A DNA stretch of 64,000 bases from the NCBI GenBank assembly GCA_021776615.1, contig JAJFFO010000017.1:62001-126000 (forward strand), in the 5' to 3' direction. This document shows positions 1 to 64,000 of this stretch, one piece after another; the first letter of the stretch is position 1; the number at the start of each line of letters is the position of its first letter. A model generated the notes under the pieces. That model did not search any database, was not told the origin of the DNA, and saw only the letters and a list, made by a program, of their open reading frames with translations. Source of the stretch: Robiginitomaculum sp. GTDB lineage: Bacteria > Pseudomonadota > Alphaproteobacteria > Caulobacterales > Maricaulaceae. Both the position numbers and the translations under genes were made by a program.

Positions 1-648
1 GTCAGCCAATGTACAAAAGCCTCCGCGCTTTGCGATTTGGGCCAATAACGCCTCTACCGAGGCCCCTTTGGTCACTTCAAATTGCAAACCCGGCACTTCC
101 GCCTGCACTTGCCGCAACACTTCCAGATAGGATGAACCATGGGCAATGCGTAAATCAGTCTCGGCCAATTGCGCCATCACCAGCGGCTTGGACCCCCGGC
201 GTGGGCACACCAGCCGCGTTTGCGCCTGCCAATAGGGCGGGCCAAAATAAAATCGCGTCTTGCGGGTCTTTGTAATGGTAAGACCGGCAGCGGCAATATC
301 GGCCCGGTCATCAGCCACTGCTTGCAATACGCCCTCAATGGTTGGCGCGGTCAGCATTTCCAGCTCAAGGCCCAGATGGGCGGCATAGGCAGCGGCGAGG
401 GCGTATTCAAACCCGGCTTCGCCATCACGGCCCTCATAATAGGTGGTTGGCGAATTAAGCGTTACCACGCGCAAGACGCCGCGTTTTTGTGCTTCGAGCA
501 ATACCGAACCCTGATGCGGCTCGCGCGCCCCACAGGCACTTAACATCAGCAACAGCCCCAATATCGGCAAAAACAGCATTGCCTTTAACGCAGTGCTAAG
601 CAGCTTTGCGGTATGGTCTGCCAAATTATCCACGCAGGACACGGTCAT
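1..648 (-). CDS. mltF: membrane-bound lytic murein transglycosylase F-like lipoprotein (5' part; runs off left edge)
   Basis: Only the N-terminal part (about 215 residues) is in the window; the 3' end lies beyond base 1. It has a hydrophobic lipoprotein signal ending in LLLMLSAC-GA, then a periplasmic solute-binding-protein (SBP_bac_3) fold. The segment YYEGRDGEAGFEYALA is the hallmark seen in MltF, where a binding-protein domain precedes a C-terminal SLT lysozyme-like domain (not visible here). MltF cleaves the MurNAc-GlcNAc bond of peptidoglycan from the outer membrane. Two ATG starts are possible: 648, which supplies lysines before the hydrophobic stretch but overlaps the divergent gene by two bases, or 579. 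A free-standing amino-acid-binding protein is the alternative while the catalytic domain is unseen. Confidence 0.75.
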   Translation of the reverse strand, partial: MTVSCVDNLADHTAKLLSTALKAMLFLPILGLLLMLSACGAREPHQGSVLLEAQKRGVLRVVTLNSPTTYYEGRDGEAGFEYALAAAYAAHLGLELEMLTAPTIEGVLQAVADDRADIAAAGLTITKTRKTRFYFGPPYWQAQTRLVCPRRGSKPLVMAQLAETDLRIAHGSSYLEVLRQVQAEVPGLQFEVTKGASVEALLAQIAKRGGFCTLAD

Positions 649-1204
649 GGTCAAAGCAGTCTTTCACAAAAACCAGCGCGTTTACGTTAAACCCGTCGGT
701 ACCTGGGCAGTAATAGAGCAAATCAAGCCCCAATGGGTCAAGAATATGGAAGAACCGCTTCGAATTTTTTACGAAGTGGGCCTTGGGCGCGATTTTGCCG
801 CCGACGAACTCACCGGCGAAGAGCGCGATAAAAGCGCCAGCCCGGTCAAAAAACAAAACTGGCGGATTATGCGCACCCGCAATAAATGGCAAACTTCTGA
901 GGAATGCGCCCACCACCCGTTTCCGGGCACTTTTCCGGTCGTGGTGACCGACGCCAAGGATTGGGGCGGTTGGCGCACGCCGGGGGCGGAATATGATCGC
1001 GACCCGCAAGCGGTGGAGTTGCAGGCCCGCATTATGAGCAATGGCTTGCGCCTGCTGACCATTGCCGAGCGTCTGGCCAATGCGGTTGATGCAGACGCCG
1101 CCAATGCCTCCGCAGATTTGGTCGAACTGGCCCGCGAGGCCCGGTCGGTTTCGCGCTTTATTCATGATATCCCGGCAGCAGAACCGGCAGTGGCCGCAGA
1201 ATAA
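647..1204 (+). CDS. conserved protein of unknown function
   Basis: Soluble protein of 185 residues with no signal peptide or membrane segment. The N-terminal half (residues 1-60), with KPVGTWAVIEQIKPQW followed by a YEVGLGRDF stretch, resembles short proteins I recall from Caulobacterales and relatives that have no assigned function. The C-terminal half is helical and Ala-rich and ends in an AAEPAVAAE tail. The ATG at 647 is chosen because the conserved block begins right after it; an in-frame start at 593 would add 18 poorly conserved residues inside the divergent gene. It faces away from the mltF-like gene, so both promoters must lie in a very short or overlapping interval. No function is proposed. 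Confidence 0.7.
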   Translation: MVKAVFHKNQRVYVKPVGTWAVIEQIKPQWVKNMEEPLRIFYEVGLGRDFAADELTGEERDKSASPVKKQNWRIMRTRNKWQTSEECAHHPFPGTFPVVVTDAKDWGGWRTPGAEYDRDPQAVELQARIMSNGLRLLTIAERLANAVDADAANASADLVELAREARSVSRFIHDIPAAEPAVAAE

Positions 1205-1240
1205 TTCTCACATAATTCTCATATAAATTTCGCTTAATTC

Positions 1241-1269
1241 TTGCACTCTATTTGTGCTGGTCCTATATC
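1241..1269 (+). promoter_or_regulatory. sigma70-type promoter of nadA-nadC with dyads in the leader
   Basis: TTGCAC (1241-1246) and TATATC (1264-1269) are separated by exactly 17 bases, upstream of nadA. Overlapping and just downstream are two inverted repeats: TGGTCC...GGGACCA around 1258-1282, and the perfect palindrome CGCATATGCG around 1286-1295. These positions would suit an operator. NAD synthesis genes in alphaproteobacteria are known to be under local repressors such as NadQ, but I cannot match the site to one. Confidence 0.5.
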
Positions 1270-1318
1270 CAGTCTGGGACCATTGCGCATATGCGGCTAA
1301 GCCCCGCTGGAGAATAGA

Positions 1319-2344
1319 ATGCCCCTAGATCAGGTGAAAACCCTGCCGACCAATTTGCCCTACACCCCGCAAATCGCCGAAGAAATGGCGCCGCTTTATG
1401 ACAAGGTCAAAAGCGTTATTCCGCCAATGGAGTGGCCGGTATTTGCGCCGCTTATTCATGCGATTAATCTCCTTAAAGTCGAACGCAATGCGGTGATTTT
1501 GGCGCATAATTACCAAACTCCGGAAATTTTCCATGGGGTCGCCGATATTGTTGGCGACTCACTGAAACTGGCGCGCGAAGCCGCCAAAGTCGACGCCGAT
1601 GTGATCGTGCAATGCGGCGTGCATTTCATGGCGGAAACCGCCAAATTGCTTAATCCCAACACCACGGTTTTATTGCCCGATACCAGGGCCGGGTGCTCTT
1701 TGGCCGAATCCATAACCGCGCAGGATGTGCGCGATTTGCGGGTCAAATATCCGGGCGTGCCGGTGGTCACCTATGTTAATACCAGCGCCGCGGTGAAAGC
1801 CGAGTGCGATATTTGCTGCACGTCCTCTAATGCCGTGCAAGTGGTGGAATCTCTGGGTGCCGAACGGGTGCTGTTGGTACCCGATGAGTTTTTGGCGCAA
1901 AACGTCAATGCGCAAACCGACGTGGAAGTATTGGCATTTTCCGGGCGCTGCGAAGTGCATGAACGCTTTACCGGACAGGAAATTCGCGATTACCGCGCCG
2001 GGCATCAGGGGTTGAAGGTTATCGCTCACCCCGAATGCCCGCCAGAAGTACTGGCCGAGGCCGATTTTTCCGGCTCGACTGCGGGCATGATACAATGGGT
2101 GCAGGACCATCAACCAGAAAAGGTAATGATGGTCACCGAATGCTCGATGAGCGATAATGTGGCGGTGGAAAACCCCAATGTGGAGTTTGTGCGGCCGTGC
2201 AATCTGTGCCCGCATATGAAAAAAATCACCTTGCAGAATATTTTGCAGGCGCTGCAATATAATCGCCATGAAGTGCTTATCGATCCGGTTATTGCCGCCC
2301 CGGCGCGCCGCAGTGTCGAGCGCATGATCGCCCTTTCATCATGA
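1319..2344 (+). CDS. nadA: quinolinate synthase
   Basis: Condenses iminoaspartate with dihydroxyacetone phosphate to quinolinate in de novo NAD synthesis, using an oxygen-sensitive [4Fe-4S] cluster in the cytosol. The 341-residue length fits the family. The three expected cluster cysteines are visible: C99 ([13 protein letters not shown]), C211 ([11 protein letters not shown]) and C297 (CNLCPHMKK). AHNYQ at 62-66 is the conserved N-terminal signature. A GGAGA Shine-Dalgarno precedes the ATG. Its stop overlaps the nadC start by four bases (ATGA), so the two are one translationally coupled operon. The iminoaspartate-producing gene (nadB or an aspartate dehydrogenase) is not between them and must be elsewhere. 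Confidence 0.96.
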
Positions 2345-3195
2345 GCACTCATCCACCGCTGCCCGATGCCGTGCTGCTGCCATTCGTGCAAAACGCTTTG
2401 CACGAAGACCTTGGCCAAGCCGGCGACATAACCAGCAATGCCACCATTGCCGCCGATAAAGTCGCCAAAGCCAACATTGTGCTGCGCGGCCCCGGGCGCA
2501 TTGCCGGTGTGGATTGCGCCCGGCTAACATTCGCGCAATTGGACCCTGAATTACATTTTTTGCCATGCCTGAGCGATGGCGACGATGGCCAAAGCGGCGA
2601 TGTGGTCGCCAATCTTAAAGGTCCGGCGCGGGCGATATTGGCCAGTGAGCGCACCGCGCTTAACTTCCTTAGCCATTTAAGCGGTATCGCCACGTCCACG
2701 CGCGAATACGTCGCCTGCCTTGAAGGCACCAAAGCCCGCTTGGCCTGCACCCGCAAAACACTGCCCGGCCTGCGGGTCTTGCAAAAATATGCGGTGCGCA
2801 TCGGCGGCGGCTTTAATCACCGCTTTCACCTTGGCGATGCCATATTGATCAAGGACAACCATATCCACGCGGCGGGCAGCATTGCGCAGGCGCTTAAAGA
2901 CGCCCGCCAACACGCGGGGCATATGGTCAAAATTGAAATTGAAGTCGACACGCTGGCGCAATTGCGCGAGGCGATGGATTATCGCCCCGATGCAGTGTTG
3001 CTGGACAATATGGACGCGCAGATGTTGAGCCAAGCGGTCAGCCTCATTAACGGGCGGGCTTTGGCCGAAGCTTCTGGCGGCGTGGATTTGAGCAGCATCA
3101 CCGCCATCGCTAATACCGGGGTGGATATTATCTCCACCAGCGCCATAACCATGCGCGCCCCGGCACTGGATTTCGGTCTAGATTTTATTGACTAG
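2341..3195 (+). CDS. nadC: nicotinate-nucleotide pyrophosphorylase (carboxylating)
   Basis: Converts quinolinate and PRPP to nicotinate mononucleotide, CO2 and pyrophosphate, the step after NadA. The 284-residue protein shows the family landmarks: an N-terminal [10 protein letters not shown] segment, [16 protein letters not shown], the substrate-binding [16 protein letters not shown] block, the [15 protein letters not shown] loop, and C-terminal [11 protein letters not shown] plus [11 protein letters not shown] phosphate-binding strands. It starts within the nadA stop codon, so the proteins are made in step. A GC-rich hairpin follows the stop codon. Confidence 0.97.
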
Positions 3196-3234
3196 CGCAT
3201 TGGCGCATAGCCGTGCCTAAGCGCGCCAATACGC
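3195..3234. terminator. hairpin between convergent genes
   Basis: GCGCATTGGCGC (3195-3206) pairs with GCGCCAATACGC (3223-3234) with one mismatch across a 16-base loop. It sits in the short gap between nadC (+) and the sugar dehydrogenase gene (-). There is no T-run on either side, so it is at best a weak bidirectional terminator or a 3'-end stabiliser. Confidence 0.4.
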
Positions 3235-3250
3235 CAAGCGCCACCCCCGC

Positions 3251-4834
3251 CTATTTTACCAAAAACACTTCGCCGTCGAGAAAATCGACAAACAATAAAT
3301 CGCCATTATCGTCCTCACCAATGGCAACAACGGTGCTAATATCGCCAGCCTCGACAAATATGTCCTCATTGATTTTGTTGAAAGACGTGCCGTCCTTGGT
3401 CGTGCCAAATATAAGATCTGCCGCCGGAACAGACCAGATATGGTTTGAGATAGTGTCGGCAAAAACATAATTGCCACGCAAGGCCGCAACGCTACCGTTA
3501 TAAACCACGCCGCCAAGAACCGAATTCCCCTGAATATCAGTAAACGGTATACTCAACGGGCCATGATTATAGATCAAAACCGGTGGCGCAAAGCTGGGGC
3601 TTGGTTGCCCCTGAAAAGGCAAATCCGCCTCCACAACTGGCCACCCCAAATTCAGCCCGCTAACGCCCGATGGAAGCATATCTATCTCTTCGCGACTACT
3701 TTCCTGAACATCGCCAATGAAAAGATTACCTGTATTTTGGTCAATCGATGCGCGGAACGGGTTACGAAAACCAATGGCCCAAATTTCGTCTAATCCCGCA
3801 GAACCAACCAATGGGTTACCCGCCGGTATGCGATAATTCTTTGTTGCATCCCCCGGAAAGTCGTCGCTGCTGACGTCAATGCGCAAAACCTTGCCAAAAT
3901 AGGAGGCGGTGTTTTGCGATACGCCGGTATCGCCAACGCCACTATCGCCGGTCGTAATATAGAGATTAGCGTCCGGTCCAAAGCCAATCCAGCCGCCATG
4001 ATGGATATTGCCGGCCCGATCAAATTGTAAAATGATCTCTTCCGTAAATGTATCGGCAACATCGGGAGTGCTCGCTGCCACGGTGTAGCGACGCACCTCA
4101 TCTTGCCGCGCTGCATTGGTAACGAAGACATAGAAATGGCCGTTTGTCGCAAAATCCGGATCGAAAGCTAGGGAGTACAGGCCGTCTTCCCTGTCGGTGG
4201 AAACCGTAAAACTAATATCTAAAAACGGGGTTGTTGCGGCAGTCTTTGTCGCCGGGTTGATAATCTGGACGATCCCGCGTTTTCCCACCACCAATATGCG
4301 GTTGGTGCCATCATTTTTGCCAATGGCATACATCGGCTCGACCAGCCCCTGAATTAGCCGACTTGCCGATAATTCAAGCGCGGAATCGCGGACAGTAACA
4401 CTAACATTAAGCGTCGCGGTCACCGTACCGTCGGACACCTGCACAATAATTTCATAAATATTATTGGCGTCCCCATCCTGAGGTGCTTCGAAATCCGGGC
4501 CAGCAACAAAACTCAGCGCCCCGCTTGCCGGATCGACGGCCAGCAGCGCGGCATCAGCGCCGCTTAAGGAAAAGCTTAAAGCGTCCCCATCTGCGTCCGA
4601 CGCCGTAGCGATATAGCCAGTCTGCACCATGTTTTCAGTTACGCTGGCCGTAGATGCGGAGGTCAGCACTGGCGGATTGTTCACAGCAGGGGGTGGTGGT
4701 GGAGGTGGTGGCGGCGGAACGTTCGGCGCATCTGATCCGCCGCATGTCGAAACTAATATACCTAAAGCTATTGCGCTAATCGCCCGTATAAACCCCAGAT
4801 AACGCACCCTCACCTCCCGCATAACCTTCAACAC
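3251..4834 (-). CDS. PQQ-type glucose/sorbosone dehydrogenase lipoprotein with cadherin-like domain
   Basis: A 527-residue exported protein. The N-terminus has basic residues, a hydrophobic stretch and a lipobox-like VSTC-GG, then a run of ten prolines. Residues about 50-150 form a cadherin-like module (SDADGDALSF, VSDGTVTATLNVSV). The remainder (from about 155) is a beta-propeller of the soluble aldose/sorbosone dehydrogenase family: DREDGLYSLAFDPDF, HHGGWIGFGPDANLYITTGD, GKVLRID, IWAIGFRNPF, and a C-terminal GDLLFVDFLDGEVF. The family oxidises sugars or sugar alcohols with PQQ in the periplasm; the real substrate is unknown, and cofactor binding is inferred. It is transcribed alone, divergent from the DUF2157 gene. 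The polyproline tether and cadherin module suggest surface anchoring with the propeller held away from the membrane. Confidence 0.85.
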   Translation of the reverse strand: MLKVMREVRVRYLGFIRAISAIALGILVSTCGGSDAPNVPPPPPPPPPPAVNNPPVLTSASTASVTENMVQTGYIATASDADGDALSFSLSGADAALLAVDPASGALSFVAGPDFEAPQDGDANNIYEIIVQVSDGTVTATLNVSVTVRDSALELSASRLIQGLVEPMYAIGKNDGTNRILVVGKRGIVQIINPATKTAATTPFLDISFTVSTDREDGLYSLAFDPDFATNGHFYVFVTNAARQDEVRRYTVAASTPDVADTFTEEIILQFDRAGNIHHGGWIGFGPDANLYITTGDSGVGDTGVSQNTASYFGKVLRIDVSSDDFPGDATKNYRIPAGNPLVGSAGLDEIWAIGFRNPFRASIDQNTGNLFIGDVQESSREEIDMLPSGVSGLNLGWPVVEADLPFQGQPSPSFAPPVLIYNHGPLSIPFTDIQGNSVLGGVVYNGSVAALRGNYVFADTISNHIWSVPAADLIFGTTKDGTSFNKINEDIFVEAGDISTVVAIGEDDNGDLLFVDFLDGEVFLVK

Positions 4835-4974
4835 CTCCCAATATCACAAACTGCGCCGCAAGCCCACATTCAAGACCGGCACAATCCGCGTTACGTCAGA
4901 AAAACGGAACTGTCCATTACCTCAAATATCCACATTATGCTTGCCCCGACAGATCAGCGCTTTACACTCGGCCC

Positions 4975-6276
4975 ATGCGACCACCGTTATATTTACGTGC
5001 TTTGAAGCAAGACCTCGACATTTGGATTGAGGGCGGTTTGGTGCCGGCGGCCAGCCGCGACGCCATTTTGCAAAGTGCCGGGACGCAAAAGGGCAAAATT
5101 TCGGCGGTTGGCGTATTGGCCATGTTGGGCGCGGTGTTTATGGCGCTGGCGGCCTTGAGCTTTATTGGTGCCAATTGGGGCGGCATTGCCAAAATTGTGC
5201 GCTTTGGCTTGGTATTAGGGCTGATGTGGGGGGCGCTTGGCGTCGCGCTTTACGCGCTAAAGCGGCGCGCCCACGCTTTCGCCCATGCTTTCGCCCTCAT
5301 TGCCGCCGCTTTATTTGGCGTTGGCATTATGCTGGTCGCGCAAATTTTCAACATTGCCGCGCATTATCCCAATGGAATTTTTATCTGGGCATTGGGCGCT
5401 TTGGCGGTGGCGGTGGTCATGCCCTCGCGCCCGGTTTTGTTGTTGGCGGCGGGTTTGGCGGCCTTGTGGATGCTGGTGTCCTATAGTGGTTCCCTGCCCG
5501 GTTTTAATCCGCTTATCTGGGCGTTATTGCCGTTATTGATGGTGCTTTGGGCGGCGGCGCGGCATTTGCGCGCCGTGGATAGCGCCCATGTCATTGTTCT
5601 TACCGCTTTGGTTTGGGCCACACATTTGTTGGCGCAGGCAGAGCGCCACCAATATTTAAGCGAGATTGAGGCCATTTCATTATTTGCGACCATGGCACTG
5701 GCCCTATTGTTGTGGGCTGGCTTGGGCCGCGCGAAAAGCATATTTGGCGCACCGGCGGCGCAATTATGGGCTGGTCTTGCCCTGTTGGGCAGCGCTTTTG
5801 TATTGCAATACACCTTTGCGGATTTCGCACGTGAAGCGGTGGCACCCGGCACGCTCTGGAGCCTTTTGGCCGGGGTTTTACTGCTGCTGATTAGTACGGC
5901 AGTAATGATCGCTTATCAGGCGAAGACCTTGAGCTTATTAGAAGCGGCAATCCCCATTATCGGCGGGTTTTTCCTCCTTGGAATTTCACCCCTTAGCATC
6001 CATTTGGGTGAATTTACCGCCCAAATTCTCTACGGGGCGATGTTTTTTGCCGGGGCGGTGCTGACATTACTCAAAGGCGCGCGTAGCGGACAAAAATACT
6101 TGCTCTGGCTGGGCGGTATCGCTTTCATCGCAGAGGCGCTTTACGCATATTTTGAAACCTTCAAGGACCTGCTCAGCACATCAATTTTCTTCCTGATTGG
6201 CGGGCTATTAATGCTCATTATGGCGCTAATTGCCATGCGCTTTGGCAAGGTTCTCGCCAAAGGCGGTGCGTCATGA
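4975..6276 (+). CDS. DUF2157 multi-pass membrane protein
   Basis: A 433-residue protein. The N-terminal 40 residues are a soluble helical segment (LKQDLDIWIEGGLVPAA) typical of DUF2157, and the rest is about twelve hydrophobic helices. An early SFIGANWGGIAKIVR loop matches the family consensus. The function of DUF2157 proteins is not established. The gene overlaps the next one by ATGA; the DUF2157 plus GDYXXLXY pairing is common in proteobacteria, which supports a joint membrane complex. The start is the only ATG before the conserved N-terminus. Confidence 0.85.
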   Translation: MRPPLYLRALKQDLDIWIEGGLVPAASRDAILQSAGTQKGKISAVGVLAMLGAVFMALAALSFIGANWGGIAKIVRFGLVLGLMWGALGVALYALKRRAHAFAHAFALIAAALFGVGIMLVAQIFNIAAHYPNGIFIWALGALAVAVVMPSRPVLLLAAGLAALWMLVSYSGSLPGFNPLIWALLPLLMVLWAAARHLRAVDSAHVIVLTALVWATHLLAQAERHQYLSEIEAISLFATMALALLLWAGLGRAKSIFGAPAAQLWAGLALLGSAFVLQYTFADFAREAVAPGTLWSLLAGVLLLLISTAVMIAYQAKTLSLLEAAIPIIGGFFLLGISPLSIHLGEFTAQILYGAMFFAGAVLTLLKGARSGQKYLLWLGGIAFIAEALYAYFETFKDLLSTSIFFLIGGLLMLIMALIAMRFGKVLAKGGAS

Positions 6277-6842
6277 GTGCGTCAAAACGCCTGCTGATTG
6301 CCTTTGCCATTATGACCGGGTTTTTACTGTACATGGCCATCGACCATGAATTTCGGCGCAGCAATGGCGACGAAATGGTTTTAGACATGGAACCGGTGGA
6401 TCCGCGATCGCTGTTTCGCGGGCATTATGTGCGTATTCGCACCGATGCGCATCAACTAAACCCGAATGGGCTTTCCGGCGATGACGAGTTTGTCAAAGGG
6501 CAGAACATATATGTGGCTTTGGAAGTCGATGATGAGGGAAGCTGGCACCCGAATGCCATTTTTCACGACCAACCAAAACCGCCATACGCTTTCATCAAAG
6601 GCATTGTATCAAGCGTGGCACGCTACCAACGCAAAGTCGGAGAAATCAATACATCAGTCTACCGGCTCAGCGTTCAATACAATATTGAAAGTTATTTTGC
6701 CGACAAGGCGTCTGCGAAAAATCTGGAAACCCTTGTGCGCGACCATAAAATGCGACTGATCTTGTCAGTCGGCCCCGATGGCCGTGCGGTGATCAAGGGT
6801 ATTGAGATTGACGGCGAACGCCAGCTCGACACGCTGTATTAG
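6273..6842 (+). CDS. GDYXXLXY-type membrane-anchored protein
   Basis: A 189-residue protein with one N-terminal membrane helix (residues 7-23) and a periplasmic domain. The family-defining motif appears as the variant RGHYVRIRT (GHY for GDY, T for the final Y), preceded by the usual DPRSLFRG. It is translationally coupled to the upstream DUF2157 gene through a four-base overlap, the usual partner. Function is unknown. The degenerate motif is worth noting but may fall within normal family variation. Confidence 0.75.
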   Translation: MSASKRLLIAFAIMTGFLLYMAIDHEFRRSNGDEMVLDMEPVDPRSLFRGHYVRIRTDAHQLNPNGLSGDDEFVKGQNIYVALEVDDEGSWHPNAIFHDQPKPPYAFIKGIVSSVARYQRKVGEINTSVYRLSVQYNIESYFADKASAKNLETLVRDHKMRLILSVGPDGRAVIKGIEIDGERQLDTLY

Positions 6843-6872
6843 GTTCGGGCTATTAGCGTTGAACCGTAACAT

Positions 6873-6946
6873 CCCAAAGCGCGACCGCGCGTCGGCCGGT
6901 CAGGCCGCCCCGCCCTAAGGCGCTTCTTCGCGCCGCGAGACAAATA
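6873..6946. repeat. extragenic GC-rich repeat, copy A
   Basis: A 74-base unit starting CCCAAAGCGCGACCGCGCGT and ending GCGCTTCTTCGCGCCGCGAG plus ACAAATA. It is almost identical to copy B 38 bases downstream and shares its right half with copy C near 14.3 kb. It contains the dyads CGGCCGGTCAGGCCG and GGCGCTTCTTCGCGCC, so it can fold as a double hairpin like REP/BIME elements. No coding function is likely. Confidence 0.8.
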
Positions 6947-6984
6947 GTACTCAACATAAAGGAGTAACCTTTGAATCTTAGTAC

Positions 6985-7057
6985 CCCAAAGCGCGACCGC
7001 GCGTCGGCCGGTCAGGCCGCCCCGTCGGAGGCGCTTCTTCGCGCCGCGAGACAAATA
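6985..7057. repeat. extragenic GC-rich repeat, copy B
   Basis: Same orientation as copy A and identical except around the middle, where GTCGGAGG replaces GCCCTAAGG. It ends 14 bases before the start codon of the amino-acid permease, so it lies in that gene's leader and could affect its translation. Tandem same-orientation copies suggest local duplication. Confidence 0.8.
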
Positions 7058-7071
7058 ATGGCAAGGTGAGT

Positions 7072-8394
7072 ATGCACAAGTTTAAGTTCTGGACCGCCAC
7101 CGCTGTGGTCATCGCCAATATGATCGGCACCGGCGTATTCACCAGCCTTGGCTATCAATTGCAGGACATTCGCGCACCCTTCGTACTGCTAATGTTATGG
7201 GTGGTTGGCGGAGTGACCGCGCTTTGCGGGGCCATGAGCTATGCCGAATTGGGGGCCGCATTGCCGCGCTCTGGCGGCGAATATAATTTTTTGGGCCGGA
7301 TTTATCATCCGGCAGCAGGGTTTATTTCGGGCTGGATGTCGGCGCTTATCGGCTTTGCCGCGCCCACCGCTTTGGCGGCCATCACCTTTGGCACCTATTT
7401 CGTCTCGGTCCTGCCCGGTGTCGACAATACCTCTTGGGTGGTCAAGGCGCTGGCCGCCACTTTGGTTTTGGTGATGACCGTTGTCCACGCGTCCACCCAT
7501 CGCAATAGCGGGCGCACGCAAGTCGCCTTTACCGCGCTCAAAATTGTGCTCATCTGCCTGTTCTGCTTTGCGGCTTTGGCTATGGTGCCAGACGCGCAGG
7601 ATATCAGCCTAGTGCCAGCCAAAGGCGAAGGCTCGCTGATGTTTACCGGGGCGTTTGCGGTATCACTGATCTATGTCAGCTATGCCTATACCGGCTGGAA
7701 CGCGGCCACTTACCTCAGCGGCGAAGTGGAAAACCCCCAGAAGATTTTGCCATGGGTGTTATTCACCGGCACCGCTCTGGTTATGGTGCTCTATTTGGCG
7801 CTGAACTTTATGTTTTTAAAAGTCGCGCCGATGGACGCCATGGTTGGCAAATTGGAAATTGGTTATATCGCCGCCGAATACGCCTTTGGCCAAACCGGGG
7901 CGCGATTTATCGGCGTGGCATTGGCGCTATTGCTGGTCTCTACGGTCAGCGCCATGATTATCGCCGGGCCACGGGTATTGCAGGTATTGGGAGAAGATTT
8001 CTCGGTTTTTCGCCCATTGGCCAAAACCAATGCGGACGGTATTCCGGTAGCCGCGATCTGGTTTCAGTCGGTACTAACCCTGGCTTTCATCATCACGTCG
8101 AGCTTTGAATCGATATTGGTGTTTTCGGGCATGTTGCTGGCGCTTAACAGCTTTGCCGCCGTGTTGGGCGTGTTTGTGTTGCGCTGGCGACAGCCGGACT
8201 TGCCGCGCCCTTACCGGGTTTTTGCCTATCCGCTTACGCCGCTGGTTTTTATGGCGTTGACCGGCTTTACCCTGGTCTATGTTGGCATAAGCCGCCCAGT
8301 GGAAGCATTGTTTGCCTTGGGCGTTATCCTCTCAGGGTTCGGGTTTTATATGTTCGCACAATTTCGCAATCGGGGCGCCGCCGCCCAAGACTAA
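7072..8394 (+). CDS. APC-family amino acid permease
   Basis: A 440-residue integral membrane protein with about twelve helices. The first carries VVIANMIGTGVFTSLG, the substrate-binding GXG signature of the amino acid-polyamine-organocation superfamily; SGGEYNFLGRIYHPAAGFISGW and the unwound SYAYTGWNAATYLSGEVENP helix are further family marks. Substrate specificity cannot be read off. The ATG at 7072 is preferred because AAGGTGA precedes it; an in-frame GTG at 7066 would add two residues. It is transcribed alone, right behind two copies of the extragenic repeat, and faces ppk2. Confidence 0.9.
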   Translation: MHKFKFWTATAVVIANMIGTGVFTSLGYQLQDIRAPFVLLMLWVVGGVTALCGAMSYAELGAALPRSGGEYNFLGRIYHPAAGFISGWMSALIGFAAPTALAAITFGTYFVSVLPGVDNTSWVVKALAATLVLVMTVVHASTHRNSGRTQVAFTALKIVLICLFCFAALAMVPDAQDISLVPAKGEGSLMFTGAFAVSLIYVSYAYTGWNAATYLSGEVENPQKILPWVLFTGTALVMVLYLALNFMFLKVAPMDAMVGKLEIGYIAAEYAFGQTGARFIGVALALLLVSTVSAMIIAGPRVLQVLGEDFSVFRPLAKTNADGIPVAAIWFQSVLTLAFIITSSFESILVFSGMLLALNSFAAVLGVFVLRWRQPDLPRPYRVFAYPLTPLVFMALTGFTLVYVGISRPVEALFALGVILSGFGFYMFAQFRNRGAAAQD

Positions 8395-8426
8395 TGCCGG
8401 CTGCCCCAATAGTGTCTCTTTGGCAT

Positions 8427-9425
8427 CTATCCCTCCGTCCCGCGACGCAAATCCGGGTGCAAGCTGGCGCCCAATATATGTTCGGATTTACCGATAACAT
8501 GATGGGTGCCGCCAACAATTAAGGGGTCCGGGCCACGGATCAGTTCATTGTTTTTATTGGGGTATGGCAGGCTGGCCAAAATATGTTGCATACATTCCAG
8601 CCGAGCGCGTTTTTTGTCGTTGGATTTAACAATCGTCCACGGCGCGTCGGCAGTGTCGGTATAAAAAAACATCGCCTCTTTGGCCTCGGTATAATCGCTC
8701 CATTTATCCAGCGACGCCCTGTCAATCGGGGACAGCTTCCATTGTTTTAGCGGGTCATGCTCGCGCGATTTAAACCGCCTTGCCTGTTCATCCTGCGTCA
8801 CCGAAAACCAGAATTTGAAAATACGAATACTGGAGCGCACCAACATGCGTTCCAATTCTGGCACCTGACGCATGAATTCAAGATATTCCGCCGGGGCGCA
8901 AAAGTTCATCACCCTTTCCACACCGGCGCGATTATACCACGAACGGTCAAACAGTACGATTTCGCCGCCGGTCGGCAGATGTTGAATATAACGCTGGAAA
9001 AACCACTGGCTGCGTTCTTGCTCTGTCGGCTTGGAGAGTGCCACCACCCGGGCAGTACGCGGATTCAAATGCTCGGTCAGGCGTTTAATGGTGCCGCCTT
9101 TGCCCGCCGCATCGCGTCCTTCAAAAATCATGACGATTTTTTCGCCGCTCTCCTCGGCCCAATGTTGCATTTTTAGAAGCTCGACCTGAAGTTTGGCTTT
9201 ATACTTCTCATAAGCTTTGCGCCCAATTTTGGTCTCGTACGGATAGACGCCGTTTTCAAAGGCCTCACGAATAGCATCCGGGTCGTGACGCATTTCGGCC
9301 ACGTGTTGCAAGGTTTGGCCGGCAATGTCTTTTTTCGCGGAAGACGCCCCATTGGCAGGCGACGTTTTCGGCATTTGTTTTGGTGTCGGTTTTACAGTAG
9401 GCGTGGATTTTGGCGTTTCAGTCAT
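8427..9425 (-). CDS. ppk2: polyphosphate kinase 2
   Basis: Transfers phosphate between polyphosphate and nucleoside diphosphates (class I PPK2 acts mainly on NDPs). The first 45 residues are a Thr/Pro/Lys-rich tail of unknown role. The kinase core shows Walker A FEGRDAAGKGGTIK (about 101-114), Walker B IVLFDRSWYNRAGVERVM with D160, and the lid arginines in the SQDEQARRFKSRE-like block (TQDEQARRF). Length of 332 residues is slightly above family average because of the tail. Single gene, convergent with the permease. The class assignment is by overall resemblance, not a calculation. Confidence 0.93.
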   Translation of the reverse strand: MTETPKSTPTVKPTPKQMPKTSPANGASSAKKDIAGQTLQHVAEMRHDPDAIREAFENGVYPYETKIGRKAYEKYKAKLQVELLKMQHWAEESGEKIVMIFEGRDAAGKGGTIKRLTEHLNPRTARVVALSKPTEQERSQWFFQRYIQHLPTGGEIVLFDRSWYNRAGVERVMNFCAPAEYLEFMRQVPELERMLVRSSIRIFKFWFSVTQDEQARRFKSREHDPLKQWKLSPIDRASLDKWSDYTEAKEAMFFYTDTADAPWTIVKSNDKKRARLECMQHILASLPYPNKNNELIRGPDPLIVGGTHHVIGKSEHILGASLHPDLRRGTEG

Positions 9426-9518
9426 TATTTGCCCTTCAGTGCGTGGCGAGAATAATTAGTCAGCATACATCAAAACAAACAAAAAAATAAGGTCAGGAAG
9501 CGAGGCAAATTGCCGCTT

Positions 9519-10472
9519 CTACTCGGTCATACTATGTATAAAGTCTCGAGGTTTAGCCAAACCGTAATGCACCAATTCAGCATAGCGCTCGCTTACGATA
9601 TACGCGGATGTCTCCAATTCATCGGCAGAAAATTGCAACTTGAACTTTTCCAGCACCTTTCGCCATTCCGGCGACAAACTACCGTCCAACATTCTCACCA
9701 ATAACAGACTTTCCACGATATCCATTTTTGATGACATATGTCGAAGTTGACGGTCAACGAGGCATAAAATTGCGCCACTATTACCCGTGTCTGCCGCCGC
9801 GCCTAAACCTCTGGCGGAATACTCCCGCCGCCATTTGGTTTTGCGTTTCAGCCGTTCATCCTGATCACACATGCCAGTCCAGGTTTTGGCCAACTTTATC
9901 CGGTCCTTCATGCGGGCTTTGTACGGGGTAGAATTGTTATACGCCTCAAACGGGTCGCCCGGCCATTTGGGGTCATAATTTGGATCCAGCAAGCCATGAG
10001 CTTTCAGCTTTGCGTATTCTTTAGCAGCTCGGCTTTGTGCGTAGCGCATATCGTCGGTTGAAATTTTTGTCGCCAATTCATCCCGGCTTGCCGACATCTG
10101 CGGGTCGAGTTCACCATCGATCAGCGCAATCATTGCAATGCCGGAAAACGCCGAAGAGAAGAGGGTCGGATCATCATCCACCCAGGAATTTATTTTACAT
10201 TTCAACGCCGCGACATTGCCCACGAAGTATGCCGCGTAGCGAGCATCGCGTTGATCATTTCGAACATCATTACTAGCTTCACTGAAACACTCTCCGTCCC
10301 ATTCCTTGGCCATAGCGGCGGCAATTCTGAGATCAGTAGTTGTAAATTTTTGCTGAGGTGTTTTTTGATATTGCCCCCAAACTCCATAGCCCAAACCGAC
10401 CTCTCGCCCCATGTACATGAAGAAAGTGAGAATAACGATGCTCAGCAATAAAAATGGGATATTTTTACTCAT
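9519..10472 (-). CDS. uncharacterised membrane-anchored or secreted protein
   Basis: A 317-residue protein with an N-terminal hydrophobic helix (residues 5-21) and the rest probably periplasmic and mostly helical. Two parts look alike: each has an AKEWDGECF / AKTWTGMC-type segment (about residues 54 and 200), a basic stretch, then a GNVAALKCKI or GAILCLVDR segment holding a cysteine, and a later MIALIDGELDP / LVRMLDGSLSPEW segment. This suggests an internal duplication with paired cysteines that may form disulphides. I do not recognise a family. There is no clear ribosome-binding site and the upstream DNA is AT-rich. Confidence 0.65.
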   Translation of the reverse strand: MSKNIPFLLLSIVILTFFMYMGREVGLGYGVWGQYQKTPQQKFTTTDLRIAAAMAKEWDGECFSEASNDVRNDQRDARYAAYFVGNVAALKCKINSWVDDDPTLFSSAFSGIAMIALIDGELDPQMSASRDELATKISTDDMRYAQSRAAKEYAKLKAHGLLDPNYDPKWPGDPFEAYNNSTPYKARMKDRIKLAKTWTGMCDQDERLKRKTKWRREYSARGLGAAADTGNSGAILCLVDRQLRHMSSKMDIVESLLLVRMLDGSLSPEWRKVLEKFKLQFSADELETSAYIVSERYAELVHYGLAKPRDFIHSMTE

Positions 10473-10727
10473 ATTTTTAAATATATATTACCCAAAATAA
10501 GATGAAGATAAATTTTCAGCGTAAATTATACCATCTACAAGTGATTTGATATGGGATTAAATAAATTTATTCAACGCAATTAAATTTCCGCGATAATTTC
10601 TCTTTAATTTTAGAGAAAACATATGCCCAAATCACACCTAGAATGCAAAATGAACGAAAAGTGTCGCGAGATTCAGAAGGATGCAATTCATTATTTCAAT
10701 CGACAGTAAAATATTCCTAATGAACAA
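10473..10727. other. AT-rich intergenic segment
   Basis: Much richer in A and T than the surrounding genes, between two unrecognised divergent genes. It holds one 28-codon open frame at 10623-10709 (+), beginning MPKSHLECKM, with no evident ribosome-binding site; I do not call it a gene. The composition suggests acquired DNA or a silenced promoter region. Confidence 0.4.
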
Positions 10728-11156
10728 ATGCCTAAACGAAGGTTGATAGAAACCATTCAAAAAAGAATTGATCAGTTGAACCGTAAAAAAGCTCCTTTGG
10801 TGCAACTAGCAAACGCATCAGACCCATCTCAAGCGGAGATCGAAGATTGGATCAAGAAAGGAAAACCGAGCGGCGGTAGAATTAGCCGCCTTCTATCCCC
10901 TATAAAAAACTTAGGTGGGCGTGTGCCCGCCATAACGTTCATCATAGCTTTAGCTAACTTAAAAGCCACGGCACAAGATAAAGTCGCTCGAATAGAATTT
11001 GAAATACGTTCGCTCACAAAAGAGGTAGATAAGGCCCGCAAAGAAATAAAAGATTTAGATGGTGAGAGACGTTCCGCCAGCCAACAAATATCCAGCTTAA
11101 AGAGAAGTTATATTGCAAGAGGTTGCGGGCCAACAATATTGTTACGCTCTTTCTAA
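10728..11156 (+). CDS. hypothetical coiled-coil protein
   Basis: A 142-residue, lysine- and arginine-rich frame with AT-leaning codon use unlike the flanking rluC. Residues 1-30 and 85-128 have heptad-like patterns (RIEFEIRSLTKEVDKARKEI), so a coiled-coil hairpin is likely; a moderately hydrophobic stretch, VPAITFIIALANL, lies between at about 66-78. I do not recognise a family. No strong Shine-Dalgarno precedes the ATG. It could be a real orphan gene or chance; lack of stops in AT-rich DNA and the patterned sequence favour real. Confidence 0.45.
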   Translation: MPKRRLIETIQKRIDQLNRKKAPLVQLANASDPSQAEIEDWIKKGKPSGGRISRLLSPIKNLGGRVPAITFIIALANLKATAQDKVARIEFEIRSLTKEVDKARKEIKDLDGERRSASQQISSLKRSYIARGCGPTILLRSF

Positions 11157-11165
11157 CACCCAAAC

Positions 11166-12137
11166 TCACTCGAACGGATCACCATCGGCAGCATTTTCGG
11201 CAAAGCCAAGCGCCGCGAAGCTGGCACGCATATGGCGCGGTAAGGGCGCTTCTATACGCAATTCCCCGCCATCCGGGTGCGGCAGAACAATGCTGCGCGC
11301 ATGCAGATGTAATTGGTCCTCAAACCCACCGATTTCGGGCCGGTCGCAAACATATTTGTGGTCGCCGACAATGGCGTGGCCCATGCCGGTCATATGAAAG
11401 CGCAATTGGTGGGTACGCCCGGTTTCGGGGCGCAAGGCCACCCACGACGCCCGCTGCGCCGCGCGTTCCAGCACCGCATAGCCGGTGCGCGCATAGCTGG
11501 CATCGCGATCACCATGGGGGGCGGTGATCATAATCTCGCGGCCCATTTCGCCCAGGCCCTTTTTCATATAGCCGGCAATTAGCCCTTTTTCAGGCCGCGG
11601 CACGCCAAGCACCAAGGCCCAATAGGTTTTCACTGCCCGGCGCGATTGAAAGGCTTTGGCCAAGGATGCCGCCGCCGCCGCGTCGCGCCCCAACAGCAAT
11701 ACGCCCGAGGTGTCGCGGTCCAGCCTATGCACCAGACGCGGGCGCTCGCCTTTGCGGGCCAGAGCGTCCAACATGCCATCAATATGGCGATGGGTTTTGG
11801 TACCGCCCTGCACCGCCAAACCCGCAGGCTTGTTGAGTACAATTACCCGCGCGTCTTTATGAATCACCATGTCGCGAATGAGGTGGGCATCATCGGCATT
11901 AAGCCGCATGATTGGCTTTTGCTCACCGGGTTCGGGCAATGGCGGCACCCGCACCTGCATGCCCTTTTGCAGGCGAAAAGCCGATTTGGCGCGCTTGCCG
12001 TCGACGCGCACTTCGCCCTTGCGCAAATATTTCTCCAGCGCCCCGTGGGTAATGTGCGGAAACTGGCGTTTAAACCAGCGGTCCAGACGTTGGTCACTTT
12101 CCAGCGTTTTTACTTCAATGTGTTGCACGCCACTCAT
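11166..12137 (-). CDS. rluC: RluC/RluD-family 23S rRNA pseudouridine synthase
   Basis: Isomerises specific uridines in 23S rRNA. Residues 10-70 form an S4 RNA-binding domain (QRLDRWFKRQFP, LRKGEVRVDGKRAK). The catalytic core carries LVHRLDRDTSGVLLLGRDA, whose aspartate in HRLDRDTSG is the nucleophile, and the RTHQLRFHM strand. The length of 323 residues is usual. The start codon overlaps the crcB stop (TGATG), so the two are coupled. The exact target position cannot be read from sequence; RluC rather than RluD is a guess from overall form. Confidence 0.9.
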   Translation of the reverse strand: MSGVQHIEVKTLESDQRLDRWFKRQFPHITHGALEKYLRKGEVRVDGKRAKSAFRLQKGMQVRVPPLPEPGEQKPIMRLNADDAHLIRDMVIHKDARVIVLNKPAGLAVQGGTKTHRHIDGMLDALARKGERPRLVHRLDRDTSGVLLLGRDAAAAASLAKAFQSRRAVKTYWALVLGVPRPEKGLIAGYMKKGLGEMGREIMITAPHGDRDASYARTGYAVLERAAQRASWVALRPETGRTHQLRFHMTGMGHAIVGDHKYVCDRPEIGGFEDQLHLHARSIVLPHPDGGELRIEAPLPRHMRASFAALGFAENAADGDPFE

Positions 12138-12517
12138 CAGCCAAACACCCGCCGCGCCAGATAAAGCCCCACAAACAGCGCTCCGATTGCCAATACGATC
12201 GACCCGCCGACATATCCCGCCGCTTCACCCCAGGCTTTTCTCTCTATCATCAAGGCTGCTTCCAGTGAAAACGCAGAAAATGTGGTAAAACCACCCAATA
12301 GGCCAACGCCCAAAAACAGCCGCAAATCGCGCCCGCCATCAATACCAAAGGTCAACCAGCCAGCCAGCACGCCCATAGCCAACCCGCCCAGCGTATTGGC
12401 CAATAACGTGCCCCACGGAAAACCCGGGCCGAAAGTGTGCAAAGCAAAGCGGCTAAGCAAATGGCGGGCGCTGGCGCCCAATGCCCCGCCTGCCGCAGTG
12501 AGAAGAAGTGCTTTCAT
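12137..12517 (-). CDS. crcB: fluoride ion transporter CrcB
   Basis: Small dual-topology channel (Fluc) exporting fluoride. Four hydrophobic helices are visible, with the conserved GASARHLLSRF in the first, FPWGTLLANTLGG in the second and GGFTTFSAFSLEA (the Phe-box/Thr track) in the third. The start at 12517 gives 126 residues, the family's usual length; an in-frame start at 12553 would add twelve residues. It lies directly upstream of rluC with overlapping stop and start. I see no fluoride riboswitch in the short upstream stretch. Confidence 0.93.
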   Translation of the reverse strand: MKALLLTAAGGALGASARHLLSRFALHTFGPGFPWGTLLANTLGGLAMGVLAGWLTFGIDGGRDLRLFLGVGLLGGFTTFSAFSLEAALMIERKAWGEAAGYVGGSIVLAIGALFVGLYLARRVFG

Positions 12518-12578
12518 AAGCTCGCTGATAACCGCCCGCGCCGGCAACAGCAAGGCGGCATTTATAAAACTGAGATAA

Positions 12579-12619
12579 GAAAAAAATAACCCCGCCCTGA
12601 GAACACCTCAAGGCGGGGG
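12579..12619 (-). terminator. Rho-independent terminator of tig
   Basis: Read on the minus strand, CCCCGCC-TTGAGGTGTTCTCA-GGGCGGGG forms a strong GC stem followed by TTATTTTTTTC. It lies 25 bases beyond the trigger-factor stop codon and upstream of crcB, so it separates the two transcripts. Confidence 0.9.
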
Positions 12620-12643
12620 TGAATTCTGGCTTGCGCAGAAACG

Positions 12644-14134
12644 TTATTTTTTCGCCGCAGGCTTTTTAGTCGCCGGTTTTTTAGCCGCTGGCTTTTTTGT
12701 TGCTGTCTTAGGCGCAGCCTTTTTAGCGGCAGGTTTTTTGGCTGCTGGCTTTTTAGCCGGTGCCTTTTTGGCGGCTTTCTTCGCTGGCGCGGCGCCCGGG
12801 GCGTCATCGTCGGCGTAAAGCTCTTCGCGGCTGACTTCTACATCTTTCACTTTGGCAAGCTCAAGAATGTAATCGACCACTTTTTCTTCAAAAATCGGCG
12901 CGCGCATACGAGCCTGAGCTTCCGGGTTTTTCTGGAAGTATTCGGCAACCTGCTTTTCCTGCCCCGGATAGCGCATGGCTTCGGCATTAACCGCACGGGC
13001 CAATTCTTCGGCGGCGACATTTATATTGGCTTCCTGGCCAATTTCCGCCAATACCAGACCGAGACGCACGCGGCGTTCGGCAATGCCGCGATATTCGGCT
13101 TTCAACTGGTCTTCCGATTTACCCACGTCATCGTCATCAAGATTACCGGATTTCACATCGCCTTCGACCTGTTGCCAAATACCGGCAAACTCAGCGTCGA
13201 CCATATTGCCCGGCAATTCAAAATCATGCTCCGCGTCCAGCGCGTCCAACAGGCGGCGCTTGGCGCGATTGCGCGATTGCGCCTTGTGTTCGGATTCCAA
13301 GCTCTTGACGACGGCTTCACGCAAAGCGGTCAGCGAATCCATGCCCAATTTCTTGGCGAATTCATCATCAATGACCGTGGTCACCGGTTTTTGGATGTTT
13401 TTGACTGTGGTCGCAAACACCGCGTCTTTACCAGCCAGTGCTTCGGCCTGATATTCGGCAGGGAAGGTTACATTCAGCTCTTTTTCGTCGCCAATTTTTA
13501 CGCCGACAAGCTGCTCTTCAAAACCGGGAATAAACTGGCCGGCGCCGATGACCACTTGCGCATCGTCGGCGGCACCGCCATCAAATTTCTCGCCATCAAT
13601 GCTGCCAACAAAGTCGATGATAACCGCGTCGCCGTCGGCCGCTTTTGCTTTAGCGCCTTTATCTTCGTACGATTTTTGGCTTTCGGCCAGATTAGTCATC
13701 GACTTTTCAATTTCGTCGTCCGCAACTTTTGAAACCGGGCGTTCAATGACTAGCTTGGCCGGGTCGGTCGGGGTAAAGCTTGGCATAATGTCCACATGCA
13801 TGTGGAAGGCCAAATCGGCTTTCCCGGCAATCACGTCCTCGGCTTCATTTTCCATATGAAACTGTGGCTGACCGGCGGGCTTGATATTATTGTCATTGAG
13901 GGCCTTTTCGCTGGCCTCATTCATCGTGCCTTCGACAATTTCGCCCATCATGGACTTGCCGAACATGCGCTTAATGTGTGCGGTTGGCACTTTGCCGGGG
14001 CGGAAGCCCTTGAGCGTAACTTGTGGCTGCACCTCGGCGATTTTTGCATCAAGCCGTTTGCTAAGCTCCGCTTTGGGAACAACAATGTCATAGGAGTGGC
14101 TGAGGCCCTCGGCCTTGGTCTGTTTAACTTGCAT
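12644..14134 (-). CDS. tig: trigger factor with lysine/alanine-rich C-terminal tail
   Basis: Ribosome-associated chaperone and peptidyl-prolyl isomerase. The N-terminal ribosome-binding domain has the signature GFRPGKVP; the FKBP-type PPIase domain (about 150-240) shows GDAVIIDFVGSIDGEKFDGG and FIPGFEEQLVG; the helical C-terminal arms follow. The last roughly 50 residues are repeats of AAKKPA/PAKK type, nearly only Ala, Lys, Pro and Thr, resembling histone-H1-like tails; this is outside the classical fold. The ATG at 14134 (MQVKQTKAEG) matches the usual family start; GTG 14164 or ATG 14161 would add ten or nine residues, and none has a good Shine-Dalgarno. The usual neighbours clpP-clpX-lon are absent. 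Confidence 0.94.
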   Translation of the reverse strand: MQVKQTKAEGLSHSYDIVVPKAELSKRLDAKIAEVQPQVTLKGFRPGKVPTAHIKRMFGKSMMGEIVEGTMNEASEKALNDNNIKPAGQPQFHMENEAEDVIAGKADLAFHMHVDIMPSFTPTDPAKLVIERPVSKVADDEIEKSMTNLAESQKSYEDKGAKAKAADGDAVIIDFVGSIDGEKFDGGAADDAQVVIGAGQFIPGFEEQLVGVKIGDEKELNVTFPAEYQAEALAGKDAVFATTVKNIQKPVTTVIDDEFAKKLGMDSLTALREAVVKSLESEHKAQSRNRAKRRLLDALDAEHDFELPGNMVDAEFAGIWQQVEGDVKSGNLDDDDVGKSEDQLKAEYRGIAERRVRLGLVLAEIGQEANINVAAEELARAVNAEAMRYPGQEKQVAEYFQKNPEAQARMRAPIFEEKVVDYILELAKVKDVEVSREELYADDDAPGAAPAKKAAKKAPAKKPAAKKPAAKKAAPKTATKKPAAKKPATKKPAAKK

Positions 14135-14498
14135 GGTTTTGTCCGGTGTAAAACTTGTCATCACTGCGGTTTAAATGCGTCTTTGTGGGCGCGCGAAGCG
14201 CCTTATGTCATGAGTATGTTAGCGAAGCAACGCCTCGAATGCGCATATTCCATCATATTCACATAGCCAAGAGGCGTCAGTGAAGCAGTAGGACAAACAA
14301 AACCCCTGGGGGCGAAAGCCAATTTCAAACCGCACCCAAGGGTGCGACCGCGCCCCGGCGACCGTGCGCCGCCCCGTCGGAGGCGCTTCTTCGCGCCGCG
14401 AGACAAAAAAACGATGCTGGTTTCTATAGGTGTGTGTGCTATTTGCTCGGCTTCGGTGGCTTGTAAAAATACCCCACCGCGCTTGCGTTGCGTTGTAA
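14135..14498. other. intergenic region with repeat copy C
   Basis: No convincing gene. It presumably holds the tig promoter and, toward the right, extragenic repeat copy C (annotated separately). Several short GC dyads are present, such as GCGCGCGAAGCGCC near 14190. A degenerate ACAAACAAAACCCC block precedes copy C. Confidence 0.5.
14335..14407. repeat. extragenic GC-rich repeat, copy C
   Basis: Shares GCCCCGTCGGAGGCGCTTCT followed by TCGCGCCGCGAGACAAA exactly with copy B at 7 kb, while the left half is diverged (GCGACCGCGCCCCGGCGACC). The orientation matches copies A and B. It lies in the gap between tig and the CPBP protease gene. Confidence 0.75.
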
Positions 14499-15287
14499 AT
14501 GATGGAGAGTTTAGTGACTAGCGAAACCGCACAGGATGAGAGTCTGGCCGCCAAAGGCAAACAGCTCAGCATAAAACGAAGCCTGCTCCTTCTTGCCATT
14601 TTTGTCGGATCGCAGATTGTTTTTGCCATCGGATTTCATTTGTCGATCAACGCCTTGGGCGATGCCTATCCGGCATTGAAGAATCTAGATCGTGAAATTA
14701 TTGCGCTTACGTCAACCATTAGCGCCATGCTGGTTGCTTTGTTGTGGATAAGTATCGACCTCGGCCGCTTTGGTCGGGGCTTTGGTGCCCAGATAGGTTT
14801 TCGCGCCGCCGGTGAGATACGGCGACACCCCCTATTTCTCTTCCTGTTTGCGTTTCTGGTCGTCCGTTTGCTGGTTTGGGCATATCGAATAATCTTGTTG
14901 CCCTATTTGGGCATTGACAATCCAGTTGGCGGCGGCACGCAAATGTTCGCCTATTTTCAGGCTAACCCGTCCATTGTCGGCTTTGCGGCCTTTAGTGCCA
15001 TGGCCTTTGTCATTGGCCCCGTGGTTGAAGAGTTGGTGTTCAGGGGCTATTTGCAATCAGCGCTGTCGCGTCGGATTGCGCCGTTATTCGCCATTATCCT
15101 GACGTCCCTTGTGTTTATGCTTTTGCATGGCCCCACGATTCTATGGCCGGCGTATTTTTTGCACAGCGTGTTGTTTGGATGGATATATGCGCATACAAAA
15201 TCGATTAAGATGGCAATGTTATTCCATATGCTGAATAATCTTTATTATTTGGTGGTCGCCATGGCGGGGTTGTCCTGGTTGACGTAA
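14499..15287 (+). CDS. CPBP-family intramembrane metalloprotease
   Basis: An Abi/CAAX-type protease of 262 residues with about eight membrane helices. All motifs are present: EELVFRG (E177, E178, R182), FMLLHG with H210, and FHMLNN with H243 and N246. Family members cleave within or near the membrane, and bacterial versions are linked to bacteriocin immunity or anchored-protein processing; the substrate here is unknown. Start choice among ATG 14499, ATG 14502 and a GTG a few codons later is uncertain. It is transcribed alone. Confidence 0.88.
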   Translation: MMESLVTSETAQDESLAAKGKQLSIKRSLLLLAIFVGSQIVFAIGFHLSINALGDAYPALKNLDREIIALTSTISAMLVALLWISIDLGRFGRGFGAQIGFRAAGEIRRHPLFLFLFAFLVVRLLVWAYRIILLPYLGIDNPVGGGTQMFAYFQANPSIVGFAAFSAMAFVIGPVVEELVFRGYLQSALSRRIAPLFAIILTSLVFMLLHGPTILWPAYFLHSVLFGWIYAHTKSIKMAMLFHMLNNLYYLVVAMAGLSWLT

Positions 15288-15722
15288 GCTCTGATTGACG
15301 GTGCCTCCTTCCCGCGGCCAGGATATTTTTCATGATCCGTGAGGGTTAAGCCCATGACGCTGGAAAGCATCTATTATATCGGGCAGACGGCGGCGGTGAT
15401 CGTACACCAGAGCTAGCCATTATTGCACCCCGGTGCCCAAAACATTTGGCGTTCGCCGACCCATTGGAGACGTCCCTTCACGCCGCGAGCCCTCCCCCAC
15501 AAAAGCTAAGCGTCAGCACCGCGATAGGGCAAACAAATGTGGTGCCAGCTGGTCAACGCTATTCGAACTGACCACAAGGATAAAATCCTTATTTTTCAAG
15601 TACCGGCATTTTTCAAAATGGCTTTTGCAGCATATATAGGTCAAAAAAGTAGTGCAAATAAAATGTTGGGTTTATAATCAAGTGCCATACTGAGAAGCGC
15701 TTCCTTAATATGAGTATAAAAC
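15288..15722. other. 435-base intergenic region, composition shifting from GC- to AT-rich
   Basis: No gene seen. The left part (about 15440-15545) has sequence loosely like the extragenic repeat (CCATTGGAGACGTCCCTTCA followed by CGCCGCGAG, and GCGATAGGGCAAACAAAT), suggesting a decayed copy. From about 15570 the sequence turns AT-rich and stays so through the RimB-RimK gene, marking the edge of a compositionally foreign block. Confidence 0.5.
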
Positions 15723-17090
15723 ATGTCTAAGAAAATAGTTATTGGAAAAGAGGAATGGTGTGGATTGCCAGAATTAGGTCTACCTGCCATAAAGGCACGT
15801 GTTGATTCGGGCGCAAAAACATCCTCATTACATGCCTTTAATATTCACCCATTTGAAGAAGATGGGAATAAATATGTACATTTTGATATTCACCCCATCC
15901 AAGATAACCGTAAAGTCATACAAAGTTGTCGAGGATTAGTTGTAGATCAACGTAATATTAAAAGTTCGAGTGGGGAGAAGGAAAAAAGACATGTAATCAG
16001 AACGCCAATATCTTTAGGTGATGAAACATGGGAAATAGAGGTTACTCTAACTAATCGTGACTCAATGGGATATCGTATGCTACTTGGTCGTGAAGCGATG
16101 AAAGAGCGCGTGTTGATTGATCCTGACGCATCTTTATGCCTTGGAAGTATTAATGAAAAAGATATAGAGAAGCATTATAACAAGGTTGGGACTAAAAAAG
16201 ATGGTCTTAAGATCGTTCTTCTTGCAAGCAATCCAGAGCTTTACTCAAACAAACGCATCATGGAGGCTGGAGAAGAACGTGGTCACGAGATGCGTTTCAT
16301 TAACATAAGCCAATGTTACATGAATATTAGCTCATCTAACCCTGAAGTACACTATCGTGGCGGAGAATTATTAGATGGCGTGGATGCAGTGATACCTCGT
16401 ATTAAACCTTCTATGACCTTTTATGGCTGTGCTGTTGCACGTCAGTTTCAATCAGTTGGATCATTTTGCTTAAATGATTCGGTATCTGTGTCACGTTCAA
16501 GAGATAAATTACGTTCATTACAACTTCTATCAACCAAGGGCATTCCAATGCCTACAACGGGATTTGCAAATTCTCCTGTAGATACAGCAGACATTATTAA
16601 AATGGTCGGGGGAGCGCCGTTAGTGGTTAAGCTTTTAGAGGGAACTCAAGGAAAAGGGGTTGTGCTTGCAGAAACCAACAAGGCCGCAGAAAGTGTGATA
16701 AATGCATTCAAAAGCCTGCAAGCCAACATTCTTGTGCAAGAATTTATCAAAGAAGCGGACGGAAAAGATATCCGCTGCTTTGTTGTTGATGGTAAAGTTG
16801 TTGGCTCTATACAACGTCAAGCAGCAGAAGGTGAGTTCCGTGCTAATTTACATCTTGGTGGTACAGCTAGCTCTGTAAAAATAACAGCAGAAGAAAGAAA
16901 AATAGCTATCAATGCAGCAAAAGCAATGGGTTTAAAAGTCGCAGGTGTTGATATAATACGCTCCAAAGGTGGTCCAAAAGTTCTCGAAATCAATTCATCT
17001 CCTGGTCTTGAAGGCATTGAAGATGTTACAGAAAAAGACGTTGCAGGTCTTATGATTGAGAGCGTTGAGAAGGCTGTTAGAAAGAAGTAA
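15723..17090 (+). CDS. fused RimB-type protease and RimK-type ATP-grasp ligase
   Basis: A 455-residue two-domain protein. Residues 1-150 match the RimK-associated retropepsin-like family (PF05618, often named ATP-dependent zinc protease): the active-site-like VDSGAKTSS at 27-35 and [10 protein letters not shown] at 117-126. Residues 160-455 are a RimK-type ligase: [13 protein letters not shown], the ATP-binding [19 protein letters not shown] (about 299-317), [13 protein letters not shown] and the metal-binding [15 protein letters not shown]. RimK adds glutamates to the C-terminus of ribosomal protein S6; the protease domain may process the same tail. Codon use is AT-rich throughout, unlike neighbours, and tRNA-Leu lies 240 bases beyond. 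Transfer is likely. Confidence 0.88.
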
Positions 17091-17170
17091 TTCCTGCTTA
17101 CTTTCAAATATTATAACATCAATAGCTGTACATCCATAGATTACTCGCAGGTACTCCGGGCTCCCCTCTT

Positions 17171-17239
17171 TTACGGGTACGCCGAGCGTTTATCGTTTTT
17201 TGCTTGCTCCATTATCTCATCGATTTTCTTTTGACCCAT
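17171..17239 (-). CDS. possible 22-residue small protein
   Basis: A short open frame reading MGQKKIDEIMEQ and so on, with GGAG seven bases before its ATG. Upstream, TTCGAA palindromes recur: GTTCGAAC near 17263 and the tandem GTTCGAACTGTTCGAAC near 17311-17327, next to the tRNA 3' end. It may be a remnant of a mobile element or chance. Only the ribosome-binding site and the palindromes support it. Confidence 0.2.
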   Translation of the reverse strand: MGQKKIDEIMEQAKNDKRSAYP

Positions 17240-17330
17240 GTCATGTCTCCGAATGTTATTGTTCGAACACACAACAGCGACAATAAATGAATGAAGTCAA
17301 TAGGATAGATGTTCGAACTGTTCGAACAAA

Positions 17331-17415
<85 letters not shown>

Positions 17416-17492
17416 ATTTTAGGGGCGTATTTTGTCTGCGGCGACGTCTCTAGCGTCTTGACTGGCATTACGCAACGGACCATCTCACATAG

Positions 17493-18107
17493 ATGCATGA
17501 TGAAGATGACAAAAACGCACCCTTCGAGGCCGGTCCGGACTGGGAAAGGCGCTATGAAGAAAACTCAACCCGGTGGGAGCGCGGCAGCTTAAGCCCCGCT
17601 TTTACCCAATGGCAGGCCAATGGCCAGTTTGATGGCCTGCGCCACATCATCATCCCCGGCTGTGGTCGCTCCCCTGAACCGTTGGCCTTTGCCAAAATGG
17701 GTATGCAGGTCAGTGCGCTGGATTTCGCCCCGTCGGCGGCCATTTTTCAACGAGACGCATTCGCGGGCGCGGATTTGCGCGGCCAGATTGAACCGGCGGA
17801 TGTGTTGCTATGGCAGCCGCAAACGCCCGCCGATGCAGTGTATGACCAAACCTGCCTGTGCGCCCTCACCCCCGCCGTATGGGCGGATTATGAGGCACAA
17901 ATTCGCCGCTGGCTAACGCCCGGCGGCCGCGCTTTCATGTTGTTTATGCAAACCGACAAGCCCGGTGGCCCGCCATTTCATTGCGACCTTGAGGCCATGC
18001 GCGCCCTATTCAGCACCGCCCATTGGCAATGGCCGGATGAAGAGGCGATACAAGCACCGCAATTTAACGAAAAGCTTGAACTGGGTGTGGTGCTGACGCG
18101 CGTTTAG
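17493..18107 (+). CDS. thiopurine S-methyltransferase family (TPMT) methyltransferase
   Basis: A 204-residue SAM-dependent methyltransferase. WERRYEENSTRWERG near the N-terminus matches the TPMT-family WxxRW-type start, motif I appears as IIIPGCGRSPEPLAFA, followed by VSALDFAPSA and DQTCLCALTPAVW. PF05724 members act on thiols, selenium, tellurium or thiocyanate; the acceptor here is unknown. It ends four bases inside the convergent MATE gene. The family assignment is firm, the substrate not. Confidence 0.85.
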   Translation: MHDEDDKNAPFEAGPDWERRYEENSTRWERGSLSPAFTQWQANGQFDGLRHIIIPGCGRSPEPLAFAKMGMQVSALDFAPSAAIFQRDAFAGADLRGQIEPADVLLWQPQTPADAVYDQTCLCALTPAVWADYEAQIRRWLTPGGRAFMLFMQTDKPGGPPFHCDLEAMRALFSTAHWQWPDEEAIQAPQFNEKLELGVVLTRV

Positions 18108-19510
18108 TCGGCCATTGCCAATGGTTTTTTGTCTGCACGGCCATTTTTGCGCGCTTTCATTGAAGCCTGACGCACCCAAAACCACGCGGCCAGACCCACA
18201 ACAACATTAGCCATAGCCATGGCCGCTATCGCGCCGTGCAGGCCATAAAAATGACCGCCAACCCATGCGCCAAAGGAGGAGAGAATGATGGAGCGCACAA
18301 AACTCATCAGCAAGCCCGGCAGCGGGCGCCCCAAAGCGTTAAACCCGGCTGCCGCGGTGATAACCACGCCATAGCCCGCCGCAGTTATTGGCAACACCAT
18401 TAAATACAGGCGGCTAATGGCCACCACATCCGGGTCGCTGGAAAAAATCCGGGCGATGAAACCCGATAAAACAAACAGCAGTATGGCGGTAAACGCGGTC
18501 CAGATGAACACAATGCGAAAGGAGGCGTTAAACGCTTCGCGGACCCGGTCTAACTTGCCGGCGCCGCCATTTTGACCGGTAATCGGCCCGATAGAGGCCG
18601 ACAGTGCCAATAATGGAATAGCGAATAAGAACTCGATGCGACCGGCAACACCAAGTCCGGCCACCGCGGCATAGCCAAAGCTGGCAAAAACCGCGGTGAT
18701 GATGGCCATGGATATCGGGCTGATTAAATTGGTGCCAATGGCCGGCAAGCCGATGCGCAGCACCTCACCCCAGGATTCTTTTAATTCCTTCCAAGGCGGA
18801 ATATGCAGCAAGATAAGTTTTTCCCGGCGGACCATAATCCACCCCATGACCAATACCGCCACCACATTTGACAAAACCGTAGCCAAGGCTGCACCGGCTA
18901 ATTCCATGCGGGGAAACGGGCCAATGCCAAAGATTAAAAACGGATCGAGAATCAGATTAATCACCGCCCCGGCGACCATGGTCATGCCCGGCAAGCGCGC
19001 ATCGCCAAGCGCGCGCAAAATATTGCCGGCAACCATCGGGCCAACAATAAACGCCGCGCCAATAAAGGCGATATTCATATAGGCTTTGATCCCCGGCATC
19101 AGCTCTGGCGAAGCGCGCAGAAGCTTAAACAATGGCTCAACACTCAGCGCCCCAACGACGGAAACCGTGGCCACAATCAAAACCGCCAACATCAACGCAT
19201 CGGTGACCAAGCGAGCCAGATGGTCGCGGCTGCCCTCGCCCGCCGCCCGCGAAACCACCGAGCTGGCACCAATACCAAGACCAATGGAAAGACTTTGCAG
19301 GGCAAACAATACCGGCACGCAAAAGCTGATCGCCGCTAACGGCACGGTGCCCAGGCGGCTGATATAATAGGTATCCACTACCGCTGCCGACATCACCGCG
19401 ACAATGCCAATGGTCATTGGAATACCAAGGCGAATAAGATGCGCCATGACCGGCCCTTCACGTAAATCACGCTTTTGACGGCCATTGGCTATTTTGTCCG
19501 TGGCATTCAT
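18104..19510 (-). CDS. MATE-family multidrug/cation efflux transporter
   Basis: A 468-residue membrane protein with twelve helices in two similar halves. REGPVMAHLIRLGIPMTIG, VDTYYISRLGT and GIGASSVVSRAAGEG are typical of the N-terminal lobe; LGVAGRIEFLFAIPLLALS of the C-terminal lobe. MATE proteins export organic cations against Na+ or H+. The ATG at 19510 is preferred; a longer frame to 19555 would add a Cys-rich, unlikely N-terminus. It is transcribed alone, convergent with the TPMT gene and divergent from the S9 peptidase. Confidence 0.92.
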   Translation of the reverse strand: MNATDKIANGRQKRDLREGPVMAHLIRLGIPMTIGIVAVMSAAVVDTYYISRLGTVPLAAISFCVPVLFALQSLSIGLGIGASSVVSRAAGEGSRDHLARLVTDALMLAVLIVATVSVVGALSVEPLFKLLRASPELMPGIKAYMNIAFIGAAFIVGPMVAGNILRALGDARLPGMTMVAGAVINLILDPFLIFGIGPFPRMELAGAALATVLSNVVAVLVMGWIMVRREKLILLHIPPWKELKESWGEVLRIGLPAIGTNLISPISMAIITAVFASFGYAAVAGLGVAGRIEFLFAIPLLALSASIGPITGQNGGAGKLDRVREAFNASFRIVFIWTAFTAILLFVLSGFIARIFSSDPDVVAISRLYLMVLPITAAGYGVVITAAAGFNALGRPLPGLLMSFVRSIILSSFGAWVGGHFYGLHGAIAAMAMANVVVGLAAWFWVRQASMKARKNGRADKKPLAMAD

Positions 19511-19672
19511 GATCAGTGGGGGCAACTCGCAACAATAAAACAGCTGCAACAGCATTTAGGCCGCGCCGCCCCAATGCGCCAGTCCCAAATCTGCATGACC
19601 GCATTACAATTGATTTAGGGTTTTATATGAGGCATGGTTTAGGTTAAATGTGCGTTGTATTGAGGAAAAATC

Positions 19673-21673
19673 ATGAAGATCCGTTTTTTTGTAGTGTTTA
19701 TTTTAATTTTAATCACGGGGAATTTTTTCTCTACACGATTGGCAAACGCCACAGACGCTGAACTATATGCACAAATTCCCGCCATTAGCGATATTTCCAT
19801 TTCTCCAGATGGCAAGCACTTGGCATATATTACCAATCAAAAAGAAAACACCTATCTGGCGATCACCGAATGGCCGCCAGGAAAAGCAAAAACAGATCCC
19901 AGTTTTTTTGCTCTTGGTGAAAACACCTCTGCCGACTGGGTGAATTGGGCCAACAATGATCAACAATTTGTTGGCATAAGTCGCAGTGAGCGCCAACTTG
20001 GCGGAACGCCCTACAGCACCACTCATATTATGGTGACATCTCTCAAAACAAAAAAACCGAAAATTCTCATCCGCGAGGGTGAACGCGGCCAATTTAATAG
20101 CCGCGTGCTCAACTATATGTATTCGGACCCCAAGCACGTCATCATGATGCTCAACCCTGATGGCCCGCGCTCCCTCGAAGGCCATGTGCCGCAAGTCTAT
20201 GAGGTCGATGTCGTCAGAGGCAATATGCGCCGAATTCAAGCAGGAGACGCCGACATCCAACAATGGGTGACAGATCGCACCGGCGCCGTTCGCGTTGGTT
20301 TAGGCATCGATTTGCGCGACGGCAGCTATCAGCTGCAAATTAAGCCAGTTGCAACAAAAGAAAATCCACGGCCCGCTTGGATGCACATTAAGGATCTGCC
20401 GGGACTAACCATTGATACGGATATTTTTGGATTTGGTGCCGATCTTGATACGCTATTAGTTGGTTCGGACCATAAAACCGACACGAAGGCACTTTACGGC
20501 TATAATTTGAATACAAAAACTTTTTCTGCCCCCCTTTTCCATGACGAAGACGTCGACGTCAGCAGTGTACGCTTCGACCGGGCGGGCAACCTTACGGGTG
20601 CCGTTGTGATCAAGGAAGAACCGGAAACCCATTATTTTGGCGAAAAAGACTTAACGCCCCAACGCAAGGTCGAAAATCGCTTGCCAAACCATCAGGTGCG
20701 CATGATTGATCGCACCGTAAATGGCAAGGAAATTATTTTTCGTATCGAAGCACCGAACGATCCCGGCGCAATTTTATATTACAATGTAGATAGCACCAAG
20801 CTGAGCATGATTTCACCGCTATACCCCGGATTGGATAGCAATGATTTGGGCATGGTAATTGCGACGCAATATGCCGCGCGAGATGGCACTAAACTACCCG
20901 CCTTTGTAACCCTGCCTCCCCGCATTACCCAAACCTCGCAGATTAAAAATTTACCATTTGTGATTTTGCCGCATGGTGGGCCGCACGCCCGCGATTACAA
21001 ACGGTTTGATTTCCTTGCCCAATTCATTGCCTCGCGAGGATATGGGGTTTTGCAAATGAATTTTCGTGGCTCAACCGGTTATGGAAAAAGCTTTCGCGAA
21101 TCTGGCAAAGGCGAATGGGGAACGCTGATGCAGGATGATATTGAAGATGGTGTCCGCTGGCTGATTGCCAAAGGTTATACAGATCCGAAGAAAGTTTGCA
21201 TTGTTGGTGCCTCCTACGGTGGCTATGCCGCGTTAATGGGCGCTATTCGCACGCCAGAGCTTTATGTCTGCGCTGCGAGTTTGGCTGGCGTAACCGACTT
21301 GGACGATATGATAGGTGATATGCGTAGGTACCAAGGCGGTCGTTTTGCGGCTGAACGCTTTATCGGCAAGCTATGGACGGATGCGGCGGCCCGCAAAGCC
21401 AATTCACCGGTTCGCCGCGCCGGGGAAATAAAAACACCAATTCTGTTGGTCCACGGCGAAGACGACGAGACCGTGCATTTTGATCATTTTCTTGAAATGC
21501 GTCGCGCCCTTTCAAAGAGCAGCGCCCCGACCAGCTTTCTTGTGCTTAAGGATGGCGACCATCATTTGAGCAAATATGAGAACCGCTTGGCTTTCCTTGA
21601 CGGTCTTGGGGAGTTTTTGGATCGGTATATTCCATCGGATAAATCTCAAGCCATCCAGGCTAACGCGCCTTAA
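19673..21673 (+). CDS. secreted prolyl-oligopeptidase-family (S9) peptidase
   Basis: A 666-residue protein with a signal peptide (residues 1-26, cleavage near ANA-TDA). An N-terminal beta-propeller follows (ISISPDGKHLAYI), then an alpha/beta hydrolase domain from about 395. The triad is readable: S514 in VGASYGGYA, the aspartate in HGEDDETVHF (about 597), and H630 in KDGDHHLS. HGGPHARD and NFRGSTGYG are S9C marks. It probably trims oligopeptides in the periplasm. Single transcription unit; its stop overlaps the convergent nnrD gene by four bases. Confidence 0.92.
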   Translation: MKIRFFVVFILILITGNFFSTRLANATDAELYAQIPAISDISISPDGKHLAYITNQKENTYLAITEWPPGKAKTDPSFFALGENTSADWVNWANNDQQFVGISRSERQLGGTPYSTTHIMVTSLKTKKPKILIREGERGQFNSRVLNYMYSDPKHVIMMLNPDGPRSLEGHVPQVYEVDVVRGNMRRIQAGDADIQQWVTDRTGAVRVGLGIDLRDGSYQLQIKPVATKENPRPAWMHIKDLPGLTIDTDIFGFGADLDTLLVGSDHKTDTKALYGYNLNTKTFSAPLFHDEDVDVSSVRFDRAGNLTGAVVIKEEPETHYFGEKDLTPQRKVENRLPNHQVRMIDRTVNGKEIIFRIEAPNDPGAILYYNVDSTKLSMISPLYPGLDSNDLGMVIATQYAARDGTKLPAFVTLPPRITQTSQIKNLPFVILPHGGPHARDYKRFDFLAQFIASRGYGVLQMNFRGSTGYGKSFRESGKGEWGTLMQDDIEDGVRWLIAKGYTDPKKVCIVGASYGGYAALMGAIRTPELYVCAASLAGVTDLDDMIGDMRRYQGGRFAAERFIGKLWTDAAARKANSPVRRAGEIKTPILLVHGEDDETVHFDHFLEMRRALSKSSAPTSFLVLKDGDHHLSKYENRLAFLDGLGEFLDRYIPSDKSQAIQANAP

Positions 21674-23130
21674 AGGTCGCGCCAAAGCTTTGGCAAAGCG
21701 GCAATCAAATCCCCGGCAATAAGACCGCGTCCACAAAAAGCGCCGGCGGCGCCGTGCAGCCAAGCCCCGGCAGCGGCGGCGGCCATACTGTCTGCGCCTT
21801 GCGCCAACAGCGCGCCAATAATCCCGGCCAGCACGTCGCCCGAACCGGCGGTGGCCAAATATACCGGCGCATTGGTGTTAATCACCGCGCGACCATCGGG
21901 CGCGGCGATGACCGTATCCGGCCCCTTTAGCAGCACCACGCAGTGTGCCCGTTCTGCCGCTGCGCGGGCACGCTCAACTTTACTGATGGTCCGATCGCTC
22001 AGGTCCGGAAACAAGCGCGCAAATTCGCCTTCGTGCGGGGTCAATACGCAATGCTGGTCCAATTGCGCGAACAATAGTTCAGGGGCTTGGGCAAAGGCGC
22101 TCAAACCATCGGCGTCCAACACCATGGGAATGCCCGCCGCGCGCGCCGCCATGACGTCCTCGCGCATGCGCTTATCGACGCCGCCTGCCGGGCCAATAAC
22201 CAAGGCGCCAAAACGGGTATGGCGCAAAACCGTACCAAGGCCGGTGCGGTTTTCGCGGGCCATTACCATCACTTCACTCTCATGATGGGCGCACACCAAA
22301 GCCGCGTCGTTCTCGGCCAACACGCTTACCAACCCGGCCCCGGCGCGCAAACCGGCCCGCGCCGCCAGCCGCGAAGCACCGGTATTTAGCGGCCCACCGC
22401 AGCGCACCAGCAAATGCCCGCGGGCATGTTTATGGGCATTGGCCGGCGGCGCAGCGGCAATGCCCGGCCACAATCCCGGATGATTTTCAAAAATATCGGG
22501 GGCAATACCGTCAATAACCTGCGCCGGAATGCCAATATCGGCAACGCTGATTTTACCGCAGGCATAAAGCCCCGGGGTCAGCACATGGGCGCACTTTTTG
22601 CGAAAAAAAGTAACCGTCTCGTCCGCATGAATATAGGTGTCAGGCAAGGCGCCATTATCGCCTGCGATGCCGCTCGGAAGGTCGGCACTTATCACTTTGG
22701 CACCCGAGGCATTCACCGCCTCCACCAAAGCCGCCGCCTCGCCATCCAGCGGTCGCGTCAGGCCCGCGCCGAACAAAGCATCAATAATCAAGGCGGCATC
22801 TGGCAGGGTGGATGAATGTGCCGACGCTACCTTACCGCCCCAATCCTCAAAAGCGCGGCGGGCGTCGCCTTGCAGTTTGGTCGGGTCCCCAAATACCAAC
22901 ACTTGCGGCGTGCGCCCGGCATCGCGCAGCACTTTTGCAGCCACATAGCCATCGCCGCCATTAGCCCCCGGGCCACACAACACCAAAACATCGCCCGTCG
23001 GGCAGACATCCATCGCTATCACCGCCACTGCCGCCCCGGCCTGCAGCATCAAGCTATAGCTGTCTACACCCGCCTTTTCGGCCAGCCTGTCGGCTTCATA
23101 CGCTTGCGCAATTGTCAAAATTTCGAACAT
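21670..23130 (-). CDS. nnrD: bifunctional NAD(P)H-hydrate epimerase / ADP-dependent dehydratase
   Basis: Repairs hydrated NAD(P)H. The N-terminal YjeF_N epimerase domain (1-210) shows EADRLAEKAGVDSYSLM, VLCGPGANGGDGYVAAKVL and DALFGAGLTRPLDG. The C-terminal ribokinase-like dehydratase domain has VIGPAGGVDKR, DADGLSAFA, LTPHEGEFARLFP and the catalytic TAGSGDVLAGIIGALLAQG. The 486-residue length equals the E. coli fusion. The start is at the conserved MFEILTIAQAYEADRL. It is divergent from glnB and convergent with the S9 peptidase. Confidence 0.94.
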   Translation of the reverse strand: MFEILTIAQAYEADRLAEKAGVDSYSLMLQAGAAVAVIAMDVCPTGDVLVLCGPGANGGDGYVAAKVLRDAGRTPQVLVFGDPTKLQGDARRAFEDWGGKVASAHSSTLPDAALIIDALFGAGLTRPLDGEAAALVEAVNASGAKVISADLPSGIAGDNGALPDTYIHADETVTFFRKKCAHVLTPGLYACGKISVADIGIPAQVIDGIAPDIFENHPGLWPGIAAAPPANAHKHARGHLLVRCGGPLNTGASRLAARAGLRAGAGLVSVLAENDAALVCAHHESEVMVMARENRTGLGTVLRHTRFGALVIGPAGGVDKRMREDVMAARAAGIPMVLDADGLSAFAQAPELLFAQLDQHCVLTPHEGEFARLFPDLSDRTISKVERARAAAERAHCVVLLKGPDTVIAAPDGRAVINTNAPVYLATAGSGDVLAGIIGALLAQGADSMAAAAAGAWLHGAAGAFCGRGLIAGDLIAALPKLWRDL

Positions 23131-23169
23131 ACGCCCCTCAAGCTCGTTATTTAAGCAAGACCTGCCTAA

Positions 23170-23673
<504 letters not shown>

Positions 23674-23712
23674 GGTAAAACTCAACAACACTCCAGACAG
23701 GGATTTGAAACC

Positions 23713-25116
23713 ATGGCCGACAAACTTCTTAAAAAAATCAAAGACGAAGGCATTAATTATGTCGATTTACGTTTTACCGACCCCCGCGGAAAGCTACATC
23801 ACGTAACCTTCGATTCGAGCATGGTAGATGAGGAATTTTTTGAAGATGGAGCGATGTTTGATGGCTCGTCCATTGCTGGCTGGAAAGCCATTAATGATTC
23901 CGACATGGTGTTAATGCCGGACCCATCCACAGCAAAGATAGACCCGTTTTATCAAGATGAAACCCTGACCATTTTGTGCGATATTTTGGAGCCGGGCACC
24001 ATGGCCCCTTATGCTCGCGACCCGCGCTCCACCGCTAAAAAGGCCGAAAACTATCTACAAACCTCTGGCGCTGGCGACACGGCGTATTTTGGCCCCGAAG
24101 CCGAATTCTTTGTGTTTGATGATGTGCGTTGGAATACCAGTCCGGAAAAAACCGGCTATGCATTTGATTCGTCCGAATTGCCCGCCAATTCGGGTGCTAA
24201 ATTCGAATATGGTAATATGGGGCACCGCCCCGGCCCCGGCGGCGGTTATTTCCCGGTGCCTCCGATCGATTCGGCGCAGGATATGCGCACCGAAATGCTG
24301 AGCGTGATGACCAAGCTGGGCCTACGCCCGGAAAAACACCACCATGAAGTGGCCCCAGCACAGCACGAATTGGGGATGCAGTTTTCCACCCTGGTAGAAA
24401 TGGCCGACAATCTGCAACTTTACAAATATGTGGTGCAAAACGTCGCCGCCGCCTACGGTAAAACCGCCACCTTTATGCCCAAACCCTATTATGGCGACAA
24501 TGGCTCTGGCATGCACGTCCACCAATCGATCTGGAAAGGCGGCAAGCCATTATTTGCTGGCGATCGCTATGCCGATCTTTCGCAATCCTGCCTGTATTAT
24601 ATTGGTGGTGTTATCAAACATGCACGGGCCATTAATGCCTTTGCCAATGCCTCAACCAATTCCTATAAACGCTTGGTGCCGGGCTTTGAAGCACCAGTAT
24701 TACTGGCCTATTCAGCACGCAATCGCTCGGCCTCTATTCGCATCCCCTACTCTGCCTCGCCCAATGGTAAGCGCATGGAAACCCGCTTTCCTGATGCCGC
24801 CGGCAATCCGTATTTGACCTTTTCGGCGCTTTTGATGGCCGGCCTGGACGGCATTGCCAATAAAATTGATCCCGGCGACGCCATGGATAAGGATTTATAC
24901 GATCTGCCGCCTGCGCAGCTGAAAGATATTCCTACGGTTTGTTCGAGCTTACGAGAAGCTTTGGAGGCGCTGCAAGATGACCATGATTTCTTGCTCAAAG
25001 GCAATGTCATGAGCGCCGATCAAATCGCCGCTTATGTGGAATTGAAGCGTGAAGAAGTTCAACGGCTGGAAATGCACCCTCACCCGGTTGAATTCGACAT
25101 GTATTACGCCTGCTAG
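23713..25116 (+). CDS. glnA: glutamine synthetase type I
   Basis: ATP-dependent synthesis of glutamine from glutamate and ammonia, a dodecamer in the cytosol. The 467 residues show the beta-grasp FDGSSIAGW (49-57), metal and ATP motifs [10 protein letters not shown] and [16 protein letters not shown], the [10 protein letters not shown] arginines, and the adenylylation site KDLYDLPP with Y396, so activity is probably controlled by reversible adenylylation with the P-II protein encoded upstream. AGGG precedes the ATG at a usable distance. No terminator is seen before the next gene. Confidence 0.98.
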
Positions 25117-25366
25117 GCCCCCATGTAGGGCACCGCGATCAGCCGTTTTAGCAAAATCCGGGAAAAGCACCTTTGTCGGTAAAACCGGCGAGGGCGATTT
25201 GCTGTTTATTAGCGTCATTCGGATGGCAAATGTGGCGAAACTGTGCCTGAAAATAACCACATAAGCCCAATGGACGGCACGGGTTGGATCGGCTAAGACT
25301 GCGCATACTGCGTGGCCTGTATTGGCCCCGCCCCGAAGTTTGGACCTGAAGTTTGGAATGGTGCCT
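25117..25366. other. intergenic region between glnA and the autotransporter gene
   Basis: A 250-base gap with no gene and no clear terminator. It has several short AAACCGGC-type segments but no definable promoter. An in-frame start at 25322 for the autotransporter would use part of it, but the signal peptide starts at 25367. Confidence 0.4.
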
Positions 25367-28300
25367 ATGTTGCGTAAAACTCTTCTTGCCAGTGCTGCTT
25401 TACCCCTGATTGGGTTTGCCCATGCGGCCAGCGCACAGGTTGAAATTACCGACGCGCGCACCGACCCTATTTTTACCGACACCATTGATTCGGGAAATCC
25501 GGGCGACATCATCATCCGCTCCGGTGGCTCGGTAATCGTCGAAGCCAGCGGTGCGGTCATCACCATCGATAGCAATAATTCGGTGACCAATGAGGGCGCT
25601 ATCGGCGCGATCGACGTTAACAATGTAACCGGGGTTTTACTCACTGGCGGCACCAACGGCGAACTGATTAATGTCGGTAACATTTCGCTATCCGAGGATT
25701 TTACCCAGACCGACGACGACGGTGACGGCGATTTAGATGGGCCAAAGGCGAGTGGCACCGGGCGAACTGGCATTCTCGTAGAAGGCCCTGCCGCCTTCAC
25801 CGGCAATATCACCAGCCGGCCGAACGCCACCATCATCATCGATGGCAATGATTCTGCTGGCATTCGAATCCTGTCTGGTTTGAACGGCAATCTTACCTCG
25901 GATGGGTCCATTACCGTCACCGGGAATAATTCCTACGGCGTGCAAATTGCGAGCATCGTCAATGGCGACATCAATATTGGCGGTGATTTAACCACAGACG
26001 GTGAAAACAGTGTCGCCCTGAGCGTTACAAGCGACGTCAATGGCGCCATCACCAATACTGGCCGTATTGGCTCAACTGGCTTTAACAACACAACTCGACT
26101 GGACAATGCCGAGGCGCGCGCCAAGTTGGACGCTGATGATTTGCTGCGCGGCGGGTCTGCTGTGTCGATCACTGCCAATGTAACGGGCGGCTTTAACAAT
26201 GGCACCGCCGTGGATGAAGATTTGGGCATTGTTACCCGCGTCGGACAAATTTCGGTGCAAGGCTCGGCCCCCGCAGTCATTGTCGCAGCGGGCAATACTG
26301 GCGGCGATCTGGTACTCGGTGCCGTTGGACTTGCTGAAGACAATCGTAATTTTGGCTTCGTCAATGAAGGTGTGATTGCTGCTGACGGCATCAATGACGG
26401 CTTTGCCGCCACGGCAGTGCGCATTCAGGGCGCGGAAGTTGGCGGCGTCATGCAGCGCGCTATTATTGAAAATGGCTTGCGCAATACCAGCACCATTACG
26501 ACCGACTCATTTGACGCCGCCGGGCGCGCCGTTTGGATTGGTGATGGCGCGGTTGCGGAAACCATTTCAAACTCAGGGCGTATACGCAGCACCGTTACCT
26601 CGCAGTTCGGCGAACAATCAAACGCGATCATCATTGATGCTGGCGGCGAGGTGCACACCCTCATCAATACCGGGATTTTGGAATCAAACTTTACCGGTAG
26701 CGGCGCGAGCGCCAGAGCAATAACCTTCAATGATCAATCAGGCATGGTTGATTTGATCGAGAATGAAGGCTTTATTAGCGCGCGATTTACCGAAATTCTG
26801 ATCGATGGCCAAGCCAGCACAGCGGATGATGATTTACGCCGCGCGGTCGCCATTGACGTATCCAATAACACTTCGGGCGTGACCATAAGGCAAAACCAAA
26901 GCACCGCCTTTGTCGATACAACACCCGCCATAACCGGTGATATTTTGCTCGGTGATGGCAATGATATAGTCGAACTGAATGCTGGCACCATGACCGGCGA
27001 CATTCTGTTTGGCGATGGAGAAGACGTCTTAAGGATTGATGGTGGCGCGCAAATGAGCGGCGCGGTTTTTGATTCAGACGGCCTGCTGACTTTGGACGTT
27101 AATAACGGCACCGTGGCGCTTGGTGCCGATACGGCGGTCAATATTTCCAGCGCCACATTCGGCGCTGATGCGCTAATGCAAATGACTCTGATGCAGACCG
27201 ATACCGGGATTTCCGGTGCAACGTTTAATGCGTCAGGTGCCGTAACCTTTCAAGATGGGGCAACCATTGCACCGATTTTAACCAATCTGGTGGGCGATCA
27301 AGCCAGTTTCAATTTTCTTCAATCCAACACCTTGAGCATTGCCAGCACGCTGGACGCCATGTTGGCGACCGACCAATTGCCTATCCTCTACGATGTGAGT
27401 TTACGTCAGGGTTTGGATGGCACCTCGCTTTTTGTTGACCTGCAACGGCGCACAGCCGCTGATCTGGGTTTAAGCGCCAATCAGGCCGCCGCCTTTGATC
27501 CGTGGTTTAACGCCCTTTCCGCCAGCGATGATTCGGGGTTGGAAACCGGCTTTGTGCAAATCACCGATCGCGACGAATTCACAGCCGCTTTCGATCAACT
27601 ATTGCCTGAATACGGCGCCGCATCCTTGCAATTCACCTTGGCTAATACCGACGGGACCACCGGGGCCATTGCTACGCGGCTGGACAATGTGCGTCGGGGC
27701 TATGGCCCTCAAGGTGGGCTGTGGGCGCAGGAAATCGGCTATTATATGAACCGCAATTCAAGTTCGACCGCCCAACCTTATCGCGGGTTTGGTTTGGGAA
27801 TAGCGGTCGGGATCGACAAACCTATGGGGCCGTTTGATGCGGTCGGCATTGCCATAAGCGGGTTTTCCAATGAAATCAGCCAACGTATTGGCTTCGATAA
27901 ACCGCTTAGCTCAAAATCTATCCAGATAGGCGTATATTCTGGCGGTAAACGCGGGGGGTTCAACTTTGAGAACCACGCCGCCATTGGCTTTGATGATTTC
28001 GACTCCGAACGGGAATTGAATTTCGGCACCGTTAGCCGCTCCGCCACTGGCGACTGGTCGGGCTATCATATCGCTGGCTCCTCGCGCATGTCCTATGACA
28101 TCACTGCCGGCAAATGGTTTGTGCGCCCCAGCCTTTCAGTGGATTATCTGTCCTTACGCGAAGGCAGCTATACGGAAACCGGCGGTGGCGCCGGGTTTGA
28201 TTTGGGTGTGGATTCCAGAACCTCCAAAACCTTCTCCGGCACCGGCTCGGTCACCATTGGCCGAAAATTTGGTCGTAAAAATGGCTCCTGGTGGTCGCCG

Positions 28301-28543
28301 CGCTTGCGCGTCGGTATTCGCAGCGATTTTAACGGCGACGCCGCCAACACGGTCGCGCGCTTTAACGGCTTTTCCGAGGAATTCACCTTAACGCCGGAAC
28401 AATTGCCCGACACGGCCGTTTTGCTGGGCTTTTCCTTCGCGGCAGGCAGCCGGTTTACCTCGTTCGGGTTTGATTATGACGCGGACATTCGCGATGGCTT
28501 TGTACGTCATACCGGCCGTCTGGTGATTCGCTTTATCTTCTAA
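25367..28543 (+). CDS. autotransporter-domain surface protein
   Basis: A 1058-residue type Va secreted protein. Residues 1-25 are a signal peptide (MLRKTLLASAALPLIGFAHA, cleaved near ASA-QV). The passenger (about 25-700) is a beta-helix-like run of NxGxI segments (ITNTGRIGSTG, FVNEGVIAADG, LINTGILES), followed by GDILLGDGNDIVELN-type strands. The C-terminal 270 residues are an autotransporter beta-barrel (GLWAQEIGYYMNR, GFGLGIAVGID) ending in aromatic RLVIRFIF, as BamA substrates do. No protease or adhesin motif was recognised in the passenger; adhesion or biofilm is the usual role. It probably has its own promoter, with glnA 250 bases upstream. Confidence 0.9.
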   Translation: MLRKTLLASAALPLIGFAHAASAQVEITDARTDPIFTDTIDSGNPGDIIIRSGGSVIVEASGAVITIDSNNSVTNEGAIGAIDVNNVTGVLLTGGTNGELINVGNISLSEDFTQTDDDGDGDLDGPKASGTGRTGILVEGPAAFTGNITSRPNATIIIDGNDSAGIRILSGLNGNLTSDGSITVTGNNSYGVQIASIVNGDINIGGDLTTDGENSVALSVTSDVNGAITNTGRIGSTGFNNTTRLDNAEARAKLDADDLLRGGSAVSITANVTGGFNNGTAVDEDLGIVTRVGQISVQGSAPAVIVAAGNTGGDLVLGAVGLAEDNRNFGFVNEGVIAADGINDGFAATAVRIQGAEVGGVMQRAIIENGLRNTSTITTDSFDAAGRAVWIGDGAVAETISNSGRIRSTVTSQFGEQSNAIIIDAGGEVHTLINTGILESNFTGSGASARAITFNDQSGMVDLIENEGFISARFTEILIDGQASTADDDLRRAVAIDVSNNTSGVTIRQNQSTAFVDTTPAITGDILLGDGNDIVELNAGTMTGDILFGDGEDVLRIDGGAQMSGAVFDSDGLLTLDVNNGTVALGADTAVNISSATFGADALMQMTLMQTDTGISGATFNASGAVTFQDGATIAPILTNLVGDQASFNFLQSNTLSIASTLDAMLATDQLPILYDVSLRQGLDGTSLFVDLQRRTAADLGLSANQAAAFDPWFNALSASDDSGLETGFVQITDRDEFTAAFDQLLPEYGAASLQFTLANTDGTTGAIATRLDNVRRGYGPQGGLWAQEIGYYMNRNSSSTAQPYRGFGLGIAVGIDKPMGPFDAVGIAISGFSNEISQRIGFDKPLSSKSIQIGVYSGGKRGGFNFENHAAIGFDDFDSERELNFGTVSRSATGDWSGYHIAGSSRMSYDITAGKWFVRPSLSVDYLSLREGSYTETGGGAGFDLGVDSRTSKTFSGTGSVTIGRKFGRKNGSWWSPRLRVGIRSDFNGDAANTVARFNGFSEEFTLTPEQLPDTAVLLGFSFAAGSRFTSFGFDYDADIRDGFVRHTGRLVIRFIF

Positions 28544-28693
28544 ATCTTCCGAATAGTGTTAATGAAACCCTAATTTTATAGAATGCTATACTTGGCATAT
28601 CTGCACAACTTATTGAATTTTAACGCATTTAAAAATTTAATATTCATTATTATAAAACTTGACACAAACCACAACCTATACGAGTATTTATTG

Positions 28694-28796
28694 CGCTCTC
28701 ACTTGTCAGGCGCAAAACCCCGGGCGGGCCCACCCCGTGCTCTAAATTCCGGGATGAAGAGCTGGTGACACCCCGAGCACCAGCTCTTCTTTTTTT
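28694..28796 (+). ncRNA. candidate small RNA of about 100 nt
   Basis: A TTGACA box at 28659-28664 is followed 17 bases later by GAGTAT (28682-28687), a weak -10. The predicted transcript from about 28694 has a CCCGGGCGGGCCCACCCC stretch that can pair with a downstream CCGGG, and ends in a perfect 11-base-pair terminator stem. It lies between two same-strand genes, 150 bases past the autotransporter stop. The unpaired CCACCCC and the ACACCCCGAG terminator loop resemble anti-Shine-Dalgarno seed regions of alphaproteobacterial sRNAs. No known RNA family recognised; it could be just a long 3' UTR. Confidence 0.4.
28757..28796 (+). terminator. strong Rho-independent terminator
   Basis: AAGAGCTGGTG (28757-28767) pairs perfectly with CACCAGCTCTT (28778-28788) around a ten-base ACACCCCGAG loop, followed by CTTTTTTT. 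It ends either the autotransporter transcript or the candidate sRNA. Confidence 0.9.
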
Positions 28797-28888
28797 GCCT
28801 TTCTCCTTTTGTCTTTCTGATCTGTCTTTTATCATCGCGCGTCTTCATGCTCTGCTATGATGTTTCGAATCGAATAATGGGGTCCGTC

Positions 28889-29944
28889 ATGCCGATATTA
28901 CGTGGGTTTTTCCTTACGCTGTTTGCTACATTGCTTAGCGCCTGCCAAACCATGGCGGTTAATGCACGCCAGGCCGACAGCCCCGCCGCGCCCGCACGCG
29001 CTGCGCCCCTGACCATATTGGTGCATGGCGGTGCTGGCTCGGCGCGCCCGGGCGGCTTGCCGGAGGAAGATGATGCGGCCTATCGCGCGGCGCTCACTTT
29101 GGCGTTGGATACTGGTTATCAGATATTGGCGAGCGGCGGTTCCTCACTTGATGCGGTGCAAGCGGCGATTGTGACTATGGAAGACAATGCGCTTTTCAAT
29201 GCCGGTAAAGGGGCGGTATTTACCGCCGAAGGCCGCAATGAATTGGACAGCTCACTCATGGATGGCCGCAATCGCGACGCCGGGGCGGTAGCCGGGGTGA
29301 CCACGATTAAGAACCCCATTTTGGCCGCGCGCGCGGTCATAGATAAAAGTCCACATGTGATGATGGCCCGCGAGGGCGCAGAAGAATTTGCCAAGGCACA
29401 GGGACTTACCCTGGTGCCGCCATCGTATTTTCATACCGATGCGCGGTGGAAACAATTAGAACGCGCCCGCGCCAAGGCCGAAGCAAAAACGGCTTTGCCA
29501 GCGACCAGTCATTTTGGCACCGTCGGTGCGGTGGCGCTGGACAAGGACGGCCATATTGCCGCAGGCACCTCCACCGGGGGCATGACCTATAAGCGTTTTG
29601 GCCGCATTGGCGACAGCCCGGTGATTGGCGCCGGCACTTATGCTTCCGATGCCTCCTGCGCTGTATCCGCCACCGGATGGGGTGAGTTTTTTATCCGTGG
29701 CACGGCGGCGCGCGATATTTGTGCGCGGGTACAATGGAATGATGCGAATATCCAAGATGCAGCCGATGCGGTGATTGCTGATTTGGAAGAAATGGGCGGC
29801 ACTGGCGGCGTGCTGGCATTAGCACCTGACGGCTCTCACGCCTTCTCTTTCTCCACCCAGGTCATGTTTCGCGGTGTTAAAACGGCGGCGGGCAGCGAAG
29901 TTCATATCCTCGCTGACGAAACCGAACAGCAGATGAGTAAATAA
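28889..29944 (+). CDS. isoaspartyl peptidase/L-asparaginase family lipoprotein (Ntn hydrolase)
   Basis: A 351-residue member of the plant-type asparaginase family, which self-cleaves to free a threonine nucleophile. HGGAGSARPGG, FNAGKGAVFTAEGRNELDSSLMDG and the cleavage site HFGTVGAVALD are visible; the new N-terminal Thr is T211 with this start. GTSTGGMTYKRFGRIGDSPVIGAGTYA is the substrate loop. The N-terminus (RGFFLTLFATLLSAC-QT) is a lipoprotein signal, so the enzyme probably sits in the periplasm, removing isoaspartyl peptides or asparagine. The start could be ATG 28877 instead. Its stop codon directly abuts parE. Confidence 0.87.
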   Translation: MPILRGFFLTLFATLLSACQTMAVNARQADSPAAPARAAPLTILVHGGAGSARPGGLPEEDDAAYRAALTLALDTGYQILASGGSSLDAVQAAIVTMEDNALFNAGKGAVFTAEGRNELDSSLMDGRNRDAGAVAGVTTIKNPILAARAVIDKSPHVMMAREGAEEFAKAQGLTLVPPSYFHTDARWKQLERARAKAEAKTALPATSHFGTVGAVALDKDGHIAAGTSTGGMTYKRFGRIGDSPVIGAGTYASDASCAVSATGWGEFFIRGTAARDICARVQWNDANIQDAADAVIADLEEMGGTGGVLALAPDGSHAFSFSTQVMFRGVKTAAGSEVHILADETEQQMSK

Positions 29945-31966
29945 TTGAGTAGCAAATCCACAAAACCAAACCTTACCGACACCCAGGCACTGTTTGGCGA
30001 CAGCAAAAAGGACAGCGCCCCCACGGCTTATACTGCCGAGGATATTGAAGTTCTTGAAGGGCTGGAGCCAGTTCGCAAGCGCCCCGGCATGTATATTGGC
30101 GGCACCGGCGCACAAGCATTGCACCATTTGTTCGCCGAAGTGCTGGACAATTGCATGGACGAGGCGGTTGCCGGTTTTGCCGACCGCATTGAGGTGAGTT
30201 TGGAGCCGGGCAATTGGCTTAGCGTTAGTGATAATGGGCGCGGTATTCCCATAGACCCCCACCCCAAATTTAAAGACAAATCCGCGCTTGAAGTGATTAT
30301 GACCACTTTGCACTCAGGCGGTAAATTTTCGTCCAAAGTCTATCAGACTTCTGGCGGCCTGCACGGGGTTGGCGTCTCGGTGGTCAATGCCTTATCGTTG
30401 CAATTGGAAGTGGAGGTTGCGCGCAATCGCACCCTCTATGCCCAAAGTTTTGCTCGCGGCATTGCCCAGGGCCCGTTGCGCGAATTGGGCCCTACCCCCA
30501 ACCGTCGCGGCACTTTGGTGCGTTTCTCGCCAGACCCGGAAATTTTTGGCGACAAATTGAGCTTTTCACCCAAAAGGGTGTTTCGCATGGCCCGCGCCAA
30601 GGCCTATTTGCGCCGCGGTGTGCGCATTCGCTGGCGCTGTGACGCCTCTTTGGTTGAGGGCACCGACATCCCCACCGAAGCGGAATTTCATTTCCCCGGC
30701 GGGCTTAGTGATTTTTTGAAAGAGCGTCTCGGCAGCAAAACCACCATAACGCCGGAAGTGTTTGATGGCCGGGTGGAAAAGCCCGGCGGCCATGGCTCGG
30801 TCGAGTGGGCCGTGACATGGACGCCGCAAGGTTTTGGCGAGGCCGACGGCTTTACCTCATCCTATTGCAATACCGTGCCCACCGCCGAGGGTGGCACCCA
30901 TGTAGCGGGCCTGCGCGCGGCACTGACCAAGGGGCTCAAAGCCTATGCTGACACCGCCGGTTTGGGTAAAAAGGCCGCCATCATCACCGCCGATGATGTG
31001 ATGACCAGCGCCGGAGCCATGGTCTCGGTGTTTATTACCGAGCCGGAATTTCAAGGCCAAACCAAGGAAAAACTGGCCTCGCCAATTGCCACCAAAGCCG
31101 TAGAAGCCGCCGTGCGCGACCCGTTTGATCATTGGCTGGCCGGCGCGCCCAAAGAGGCGGCAAAATTGCTCGAATGGGTTATAAGCCGCGCCGAAGACCG
31201 TATGCGCCGCCGCCGCGAAAAAGAGGTCAGCCGCAAAAGCGCTACCCGTAAATTGCGCCTGCCCGGCAAATTGGCCGATTGTTCACGCTCCGGTGCCAAA
31301 GATACCGAGATTTTTCTGGTCGAAGGTGATTCAGCCGGTGGCTCCGCCAAGCAGGCGCGCAATCGCCAAACCCAAGCGGTGTTGCCCTTGAAGGGCAAGA
31401 TTCTCAATGTGGCCAGCAATTCCGCCGATAAAATCGCCATGAATCAGGAGATTCGCGACCTGACGCAGGCCTTGGGCGTACATATTGGTAGCGCTTTCGA
31501 CCTTAGCAAATTGCGCTATGAGCGCGTGGTTATCATGACCGATGCCGACGTCGACGGCGACCATATTGCGGCGCTGCTGATCACGTTTTTCTATAAGACC
31601 ATGCCCGAACTCATCACCAATGGCCGGTTGTTTTTAGCGCTGCCGCCGCTTGACCGCCTCAGCAAAAAAAATAAAAGCGCCTATGCACGCGACGATGACC
31701 ACCGCGAACAATTATTGGCAACCGAATTCGCCGGTCCCGGCAAGGTCGACATCAGCCGTTTTAAAGGCCTTGGTGAAATGATGCCCGCGCAACTCAAAGA
31801 AACCACCATGGACCCGAGCAAACGCACTTTGGCACGCATCACTATCGATCTGGACAATCTGCCAACCACCGAAGCATTGGTGGAAACCTTAATGGGGAAA
31901 AAACCTGAATTGCGCTTTGCCTTCATTCAGGAACACGCCAAATTCGTCGAGGAGTTGGACGTTTAA
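29945..31966 (+). CDS. parE: DNA topoisomerase IV subunit B
   Basis: ATPase half of topoisomerase IV, which unlinks daughter chromosomes. The GHKL domain shows VLEGLEPVRKRPGMYIGGTG, DNGRGIPID and GGLHGVGVSVVNALS; the Toprim domain has EIFLVEGDSAGGSAKQARNR, VLPLKGKILNV and MTDADVDGDHI. The 673-residue length and short C-terminal region fit ParE rather than GyrB. The reading frame begins with TTG immediately after the stop of the preceding gene, and the next in-frame Met is inside the ATP-binding MYIGG motif, so a TTG start is nearly forced. Translation is probably coupled to the upstream gene. Confidence 0.95.
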   Translation: MSSKSTKPNLTDTQALFGDSKKDSAPTAYTAEDIEVLEGLEPVRKRPGMYIGGTGAQALHHLFAEVLDNCMDEAVAGFADRIEVSLEPGNWLSVSDNGRGIPIDPHPKFKDKSALEVIMTTLHSGGKFSSKVYQTSGGLHGVGVSVVNALSLQLEVEVARNRTLYAQSFARGIAQGPLRELGPTPNRRGTLVRFSPDPEIFGDKLSFSPKRVFRMARAKAYLRRGVRIRWRCDASLVEGTDIPTEAEFHFPGGLSDFLKERLGSKTTITPEVFDGRVEKPGGHGSVEWAVTWTPQGFGEADGFTSSYCNTVPTAEGGTHVAGLRAALTKGLKAYADTAGLGKKAAIITADDVMTSAGAMVSVFITEPEFQGQTKEKLASPIATKAVEAAVRDPFDHWLAGAPKEAAKLLEWVISRAEDRMRRRREKEVSRKSATRKLRLPGKLADCSRSGAKDTEIFLVEGDSAGGSAKQARNRQTQAVLPLKGKILNVASNSADKIAMNQEIRDLTQALGVHIGSAFDLSKLRYERVVIMTDADVDGDHIAALLITFFYKTMPELITNGRLFLALPPLDRLSKKNKSAYARDDDHREQLLATEFAGPGKVDISRFKGLGEMMPAQLKETTMDPSKRTLARITIDLDNLPTTEALVETLMGKKPELRFAFIQEHAKFVEELDV

Positions 31967-32062
31967 CAAACGACCAGCGCCGGGACCAATACTATGAAGA
32001 CACATCCCGCCCTTTGATTGGAACCGCTCCCTCAATACCAACGCGGATTGCCCACCCTGCCC

Positions 32063-32575
32063 TTAGATCAGTCTTTTATGCGGGGTGTATTTAATCTCGT
32101 GCTCCAACAAAAACCGCTTTGTCTCTATACCGCCACCAAAGCCGGTCAGCGTATTATTGGCGCCAATGACCCGATGACATGGCACGATGATGGGAATGGG
32201 GTTGGCGCCATTGGCGGCCCCCACCGCCTGCGCGCCGCCGGGTCGGCCAATGCGCTTTGCCTGTTCGCCATAGGTTATGGTTTCGCCAAAGGGAATATCA
32301 CACAAAGCCCGCCATACGGCATTTTGAAAACAGGAACCAGCCAGGCGCAAAGGCAGATCAAAGCGCTCCAGCTTTCCGGCGAAATACGCATCCAATTGCT
32401 CATACACATTGGCAAATATGCTGTCATCGCGTACCCAGCCGGGCTTGATTTTTGCCTGATAGTTTTCGGTTGGGAAGCTGGCCATATGCAAACAAGCCTC
32501 GTCGCCAGCCACCAGAAGCGAGCCGACTGGGCTGTCATAAAACCCATAGGCTAATATTGCATTGGTGTTCGACAT
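32063..32575 (-). CDS. ogt: methylated-DNA--[protein]-cysteine S-methyltransferase
   Basis: Suicide enzyme that takes the alkyl group from O6-alkylguanine. FQNAVWRALCDIPFGETITYGEQAKRIG is the helix-turn-helix block, and IPIIVPCHRVIGANNTLTGFGGG holds the acceptor cysteine. With the ATG at 32575 the protein has 170 residues, matching single-domain Ogt; a longer frame to 32659 adds Arg/Cys-rich residues that look non-coding. It has no Ada-type zinc domain. Single gene, convergent with parE. Confidence 0.92.
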   Translation of the reverse strand: MSNTNAILAYGFYDSPVGSLLVAGDEACLHMASFPTENYQAKIKPGWVRDDSIFANVYEQLDAYFAGKLERFDLPLRLAGSCFQNAVWRALCDIPFGETITYGEQAKRIGRPGGAQAVGAANGANPIPIIVPCHRVIGANNTLTGFGGGIETKRFLLEHEIKYTPHKRLI

Positions 32576-32846
32576 GGGCCGCACTTTACAAACCCGCCTC
32601 CGGCACGTCGAGGGGCGACCGGCCATGTTTCTACGGTTGAGCGCCCACAATGGGTTCAAAATACAATTTCAAACGGAACAGAATCGGGCATTGCGCCGGG
32701 GGCTGAGTCGTGATGGCGATGTTCGACTTCCCAAGGTGAACTTTTTGTAAGACTTGTTCAGCTTGCGCCGATTTTACGGAGTGATATTGTAAGCTCACGC
32801 GACCAAAAATTCATCTAACCCTAAACCGGTCGCAGGGGAGGCAGAA

Positions 32847-34286
32847 GTGATAAAAAAACTCGCGCTCGCGGGCGTTATGGCGTTGGCATGTAGCACAGCC
32901 CTAACGCAAACAGCCCAGGCTCAGATGGTAACATACGGCGAAGACGCCTTTCCATCGACCTACACCCCCATGCCCAGTCAAACCATTTTGGTGCGCGGCG
33001 CCAATGTTTTTGACGGGCTTGGCGGCGAAATGACCAATACCGATGTGTTATTGCAGGACGGCAAAATTGCCGCGCTTGGCGAAAACCTTGAAGCCCCGGA
33101 CGGTGCGCTCATTATTGACGGCAGCGGCAAATGGGTCACACCGGGTATTATTGATGTGCATTCGCATTTAGGGGTCTATGCCTCGCCCGGCGTGCGCGCC
33201 CATTCAGATGGCAATGAAGTCACCAGCCCCAACACCGCGGAAGTTTCGTCGGAGCACGGGGTTTGGCCCCACGATCCGGGCTTTAACCGCGCCCGCGCTG
33301 GCGGTGTTACCGCTATGCTCATTCTGCCAGGGTCCGCCAATTTATTTGGCGGCCGCGGCACCGTACTTAAAAACGTCGCTTCGCGCACGGTACAGGGCAT
33401 GAAATTCCCGGATGCACCTTATGGGCTGAAAATGGCCTGCGGCGAAAACCCCAAGCGGGTATATGGACAAAAAGGCGGCCCCGGTTCGCGCATGGGCAAT
33501 TTTGCCCATTATCGCAAATCATGGATCAAAGCCACCGCCTATAAAAAGAGTTGGGATGATTACGCCGTCGATTATGCCAAATGGGAAGGTAAGCAAAACG
33601 ACGATGCCAAAGACGACGATGACAAGGAATCCAAAGCGCCAAAAGCGCCAAAACGCGATTTGCAATTGGAAACCATGACCGGCGTTCTGAACGGCGAAAT
33701 TATCCTAAACATGCACTGCTATCGCGCCGATGAAATGGCGCAGGTTATTGATATGTCGAAGGAGTTTGGCTATCAGGTCGGCGCATTCCACCATGGCATT
33801 GAAGCCTATAAAATTGCTGACCTTTTGCGCGAAAACAATACGTGCGCAGCCCTGTGGGCAGATTGGGGCGGCTTTAAAATGGAAGCTTACGATTCCATTC
33901 GTGAGAACATTCCGCTGGTCCACAATGCCGGGGCCTGCGCCATTGTGCACTCCGATAGTCAATCAGGCATTCAACGCCTTAACCACGAGGCCGCCAAGGC
34001 TCTGGCCGACGGCAATAAAGCTGGCTTGAACATTTCTCAAGGCGCCGCATGGACCTGGCTTTCCTCCAACCCGGCAAAATTACTGGGAATTGGCGATAAA
34101 ACCGGTGCTCTCAAGCCCGGCCTCAACGCCGATGTCGTGGTCTGGGACGGCAATCCGTTTAGCGTGTATAGCCGGGCGCAAACCGTCTTTGTTGACGGTG
34201 CCCGCGTCTATGACCGCCAAGATAAAGCCTATCAGGCTGTTGCCGATTTCGAATTAGGCCAGCCCGGTGAAGGAGATGAAAAATGA
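32847..34286 (+). CDS. exported amidohydrolase-superfamily protein
   Basis: A 479-residue protein starting at GTG with GGGGAGG seven bases upstream. A signal peptide (1-26, ending AQA) is followed by the amidohydrolase beta-sandwich (GANVFDGLGGEMTNTDVLLQDGKIAALG) and barrel. Metal-binding features are kept: DVHSHLG (H105, H107), LNMHCYRADEM and the late IVHSDSQSG aspartate. A hydrophilic insert rich in D and K (about 245-275) interrupts the barrel. The C-terminus GLNADVVVWDGNPFS closes the sandwich. The family includes imidazolonepropionase-like and dipeptidase-like enzymes; substrate unknown. It overlaps the next gene by ATGA. Confidence 0.88.
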   Translation: MIKKLALAGVMALACSTALTQTAQAQMVTYGEDAFPSTYTPMPSQTILVRGANVFDGLGGEMTNTDVLLQDGKIAALGENLEAPDGALIIDGSGKWVTPGIIDVHSHLGVYASPGVRAHSDGNEVTSPNTAEVSSEHGVWPHDPGFNRARAGGVTAMLILPGSANLFGGRGTVLKNVASRTVQGMKFPDAPYGLKMACGENPKRVYGQKGGPGSRMGNFAHYRKSWIKATAYKKSWDDYAVDYAKWEGKQNDDAKDDDDKESKAPKAPKRDLQLETMTGVLNGEIILNMHCYRADEMAQVIDMSKEFGYQVGAFHHGIEAYKIADLLRENNTCAALWADWGGFKMEAYDSIRENIPLVHNAGACAIVHSDSQSGIQRLNHEAAKALADGNKAGLNISQGAAWTWLSSNPAKLLGIGDKTGALKPGLNADVVVWDGNPFSVYSRAQTVFVDGARVYDRQDKAYQAVADFELGQPGEGDEK

Positions 34287-35557
34287 GACATATATCTAAA
34301 CTAGCGACAGCGCTTTCACTGATTGGTTCACTCATCGCCAGTTCGGCATTGGCCCAAACCATCGCTATTACCGGCGGCAAGGTGATCACCAACACCAAGC
34401 AGGGACAGATCGAAAATGGTACGGTCATCATTCAAGACGGCAAAATAGCCGCCGTGGGTGCCGGCATTGCTATTCCTGATGGCGCCACCCGCATCGACGC
34501 CCAAGGCAAATGGGTAACGCCCGGCCTGTTCTCCCCGTTATCCGGTGTTGGTCTGGTGGAAGTTTCTGCCGAATCGTCAACCGATGACAGTCGCGCTGGC
34601 GATTCGGAGTTTTCAGCGGCGCTAAAAGCCGCAGACGGCTTCAACCCCAAAGCCGAAGCCATTGCCATCACCAAAATTGAAGGCATGACCCGCATTGCCG
34701 TTTCGCCAAGCGCCGGATCCGGCATTTTTGCTGGCTCCGGGTTTATTGCCGATACCAGCGGCGGATTTAACAGCATCAGCAAACACAACGCTTTCATGTA
34801 TGCTGAGATGGGCGAACGCGGTGCCAACATTGCCGGTGGATCCCGCCCCGCTGCCTGGGCTTATTTTCGTGCCGCTTTGGCCGAAGCGCAGGCCTATCGC
34901 CCCGGGCGCAAAAATGACGACGCGCTATTGAACAGTGCCGACGCCATCGCCCTCAAACCTGCCGCCGAAGGGCGCATGCCATTGCTTATCCATGTAGAGC
35001 GGGCCTCCGACCTGATGGCCGTAGTCCGGCTCCAACGGGCACAGCCAAAACTGGATATCGTCATCATTGGTGGTGCCGAAGGCTGGATGGTCGCCGACGC
35101 CTTGGCTGCCGCCAATATGCCGGTCATTTTAGAGCCACAATCCAACTTGCCCGGAAGTTTTGAAAGCCTTGGGGCAACGATGATGAATGCCGCCCGGCTG
35201 AACCAAGCCGGTGTCAGCATCGCCATTGCGCAATTGGGCGAGGCCTTTAACGCCCGCCTTGCGGTTCAACAGGCCGGTGAAGCAGTGGCCAATGGCCTGC
35301 CATGGGATGTTGCCTTCGCCGCCATTTCCAGCACCCCGGCCGAAATTTACGGCCTATCTGGGCAAATTGGTTCATTGGCCAATGGCATGCGCGCTGATGT
35401 GGTTGTGTGGGACGGTGATCCGCTAGAACTTATGGCCAGCCCCGACCATGTCTTTATCAATGGGCAGGCACAGGCCCTGGTATCGCGGCAGACCAAATTG
35501 CGGGATCGCTATATGGATCTGAGCAATGCAACCGAAAAACCGTTTGCGTACCGCTAA
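34283..35557 (+). CDS. exported amidohydrolase-like protein lacking the HxH metal motif
   Basis: A 424-residue paralogue-like partner of the upstream gene, coupled by a four-base overlap. The signal peptide ends near ALA-QT. It has the same beta-sandwich (GKVITNTKQGQIENGTVIIQDGKIAAVG, and MRADVVVWDGDPLELM at the end), but where the partner reads TPGIIDVHSHLG this protein has TPGLFSPLSGVGLVE, and the late aspartate segment reads AIAQLGEAFNARL. One histidine survives in IHVERASDL. It is therefore probably non-catalytic or differently metallated, and may form a heteromer with its neighbour. Function is inferred only from context. Confidence 0.85.
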   Translation: MRHISKLATALSLIGSLIASSALAQTIAITGGKVITNTKQGQIENGTVIIQDGKIAAVGAGIAIPDGATRIDAQGKWVTPGLFSPLSGVGLVEVSAESSTDDSRAGDSEFSAALKAADGFNPKAEAIAITKIEGMTRIAVSPSAGSGIFAGSGFIADTSGGFNSISKHNAFMYAEMGERGANIAGGSRPAAWAYFRAALAEAQAYRPGRKNDDALLNSADAIALKPAAEGRMPLLIHVERASDLMAVVRLQRAQPKLDIVIIGGAEGWMVADALAAANMPVILEPQSNLPGSFESLGATMMNAARLNQAGVSIAIAQLGEAFNARLAVQQAGEAVANGLPWDVAFAAISSTPAEIYGLSGQIGSLANGMRADVVVWDGDPLELMASPDHVFINGQAQALVSRQTKLRDRYMDLSNATEKPFAYR

Positions 35558-35580
35558 ACCCGATAAAACATCATGAAAAT

Positions 35581-35614
35581 GCGAGCCGGAACAGGTAACT
35601 CCTGTCCGGCCCGC
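35581..35614 (+). promoter_or_regulatory. hairpin between the amidohydrolase pair and rhlE
   Basis: GCGAGCCGGAACAGG, a TAACT loop, then CCTGTCCGGCCCGC form a long stem with single-base bulges. No T-run follows, so it is not a standard terminator; it could be an attenuator, an RNase barrier, or part of a structured rhlE leader. Confidence 0.45.
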
Positions 35615-35703
35615 ATTGACTCAAGAGGTGGTGGCCCTATGTTCCGCGCAAGCGGGCAGCACATTTGTTTGCCGCCCTGATAACAATCTCACTCTTGGTG
35701 CTC

Positions 35704-37254
35704 ATGAATTTTGAAGAACTGGGGCTCAGCCCCAAAACCCTGAAAGCCGTAGAAGAATCCGGCTATACAATACCCACCCCGATACAAGCGGGTGCCATAC
35801 CCCATGTGCTGGCTGCACAGGACGTATTGGGTATTGCCCAAACGGGCACAGGCAAAACAGCATCCTTCACCTTGCCAATGATCGATATCCTAAGCCGTGG
35901 CCGCGCCAAAGCGCGCATGCCGCGCTCGCTCATCCTCGAGCCAACGCGCGAACTGGCGGCGCAAGTCGCCGAGAATTTCGAACACTATGGCAAATATCAC
36001 AAACTCTCTATGGCGCTGCTGGTCGGCGGCGTTGCCTTTGGTGAGCAAAATCGAAAACTGACTCAGGGCGTCGATGTTCTGATCGCCACGCCGGGCCGTT
36101 TGCTGGACCATATTGAGCGCGGCAATATTTTGATGAATGGCGTGCAATTGCTGGTGGTCGATGAAGCTGACCGGATGCTGGATATGGGTTTCATTCCCGA
36201 TATTGAACGCATTTTCAAGCTTACCCCCTTCACCCGCCAAACCTTGTTTTTCTCGGCCACCATGCCGCCGGAGATTCAGCGCATTGTCGATACGTTTTTG
36301 CATAACCCCAAACGGGTTGAGGTGGCACGGCCAACCTCTACCGCAGATACGGTTGAACAGTTTCTCATCAAGCTTGATCGCAATGATGCGCGGGTTAAAA
36401 CCGATGCGCTTTGCCAAGTTATCGAAAAAGAAAAAATTAAAAATGCCATCGTATTTTGCAACCGCAAGCGCGATGTCGACAAAGTCGCCAGCGCGTTAAA
36501 GAAAGCTCGCTATAGCGCCTCGCCTATCCATGGCGATTTACCGCAAAGCGTGCGCACCGAGACCTTGCGAAAATTCAAAGACGATGAATTGAAATTGTTG
36601 ATTGCCAGTGATGTGGCCGCCCGTGGACTGGACATTCCTGATGTCAGCCACGTATTCAATTATGACGTGCCCATCCATGCGGAAGACTATATTCACCGCA
36701 TTGGCCGCACCGGTCGCGCCGGGCGCGAAGGCCGCGCCTTTACCATCGCCACGCCGGCTGATGCCAAAGCCCTAAGCGCTGTTCAGGCTCTCATTGGCGT
36801 TGAATTGCCAGTTTTCGGAGCCAAGCCAGCAAAGGCCAACACCGCGCCAGCAGCAGCGGCTGAGAGCGAAAAGAACGCCGCGCCAATAGCGGCTTCCACC
36901 AATGCCGACGACGAGGCGCCCAAGCGCCGCCGGGTTAGACGCCGCCCCTCAAAGTCAAACGCAACACCTGCGGTCGATTCGGCAAATAGCACCGCGCCTA
37001 AGCCGCAGGCTGCGCCAAAACCCGCACCAGAACCCGTGCCAGAAAACCCACCCGAAAACTGGCAGGAAACTGCACCGAAACCGAAGCGGCAACCGCGGCA
37101 CCAAAACAAAAATACCGGTCAAAAAGCTGGCAATCCAGCACCAGAAAAAGACGTAAAAGCCCCGCCCGCTAAAAAGCCTGCAAGAAACCAAAGCCAAGGA
37201 CGCCCCCTTGGTTTTGGCGACGCCATGCCCAACTTTTTCAAGCAGGACGACTAA
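35704..37254 (+). CDS. rhlE: DEAD-box RNA helicase, RhlE type
   Basis: A 516-residue ATP-dependent RNA helicase. Motifs in order: Q-motif (GYTIPTPIQAGAIP), motif I AQTGTGKT, Ia PTRELA, Ib TPGRLLD, II VDEADRMLD, III SAT, IV IVFCNRKRDVD, V ASDVAARGLDIP and VI HRIGRTGRAGREG. The core ends near residue 370; the last 140 residues are a low-complexity Pro/Ala/Lys/Arg tail with an RRRVRRRPSK patch that should bind RNA. RhlE proteins help ribosome assembly and cold growth. The ATG at 35704 starts the canonical MNFEELGLS; an earlier in-frame start would prepend hydrophobic residues. Confidence 0.93.
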   Translation: MNFEELGLSPKTLKAVEESGYTIPTPIQAGAIPHVLAAQDVLGIAQTGTGKTASFTLPMIDILSRGRAKARMPRSLILEPTRELAAQVAENFEHYGKYHKLSMALLVGGVAFGEQNRKLTQGVDVLIATPGRLLDHIERGNILMNGVQLLVVDEADRMLDMGFIPDIERIFKLTPFTRQTLFFSATMPPEIQRIVDTFLHNPKRVEVARPTSTADTVEQFLIKLDRNDARVKTDALCQVIEKEKIKNAIVFCNRKRDVDKVASALKKARYSASPIHGDLPQSVRTETLRKFKDDELKLLIASDVAARGLDIPDVSHVFNYDVPIHAEDYIHRIGRTGRAGREGRAFTIATPADAKALSAVQALIGVELPVFGAKPAKANTAPAAAAESEKNAAPIAASTNADDEAPKRRRVRRRPSKSNATPAVDSANSTAPKPQAAPKPAPEPVPENPPENWQETAPKPKRQPRHQNKNTGQKAGNPAPEKDVKAPPAKKPARNQSQGRPLGFGDAMPNFFKQDD

Positions 37255-37392
37255 CCGCATAATTTTGGCGATTTTAATTTAAAAATTCTAAGATTGCAGC
37301 AGCTTTCTTTACACTCTGTTCGGGTTTCCGGCGTATATTTCCCAGTAGATGTGAAACCGTGCGATGGGGTGCCTGCGGGCAAAGGAAGAAAA

Positions 37393-38448
37393 ATGGCGGA
37401 AGCGAAGAAGATAAAGAAAGACGAGGGCAAGGACCTTGCCCAGCAGGTTCTTTCGCTCCTGTTAAAGTACGAAATCGCTACAACCCCCGATAATTACCAG
37501 CTTTTCCATGCCTATGCGGCCGGTGAAAATCCATCGCTGGGTGAAGAAATGAAGGCGCTTATGGACCAGGGTGGTTTTACCCAGGAAACCTGCGACGCTT
37601 TGCACAACAAGTATTTTAGCGGCATAGACCTTACCGATCAGGCGTTACGCGCTGGTGGGAAATTCGGCACAGAGATGAACTCAGTGTTGCGCATGCTGGC
37701 TGCTGCCGAACGCAATACCGTCGAGTACGAAAAAACTCTGTCCGGCGCTGCCGATATGCTGGAATCAAGTGGCGACACCAAATCACTCAAGACTATGGTG
37801 GATACGCTATTGGCCGCGACGGCCAATATGCAACGCCATACCCAGACGCTGGAAACCCGCCTCAACAAGACAACCGACGAAGTGCAGGCACTGCGCGACA
37901 ATCTTGAACTGGTGCGCACCGAAGCCATGACCGATGCCTTAACTGGCGTTGCCAATCGCAAACGGTTTGATGAATTCATGCGCCGCCATTGCGCGGCAGC
38001 TGAAGGTGACGGCCAGGAATTGAGTCTGGTTTTTTGCGATATCGACCATTTCAAACGCTTTAATGACACATGGGGACATCAAACCGGTGATCAGATCATC
38101 CGTTTTGTTGCCGGATGCCTGCAACGCAGCGCCAATAAAAGCCATCTCGTCGCCCGCTATGGCGGCGAAGAATTTGCGGTCATCATGCCAACCACCGATA
38201 TTCAGACCGCGTTCGATATCGCTGACAATGTACGCGCGACGGTTGAATCCAAAACCTTATTGCGCAAATCCACCAATGAGGATTTGGGCACGGTTACCAT
38301 ATCGATGGGCGTTGCCACTTACGAGCAGGGCATGAGCGTTGAAGAATTGATTGAACGGGCTGATAGTGCGCTTTATCGCTCCAAACATGCCGGACGTAAC
38401 AAGGTCACTTTGGACCCCGGCACGCAAAGCGGGCTTAGCGCCGCCTGA
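37393..38448 (+). CDS. diguanylate cyclase (GGEEF domain) without inhibitory site
   Basis: A 351-residue cytosolic protein with AGGAAG before the ATG. Residues 1-115 are helical (QQVLSLLLKYEIATTPDNYQ, typical of one DGC group), and about 140-175 form a coiled coil (MQRHTQTLETRLNKTTDEV). The GGDEF domain starts at MTDALTGVANRKRFD, has DIDHFKRFNDTWGHQTGD, the active loop ARYGGEEF and ISMGVATYEQG. The position of the RxxD product-inhibition site reads NKSH, so feedback inhibition by c-di-GMP is probably absent. It makes c-di-GMP, likely controlling motility or attachment. It is 138 bases after rhlE. Confidence 0.92.
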   Translation: MAEAKKIKKDEGKDLAQQVLSLLLKYEIATTPDNYQLFHAYAAGENPSLGEEMKALMDQGGFTQETCDALHNKYFSGIDLTDQALRAGGKFGTEMNSVLRMLAAAERNTVEYEKTLSGAADMLESSGDTKSLKTMVDTLLAATANMQRHTQTLETRLNKTTDEVQALRDNLELVRTEAMTDALTGVANRKRFDEFMRRHCAAAEGDGQELSLVFCDIDHFKRFNDTWGHQTGDQIIRFVAGCLQRSANKSHLVARYGGEEFAVIMPTTDIQTAFDIADNVRATVESKTLLRKSTNEDLGTVTISMGVATYEQGMSVEELIERADSALYRSKHAGRNKVTLDPGTQSGLSAA

Positions 38449-38785
38449 TCAAGTCTGTAGGCGATCACCAATATCACTAGGGCTCATATTTGCCCTTCTC
38501 GCGGCAACAATAGGCCCGGCGATTCAGTAATAATTTCAACAAAATTTAAGTCAGGGTCTAGGCTCAAGGTCAATTAATATTTGAGTTTTCTATTTTGACT
38601 GATTTGGAATTCGAAAGGGTAGAACGAACCCTCATCGTCATACCGGCCCCAACTCAGGCCCAGGCCGGTATCCACTCTTCCTTTGCGGTGCTCAAGCATA
38701 AAGAACTCGACCCCGGCCTACACCGGGATGACGAGTAAAGTTTACCCCGGGCATCGGGTAAGCAATGATGTCGTCGCTATTTCTC
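38449..38785. other. intergenic region with a palindromic extragenic element
   Basis: No gene. The left half has nothing I recognise; the right half holds the inverted-repeat element described next. It separates two convergent units. Confidence 0.5.
38633..38736. repeat. palindromic extragenic element (CGTCATCCCGG type)
   Basis: Ends form imperfect inverted repeats: TCGTCATACCGG on the left, CCGGGATGACGA on the right. Inside are TACCGGCC...GGCCGGTA and CCCGGCCTACACCGGG hairpins. Elements bounded by CGTCATCCCGG are widespread in proteobacterial intergenic DNA and behave like non-autonomous mobile repeats. Only one copy was found in this window. Confidence 0.6.
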
Positions 38786-39277
38786 TCAGCCGTTCAGCAT
38801 GTCCACGCTGATCACTTCGATGTGCTCGAGTTGGCTTTCATCAACCCACGGCGCCACCGCATCACGTACTAAAGCGATGGTCCGTTCTTTGTCCAGCATG
38901 GATCGCTCGCCATCCTTGCCAAACCCGTATTCGTGAGACGCCCGAACAATGGCATCACGCATAATATGAGCTTTCGCCCGCATTTTCCACGCATCCGCAC
39001 TGCCATCCAGCACCAAGCGGATCGAAACAAACGCATAATTGACCAAACGCCCTTCTATGGAAATTGGCGCGACTACAACCGGTATATCTACCGCTCTTGT
39101 TGCCTGCGCCTGATCCAGTTCAGGCAGAGGCGGCGGCAGTACATCATTTTCGACCGTCCACTCAGCTTTGATACGATTGCCCGCTTTCCCGCCTTTCTTG
39201 CCGCCGCCCGCTAAAGCAGGGTTAGCCAGCATCAAAGCAGGGGCCAGAAATAGCAAAGTGACAAATATTCCGCGCAT
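38786..39277 (-). CDS. exported protein of unknown function
   Basis: A 163-residue protein with a signal peptide (1-23, ending ALA-GG) and AAGGAA before the ATG at 39277. After a Gly/Lys linker comes a compact domain: VPVVVAPISIEGRLVNYAFVSIRLVLD, then RAKAHIMRDAIVRASHEYGFG. The strand-helix order recalls FliL-like periplasmic domains, but the similarity is weak. It lies 39 bases past thiL on the same strand, so may be the tail of the nusB-thiL operon. Confidence 0.7.
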   Translation of the reverse strand: MRGIFVTLLFLAPALMLANPALAGGGKKGGKAGNRIKAEWTVENDVLPPPLPELDQAQATRAVDIPVVVAPISIEGRLVNYAFVSIRLVLDGSADAWKMRAKAHIMRDAIVRASHEYGFGKDGERSMLDKERTIALVRDAVAPWVDESQLEHIEVISVDMLNG

Positions 39278-39315
39278 GGTGAAATTCCTTTTGCGCCAAA
39301 CATACCTGCTAAAGC

Positions 39316-40302
39316 TCAAAAATGCGTAAAGCCGACATCATGCATTGTCTGTAAATTGCCATTGTCGGTGCGCGCCACCACCCCTTCCCCGTCGCTCACC
39401 CGGCCAATGCGGGTAATATCGAGGTTTAATTTTGCCGCCAGCGCCGCAATTGCTGGCCGCTCCTCTTTGGCCGCGCAAAACAATAATTCATAATCATCAC
39501 CGCTGCGCGCCAGGCGCAACAGCGCCACTTGGCGATCGCTCTCGTGCGCCACATAAAGCTGGGCCGCCGGGCTTAACGGTATGGCTTCAAGATCAATCTG
39601 CACGGCAGCATCATTTTGCGCGGCCAAATGAGCAGCATCGGCGAATAAACCGTCCGAAACATCGAGGCCGCAATGGGCAACCCCGTTTAGCGCCGCGCCC
39701 AAAGCCAATCGCGGATCGGGGTATTCATAGCGGCGCAACAGATAATCGCGCGCATCGGCCGGCATAAACTCAAGCCCGCCTTGGGCGGCTAGCAGCCCCA
39801 AATAACCATCGCCAATACTGCCGCTAACCCATACATCATCGCCAATTTGTGCACCAATGCGCCGCAATATCGGCCCCTTGGCCCACCCCAAAACGGTGAT
39901 GGAGATACTCATCGGCCCGGATGTGCTTATGGTATCGCCGCCGATTAATGCGATACCAAATTCGGCCTGATCTTTGGCAAGCTGGTTAACCAGGGCATCC
40001 GTCAGTTCCGGCATTGGCGCGCCGGGCCAGGCAATGGTGCTGAGGTAAAATGCCGGTTCCGCGCCCATAGCCGCCAGATCGGACAAATTGGTGCGCAAGG
40101 CTTTGCTGGCAATTTGTGCCGGCGTCGCATCGGCCAGCGTATGCACCCCCGCCTGTACCATATCGGCGGCAATCACCAATTGGCGACCATCCCCAAGATC
40201 CAAAACCGCCGCATCATCAGCAAGGCCTAGGCTTTGCGGCACATTGGCTAATTGTTTTGCCAATGTTGCAATAAACGCGAACTCGCCGCGTCCGCTACTC
40301 AT
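39316..40302 (-). CDS. thiL: thiamine-monophosphate kinase
   Basis: Phosphorylates thiamine monophosphate to the active cofactor thiamine diphosphate. The N-terminus has EFAFIATLAKQLA and the Mg-binding LADDAAVLDLGDG; further family marks are SDLAAMGAEPAFYLS, IALIGGDTIS and LDVSDGLFADAAHLAA. The 328 residues are usual. Its start overlaps the nusB stop by four bases (ATGA), the standard nusB-thiL arrangement of proteobacteria. Confidence 0.96.
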   Translation of the reverse strand: MSSGRGEFAFIATLAKQLANVPQSLGLADDAAVLDLGDGRQLVIAADMVQAGVHTLADATPAQIASKALRTNLSDLAAMGAEPAFYLSTIAWPGAPMPELTDALVNQLAKDQAEFGIALIGGDTISTSGPMSISITVLGWAKGPILRRIGAQIGDDVWVSGSIGDGYLGLLAAQGGLEFMPADARDYLLRRYEYPDPRLALGAALNGVAHCGLDVSDGLFADAAHLAAQNDAAVQIDLEAIPLSPAAQLYVAHESDRQVALLRLARSGDDYELLFCAAKEERPAIAALAAKLNLDITRIGRVSDGEGVVARTDNGNLQTMHDVGFTHF

Positions 40303-40790
40303 GAGCCCGCCAGTTCGTCCTTGCGCTGTTCGCGGGCCAGGGCCTCCAGGGCGCCATTGACAAAGCCCGGTTCCGGCCCGGAAAAGAAATCACCAGCCAA
40401 ATCGACATATTCTTCCAATATGGTCCGTATTGGCGTTTGCTGGTGGTGGATGATTTCGAAGGCGGCGCTGCGCAATAGCGCCCGCACGGTGCCATCGAGG
40501 CGCTCTAAGCGCCAATTCTTGGCTAAATGGCGGCTAATCGCCTGATCGATATCGACCTGAATTTCGACCACACCCAGAACCAGTTTTTCAAACAAAGCCG
40601 CATCGGCCTCGCCTTGCGCGCCGGTGTCGTCCGCGCCCTCGAGCCGGTCTTCGCGAAACTCTTCGACAACCCGCCGCGCGCCCATACCGCCAATATCCAT
40701 CTGAAACAAAGCCTGTACCGCGCGCAGGCGGGCAGCCCGGCGTTGTTGCTGGTGGCGCTGGGAATGGGTTTTTTCTGCCTTATTCATCAC
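40299..40790 (-). CDS. nusB: transcription antitermination factor NusB
   Basis: RNA-binding helical protein of the rRNA antitermination complex with NusE. The first 15 residues (HSQRHQQQRRAARLRAVQ) hold the basic arginine-rich motif; ALFEKLVLGVVEIQVDID, LERLDGTVRALLRSAAFEI and ILEEYVDLAGDFF match NusB helices. It is coupled to thiL. In many alphaproteobacteria ribH (and ribE/ribA/ribD) precede it after nrdR; here the upstream gene is nrdR, with a 118-base gap and no rib gene. Confidence 0.94.
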   Translation of the reverse strand: MMNKAEKTHSQRHQQQRRAARLRAVQALFQMDIGGMGARRVVEEFREDRLEGADDTGAQGEADAALFEKLVLGVVEIQVDIDQAISRHLAKNWRLERLDGTVRALLRSAAFEIIHHQQTPIRTILEEYVDLAGDFFSGPEPGFVNGALEALAREQRKDELAGS

Positions 40791-40908
40791 ACAATCCTTA
40801 TGCGCACTGGCTGCCTAATATGGCTCCATAGCCGTTCACCGGCGCGGCGACCAGCGCAAGGTGCAGGCAAAACTGCATTGGCAAGTACAATGACAAGTTT
40901 CGGCCTGC

Positions 40909-41364
40909 TTATTCGTCCAGTTTTTCATCGGCGATAAACCGCGCAAAATCACTGGTTTCGGTAAAGTCCTTATAAACGGATGCATAGCGCACATAGGCCA
41001 CCGGATCGAGATTGGCCAAGGCCTCCATCACCATTTGCCCGATGCGTTCGGAGCTAATATCGGAATCGCCCTCGCTTTCCAGACGCCGCACAAGCGAGGA
41101 AACCAATTGTTCAACCTGTTCGCGCTCCATGGGTCGCTTTTGCATAGCGACAAGCACCGAGCTTAATAATTTTTCGCGGTCAAACGGCACCCGTCGTCCG
41201 GCTCGCTTAACCACGGTTAGATCGCGCAATTGCACCCGCTCAAACGTGGTAAAACGCTGGCCGCAGGACACGCATTGGCGGCGGCGGCGAATGGCGGCGC
41301 CTTCTTCGGCAGGGCGCGAATCCTTGACCTGCGTATCTTCACTGGAACAGAAGGGGCAGCGCAT
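40909..41364 (-). CDS. nrdR: transcriptional repressor NrdR
   Basis: Represses ribonucleotide reductase genes when dATP is high. A zinc ribbon ([10 protein letters not shown] ... CVSCGQRF; four cysteines at 3, 6, 31 and 34) is followed by an ATP-cone ([20 protein letters not shown]). The length of 151 is canonical. Its ATG overlaps the last base of the glyA stop codon, so it is translated with glyA. Confidence 0.97.
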
Positions 41365-42656
41365 TAATGCAATTCTCCATACAGCGGATAGCGCGCAGTC
41401 AGCGCTTCAACCTGCGCCCGGACTTCGGCTTCGATTGCCGCATTTCCCTCTTGTGACACTGCCAATGTGTCGAGCACACGGGCGATCATAGCACCAATTT
41501 GACGAAAATCATCCTCCCCCATGCCGCGCGTAGTGGTCGCCGGCGAGCCAATGCGAATGCCCGACGTTATGGTTGGCTTTTCCGGGTCAAACGGCACCCC
41601 ATTTTTGTTGCAGGTAATAAAACTACGCTCCAGAGCCGCCTCTGCGGCATTGCCCTTCACCCCTTTGGGGCGCAAATCCACCAATGCCAAATGCGTGTCC
41701 GTGCCACCGGAGACAATGTCATAGCCACTATTTTGCAAAACCTGCGCCATCGCCTGACAATTGGCGATTACGTTTTTGGCGTAGACTTTGAAGCCGGGGC
41801 GCAACGCCTCGCCAAAAGCCACCGCTTTGCCGGCAATCACATGCATAAGTGGGCCACCCTGCAAGCCGGGAAATATGGCGGAGTTTACCTTTTTGGCAAT
41901 CGCCTCATCATTGGTCAATATCATGCCCCCGCGCGGGCCACGAAGGGTTTTGTGGGTGGTAGTCGTCACCACATGGGCATGAGTCATCGGGTTAGGATGG
42001 GCACCGCCCGCCACCAAACCGGCAATGTGGGCCATGTCGACCATCAGATAGGCCCCAACTTCGTCGGCAATAGCGCGAAAAGCAGCAAAATCAATCTGCC
42101 GCGGATAAGCCGATCCACCGGTAATGATCAAAGCTGGCTTATGTTCGCGCGCCAGGTCGCGCACTTCATCCATATCAATCTGCGCATTATCCTGACGCAC
42201 ACCATAATGCACGGCGTTAAACCATTTGCCGGATATGTTGGGCCGCGCGCCATGGGTAAGATGCCCCCCCGCTGCCAGACTTAAACCCAATACCGTGTCG
42301 CCCGGCTTGATCAGCGATAAAAACACACCCTGATTAGCTTGACTGCCCGAATTGGGCTGGACATTGGCAAAAGCCGCGCCGAACAATGCCTTGGCCCGCT
42401 CAATCGCCAGATTTTCCACCACATCGGCATGCACACAGCCACCATAATAGCGCCGCCCCGGATAACCTTCGGCGTATTTATTGGTGAACACCGAACCTTG
42501 CGCCTCCAACACCGCCCGCGAGACAATATTCTCGGAGGCAATTAGCTCGATTTGTCGCGATTGCCGACCTTCTTCACGGCGGATAGCTTCAAATATCTGC
42601 GGGTCGTCTTGCTCCAGACAATCATTAAAGAAAGCATACTCATTTGCAGTGCCCAT
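41364..42656 (-). CDS. glyA: serine hydroxymethyltransferase
   Basis: PLP enzyme interconverting serine and glycine and charging tetrahydrofolate with one-carbon units. Signatures: [36 protein letters not shown], the PLP lysine in [16 protein letters not shown], and [10 protein letters not shown]-type C-terminal loops ([14 protein letters not shown]). The 430 residues match the family. First gene of glyA-nrdR. A leader of about 110 bases with a TTGACA box and hairpins lies upstream. Confidence 0.97.
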
Positions 42657-43164
42657 CGGCTATTCCCCTGTAGTGAATATTGTCTGGAGTTTTTCAGACC
42701 GCGTAAAAACAAGAGTGATAAAACCAGACTCTGCCGGACACAACCGGATTTCGAGCCCTACCGCCATAAATGTCAATTTTATTTCATTATAATAGCGCCC
42801 GGCTCACTTTTGTTAAAATGCGCCGCCGTATTTTGAAAATACACCATATTTCCTGCAACATTATCGATTCTATTATTGAAAAACGCCATCTTAGATTGTA
42901 TAATTAATTAAAATTACATCTTATTGTATGCCAATATCTCCACCAGCCCTAAGGCATAACAGTTTAAATTATAAGTAAACTCGACAAATTTAACATTTGT
43001 TGTACTTAAAGTTACGGGAAAAGTATTTTTTACTTCATAGCCATTGACGAAAAAACATTACCGTACTTTAATCAAAATAATGCACATGCTCACCATTGCG
43101 CTATTGAATAGTCAAACCAATATATGATTACATCAGCACTCTATACAATTGAAGGATACATACT
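42657..43164. other. 508-base AT-rich divergent intergenic region
   Basis: No protein gene. On the minus strand, a TTGACA box near 42774 could start the glyA transcript, and the leader holds the hairpin GTCTG-AAAAACTC-CAGAC and a CCGG...CCGG repeat. From about 42820 to 43140 the sequence is strongly AT-rich with many TTAA and TTTAAA tracts, the type of DNA bound by MucR/H-NS-like proteins; it lies upstream of the mucR-like gene, so autoregulation is plausible. A GAAGGA ribosome-binding site precedes ATG 43165. Confidence 0.5.
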
Positions 43165-43602
43165 ATGCACACCGAAGATGATACTGCTGCATCGTCTGTG
43201 GATCACACCCAGATGACAACCGACATTGTCGCGTCATATGTCAGCAATAATGCCGTGTTGCCAGACCAAATGGCGGCACTGATCGTCAATGTGCATAAGG
43301 CCGTGTTGGGTCTTACCAGCACTCCCGCGCCGATGGTAAAGCAAAAGCCAGCGGTGCCAGTGTCGCGCTCGATCACCGATGCCTATGTGATTTGTCTGGA
43401 AGATGGTGCCAAGCTGAAAATGCTCAAGCGCTATATTCGCACGCGCTATAACCTTAGCCCGGATGAGTACCGGAAAAAATGGCGGCTGCCCGCAGATTAT
43501 CCCATGGTTGCCCCCGATTATGCGAAAAAACGTTCAAAGCTGGCCAAGGAAATTGGCCTCGGCAAAGGGCGGGCAAAGAAAAGAAGCAAGGTGAGCGCTT
43601 AA
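43165..43602 (+). CDS. MucR/Ros-family regulator with degenerate zinc site
   Basis: A 145-residue DNA-binding protein. The N-terminal helix (MTTDIVASYVSNNAVLPDQM) matches the MucR oligomerisation region; the C-terminal DNA-binding domain reads YVICLEDGAKLKMLKRYIRT, YNLSPDEYRKKW, LPADYPMVAPDYAKKRS. In zinc-binding members the core is Cys-x2-Cys/Asp with two histidines at KRH and TH; here the histidines are Y and R, so zinc is probably not bound, as in some Mesorhizobium Ml proteins. MucR proteins silence AT-rich DNA like H-NS. Lysine-rich C-terminus. Convergent with the MBL gene, seven bases apart. Confidence 0.88.
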   Translation: MHTEDDTAASSVDHTQMTTDIVASYVSNNAVLPDQMAALIVNVHKAVLGLTSTPAPMVKQKPAVPVSRSITDAYVICLEDGAKLKMLKRYIRTRYNLSPDEYRKKWRLPADYPMVAPDYAKKRSKLAKEIGLGKGRAKKRSKVSA

Positions 43603-43609
43603 GCGGTAT

Positions 43610-44434
43610 TCAGGTCAGCGGAACCTCAAAAGCAAGACCGTCATAAGCCGGCTCGACGCCGGGCGGCAATTCCGCCACCAGACGCGCATAATCCAGCGTG
43701 ATATGCATATTGGTCAAAATCGTGCGCTTGGGCTTTAAGTGCGCCACCCATTCCAAGGTTTGGGCCAAATGCGCATGGGTGGGGTGCGGCTCATCGCGCA
43801 GAGCATCGACAATCCACACATCCAATCCGCGCAATAAATCCATGCTTGACGGCGGTATGCCAGAAACATCTGGCGAATAAGCCACATTACCAAAGCGAAA
43901 ACCCAAGGCCCGGGTCACCGGCCCATGTTCTAAATCAATGGCGGTTACCGGCAGCGGCCCACCCGGGCCATCGAGTGCAAACCCTTGGCCGCATGGGGGC
44001 ATTTCCATGGCCTGCAAAATCGCCGGATAATTAGAATCCGGCGCTTGTTCGAAGCAATAACCGAACCTTGTTTTTAGCGTGTGCGCCGTCGGCTCATCCA
44101 TATACACCGGCACACGCTGGCGCATTACATAACAAATCTGGCGCAAATCATCGACGCCGTGGGCCTGATCCGCATGGTCATGGGTATATAAAACTGCATC
44201 CAGCCGATTAACCTCTGCGTCGAGTAATTGCTGGCGCATATCCGGCGAGGTATCGACCAGTACGCTGGTGTCCACGTCGTCATCACCAAAGCGCTTGACC
44301 AATAGCGAACAGCGCGAGCGCCGGTTGCGCGGCTCATTAGGGTCGCAATTCCCCCAATTCGGCCCGAGGCGCGGCACCCCGCCTGACGAGCCGCAACCCA
44401 AAATCCGAAATGACAGAGTATCGGCCCCCATCAC
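43610..44434 (-). CDS. MBL-fold metallo-hydrolase, PhnP-like
   Basis: A 274-residue metallo-beta-lactamase-fold phosphodiesterase-type enzyme. LGCGSSGGVPRLGPNWGNCDP is close to the PhnP start, the metal motif is THDHADQAHG, followed by ALRDEPHPTHAHLAQTLEW and TNMHITLDY. PhnP cleaves cyclic phosphodiesters; this operon-linked version next to tatD is of unsettled function. Its start overlaps tatD by four bases. Last gene of the dacC-tmk-holB-tatD unit. Confidence 0.9.
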   Translation of the reverse strand: MMGADTLSFRILGCGSSGGVPRLGPNWGNCDPNEPRNRRSRCSLLVKRFGDDDVDTSVLVDTSPDMRQQLLDAEVNRLDAVLYTHDHADQAHGVDDLRQICYVMRQRVPVYMDEPTAHTLKTRFGYCFEQAPDSNYPAILQAMEMPPCGQGFALDGPGGPLPVTAIDLEHGPVTRALGFRFGNVAYSPDVSGIPPSSMDLLRGLDVWIVDALRDEPHPTHAHLAQTLEWVAHLKPKRTILTNMHITLDYARLVAELPPGVEPAYDGLAFEVPLT

Positions 44435-45210
44435 GCCGCCGCCCGTTCAAACAAAGCGTAAAAATTGCGCGCCGTTTGCGCGCTCACCGCCGCCGGCGTC
44501 ATGCCTTTTATTTGCGCCAGACAATCGCGGATAAGCGGCAAAAAGCCGGGTTCATTTCGTTTGCCCCGATTGGGCATCGGTGCCAGATAGGGGCAATCGG
44601 TTTCCAGTAAAATGCGGTCCATGGGCATAATGTCAGCAATAATATCGCGCACGCTCTGAGCATTACGAAAACTGGCAATACCATTGACGCTGAAATAGCC
44701 ACCGCGCGCCGCCGCCATTTGCGCCAATTCGCGGCCCGACGTGTAGGAATGCAAAATAAAGGCAAAATCCTCGCCGGCATTTTCGGCTTCCAAAAACGCC
44801 ATCATGTCTTCATCGGCCTCGCGCGTGTGTAACACCAAAGGCAGGCCGGTTTGCCGCGCCGCCTGCGCATGGGCGCGCAAATTCGCCAATTGGTCTTCGC
44901 GCGCGCTATAGCCATAATGATAATCCAGCCCGGTTTCACCAATGCCAATAACCTTTGGGTTGGCCGCCAGCGCGCTTAGCATATTTGCCGGTATCGCCGG
45001 GTCATCGGCCGCATGGTGCGGGTGTACGCCCAAGGTGCACCACACTTGCGGATAATCCTCGGCCACTGCCAACACCCGGGCAAAATCATGCATGCGGCAA
45101 CAAATGGTCACCATTTTTTCAACACCGCTCTCGCTGGCGCGGGCCATCACCGCATCAAGGTCTCGAAAATACGCGGGCGCATGCAAATTGGCATGGGTAT
45201 CAATCAGCAT
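44431..45210 (-). CDS. tatD: TatD-family metal-dependent hydrolase/DNase
   Basis: A 259-residue TIM-barrel. DTHANLHA replaces the usual DxHxH, giving DTHAN, so the second metal histidine is an asparagine; the other ligands are present: IGETGLDYHYG (Glu), LVLHTREADED (His), FILHSYTSGRE (His) and LLETDCPYLAPMPNRGKRNEP (Asp). TatD proteins are 3'-5' exonucleases acting in DNA repair or turnover. It is one base after the holB stop; in many alphaproteobacteria metG lies between them, here it does not. Confidence 0.93.
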   Translation of the reverse strand: MLIDTHANLHAPAYFRDLDAVMARASESGVEKMVTICCRMHDFARVLAVAEDYPQVWCTLGVHPHHAADDPAIPANMLSALAANPKVIGIGETGLDYHYGYSAREDQLANLRAHAQAARQTGLPLVLHTREADEDMMAFLEAENAGEDFAFILHSYTSGRELAQMAAARGGYFSVNGIASFRNAQSVRDIIADIMPMDRILLETDCPYLAPMPNRGKRNEPGFLPLIRDCLAQIKGMTPAAVSAQTARNFYALFERAAA

Positions 45211-45211
45211 A

Positions 45212-46324
45212 TCATGCGCCTTGCCTGGCCGTAGAGTTCGACGTTTGCGCGGGTGAAATTAGCGGGTATGAGGCTAAAGTTCGCCAGAAGCTTTGCAAGG
45301 CGCAATACACTACCTGCGCCGAATCCAGGTAAAGTCGCTCCCGATCATTGCCCAGGGCGTTTAGTTCTGCGCGCAGGGCGAACCATTTTTCCACATTTTC
45401 GTCCATCCCTGCCTGCGCGGCAGCGCGAATATCCTGTTCCAGCCGTACGATCAGCAATTCGAAAAACAATTTTAATGCCGGGGCCGCTTTGGCCAATGCC
45501 AGCCGTCGCGCCAACGCCAAGGCCTGCCCCTGACCGGCACCGCCCCCAAGGGTAATCAACTGGTCAATTTCACGCCACAACGCCGCGCCTCCAGCGGAAG
45601 CCATCGCGATGGCCCGCCCCGGACTGCCCGCCGCCAACTGGCTAACCAATGCCGCGTCCTCTGTTCGGGCCCCGTGCTGCGCCACAATTTTACTGGTCAA
45701 TTCGTCCGACAAAGGTCGCAAATCCAGCCGCCGACAGCGCGAACGAATGGTTGCCGGCAAGCGCCCCGGCGCATGGGCAACCAAAATCACCAATGCCCGC
45801 TGCGGCGGCTCTTCAAGGGTTTTTAAGATGGCATTGGCAGCGTTGAGGTTCAACTCGTCTGCCGCGTCGACAATGCACACGCGCCAGCCGCCCTCGGCGG
45901 CCCGGGTTTGGAATAATCCGGCCATGCGCCGAGCTTCATCCACGGTAATTTCCGCCCGCCAGCGTTTGCGCTTATCATCAAACGGCCGGCGCAAACCCAG
46001 CAAATCCCCATGGCTCATAGCCGCAATTCGCTGGCACACCGGGTCGTTAGCTTGCGCGCCTAATATGCCGTGGGCCGGGTCGGGTTTGGCCCCCAATACC
46101 CGGCGCGCCATACGGTAGGCCAGACTGGCTTTACCAATGCCGCGCGGTCCGGCCAGCAGCCAGGCATGGTGCAAATGGCCGCTGACGCGCGCGTTTTCAA
46201 ACGCCTGCTCTGCGTCCTCATGACCAAACAAATCATGGCTTTCGCGCGGCGCGAGGCATCCCGGTGCCCGATCCGGTTCGTCCGGAAAACCTTCTGCCCC
46301 CCCCACTGAATCCGGCGCACTCAA
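45212..46324 (-). CDS. holB: DNA polymerase III subunit delta'
   Basis: Clamp-loader subunit. HDLFGHEDAEQAF, Walker A AGPRGIGKASLA, a long VDAADELNLNAANAILKTLE (Walker B region, with VDAAD), RSRCRRLDLRPL (the SRC motif) and C-terminal helices are in order over about 370 residues. The frame opens with TTG at 46324, overlapping the tmk stop as TTGA, preceded by GGGGAAAG; a longer TTG start at 46360 is possible but would lie within tmk. Same transcript as tmk. Confidence 0.92.
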   Translation of the reverse strand: MSAPDSVGGAEGFPDEPDRAPGCLAPRESHDLFGHEDAEQAFENARVSGHLHHAWLLAGPRGIGKASLAYRMARRVLGAKPDPAHGILGAQANDPVCQRIAAMSHGDLLGLRRPFDDKRKRWRAEITVDEARRMAGLFQTRAAEGGWRVCIVDAADELNLNAANAILKTLEEPPQRALVILVAHAPGRLPATIRSRCRRLDLRPLSDELTSKIVAQHGARTEDAALVSQLAAGSPGRAIAMASAGGAALWREIDQLITLGGGAGQGQALALARRLALAKAAPALKLFFELLIVRLEQDIRAAAQAGMDENVEKWFALRAELNALGNDRERLYLDSAQVVYCALQSFWRTLASYPLISPAQTSNSTARQGA

Positions 46325-46962
46325 AGGCTTTCCCCGGCACGCGCTTTGACAACTTCCCAAATTCGCGCCGACACCTCATCGGGCGAACCAAATGCCGAGA
46401 CCACAGCGCACCGTTGCGGCTCCGCTTTGGCGATATCGAGATACGCGGCGCGCGCGCGCTCATAAAAGGCGTCATCACGCAGTTCAAACTGGTTGAGCGC
46501 TTGCGCGCGCGAATGCACCCGGCGCATGCCGCTGTCCGGTTCAATATCCATAATGAAGGTGATGTCGGGGTTAAAGTCGCCCAGCACCAAATGGTGCAAT
46601 TGACGGATCTCCTCCATGGGCACGCCGCCCGCCATGCCTTGATAAACAGCGGTCGAATCGGCGAAGCGATCGCTTAACACCCACGCGCCGCGCGCCAAAG
46701 CCGGTTGTATGATTGTGCGCACCAGCGTTGAACGCGCCGTGTACATAAGCAGCATTTCTTCTTTAGGTGACCACCGCCCCGGCTCGCCGCCCAATACTAA
46801 ATCACGTAAACTTTCCGCATCCGGCGTACCGCCGGGTTCGCGCACGGTAATGACCTCGTGGCCTAGGGTGCGCAAATGCTGGGCCAGCAATTGAATTTGC
46901 GTGGTCTTGCCTGCCCCCTCGCCGCCTTCAAAGCTGAAAAACTTGCCCTTTAGTGCACTCAT
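46321..46962 (-). CDS. tmk: thymidylate kinase
   Basis: Phosphorylates dTMP to dTDP. Motifs: P-loop FEGGEGAGKTTQ, the DR(Y/F) motif WVLSDRFADSTAVYQG, and LID-region arginines (SGMRRVHSRAQ). The 213 residues are standard. It overlaps dacC by four bases upstream and holB downstream, making a coupled dacC-tmk-holB string. Confidence 0.97.
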   Translation of the reverse strand: MSALKGKFFSFEGGEGAGKTTQIQLLAQHLRTLGHEVITVREPGGTPDAESLRDLVLGGEPGRWSPKEEMLLMYTARSTLVRTIIQPALARGAWVLSDRFADSTAVYQGMAGGVPMEEIRQLHHLVLGDFNPDITFIMDIEPDSGMRRVHSRAQALNQFELRDDAFYERARAAYLDIAKAEPQRCAVVSAFGSPDEVSARIWEVVKARAGESL

Positions 46963-48155
46963 TCGCCGCCAGAGCCTTCTCCCGTGGCTTCCCCAGTTCC
47001 CTGAATAAGGCCAACCAGCCCGGCCATAGCCCGGCCAAAAAAGCCTTTGCGTTTTACCGATTGTGCGGCTTGCAAAGGATAAGAGGCGATGGTTTTGCCG
47101 TCCTGTTTGACCACCAATTCACCAATAATGTCGCCGGCCTCGATCGGTGCCGCCACCGGGCCGTCATAAACCAAAGCGGTGGACATGCCGCGCCGGTTAG
47201 GCCGGTAAATCGCGCTCTTGATATCATCCGGCGCCAATAGAGAAACCGTCGCGGCCAGCCCCAAACTGACTTTTGCCTCGCCAACCGTTTCGCCTTTGGC
47301 AAACAGCGTCTGGATTTCAAATTCACCAAAAGCGGCACGGATTAACCGCTCGCCTTCGCTGGCCCGGCCACGGTTAGAAGTCATGCCCGAAAACACCACA
47401 ATGCGCCGTTGCCCGTCGCGCAGTGCCGATCCGGCAAGACCATAACCGGATTCGTTAGTGTGCCCGGTCTTTAACCCATCAGCCCCCTCAACAATGCCCA
47501 GCAATGGATTGCGGTTATAGCGATTGGACGGCGCGGCCTTGCACCAATCATATTCTGTTTCGGCAAAATAGGCGTATTCCTTGGGAAAATCGCGAATGAT
47601 GAGGCGCGTGAGCTTGGCCAAATCATGCACGCTGACTTCATGGCCAGGGTCCGGCCAGCCGGTTGAATTATGAAATTCGACACTGGACAGGCCCAATTCG
47701 TGGGCCCGCTCGGTCATTTGCCGTGAAAAGGCGGCCTCGCTACCGGCAATATTCTCGGCCAGCGTTATCGCCGCATCATTGCCGGACAATACGATAACGC
47801 CGCGAATCAGGTCTTCAACGCGTACTCTTTCTTTGGGCCGCAGACACATGGTCGAGGAACCGGAACTAAAGCCGCCACGTTTCCACGCATCCGCAGAAAC
47901 CGTGAATTCATCATCGAGGGTCAGCGCACCCGACCCCAGCCGTTCGAACACCAAATAAAGAGTCATGATTTTGGTCATCGACGCCGGGGGAATAGGCGTA
48001 TCGGCGTCTTTGCCAAACAGCATCAGGCCGGTTTCATAATCCAAAATCACCGCATGGCTGGCGGGGGTTTCAAAATCGGCGGCCTGCGCCGTTGGGGCTA
48101 AGAGCGCCATAATGGCGGTGCCAATTAACAAAAAGCGGTTGGAAAAAGCGCGCAT
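46959..48155 (-). CDS. dacC: D-alanyl-D-alanine carboxypeptidase (penicillin-binding protein 5/6 family)
   Basis: Trims the terminal D-Ala from peptidoglycan pentapeptides. Signal peptide 1-25 (ends AQA); catalytic triad motifs S59-M-T-K62, S124-G-N126 and K229-T-G231; then the PBP5 C-terminal beta-domain and an amphipathic anchor-like tail (FGRAMAGLVGLIQG). The ATG at 48155 gives a normal signal peptide; the frame is open to 48359 but that extension is implausible and overlaps cfa. First gene of the tmk-holB operon. PBP5/6-type, symbol choice between dacA and dacC is arbitrary. Confidence 0.93.
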   Translation of the reverse strand: MRAFSNRFLLIGTAIMALLAPTAQAADFETPASHAVILDYETGLMLFGKDADTPIPPASMTKIMTLYLVFERLGSGALTLDDEFTVSADAWKRGGFSSGSSTMCLRPKERVRVEDLIRGVIVLSGNDAAITLAENIAGSEAAFSRQMTERAHELGLSSVEFHNSTGWPDPGHEVSVHDLAKLTRLIIRDFPKEYAYFAETEYDWCKAAPSNRYNRNPLLGIVEGADGLKTGHTNESGYGLAGSALRDGQRRIVVFSGMTSNRGRASEGERLIRAAFGEFEIQTLFAKGETVGEAKVSLGLAATVSLLAPDDIKSAIYRPNRRGMSTALVYDGPVAAPIEAGDIIGELVVKQDGKTIASYPLQAAQSVKRKGFFGRAMAGLVGLIQGTGEATGEGSGGE

Positions 48156-48295
48156 AAGTAATCTTTCGTTTTGCAATATGTATCCCCCCATTGCACGATT
48201 CAAAAGCGGCGGCAAAGTGGCAGAAAAGAAAAACTCTGTCCCGAGCCGCAGCCCTTTCGCCGTGAGAGGCAATCGTCTACAATGATTATTGCACA

Positions 48296-49540
48296 ATGAT
48301 AGGTGAAGAGGTGGCACAAATACAGGGCGTACCGTCCTCGGTGCAGGATATTCGCGCACTTAAAAACACGCCGTGGGCGTTTAAGCGCCTCGCCGAACGG
48401 TTAATCAATATATCTGTGGGGCGATTAAAATTCCTTTTGCCCGGCGGTCAGTCCCTTGTGTTTGCCGGCGAGGAAGACGGTCCCGACGCGCAATTGGAAA
48501 TTTTGAACTATGCCGTGGTCGGGCGGATCATTCGCACTGGCGATGTAGGTCTTGCCGAAGGATTTATGGCGGGCGAGTGGAATACGCCGGATTTGGCAGC
48601 CTTACTGACCACCATTTCTGCCAATCTTGACCGCATGCATGGCCTGGCCCGCGGTCGCAGCAGGCTGGCGAATTTGTTTCATACCATTTTGCATAGTTTT
48701 AACGCCAATACCCGGGCCGGATCGAAACGCAACATTCACAAGCATTATGATTTGGGCAATGCGTTTTATGCGCAATGGCTGGACCCTTCCATGACCTATT
48801 CATCAGCCCGTTTTGACGATCAGGCCTTGTCGCTGGAGGATGCACAGCGCCGAAAATATCAAACCATGGCCAAAAGTCTGGATTTGCAGCCGGACGACCA
48901 TGTGTTGGAAATTGGCTGCGGCTGGGGCGGGTTTGCCGAATATGCCGCCCGTGAAATTGGCGCACGTGTGACCGGCATCACCATTTCGCGCGAACAATAT
49001 GATTATGCGGTGCAGAGGATGCAGCGTCTGCAATTATCCGACAAGGTTGATTTGCGCTTTGTCGATTATCGCGATGTCGAGGGGCAATATGACAAAGTCG
49101 CCTCGATCGAAATGTTTGAGGCGGTCGGGCAGGAGTTTTGGCCGGAATATTTCAACAAAATTTCCAAGGTTCTCAAACCCGGCGGCAAAGCCGCTTTGCA
49201 AATCATCACCATTCGCGATGATTTATTCAGTCATTATAGCGGCGGTGTGGACTTTATTCAGCGCTATATTTTTCCGGGCGGGGTTTTGCCCTCCTTGCGC
49301 CACTTAAGAGAAGAAATTGAGCAAGCCGGGATGCGACTGGAGCAAAACCAGATGTTCGGGCTGGATTATGCGGCAACCTTGTCAAAATGGATGCAAAATT
49401 TCAACGGCGCATGGCAAGACATCAAACCATTGGGCTTTGACGAACGCTTTCACCGCCTATGGCAGTTTTATCTGGCCTATTGCGAGGCCGGTTTTCGCAC
49501 TGGGCGCACCGATGTCGGCCAATTTGTGTTGCACAAATAG
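48296..49540 (+). CDS. cfa: cyclopropane-fatty-acyl-phospholipid synthase
   Basis: Adds a methylene group from SAM to unsaturated acyl chains of membrane phospholipids. The SAM motif is LEIGCGWGGFAEYAA; IHKHYDLGNAFYAQWLD, MTYSSARF, VASIEMFEAVGQEFWPEYF and IQRYIFPGG are highly conserved in the family. The 414-residue protein also has the N-terminal lipid-binding domain. Start is ATG 48296 or GTG 48311 (AGGTGA lies before the latter). Divergent from dacC; the gap of about 140 bases holds both promoters. Confidence 0.93.
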   Translation: MIGEEVAQIQGVPSSVQDIRALKNTPWAFKRLAERLINISVGRLKFLLPGGQSLVFAGEEDGPDAQLEILNYAVVGRIIRTGDVGLAEGFMAGEWNTPDLAALLTTISANLDRMHGLARGRSRLANLFHTILHSFNANTRAGSKRNIHKHYDLGNAFYAQWLDPSMTYSSARFDDQALSLEDAQRRKYQTMAKSLDLQPDDHVLEIGCGWGGFAEYAAREIGARVTGITISREQYDYAVQRMQRLQLSDKVDLRFVDYRDVEGQYDKVASIEMFEAVGQEFWPEYFNKISKVLKPGGKAALQIITIRDDLFSHYSGGVDFIQRYIFPGGVLPSLRHLREEIEQAGMRLEQNQMFGLDYAATLSKWMQNFNGAWQDIKPLGFDERFHRLWQFYLAYCEAGFRTGRTDVGQFVLHK

Positions 49541-49646
49541 CCGGCGGCCTCTGAAGCCATATTTTTGCAGCCTTTTCGCCGCACAGTCTTGCCAGCATAG
49601 CGAAGACCGCTAATTTACGCGCTATCTCTCTTTGCCGGAGCTTTGC

Positions 49647-50648
49647 ATGGCCTATCACCGTACCGTCCTTGACCTTATTGGCCACACGCCAATGTTGCGC
49701 TTACGCCGTGCCTCGGCTGAAACCGGGTGTGAAATCTTAGGAAAATGCGAATTTATGAATCCCGGCCAGTCGGTGAAAGACCGCGCCGCTTTGGGTATAA
49801 TTCACGCTGCGCAACGCGATGGCACCTTGCGACCGGGCGGCACCATCGTTGAGGGCACCGCAGGCAATACCGGCATTGGGCTGGCCATGGTTGGCCGCGC
49901 CCTTGGCCACCGGGTGGTCATTGTCATGCCGCGCACGCAAACCCAGGAAAAGAAGGACGCGATTCGCCTGTTTGGCGGCGAATTGCACGAGGTCGACGCC
50001 CTGCCCTATTCCAACCCCGGCAATTACATCCATTTTTCCCAAAAACTGGCGCAGGACCTGGCTAAAACCGAACCCAATGGGGTTTTGTGGGCCAATCAAT
50101 TTGACAATACCGCCAACCGCCACGCCCATTCGATCAGCACCGGGCCGGAAATTTGGGACCAGACCGAAGGCAAGGTCGATGGGTTTATCTGCGCGGTCGG
50201 GTCCGGCGGCACGTTGGGCGGCGTCTCCATGGCCCTCAAGCAACGTAATAAAGCCATCAAAATCGGGCTGGCCGACCCGGCCGGTTCCAAGCTGTTTTCC
50301 TGGTACAAAACCGGCGCGCTGGAAACGACCGGCAATTCCATCACCGAAGGCATTGGCCAAGGCCGGGTCACCGCCAACCTTGAAGGCGTTGAGGTCGACC
50401 ATGCCTTTCGCATTGAAGATGCCGACGCCTTGCGCATTATATTTGATTTGGTGGAAAATGAGGGCCTTTGCCTTGGCGGCTCGTCGGGCATAAATATCGC
50501 CGGCGCGATGGCCTTGGCCCGCGAACTTGGCCCCGGCCACACGATTGTCACCTTGCTCTGTGATTATGGCAATCGGTACCAATCGAAAATCTATAATCCG
50601 GAATTTTTGCGTGAAAAAGGCCTGCCAACGCCCGGCTGGATGTCATGA
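49647..50648 (+). CDS. cysK: cysteine synthase A-type PLP enzyme
   Basis: Makes cysteine from O-acetylserine and sulphide. GHTPMLRL, the PLP lysine in NPGQSVKDRAA, EGTAGNTGIGLA (substrate loop; canonical is TSGNTGI), PLP phosphate loop GSGGTLGG and LGGSSGINIAGA are visible. The TAGNTG loop and length (333) also fit the broader O-acetylserine/cystathionine beta-synthase group, so the natural substrate could be homologous. ATG 49647 has GGAG before it. It overlaps metC by four bases, tying it to sulphur amino-acid metabolism. Confidence 0.88.
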   Translation: MAYHRTVLDLIGHTPMLRLRRASAETGCEILGKCEFMNPGQSVKDRAALGIIHAAQRDGTLRPGGTIVEGTAGNTGIGLAMVGRALGHRVVIVMPRTQTQEKKDAIRLFGGELHEVDALPYSNPGNYIHFSQKLAQDLAKTEPNGVLWANQFDNTANRHAHSISTGPEIWDQTEGKVDGFICAVGSGGTLGGVSMALKQRNKAIKIGLADPAGSKLFSWYKTGALETTGNSITEGIGQGRVTANLEGVEVDHAFRIEDADALRIIFDLVENEGLCLGGSSGINIAGAMALARELGPGHTIVTLLCDYGNRYQSKIYNPEFLREKGLPTPGWMS

Positions 50649-51838
50649 AGAAAACCGACAAACCCTTGGGCGCGCACACCCGCTTGCTTCAATCCGGCCG
50701 GACGAATTTTGGCACGTCCAGCGATTTGGTCAATCCGCCGATTGAGCGCGCCTCGACGATTTTGTTTGAACGCGCCGAAGACCTGTATAGCGGCAAAACC
50801 CGCCGCCATTATGGCCGCATTGGCACCGCGTCGCAGGAAGCATTGCGCGCCGCCATTGCCGATTTGGAAGGCGCAGCAGATGTGGTGCTGACCCCCTCGG
50901 GACTGGCCGCCTGCACCATGGCTTTACTGGCGGTTTGCACAACCAGTGGACGCAGCAAAAACCCTGCCCATGTGCTGATTGCCGACTGTGTTTATGGCCC
51001 CACCCGCGCATTTTGCAATGACATTCTTGGCAAGCAAAACGGCTTGGAAATTGAGTATTTTGACCCACGCATTGGCGCGCAAATTGCCGACAAAGTGCGC
51101 CCCGAAACCTGCGCCATATTTTTAGAATCCCCCGGTTCGCTAACGTTTGAAATTAGCGACCTTCCGGTCATCGCCAAAGTCGCGCAGGCGCACAATATCC
51201 CGACATTGATTGACAATACCTGGGGCGCAGGCTGGTTTCTCAAACCCTTGGCGCTGGGCATTGATTATTCCATCGAAGCGGCGACCAAATACCATACCGG
51301 CCATTCGGACGTGATCATGGGCGCGATCGCCGCGCGCGACGCCAAATCTGCCGCCCGCATAAACAACTATAACCGCCTGACTGGCATGACCGTGTCGCCA
51401 GACGATGCTTATCTGGTACTGCGCGGCATGCGCACCATGGGCGTGCGGCTGGACCGGCAACAGCAAAGCGCGCTAAAAATCGCCAAATGGCTAAGTGCCC
51501 GCGATGAAGTGGTACAGGTCCTGCACCCGGCTTTGCCCGAACACCCGGACCACGCCATCTGGAAACGCGATTTTGACGGTGCAGCCGGATTATTTGGCGT
51601 TATTTTCAAGCCAACCAGCCCGCAAAAAATCAATGCCTTTTTGGACAATTTGGCGCTATTCGGCCTTGGTTTTTCATGGGGCGGCTATGAGAGCTTGGCC
51701 ATACCATGCGACCCACAAATCACCCGCACCGCCAAACCATGGGACGCGCCAGGCCCGCTAGTGCGCTTTAATATCGGCCTTGAAGACGTTGACGATTTGA
51801 TTGGCGATATTGAACAGGCTTTGGCGGTATTGGCTTAA
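50645..51838 (+). CDS. metC: cystathionine beta-lyase
   Basis: PLP enzyme of the Cys/Met metabolism family, 397 residues. HTRLLQSGRTNFGTSSDLVNPPIERASTI-type start (VNPPIERAST), YGRIGTASQEALRAAIADLE, PSGLAACTMALLAV, LIDNTWGAGWFLKPL and the PLP lysine in SIEAATKYHTGHSDV (K in TKY) match MetC. It splits cystathionine to homocysteine, feeding methionine. Gamma-lyase/synthase paralogues are alternatives, but the FGLGFSWGGYESL C-terminus is typical of beta-lyases. Coupled to cysK by ATGA. Confidence 0.9.
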   Translation: MKKTDKPLGAHTRLLQSGRTNFGTSSDLVNPPIERASTILFERAEDLYSGKTRRHYGRIGTASQEALRAAIADLEGAADVVLTPSGLAACTMALLAVCTTSGRSKNPAHVLIADCVYGPTRAFCNDILGKQNGLEIEYFDPRIGAQIADKVRPETCAIFLESPGSLTFEISDLPVIAKVAQAHNIPTLIDNTWGAGWFLKPLALGIDYSIEAATKYHTGHSDVIMGAIAARDAKSAARINNYNRLTGMTVSPDDAYLVLRGMRTMGVRLDRQQQSALKIAKWLSARDEVVQVLHPALPEHPDHAIWKRDFDGAAGLFGVIFKPTSPQKINAFLDNLALFGLGFSWGGYESLAIPCDPQITRTAKPWDAPGPLVRFNIGLEDVDDLIGDIEQALAVLA

Positions 51839-51953
51839 GAACCAACGCGCCGGCGGTTAATGCCTGACCCAACGTCAAAACCGTCCACTTAATCGCCCGC
51901 GTCGCCTCGCCAATCAGTGTGGCAATAAGTGCGCTATTGGGGCCCGGCATCAT
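51838..51953 (-). pseudogene. fragment of a LysE/RhtB-type transporter (5' remnant)
   Basis: A short stretch translating to MPGPNSALIATLIGEATRA and then a Leu/Ala-rich continuation. The PGPN start and following hydrophobic helix match the conserved first helix of LysE/RhtB exporters, but the usual preceding residues are missing and the frame runs into the metC 3' end after about 40 codons. It looks like the remnant of a gene lost by deletion. Evidence is one motif only. Confidence 0.35.
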
Positions 51954-52025
51954 ATTTCGGTATTCACCGAAGCATAATCGCGTATCTATAGCCTAATATG
52001 CCAGCGAAAGCCCAAAGGAGACACC

Positions 52026-52772
52026 ATGCAGCTTGACCAAAACACCCACCAAACCATGCAAGCCTATGTGCGCCGCCACTTTATCGGCAAAGATCAATTG
52101 GCACGGCTTTGCGGCATTGAGGGGCACGCATTGGACAGTCTGATAACGGCGGGTTGTGCGCCGGGCGTTATTTACAGCCATTATGAGGGCCATGATTGGT
52201 GGAGTGCGCTGGCCGCCGCCACGGATAAGGCACCAGCAAAGCCGCCAAAAAACGGGTGTGATTGGTATTCCCCCGGCGCAAGGTGGTGGATAAGGCGCGC
52301 GCTATTGACCATGAAAACTGGCGGTGATGCTGCGCAAGCGGCACAGGAAAATGAACGCCATTTTATCGCGCAATTCGCGACATTGGTTAGCGCTTCGCCA
52401 CACGGACACCTCCTGTTTGATCAAAGCGAGAGTGCGAACACACCAAGGATTGAGCGCATAAATGAGACGGCAAAGAGCCAATGGGCGGACTGGATTAGCG
52501 GCGCATTTGGCGTGTGCCTTGCCCACTTTTCCGCGCAAACCTGTTTTGACAAGGAGGTGTTGGCAATACGGATAAAAAACATGCTGGCTAATGGGACCGG
52601 AACCGAGAATGTAGCGTGGGAAAGTGAAGTGTTCGACCTGATCGAGAGACTAGCGCCATTATTATTGCCGTTTTCGCCATGGGAACGCCCGACCGGCACG
52701 CCCGGCCTTACCATTGACCGGGCCTTGAGCCAGTTCGGCCTCGGTGAGGAATGCGTTCACGCCCTGATATAG
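52026..52772 (+). CDS. DUF6058-like protein of unknown function
   Basis: A 248-residue cytosolic protein with AAAGGAG before the ATG. IGKDQLARLCGIEGHALDSLITAGCAPGVIYS near the N-terminus looks like a helical, MerR-like recognition region, then HYEGHDWWSALAA, DWYSPGARWWIRRALL and the C-terminal GTENVAWESEVFDLIERLAPLLLPFSPWERPTGTPGL are the parts I associate with DUF6058. That family has no established function, though it is sometimes labelled a natural-product biosynthesis protein. It stands alone here, with a LysE remnant upstream. Confidence 0.6.
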   Translation: MQLDQNTHQTMQAYVRRHFIGKDQLARLCGIEGHALDSLITAGCAPGVIYSHYEGHDWWSALAAATDKAPAKPPKNGCDWYSPGARWWIRRALLTMKTGGDAAQAAQENERHFIAQFATLVSASPHGHLLFDQSESANTPRIERINETAKSQWADWISGAFGVCLAHFSAQTCFDKEVLAIRIKNMLANGTGTENVAWESEVFDLIERLAPLLLPFSPWERPTGTPGLTIDRALSQFGLGEECVHALI

Positions 52773-52905
52773 CGAAGCTTGCCGTCGCGATAGGGCAAAT
52801 AAAAACCAGGAGTCTTGCCGCGAGACGACGCTAAAGCACCCACCATCCGCCTAACCGCCATTAGTGACAATGACACACATTGTTTCCCGGCGGATGAATC
52901 AAAAA
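52773..52905. other. gap with degenerate repeat-like sequence
   Basis: Contains GTCGCGATAGGGCAAATAAA and GTCTTGCCGCGAGACGACGC, short echoes of the extragenic repeat (CGCGAGACAAA). No gene. Confidence 0.35.
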
Positions 52906-52982
52906 TGGCGATCCCGGCAGGAATCGAACCTGCAACCTGCCGCTTAGAAGGCGGCTGCTCTATCCAGTTGAGCTACGGGACC
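52906..52982 (-). tRNA. tRNA-Arg (anticodon UCU)
   Basis: Minus strand GGTCCCGTAGCTCAACTGGATAGAGCAGC...; acceptor stem GGTCCCG/CGGGATC, anticodon stem GCCGC/GCGGC with loop CTTCTAA (anticodon TCT), T-arm GCAGGTTCGATTCCTGC and encoded CCA. Confidence 0.97.
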
Positions 52983-53009
52983 GTTTAGGGGGTGTAAGGC
53001 TGGTCCTTG

Positions 53010-53315
53010 TTAATGGGTCCAGCTTTGTCTTCGGTCAGCGCTAAAATTATCCGCATAGCTTTTGGAGCGGCGTTTGCGCGGGGCGCTGATAATGACTTCA
53101 TAGATCAAGCCATGATCTTTGGCGAAACGCTCGGCATTCTCGCGGGTTTTGAATGACAGCGTCACCTGACCGCTCATATCGCTGGTCCCGGTCCACCCCA
53201 TAAGCGGGTCGGGATAGCGCGGCGCCGATGGTTCGAACTTCAATACCCAGTCTTTGGTGCGGCCACGGCCAGATTGCATGGCATTCTTGGCGGGTTGATA
53301 GATCAAAGCTGTCAT
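53010..53315 (-). CDS. ETC complex I subunit, NDUFS4 type
   Basis: A 101-residue accessory subunit of NADH:ubiquinone oxidoreductase, homologous to mitochondrial NDUFS4 (18/19 kDa, PF04800). IYQPAKNAMQSGRGRTKDWVL, PLMGWTGTSDMSGQVTLSF and FKTRENAERFAKDHGLIYEV are highly conserved with the eukaryotic protein, as usual in alphaproteobacteria. It acts on the matrix/cytosolic arm. Placed between tRNA-Arg and tRNA-Pro and outside the nuo operon, as is common. Confidence 0.93.
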   Translation of the reverse strand: MTALIYQPAKNAMQSGRGRTKDWVLKFEPSAPRYPDPLMGWTGTSDMSGQVTLSFKTRENAERFAKDHGLIYEVIISAPRKRRSKSYADNFSADRRQSWTH

Positions 53316-53529
53316 TGCCAGTTTCCGTCTCTTATCTCAAACAACACTAACGCCACCTTGATAGCCAATCCATAGAAAATCAATGGCCACAATCCGGTAT
53401 AACGTCAGTATATCCACGAATTCAGCGGAGGCAAACCAGCAATGTGTTCAAAAATTTGGCTTATGTTTTTTGGAGATGAGTGACCAAATGTGGTTGCTGC
53501 AGGCAGGCCATCAGAATGGCCGGGTAAAG

Positions 53530-53606
<77 letters not shown>

Positions 53607-54106
53607 ACACCTTACAAATAAAGGTTTATCCAACCCTTATTCACATGAAGAGCGCCGCGTTTAGCGCATTAAAACGCGGCGCGCAACACAAACACACACA
53701 TTGCCGCACCAAATCACCGACACCACAGTTTTTAAGTTACTTTTCTCGCCCTAGCCCAAGGAGTTGGACGTAGGTTTGATAGCCCACTTGAGTGCATACG
53801 CTAATGAAAAGTCTTCGGCGAACACGACCACCGCGGCGTCTCATTTTTCGCCATACCTGCGAATTACACGCCCTAAAAAAGAAAATAGTGGCACATTTTG
53901 ACCATCCAAAGAGAATATTCAGTGTGATCAAATTGGTACATTCTTTCAAAAATACACGTATTTAGCGTATTTAGCGCAATTTTTTAGCCAAAAATCCATA
54001 TTTGCGCAATTATCCTTATTGCCACGGTGCGGCTAATGTTTAAAAATCGTTAACCATAAAGTTTTTGGACGTAAATCTTAAAAACCATAAAGCCGAGGAG
54101 ATACTA
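53607..54106. other. 500-base intergenic region upstream of the TonB receptor
   Basis: No gene is supported; the short open frames lack ribosome-binding sites and coding character. The right part is AT-rich and contains the CtrA-like box and a GAGGAG ribosome-binding site (54095-54100) of the receptor gene. Confidence 0.45.
54040..54057 (+). promoter_or_regulatory. CtrA-like site
   Basis: TTAA-AAATCG-TTAACCAT. Caulobacterales CtrA binds TTAA-N7-TTAA, often with TTAACCAT as the second half; spacing here is six. Position 50 bases before the receptor start fits a promoter site. Identification is from consensus only. Confidence 0.35.
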
Positions 54107-56827
54107 ATGCATAAAAAAATTCTGATGACCGGGGCCTCGGCCCTAATCCTGAGTGCATTTGGGGCGACCGCATCCTTCGCACAGGAAGAAACTCTGAACG
54201 AGGACATTCTTATTGTCACCGGCACGCGGCGAACCGCCCGCTCGGCCGCGGAAAGCCCGGCCCCGGTTGACGTGATTAGCGGCGACGAACTGATAAATCA
54301 GGGCACCACCGACATGACCGATTTGATTCGGCTTGCTGTGCCTTCCTACAATGTTAACCAGCAGCCGATTTCCGATGCGGCAACACTCGTCCGCCCCGCT
54401 AACCTGCGCGGCTTATCGCCCGATGAAACCCTGGTTTTGGTCAACTCCAAGCGCCTGCACCGCGCCGCCGTGATCTCCTTCCTTGGTGGCGGCATTTCAG
54501 ATGGTGCGCAAGGCCCCGATATTTCCACCATTCCGGCGTTAGCACTTAAACGCGTTGAAGTGCTGCGCGACGGTGCCGCCTCGCAATATGGTTCAGACGC
54601 CATTGCCGGCGTGCTGAACTTTATCCTTAGAGACAATGCCGAAGGGTCGACCTTTCAGGCGCGTTATGGCTCCAACTATGATAATGGCGGCGATGCCTAT
54701 TCGATTGCTGCCAATGTCGGCTTGCCATTGGGCGATATCGGCTTTTTCAACATTACCGGTGAATACAGCGAAACTGATCCAACCAGCCAGTCGATACAAC
54801 GTGGTGATGCTGCGGCTTTGATTGCCGCAGGCAATACCGCCGTTCAAGATGCTGTCACTCACCTCGACACAGATTTTGCACAAACCTGGGGACAGCCGCA
54901 AACCGATGACAATATCAAGGTTTTCGTCAATACTGGCGTAAAATTTAGCGAAACTGGCGAACTTTATGCGTTTGGTAATTATGCGCAACGGCGCGTTGAG
55001 GGTGGCTTCTTCTTCCGTAACCCAACCAATCGCGGTGGCGTTTTCGCCGGGCCAAATGTTGACCCACTTACGGGTGCCCCTGACGCCAATGGCGTTCCTT
55101 CGGTACGGGTTGGCGATCTATCGGGCGACTCCATTGGTGATTGCCCCGCCGGTATTCCGCTGACCGCAGGCGGCGGGCTATTGCCGGATCCGGGTATTCT
55201 TGGTCAGGTAACGGCTGACGCCAATTGCTTCTCCTTTGTCGAATTATTCCCTGGTGGGTTTACGCCGAGCTTTGGCGGCAATCTGACCGATCGTAGCATC
55301 GCCATTGGCGTGCGCGGGGAAATCGATTTTGGCTCAGGCCTCTCCTATGATCTTAGCTATAAATACGGCAAGAATGACGCCAATTTCTTCATCAATAATA
55401 CCATTAATGCATCGTTGGGCCCGGACACGCCAACCGCCTTCCGGCCCGGCGGCTACACTCAGGAAGAAGATAATATAAATCTCGATCTGGCCTATGGCAT
55501 ACCGGTCGCAGGCTTTGCCTCTGATCTGAATATCGCTGCCGGTTTTGAGTATCGGGTGGAAAGCTTTACCATCCGAGCCGGTGACCCCGCGTCTACAGCG
55601 CTTGGCCCACTCTCCGCGCCATCACTAGCTTTCCCAAATGGGCAAGGCTTTTCCTCCAGCTCAAATGGTTTTGGCGGCTTTATCGATTCCAGTGCCGGTA
55701 CCAGCAGGCAATCCAACGTCGCTTTCTATCTGGACGCTGAGGCCGATGTAACCGAAAACCTTATCTTGCAAGCAGCCATACGCTATGAAGATTTCGACTC
55801 TTTTGGTGACACCACCAACGTCAAGGTCGGGGCGCTTTATAAAGTTACGCCCGACTTTAGCATACGCGGCACCTATAGCTCCGGCTTCCATGCGCCAACC
55901 GCTGGGCAAGCCAATGTCACTAACGTGTCGACGGTGTTTGTCGGGACGGTTCTGGCCGATCAGGGCACCATTCCCCTGACCAGCGGCGCCGGCCAGTTCA
56001 TGGCTGACTTCCTGGTTTCGCAAGGCCGCGACCGCCCAACTCTGGGCCCGGAAAATTCCGACAGCTTTAGCGGCGGTGTTGCCTTTAACGCTGGCCCGGC
56101 AAGCTTTACGGTGGATTACTTCAACATCAAAGTGACCGACCGGATTTCGCTTTCAGAAAGCTTTGACTTTAGCGCAGCATTGCGCACGGTGGCTGCGGAT
56201 AATGGTGTCGCGGTTAATGCCGGTGATAGCACATCTCAATTGCTGAACGCCCTTGACGCTGCTGGCGTTTTGAGCGCCGGTGATTTTGCCGGTTCTGAAG
56301 ACCTTACCACTTTTGGCTTCTTCAATAATGACTTTGATACCCGCACCCAGGGCGTTGATATCGTAGGTAATCTGCCGTTCAACGTTGGCACCGGGTCTTC
56401 CAATGCAACCTTGGCGGTGAATTACACCAAAACCGAAGTGATTGAACTTGGTAATATTTCGGCGGGTCGTTTGCGCCAATTGGAAGAAAACCTGCCATCG
56501 TGGAAAGGTAATCTGACGCTGAACCATCAACAGGGTAACATCTCTGGTTTGGTTCGTGCCAATTATTGGGGCAGTTTCTTTGAAGACCATTTGGATTCAA
56601 ATCTGGCATTCCCGATTGAGGCCGGTGCTGAAATCACCTTCGACGCACAATTGGCATACACCTTCTACGACAAATTCGAGATTGCCGTTGGGGCCAATAA
56701 TATCTTCAACGAATTTCCGGACAAAAACCCGTTTGCAAACGTGGTGGGAGCCAAATTCCCGCTTACGTCACCAGGCGGCATTAATGGCGGTTTCTATTAT
56801 GTCCGCCTGACGGCTACTTTGCCTTAA
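54107..56827 (+). CDS. TonB-dependent outer-membrane receptor
   Basis: A 906-residue receptor. Signal peptide (1-25, ending SFA-QE), a TonB-box-like NEDILIVTGTRR, a plug domain (PAPVDVISGDELINQG, VRPANLRGLSPDETLVLVNSKRLHRAA, VLRDGAASQYGSDAIAGVLNFILRD split across several strands), then a 22-stranded barrel to the C-terminal FYYVRLTATLP. It imports a siderophore, vitamin or carbohydrate using the proton motive force. The neighbouring genes do not reveal the ligand. It has its own promoter region and a strong terminator. Confidence 0.93.
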   Translation: MHKKILMTGASALILSAFGATASFAQEETLNEDILIVTGTRRTARSAAESPAPVDVISGDELINQGTTDMTDLIRLAVPSYNVNQQPISDAATLVRPANLRGLSPDETLVLVNSKRLHRAAVISFLGGGISDGAQGPDISTIPALALKRVEVLRDGAASQYGSDAIAGVLNFILRDNAEGSTFQARYGSNYDNGGDAYSIAANVGLPLGDIGFFNITGEYSETDPTSQSIQRGDAAALIAAGNTAVQDAVTHLDTDFAQTWGQPQTDDNIKVFVNTGVKFSETGELYAFGNYAQRRVEGGFFFRNPTNRGGVFAGPNVDPLTGAPDANGVPSVRVGDLSGDSIGDCPAGIPLTAGGGLLPDPGILGQVTADANCFSFVELFPGGFTPSFGGNLTDRSIAIGVRGEIDFGSGLSYDLSYKYGKNDANFFINNTINASLGPDTPTAFRPGGYTQEEDNINLDLAYGIPVAGFASDLNIAAGFEYRVESFTIRAGDPASTALGPLSAPSLAFPNGQGFSSSSNGFGGFIDSSAGTSRQSNVAFYLDAEADVTENLILQAAIRYEDFDSFGDTTNVKVGALYKVTPDFSIRGTYSSGFHAPTAGQANVTNVSTVFVGTVLADQGTIPLTSGAGQFMADFLVSQGRDRPTLGPENSDSFSGGVAFNAGPASFTVDYFNIKVTDRISLSESFDFSAALRTVAADNGVAVNAGDSTSQLLNALDAAGVLSAGDFAGSEDLTTFGFFNNDFDTRTQGVDIVGNLPFNVGTGSSNATLAVNYTKTEVIELGNISAGRLRQLEENLPSWKGNLTLNHQQGNISGLVRANYWGSFFEDHLDSNLAFPIEAGAEITFDAQLAYTFYDKFEIAVGANNIFNEFPDKNPFANVVGAKFPLTSPGGINGGFYYVRLTATLP

Positions 56828-56869
56828 TCACAATCTTGCCGGTCCTGAGTTAGGGCCGCCCAATGATCG

Positions 56870-56901
56870 AAAACCCCGGTTGGAAACAGCCGGGGTTTTT
56901 G
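56870..56901 (+). terminator. Rho-independent terminator of the TonB receptor
   Basis: AAACCCCGG pairs with CCGGGGTTT around TTGGAAACAG, followed by TTTG. It lies 43 bases past the receptor stop codon. Confidence 0.9.
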
Positions 56902-56947
56902 TGTTATCTCGTGATAATCTTAATAGGATTTGACCCTAAAGCCGATT

Positions 56948-57541
56948 TCACTCTTCGGGGTTTGCTGGGGCTTCCTCGTCTTGCGCCGCATTTTCCTGAT
57001 CGCCCGCATCGTCCGCAGGGGCATTAGCTGCGCCCTCATTAGCCGTCGGCAAATTGCCAAACATGGCATGGCGAATAAGGTTACCTTGGGCAATACCGTT
57101 TTTGCGCGCGCCACCGCCAGCAATTTCCAATACGGCCTTGGCCACGCCGCCGGATGGAATGGTGCGCAATGATTTTGGCCGGGCATTGCGGGCAATAGAA
57201 ATAATCCGGCCTTCAGTATTGATAAAAATAATATCAAGCGGAATCAGTGTATTTTTCATCCAGATAGTCACCGGGCGTGGCTCGACAAAATCGAACAACA
57301 TGCCCTCATCTTCCCCTATGGTTTGGCGAAACATCATGCCCTGTGCACGGTGTTCGTCGGTATCCGCCACCTCAACACTAAATGATAGCGGCCCGGCTTC
57401 GGTCTCCACAATCAGCGGCTGGGGCGGGCCAAAGGTCAACAATTCGGGCGTTTCTGCCGCTCCATCTTGCGCAAAAGCGGGTGCCAGCACCAAAAATGGA
57501 GCCAGCGCGAAAAGGATTAAGGCTGTGAGATATGTTTTCAT
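56948..57541 (-). CDS. DUF192 secreted protein with acidic tail
   Basis: A 197-residue protein with a signal peptide (1-24, ending AFA-QD). Residues about 45-155 are a DUF192 domain: VADTDEHRAQGMMFRQTIGEDEGMLFDF, VTIWMKNTLIPLDIIFIN, RIISIARNARPKS and GVAKAVLEIAGGGARKNGI. The family is widespread and of unknown function. The last 35 residues are Ala/Asp/Glu/Asn-rich with no predicted fold. It is 81 bases from the hydroxyacid-decarboxylase gene, on the same strand. Confidence 0.88.
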   Translation of the reverse strand: MKTYLTALILFALAPFLVLAPAFAQDGAAETPELLTFGPPQPLIVETEAGPLSFSVEVADTDEHRAQGMMFRQTIGEDEGMLFDFVEPRPVTIWMKNTLIPLDIIFINTEGRIISIARNARPKSLRTIPSGGVAKAVLEIAGGGARKNGIAQGNLIRHAMFGNLPTANEGAANAPADDAGDQENAAQDEEAPANPEE

Positions 57542-57622
57542 ATTGCTCTCCTACCACCGCGTCACTGAACCTTCAATGAACCAGTATCTTGCTGACGGTT
57601 TTAAAGATGTTTTGCCAGTCTG

Positions 57623-59188
57623 CTAAATCTCGGCGACAATCAGTTGCGGGCCTTCATTATTTTGGCACGCCGTCAGCGCCGCCTGCAAAGCCGCATCAAA
57701 TTCGCCAACCGTTCGCGCACGCACGGCCGGTACACCAAATCCTTCGGACAATTTCACCCAATCCATCTTTGGGTTGGACAAATCCAGCATGGCGGCGGCG
57801 GCCGGGCCCGGCTCTCCCGCGCCCACCCGCGCCAATTCAAAGTTCAGCACCAGATAAGAGTGATTAGCGAATACCACATTGATAATGTTCTGCTTTTCCC
57901 GCGCCTGGGTCCATAAAGCTTGCAACGTATAGGCCGCCGCGCCATCGCCGCACAGCGCAAAAACCTGATGGGTTGGCGTCGCAAAAGCGGCACCAATTGC
58001 CAACGGCATGCCCATGCCAATAGCGCCGCCGGTCAGGCATAGCCATTCATGATCCGGCCCATTTTCCAGCCATGGATAGACCCCCATGCCCGACGTCGTC
58101 GCATCATCGCATATCACCGAATTGTCCGGCATATGCCGCCACAATGACAAGCCGACATAGCCGGGGTTTAGCGGCCCGTCTTCATTGGTAAGCGCCGGTG
58201 CAGGCGCGCGCGCGGCCAGCTTTGGTTGCGCCGGAGCGTCCAGCATTTGCGCCAATGCTTCAAGCGCAGCGGTAATATCGTCCGCCGGGCCGCCAAGATG
58301 CGCAATTTTTGCGCCCGCAGGCGTAAGTTCGCTCAACGTATCGGGGTACGCGAAGAAGCTCACCGGTGGTTTGGATCCGGCGACCACCAGAAGATCACAA
58401 TCTTTAAGGTCTTCGCTGGCCTGCTCGGCAAGATAGTTCAGCCGCATGGGCGAAACCCGGCTGGCGCCGCGCGAAACCCGAGGTGCAAATGTCTCCATAA
58501 CCAGACGGCAATCGAGCTTTTGCGCAATGCGTCCAGCTGCGTGTAGCCCGGCCTCAAGACAAGCGGAGCCACCAATATAAAGCACTGGATTTTTGGCGGC
58601 CGCCACGGCCTTGGCCACGGTCGCAATTTGTTCGCCTGCAACCGGTAAAAGCGATGGCATTGGCGTTTTTGGCAATACATCCGGCTCTTCGTTCGACCAA
58701 GCACAATCGGCGGGTAAGACCAGGCTGGCCACGCCGCGCTCGGGTCCATAAGCTTGGCGCACGGCTTCCAGCGCCATGCTCGACACTTCCGATGAGGCGC
58801 TGACACTTCCAACCCAGCGGGACATGGGCGCGCAAACCGCTTCGACATCCGAGGTAAGCGGCGCATCCAAAGGGCGGTGCGCTATGGCATGGTCGCCAAC
58901 AATGTTTAGCACGGGCGAGAAAGCGCGGCGGGCATTGTGCAAATTGGCAAGGCCATTGGCGAGGCCGGGGCCGAGGTGCAACAAAGTGCACGCCGGTTTG
59001 CCGGTCATGCGGCCATAGCCATCCGCCGCGCCGGTGGCCACACCCTCAAACAGGCACAGGACTGAGCGCATCCCATCCACCCGGTCGAGCGCCGCAACCA
59101 TATGCATTTCGGAGGTGCCGGGATTGGAAAAACAAATCTCAACCCCTTGATTAATAAGGGTACGGACCATGCTTTGCGCTGCGAACAT
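57623..59188 (-). CDS. ThDP-dependent acetolactate synthase/benzoylformate decarboxylase-like enzyme
   Basis: A 521-residue enzyme of the ThDP decarboxylase superfamily. CFSNPGTSEMHMVAALDR, the catalytic glutamate E48 in LCLFEGVATGAADGYGRM, a central domain, and the ThDP site GDGAAAYTLQALWTQAREKQ followed by INVVFANHSY. It resembles both IlvB-type catalytic subunits and benzoylformate decarboxylase. No regulatory subunit (ilvN) is next to it; instead the upstream gene, 17 bases away, is a 2-hydroxyacid oxidase, which favours a decarboxylase acting on the oxidase product. Not the housekeeping acetolactate synthase. Confidence 0.85.
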   Translation of the reverse strand: MFAAQSMVRTLINQGVEICFSNPGTSEMHMVAALDRVDGMRSVLCLFEGVATGAADGYGRMTGKPACTLLHLGPGLANGLANLHNARRAFSPVLNIVGDHAIAHRPLDAPLTSDVEAVCAPMSRWVGSVSASSEVSSMALEAVRQAYGPERGVASLVLPADCAWSNEEPDVLPKTPMPSLLPVAGEQIATVAKAVAAAKNPVLYIGGSACLEAGLHAAGRIAQKLDCRLVMETFAPRVSRGASRVSPMRLNYLAEQASEDLKDCDLLVVAGSKPPVSFFAYPDTLSELTPAGAKIAHLGGPADDITAALEALAQMLDAPAQPKLAARAPAPALTNEDGPLNPGYVGLSLWRHMPDNSVICDDATTSGMGVYPWLENGPDHEWLCLTGGAIGMGMPLAIGAAFATPTHQVFALCGDGAAAYTLQALWTQAREKQNIINVVFANHSYLVLNFELARVGAGEPGPAAAAMLDLSNPKMDWVKLSEGFGVPAVRARTVGEFDAALQAALTACQNNEGPQLIVAEI

Positions 59189-59205
59189 TGTGACCTCGAT
59201 TGTGA

Positions 59206-60375
59206 TTAGGGTGCGTGTCTTTGTACAAATTCCGGGCCGATTTGTGAAACACTATTACAGCCCAAAAGCGTCATGCCGCGCTCAAACTCATCGCGAAATA
59301 TCGATAATACTCGCGCGACACCGGCCTCGCCGCCCGCCGCCAAACCATAGAGATAAGGCCTACCAATGGAACACGCATCCGCGCCAAGCGCCAAGGCTTT
59401 TAAAATATCGGTGCCACGGCGCACGCCGCCATCAACAATCAGCTCCAGCGTATCGCCGACCAAATCGCGCATGGGAGCGACCATATCAATGGGGGCTGGC
59501 ACACCATCGAGTTGCCGCCCGCCATGATTGGAAATCATTACCGCTTTGGCACCAATATCACGGGCGCGAATGGCGTCATCCGGGCTGATTATGCCCTTAA
59601 TCATAAACGGCTTATCGCCGTCTTTGGCCCATTCGCGGGCTATCCACGCGGCACCATCCCAGGTGAGCTTGCGGTCGAATTGCGCATCAATAAATGCCGC
59701 CGCGCCGCCGCCTGCGCTCTCGGCGCTGGCTTTCACCCAATCATCAATATTGGGCATGGATACGCCGCCGCTGCGCCGAAAATTAAACAGCCATTTGGGG
59801 TGAGCGATAATGCTAAGCAGGCTGGCCGGAGTGAAACGCGGCGGTAGTGACATGCCGGTAAGCAAATCACGCTCGCGATTACCGCCGACAACGGTATCGA
59901 CGGTAAGACAGAGCGCGTCATACCCAGCGGCCTTGGCGCGTGCGATCAGCTCTTTGGTCAGCCCGCGATCCTTGAACACATAAAGCTGGAACATTTTTGG
60001 ACCATTGGTGTGGGCTGAAACGTCCTCAAGGCTGGTGGAACCAACAGTGGAAAGCGAATACATAAGCCCCGCCGCGGCAGCGGCGCGGGCGACGGCCAAT
60101 TCCTTATGGTGATGGAGTATTTGAGAAGCGCCAGTGGGTGACAATAATAGCGGTAACGCCATTTTCCGACCCAGAATTGTAGTACTCAGATCAATCTGAC
60201 TAACATCGCGCAGTGCACGGGGAAGTAATTCATAACGGCTAAACGCGCTCGCATTATTGCCAAGCGACCATTCATCATCTGATCCGCCAACAAGATAATG
60301 AAATATCGGCGATGGCAGGTTTTTACGCGCCAAGCAGCGAAAGTCTTGCGCGTTATGACAATAGTGCAGGCGCAT
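59206..60375 (-). CDS. FMN-dependent alpha-hydroxyacid oxidising enzyme
   Basis: A 389-residue TIM-barrel flavoenzyme of the lactate/mandelate/glycolate oxidase family. FHYLVGGSDDEWSLGNNASAF, LPLLLSPTGASQI, FQLYVFKDRGLT, the catalytic SNHGGRQLDG and the FMN-phosphate IVDGGVRRGTDILKALALGA are present. It oxidises an L-2-hydroxyacid to the 2-oxoacid. It has no membrane helix at the N-terminus. It is the first gene of a two-gene unit with the ThDP enzyme, the organisation seen in mandelate degradation (mdlB-mdlC). Confidence 0.9.
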   Translation of the reverse strand: MRLHYCHNAQDFRCLARKNLPSPIFHYLVGGSDDEWSLGNNASAFSRYELLPRALRDVSQIDLSTTILGRKMALPLLLSPTGASQILHHHKELAVARAAAAAGLMYSLSTVGSTSLEDVSAHTNGPKMFQLYVFKDRGLTKELIARAKAAGYDALCLTVDTVVGGNRERDLLTGMSLPPRFTPASLLSIIAHPKWLFNFRRSGGVSMPNIDDWVKASAESAGGGAAAFIDAQFDRKLTWDGAAWIAREWAKDGDKPFMIKGIISPDDAIRARDIGAKAVMISNHGGRQLDGVPAPIDMVAPMRDLVGDTLELIVDGGVRRGTDILKALALGADACSIGRPYLYGLAAGGEAGVARVLSIFRDEFERGMTLLGCNSVSQIGPEFVQRHAP

Positions 60376-60459
60376 AAGCGGCTAAGACTTTCATCCGGTT
60401 TTCAATTATAGAAAATGTGGTTGCCACCACCAGAGTGCAGCAACAACAGAGGGTTAACA

Positions 60460-62655
60460 TTAGATTTTTTTACACCAAAACTGATACATAGCTCTAAATG
60501 TATCAGGATTTTTGAGTTCATACTGATGCCAGTGGGACAGCGAAGACTGCTTATATTTTTTTGAACCCTCTTTCCCATCGTTCAAAAGCGATTCTTTCGC
60601 TTTTAGTTCAAACCCCAAAAATTGCAGTTTCAACTTGTTCAATATTGTCTGTATTTGCGGCAACGTAAACCGATGTTCCTGGACATGAAAAAGCAAATCC
60701 CGGCACTCACTGGTGCTATAGAAATCCCCCCTCCTGCATAGACTTTCCATCTGCTGGTTGCCACACGCCGCCTCGGCACTAATGTCTTGCCGGCATGTGC
60801 GAATGTCTTCAGCAGACGTAGAATAATGTTTCTCTGCAATCATCGCGCGACCAGCAACCACATCTCGGCGCGCGAGTTGGCTGTATAATCCGATTTTCAT
60901 TAAGCCCCCAGGACGCAGTAGATTTACTAAAATTTGCCATCCAGACACCGGATCGCAGAGATGGTGAAGGACACCCACACTCTCTATGAGATCAAACTGC
61001 TGACCAATCAACCCCAACTCCATAATGTCAGCTTGCGCAAATTCAATGTCTGATAAGCCCAATTCCTTGGTCTTCCTCATGGCGTAAGAAAGGCTACTTA
61101 AGCTAAGATCAATGGCTAACACACGAGCATTGCCCAAGTTCGAAGCCGCCATAATGGCGTGCTGACCGGTGCCACATCCTGCAATCAAAACTTCTGGTTG
61201 CTCTGGTGAAACATAATTACCCAAGTTAAGTTTTAGGGAGTCACTTTGCAACATCTCAGCAATTGAATGCGTCCGCGGTGGAATCCCTACCTTGATCCAT
61301 TGCGGATACGGGTTCTCTTCATATTGCTCTCGAACAGATAGAGAAACAGTGTCACTAATCGGCGTCAACGTTGGAATTTGTTTCCTCAGTTTTTGTTCTT
61401 TATGTGGCTGCAAAATTTGTCGCCAAATTACCTCTTTAATTTCGCCGGTCCATTCACCTTCACTCAGCTTTATTCCCCAAGGAAACGAATGCAACGGCCT
61501 ATAGGTCCCCAAAGTGGCAATAAGGTGTGGAGGCACAGCTTGGTTGGCTCGCAACAATCCTTCTATTTGCTGCTCCATTCTTTTTACCAGCTGCATCTCC
61601 TCTACTGACTCTGAAAACACATACGCATTATTGAAGCACAGCATTGCTAAAGCCGCCAAAAATGGGAACCCTACGTTCTCAAATTTCTCTTCAATCACCT
61701 CCTTCATCATGGTTCTCCGCAGTACAGTAAGCATCCTTTCGGTTTGAATGTCACGTACAGAACAGAGCTTCATGATCTGAAGCAATAACGGTATTCTGGT
61801 GAGTTTTCGTATAATTCCTGCGGCACATTCTGTACTGAGTGGGCCATCAGAATTCGTCACTTTAAGTGATTGCCTAAAGTCCTTGTGGCAATAAACTGCG
61901 CTCATAATGGCTGTATAAACGGTATCAGGATGCGCCATGGGGTGCTTCAAAAGCTCTCCCAAAGCGCACAACAAGTCTTCGTTTACCGAGGTAAACAGCC
62001 TATTTTCCAGTGACGCTGCCAATCCATACCAAAGCAAGTCGTCCGCTGGATCAATAACCACAGCGCGTTGATGGCATTCGAACGCTTCCTCAAGGCACCC
62101 TTGGTCCATATATACCAAACCAAGTTTGTAATAGACGGCAGCGTAATCCGGTCTCTGCATGAGAGCCCTTTGATAACTTTCCACTGCCTCAGCCAGTCGC
62201 CCTTGCTTTCGAAATACATCGCCAATATTATGATGCGCCATAGCGTGATCGGGTTTGAGAGTCAAAGCCTTGCTAAAGCTTGTGATGGCATCATCCAGTC
62301 GTTCCAACTGTTGATAAACCATGCCTAGGTTGAAGTGGGCCGGAACATAGTCCGGCCGAAGTACCAGCGCTTTGCTGATAAGTTTCGCCGCCATATTGTT
62401 TTTGCCGAGCTGGTGTTCTGCCACCCCCAATAAATGCAAAGCCTCGGGCTGTTCAGGTTCAGATTGCAACATCTGCTCATAGATTTTTTTTGCTTCTGGT
62501 ATATCGCCCCGCTGGTGGTGTTTTAGGGCCTGATCTATTGCATGTTGTGACGCAGATGTTGGTCCTATATAGGCACCTGCAGCTGAATTTTCTGAATGTG
62601 AATAATCACCTCTTCTGACCTCCGTTTGTGGGCTATGTTTGCCGGATTTACTCAT
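60460..62655 (-). CDS. TPR-repeat protein fused to a SAM-dependent methyltransferase
   Basis: A 731-residue cytosolic protein with GGAG upstream of ATG 62655. Residues about 35-210 hold five TPR units (for example ALVLRPDYVPAHFNLGMVYQ). A 200-residue helical linker follows, then the YEENPYPQWIKVG motif (about 445-457) that precedes this class of methyltransferases, and a class I SAM domain with motif I LIAGCGTGQHAIMAASN, IDLSLSSLSYAMRKTKELG and VGVLHHLCDP. TPR-methyltransferases of this shape act on unknown targets. Transcribed alone, with the surface-type gene upstream on the same strand. Confidence 0.85.
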   Translation of the reverse strand: MSKSGKHSPQTEVRRGDYSHSENSAAGAYIGPTSASQHAIDQALKHHQRGDIPEAKKIYEQMLQSEPEQPEALHLLGVAEHQLGKNNMAAKLISKALVLRPDYVPAHFNLGMVYQQLERLDDAITSFSKALTLKPDHAMAHHNIGDVFRKQGRLAEAVESYQRALMQRPDYAAVYYKLGLVYMDQGCLEEAFECHQRAVVIDPADDLLWYGLAASLENRLFTSVNEDLLCALGELLKHPMAHPDTVYTAIMSAVYCHKDFRQSLKVTNSDGPLSTECAAGIIRKLTRIPLLLQIMKLCSVRDIQTERMLTVLRRTMMKEVIEEKFENVGFPFLAALAMLCFNNAYVFSESVEEMQLVKRMEQQIEGLLRANQAVPPHLIATLGTYRPLHSFPWGIKLSEGEWTGEIKEVIWRQILQPHKEQKLRKQIPTLTPISDTVSLSVREQYEENPYPQWIKVGIPPRTHSIAEMLQSDSLKLNLGNYVSPEQPEVLIAGCGTGQHAIMAASNLGNARVLAIDLSLSSLSYAMRKTKELGLSDIEFAQADIMELGLIGQQFDLIESVGVLHHLCDPVSGWQILVNLLRPGGLMKIGLYSQLARRDVVAGRAMIAEKHYSTSAEDIRTCRQDISAEAACGNQQMESLCRRGDFYSTSECRDLLFHVQEHRFTLPQIQTILNKLKLQFLGFELKAKESLLNDGKEGSKKYKQSSLSHWHQYELKNPDTFRAMYQFWCKKI

Positions 62656-62803
62656 TATTATGCGCTCCGTAGCCAACTCTCACACAGACATTTCTAAACC
62701 AAAACGTCACACCTTAAAAGAAGCTGTATCTAGAAAATGCGGTGCCAACCTAACTGCTCACGCTACAAACCTAGCATACTTCCATTCTTACAAGAGAGCC
62801 CCC

Positions 62804-62834
62804 ATAGAAAAAGGGCGATCCGAAGACCGCCCTC
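62804..62834 (-). terminator. Rho-independent terminator of the exported protein gene
   Basis: On the minus strand AGGGCG-GTCTTCGGAT-CGCCCT is followed by TTTTTCTATG, 30 bases beyond the stop codon of the right-edge gene. Confidence 0.85.
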
Positions 62835-62863
62835 AAACTTTATATGATTAAGCCAAGTTAGAC

Positions 62864-64000
62864 TTAGTCGTCGCCTTTGTTCGCGCCGAGAGACCCGGCA
62901 TTGTTGCCGAAGTTCGAAAGGATATCGCCGCGAAGCAACAGACGGTCCATATCAGTTGGCGTAGTGGCGAAGAAGTTAAAGGTAACATCAGCACGGCCAA
63001 ATCCAGGATTCAAAGTATCCAAATCAGTATTGCTGAAAGTTTGAGCCTCGCCGTTCACAGAATTAAGAGTGAACGGGAACACGCCATTTTTACCGTTGCT
63101 CGAGTTACTAAAGATCACCTCGCCAGCCGTGGCTGCTGCAGCTGCACCGGTCGAACGGAAAATATTGCGCGACGACTTAGTAGCATCACCGACCCAGTCA
63201 AATGGACCGAATACGCGACCGTCTTTCTGAATGTTTTCAAGTGCGCCTGATGCAAACGGCTCACTCCCAATCAAGTTAACGCCGACAGAATCTTTAAATG
63301 TGGCGGTAGACGCTGTAACACTAACTCCTTGTGACGTAATCACAGCAGGGCTGGCCCCACCGGTCAATGTTACCAGAACTGGGTCAGGCGTTGAGTCGGT
63401 AAGCTCGGCAATCGCCGTTGCGTTGGTCGTGGAGAACACATAGCTCAAACCGGTGGGCGTAGTGACCGCTGGCAGATTCGAAATCAAATCGCCCAGGTTA
63501 GCAGTCGTACTACCATCCAATATCGCAACCGACTTAATACCCGTTACATCTGTATCAAACGTAACCGAGAATGTTAGGGCACCAATGTCACCAGCAGCCA
63601 AATCGTTACCGCCAATGGCATCAAGCGCACCTGCGCCAAACTCGGCGTTGATAGTTCCGAGCGAAGCTTGGGTTGTGGTATCAGCACCTTGAGTAGCAAC
63701 AGCATCCAAAGGACCAGAGCCGTCTTGATCTTTTACAAAGGTGACAAAATTAGGCAATGCCAGCAAAGAATCCTCAGCACCGGTATCGGCAGTTACACCC
63801 AAATCACCGGGCCCGCCAGTAAAGTCCGCGCTTCTCAAACCGTTGATACATGTAATCGTGTTAAGATTTTTAGCTGGGGTACCGCCATCATTCAACGTGA
63901 CTGAACCGCCTTCAATCGGCGTACCTTGCTCGGTAGTAAGGTTCATCGTTACTGGCGCACCAGAAGTACAAGCTGCAGAATTTAATGTCACCGGAAGAGC
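62864..64000 (-). CDS. exported low-complexity protein (C-terminal part; runs off right edge)
   Basis: The frame stays open to the right edge, so the N-terminus is missing; about 378 residues are visible. It is rich in Thr, Ala, Asn, Gly and Asp with almost no Lys or Arg until the C-terminus (GDILSNFGNNAGSLGANKGDD). Two cysteines near the visible start (SAACTSGAP, ITCINGLRSADF) could form a disulphide. The repeated pattern of strands such as VTLTGGASPAVITSQGVSV and IKSVAILDGSTTANLGDL suggests beta-sandwich domains of a surface or S-layer-like protein. Family not recognised. It has its own terminator. Confidence 0.6.
   Translation of the reverse strand, partial: ALPVTLNSAACTSGAPVTMNLTTEQGTPIEGGSVTLNDGGTPAKNLNTITCINGLRSADFTGGPGDLGVTADTGAEDSLLALPNFVTFVKDQDGSGPLDAVATQGADTTTQASLGTINAEFGAGALDAIGGNDLAAGDIGALTFSVTFDTDVTGIKSVAILDGSTTANLGDLISNLPAVTTPTGLSYVFSTTNATAIAELTDSTPDPVLVTLTGGASPAVITSQGVSVTASTATFKDSVGVNLIGSEPFASGALENIQKDGRVFGPFDWVGDATKSSRNIFRSTGAAAAATAGEVIFSNSSNGKNGVFPFTLNSVNGEAQTFSNTDLDTLNPGFGRADVTFNFFATTPTDMDRLLLRGDILSNFGNNAGSLGANKGDD

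Follow-up and report, generated by a model that had tools for sequence, protein, structure and literature searches.

A 64,000-nucleotide stretch of a Robiginitomaculum sp. genome (the window) contains an AT-rich block that holds one fused gene, rimBK, in which a RimB retropepsin-like domain and a RimK ligase are joined in a single chain, and that is bounded on the right by the 3' end of a tRNA-Leu gene (Table 1). The first-pass annotation had described the block in these terms, and open reading frame, Pfam and tRNA calls bear it out. rimBK is a genuine, intact enzyme gene of an already published hybrid type, and its horizontal acquisition is well supported by the short interval found at the same place in congeners, by its composition and by the position of the gene in a tree as compared to the relatedness of the hosts. 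Taken as a whole, we consider it probable, from the sequence comparisons presented below, that the gene represents an acquired bifunctional poly-α-glutamate ligase/endopeptidase whose acceptor would be other than the C-terminus of ribosomal protein S6.

Table 1. Features in and around the block carrying rimBK (positions refer to the window).
Feature	Position	Strand	Remarks
Trigger factor (tig)	12644..14164	-	Conserved left flank; match in 16/18 genus genomes, own included; named by eye and by relatives
Copy of dispersed GC-rich repeat of the genus	14325..14417		In some places located at tRNA 3' ends
CAAX (Rce1-like) membrane protease	14499..15287	+	PF02517
Degenerate repeat copy (~15420-15489) and unit (~15498-15545)	15420..15545		Like units beside host tRNA 3' ends; limits by eye
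AT-rich inserted block	15546..17330		Between repeat unit ending TGGTGC and TGGTGC of the tRNA-Leu 3' end; left edge by eye
RimBK hybrid gene	15723..17090	+	455 aa, uninterrupted frame without internal stop
RimB retropepsin-like domain	15738..16127	+	aa 6-135; PF05618 (Zn_protease/RimB), E 6.9e-35; PDB relatives 9g59, 9g58, 2pma
Putative catalytic Asp28 codon	15804-15806	+	Within motif R-V-D28-S-G-A-K-T-S-S-L-H
RimK part	16206..17063	+	Pre-ATP-grasp aa 162-255 and ATP-grasp aa 260-447; PF18030, PF08443
A168-S169 codons	16224..16229	+	Corresponds to P. aeruginosa RimK S7-R8
K228 codon	16404..16406	+	Corresponds to P. aeruginosa RimK G66
Palindromes GTTCGAAC between rimBK and tRNA	17259..17329		11-nt inverted repeat TTGTTCGAACA / TGTTCGAACAA; RNA fold z -2.1
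tRNA-Leu (anticodon TAG)	17331..17415	-	Bounds block on right
TPMT-like methyltransferase	17493..18107	+	PF05724; conserved right flank; match in 17/18 genus genomes, own included

In RimBK, the Pfam gathering scores of PF05618, Rimk_N (PF18030; aa 162-255, E 5e-37) and RimK (PF08443; aa 260-447, E 1.1e-65) are exceeded alike, and RimB lies N-terminal to RimK in a single frame, which is the domain order of RimBK hybrids. The protein reaches 404.5 bits with the NCBIfam RimK equivalog NF007764 (cut-off 331) and 123.8 bits with the stand-alone RimB equivalog NF052261, which is below the cut-off of 200 of a model by which the hybrid is not defined; the RloA, RloA2 and RloA3 models yield 55-71 bits (cut-offs 210-280). 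Structural relatives of the RimK part are RimK structures, among them P. aeruginosa RimK 7qyr (E 2.5e-120). D28-S-G aligns with the D-T-G of 9g59, 9g58 and 2pma and matches the retropepsin signature D-(S/T)-G, and D28 and G30 are unchanged in all 32 aligned proteins, our own included. The AlphaFold model of RimBK is fair (mean pLDDT 70, pTM 0.56); its structural match in the PDB is RimK, to which the RimK part is 65% identical in the case of P. aeruginosa, and no match for the RimB half appeared among the 50 PDB rows listed in this search. rimBK is present in one copy in the genome as assembled (2.16 Mb, 25 contigs, 70.7% complete), and PADLOC returned no defence match for RimBK or the product of the CAAX gene. 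The enzyme class of RimBK is well supported. Judging by the intact domains and by published work on RimK, RimB and RimBK, the RimK part would use ATP to make α-linked glutamate chains, and the N-terminal RimB domain would cut glutamate runs. According to the first-pass annotation, an S6 glutamyl ligase fused to a retropepsin domain would both add and trim glutamate tails within one chain. The architecture fits this idea and the hybrid is published, but S6 is a doubtful target in this host.

To place the gene among its relatives, we surveyed 61 genomes, that is our own, 17 congeners and 43 other members of the family or order. Weak ATP-grasp matches, none of RimK type, were all that 15 of the 17 congeners yielded, and rimB and rimK occur as separate genes in congener G015 and, in fragmentary form, in G011. 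The fused gene was found in 20 of the 43 other family or order members, at 50-55% RimBK identity, and the best 80 of 186 RimBK loci show 62-87% identity to our protein. The hosts of the group around our gene in the tree (75-87% identity) are distant bacteria; record titles of the relatives name Alphaproteobacteria, Gammaproteobacteria, Bacteroidota and a few others; most of these records are metagenome bins and may be mistitled. Identities of trigger factor and RimBK were 48-56% versus 50-55% in seven family or order members, as compared to 45% versus 82% in G064, 45% versus 81% in G072 and 28% versus 82% in G063. The nearest RimBK (87%) is found in G061, a bin titled Prochloron with a trigger factor identity of 25%, whose contig may be misfiled. 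The trigger factor values point to an alphaproteobacterial origin of our genome. Rather than following the species tree, our gene falls into the 44-row clade B of a 70-row tree (support 100/100), while the fused genes of its own order form the 20-row clade A (100/99) and six split pairs stand apart (100/99). In a 47-row unrooted tree that includes four plasmid pairs, the fused A, fused B and split genes each occupy one side of a branch; as this tree has no root, it does not tell one fusion event from two. Among plasmids, 230 records match RimBK, 20 of which cover at least 80% of the query, with a best identity of 63% among the 15 listed. Parts of RimBK are matched by 36 phage records, none covering 80%; the 15 matches listed comprise 14 cyanophage RimK-like proteins at ~31% identity and one unannotated Escherichia phage record of 2,088 bases (58%). 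A pattern scan of viral contigs, which detects close relatives only, gave no sign of phage carriage.

With the hybrid already in print, the question that RimBK poses is that of its acceptor. The S6 protein encoded in our genome ends in ...KRRVERY (SPILIKREERKRRVERY), with the basic tail ...KREERKRRVERY, and therefore lacks a C-terminal Glu, the first-pass annotation having suggested a look for an S6 C-terminus that glutamate can extend; for comparison, S6 of SBW25 ends in ...DNADE (PMC11957791, accessible text). Among clade-A hosts, S6 ends in Glu in 0/20 and in Asp, which is still acidic, in 10/20 cases. An S6 ending in Glu was found in 14 of 39 clade-B hosts, drawn from 80 loci; each of these 14 belongs to a set of 15 records with a gammaproteobacterial title.

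The glutamate-chain pocket was compared as well. Residues of P. aeruginosa RimK reported to contact the bound glutamate chain are S7, R8, S14, R64, S68, R189 and N262 (PMC10092738, accessible text). In an alignment of 112 rows (81 of clade B, 20 of clade A and 11 split RimK proteins), S14, R64, R189 and N262 are kept throughout (112/112), and S68 is also kept in our protein, which thus retains five of the seven reported contacts. At the place of S7, clade B has A in 81/81 rows, and at that of R8 it has S in 79/81 and T in 2/81. Split RimK proteins keep R8 in 10/11 and S7 in 4/11 cases (changed in 7/11), and clade A shows T for S7 in 20/20 rows and keeps R8 in 9/20 (changed in 11/20). The place of G66 is taken by R in 61 and by K in 20 of the 81 clade-B rows and by G in 31/31 others; the adjoining A67 is replaced by P in 80/81 clade-B rows. 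According to these counts, clade B alone has lost the residue at position 8 in every row, and it alone is changed at position 66. Positive charge thus seems to have been moved within the clade-B pocket, a change that we did not find described in the accessible parts of the RimK/RimBK literature. The change may nevertheless leave the acceptor unaltered, as five of the seven contacts are kept and S7 and R8 are also changed outside clade B.

The S6 ends, the published RimBK result and the changed glutamate-chain contacts of clade B together argue for an acceptor other than S6. In its own host, RimBK would probably not act on the encoded S6 C-terminus; more likely, it would make and trim free poly-α-glutamate or add tails to another, non-S6 acceptor. 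Counted against this are the five of seven contacts kept, the Asp ends of S6 in clade A (10/20) and its Glu ends in clade B (14/39). In a competing explanation, which we regard as unlikely but as the strongest of the alternatives, RimBK could modify S6 after all, glutamylating its non-Glu C-terminus or another site and trimming it, and thereby tune translation as Pseudomonas RimABK does. This explanation draws on the presence of S6 in the genome, on a RimK part that passes the cut-off of the NCBIfam RimK equivalog and on the retained equivalents of S14, R64, S68, R189 and N262. However, the basic S6 tail of our strain is like those of several congeners that have no RimK-type match, and for the hybrid in the literature no glutamylation of SBW25 RpsF was seen (PMC11957791, accessible text). 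S6 is thus unlikely to be the acceptor in this host.

The foreign composition of the block, which had been claimed from its letters, was checked against its own genome, using 319 kb from 16 stretches (GC 53.3%) as reference, and all three measures are extreme. The GC content of rimBK is 40.0%, a value equally low in 1/446 windows of the same size from this reference. Its GC3 is 27.9% as compared to 58.5 +/- 4.7% in ORFs of at least 200 aa (equally low in 0/185), and its codon-usage distance to the genome is 0.304 versus 0.125 +/- 0.028 (equally far in 0/113 ORFs). Along the sequence, GC amounts to 48-52% in windows just left of ~15500 and to 38-42% over 15500-17250. The CAAX-protease gene has a host-like GC3 of 58.8%, and the foreign block is therefore ~15546-17330 rather than the entire interval between trigger factor and tRNA. 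The span given in the first-pass annotation begins at 15288, which is merely the first base past the stop codon of the CAAX-protease gene; from there to ~15545, the DNA shows no AT enrichment and carries repeat units found elsewhere in the genome. The stretch 17091-17330 downstream of rimBK has no match in plasmids or phages and, in a comparison with 199 genomes, one 36-nt match (E 0.001) besides itself.

As the tRNA-Leu(TAG) gene is on the minus strand, its 3' end faces the AT-rich block. In eight of the 17 congeners (G001, G003, G004, G005, G007, G010, G012, G017), trigger factor is followed by 121-212 bp, counted from where its match starts, and then by tRNA-Leu(TAG) and the TPMT-like methyltransferase, as compared to 3.2 kb between trigger factor and tRNA in our genome. 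Near-complete trigger factor matches in congeners are 67-85% identical. Congener G015 has an interval of 8.3 kb with an outer-membrane factor, CusB-type and AcrB-type pump proteins and an AbiH protein adjoining the tRNA; the site is variable, as it holds other genes in that congener. In the remaining eight congeners the interval is not readable as one piece, the two genes being on separate contigs or one or both not being found. rimBK is absent from this site in every congener with a readable interval, and the CAAX gene has no clear orthologue in the 17 congeners (two weak matches). The proposed insertion beside tRNA-Leu is thereby supported. Of the features of a tRNA-site island, absence from relatives, an end at the tRNA 3' end and foreign composition are present, but an integrase and a duplicated tRNA end were not found, and a classical island driven by an integrase is not supported. 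Among ORFs of at least 80 aa in 14165-17330 only the CAAX protease and RimBK match Pfam, and a search for the 26-mer tRNA-Leu 3' end with up to 3 mismatches retrieved, within the window, the tRNA itself and no copy on the left.

The two ends of the block resemble each other over 9-14 nt only, and imperfectly. By eye, and thus with no estimate of chance, AACAAATGTGGTGC ending at 15545 is similar to AACAAATGGTGC at 17325-17336, and TTCGAACTG occurs at both 15562-15570 and 17312-17320. The dispersed GC-rich repeat has 24 matches in our genome and is present in 17/18 genomes of the genus. The unit at ~15498-15545 ends with TGGTGC, the complement of a tRNA 3' end, and similar units directly precede tRNA tails elsewhere in the genome, as at locus L336 beside tRNA-Leu(TAA); at locus L341 such a unit stands before a tail-like sequence that is not called by ARAGORN. 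In congener G009, the 3' end of tRNA-Leu is duplicated over 25 nt, and a copy of the dispersed repeat separates the tRNA from this duplicate. Recombination between tRNA-tail repeats is a possible route of insertion. A literature search retrieved no publication on tRNA-linked repeats matching the full combination of terms. A candidate tRNA 3' fragment at 15540-15577, with a T-arm-like TTCGAA and a CCA end by eye, was rejected: Rfam calls no tRNA there at E 10, the fold is no better than that of shuffled sequences (z -0.9), and its 16-mer is present, among 358 loci, only in loci of our own genome overlapping the same place.

In the preferred scenario, a single rimBK gene was acquired horizontally, its donor being a distant relative of higher AT content, and comparison with the congeners shows that it was inserted at the variable site separating tRNA-Leu(TAG) from trigger factor. 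The lack of an integrase or clear att repeat counts against this explanation. A less probable view than modification of S6 is that the foreign gene is a recent passenger without settled role in a variable spot, hardly expressed and decaying. Its strongly foreign codon usage, its solitary position, the absence of the fused form from congeners and the lack, by eye, of a strong ribosome-binding site before the ATG would agree with this, but the frame of 455 codons is intact, the catalytic motif is kept and identity to the nearest relative is 87%. Erroneous joining of the block to the contig is very improbable: the genome is fragmentary (25 contigs, 70.7% complete) and composition changes abruptly, but repeats known elsewhere in the genome reach the left edge, and the block is flanked on either side by parts of a single neighbourhood (trigger factor - tRNA-Leu - TPMT) conserved in eight congeners, which a chimera would have to leave and then re-enter.

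The gene neighbourhoods of relatives offer hints at a role for the acquired ligase/endopeptidase. Surroundings of the nearest clade-B genes are varied. Of the 80 clade-B loci, 78 have a complete rimBK ORF, and at 28 of these a gene of one Clp ATPase cluster lies directly upstream on the same strand; the representative of this cluster, from Flavobacterium fontis, shares the Clp_N, AAA and UVR domains of ClpC. CorA-type genes are near rimBK at 6/80 clade-B loci (L032, L033, L038, L040, L072, L075), four of which also have AstE/AspA-type and MscS-type genes. AstE/AspA-type genes were detected at 4/6 split loci of the order, 4/5 plasmid loci and 0/20 clade-A loci, the loci of the order being represented by 1.5-kb flanks. 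On a Vibrio europaeus plasmid, rimK, aspA, rimB, a magnesium transporter gene, corA, mscS and a universal stress protein gene follow each other in one direction. There are no ion- or osmosis-related neighbours in the window or in the 1.5-kb flanks of the 20 clade-A loci, and an AspA-type relative was not detected in our genome (70.7% complete). A narrow phrase search found no publication on rimK beside an AstE/AspA gene. These neighbours, like the osmotic function described for the related Rlo system (PMC12239564, accessible text), hint at ion/osmotic balance, to which RimBK might perhaps be linked, as suggested by the genes next to some related enzymes; that such neighbours occur at only 6/80 clade-B loci counts against it. 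More speculatively, and with less confidence than we place in the general explanation, clade-B RimBK might be a distinct, non-S6, self-contained poly-α-glutamate synthase/hydrolase with a rebuilt acceptor pocket (S7-R8 of P. aeruginosa to A-S, G66 to K/R), a one-gene module moved between phyla and serving ion/osmotic homeostasis or another acceptor.

The case is ordinary in kind and useful for the question of what RimBK modifies. As far as its accessible text goes, PMC11957791 left the glutamylation target of RimBK open, and the S6 survey together with the clade-wide pocket change provides a testable reason to look beyond S6. The gene is also a clean case of RimBK arriving in a genus where no RimK-type match was obtained for 15 of the 17 congeners sampled. 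If RimBK acted on free polyglutamate, it would amount to a switch for this polymer that is encoded by one gene and shared by bacteria across phyla.

The fusion itself is not new. Hybrid RimBK was described and named in 2025 (PMC11957791, to which the following statements refer as far as its accessible text goes). RimBK of Desulfotalea psychrophila (DP2392, Q6AKK4) likewise has its RimB domain N-terminal to RimK in one chain; it cuts polyglutamylated RpsF, its isolated RimB part being as good as Pseudomonas RimB, whereas glutamylation of SBW25 RpsF was not seen. The likeness to our protein is one of architecture: the protease activity of the D. psychrophila enzyme has been shown, and that of ours is predicted. 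The same paper found rimBK in a small number of orders only, chiefly Flavobacteriales and Rhodobacterales, which by itself argues for less transfer than we infer; the RimBK loci compared here come from more groups, many of them metagenome bins. Pseudomonas RimABK comprises the same two enzymes, RimB and RimK, with the catalytic Asp motif in common, but they are encoded by separate genes, and S7, R8 and G66 of its RimK are altered in our RimBK; Pseudomonas RimB stimulates the synthesis of free poly-α-glutamate by RimK (PMC11957791). The split rimB-rimK-aspA clusters on plasmids of Salinivibrio, Acaryochloris, Phaeobacter and Vibrio also have rimB and rimK homologues, placed beside an AstE/AspA-family gene and sometimes ion channels or transporters, but these are unfused and outside clade B in the tree, and the window has no such neighbour. 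Finally, RloABC of P. aeruginosa likewise encodes a RimB-like polyglutamate-cutting retropepsin together with an ATP-grasp protein; according to the accessible text of PMC12239564, RloA has a signal peptide and an inactive transglutaminase partner, RloB, whereas the scores of our RimBK fall well short of the RloA cut-offs and its retropepsin domain is joined to a true RimK.

The interval between the trigger factor gene and tRNA-Leu(TAG), in which rimBK lies, is a cargo spot; in the congener G015 it is occupied by Cus-type efflux genes together with AbiH (L159, positions 2052-9769). Inspection by eye of the stretch between rimBK and the tRNA revealed a short frame and three palindromes (see table), which together may be the remnant of a regulated gene of a mobile element. 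A search of plasmids and phages with this stretch returned no match. The GC profile of the window shows a second AT-rich dip at 10250-11000 (GC 35-37%), whose ORF 10728-11156 weakly resembles Siphovirus Gp157 in Pfam, with a score under the cut-off.

Features at the tig/tRNA-Leu interval
Feature	Window position	Strand	Remarks
Dispersed GC-rich repeat, ~90 nt	14325-14417		Repeat of the genus; also L156, L325-L341
22-codon frame	17171-17239	-	Between rimBK and tRNA
Three GTTCGAAC palindromes	17259-17329		Upstream of the frame, between rimBK and tRNA

In distant hosts, an AstE/AspA-family hydrolase accompanies rimK/rimB on a Vibrio europaeus plasmid (L361), at L320-L323 and at the clade-B loci L032 and L033, part of which also carry MscS, CorA and magnesium-transporter genes, a possible cation/osmotic module. 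Among the matches listed, Synechococcus phages and cyanophages encode RimK-like ATP-grasp proteins of ~31% identity (H17-H30), several of them annotated as "S6 glutaminyl transferase". RimBK also occurs in records titled Prochloron, Rhizobium, Nitrotoga and Bifidobacterium (L031, L055, L077 and L085, respectively), which are probably misbinned contigs; in the tree, which covers the first three of these, L031 falls in the group of our gene, and L055 and L077 fall among Flavobacteriaceae.

The ~90-nt repeat, with 24 matches in the source genome and present in 17 of the 18 genomes of the genus, looks like a tRNA-tail-linked element. In three of 17 fetched stretches of the source genome, the gap between its start and the 3' end of tRNA-Glu, tRNA-Ser or tRNA-Met is 0-1 nt, and all three of these copies are tandem. 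In the congener G009, a duplicated tRNA-Leu 3' end flanks the repeat. The element is reminiscent of the rtT repeats associated with tyrT in E. coli.
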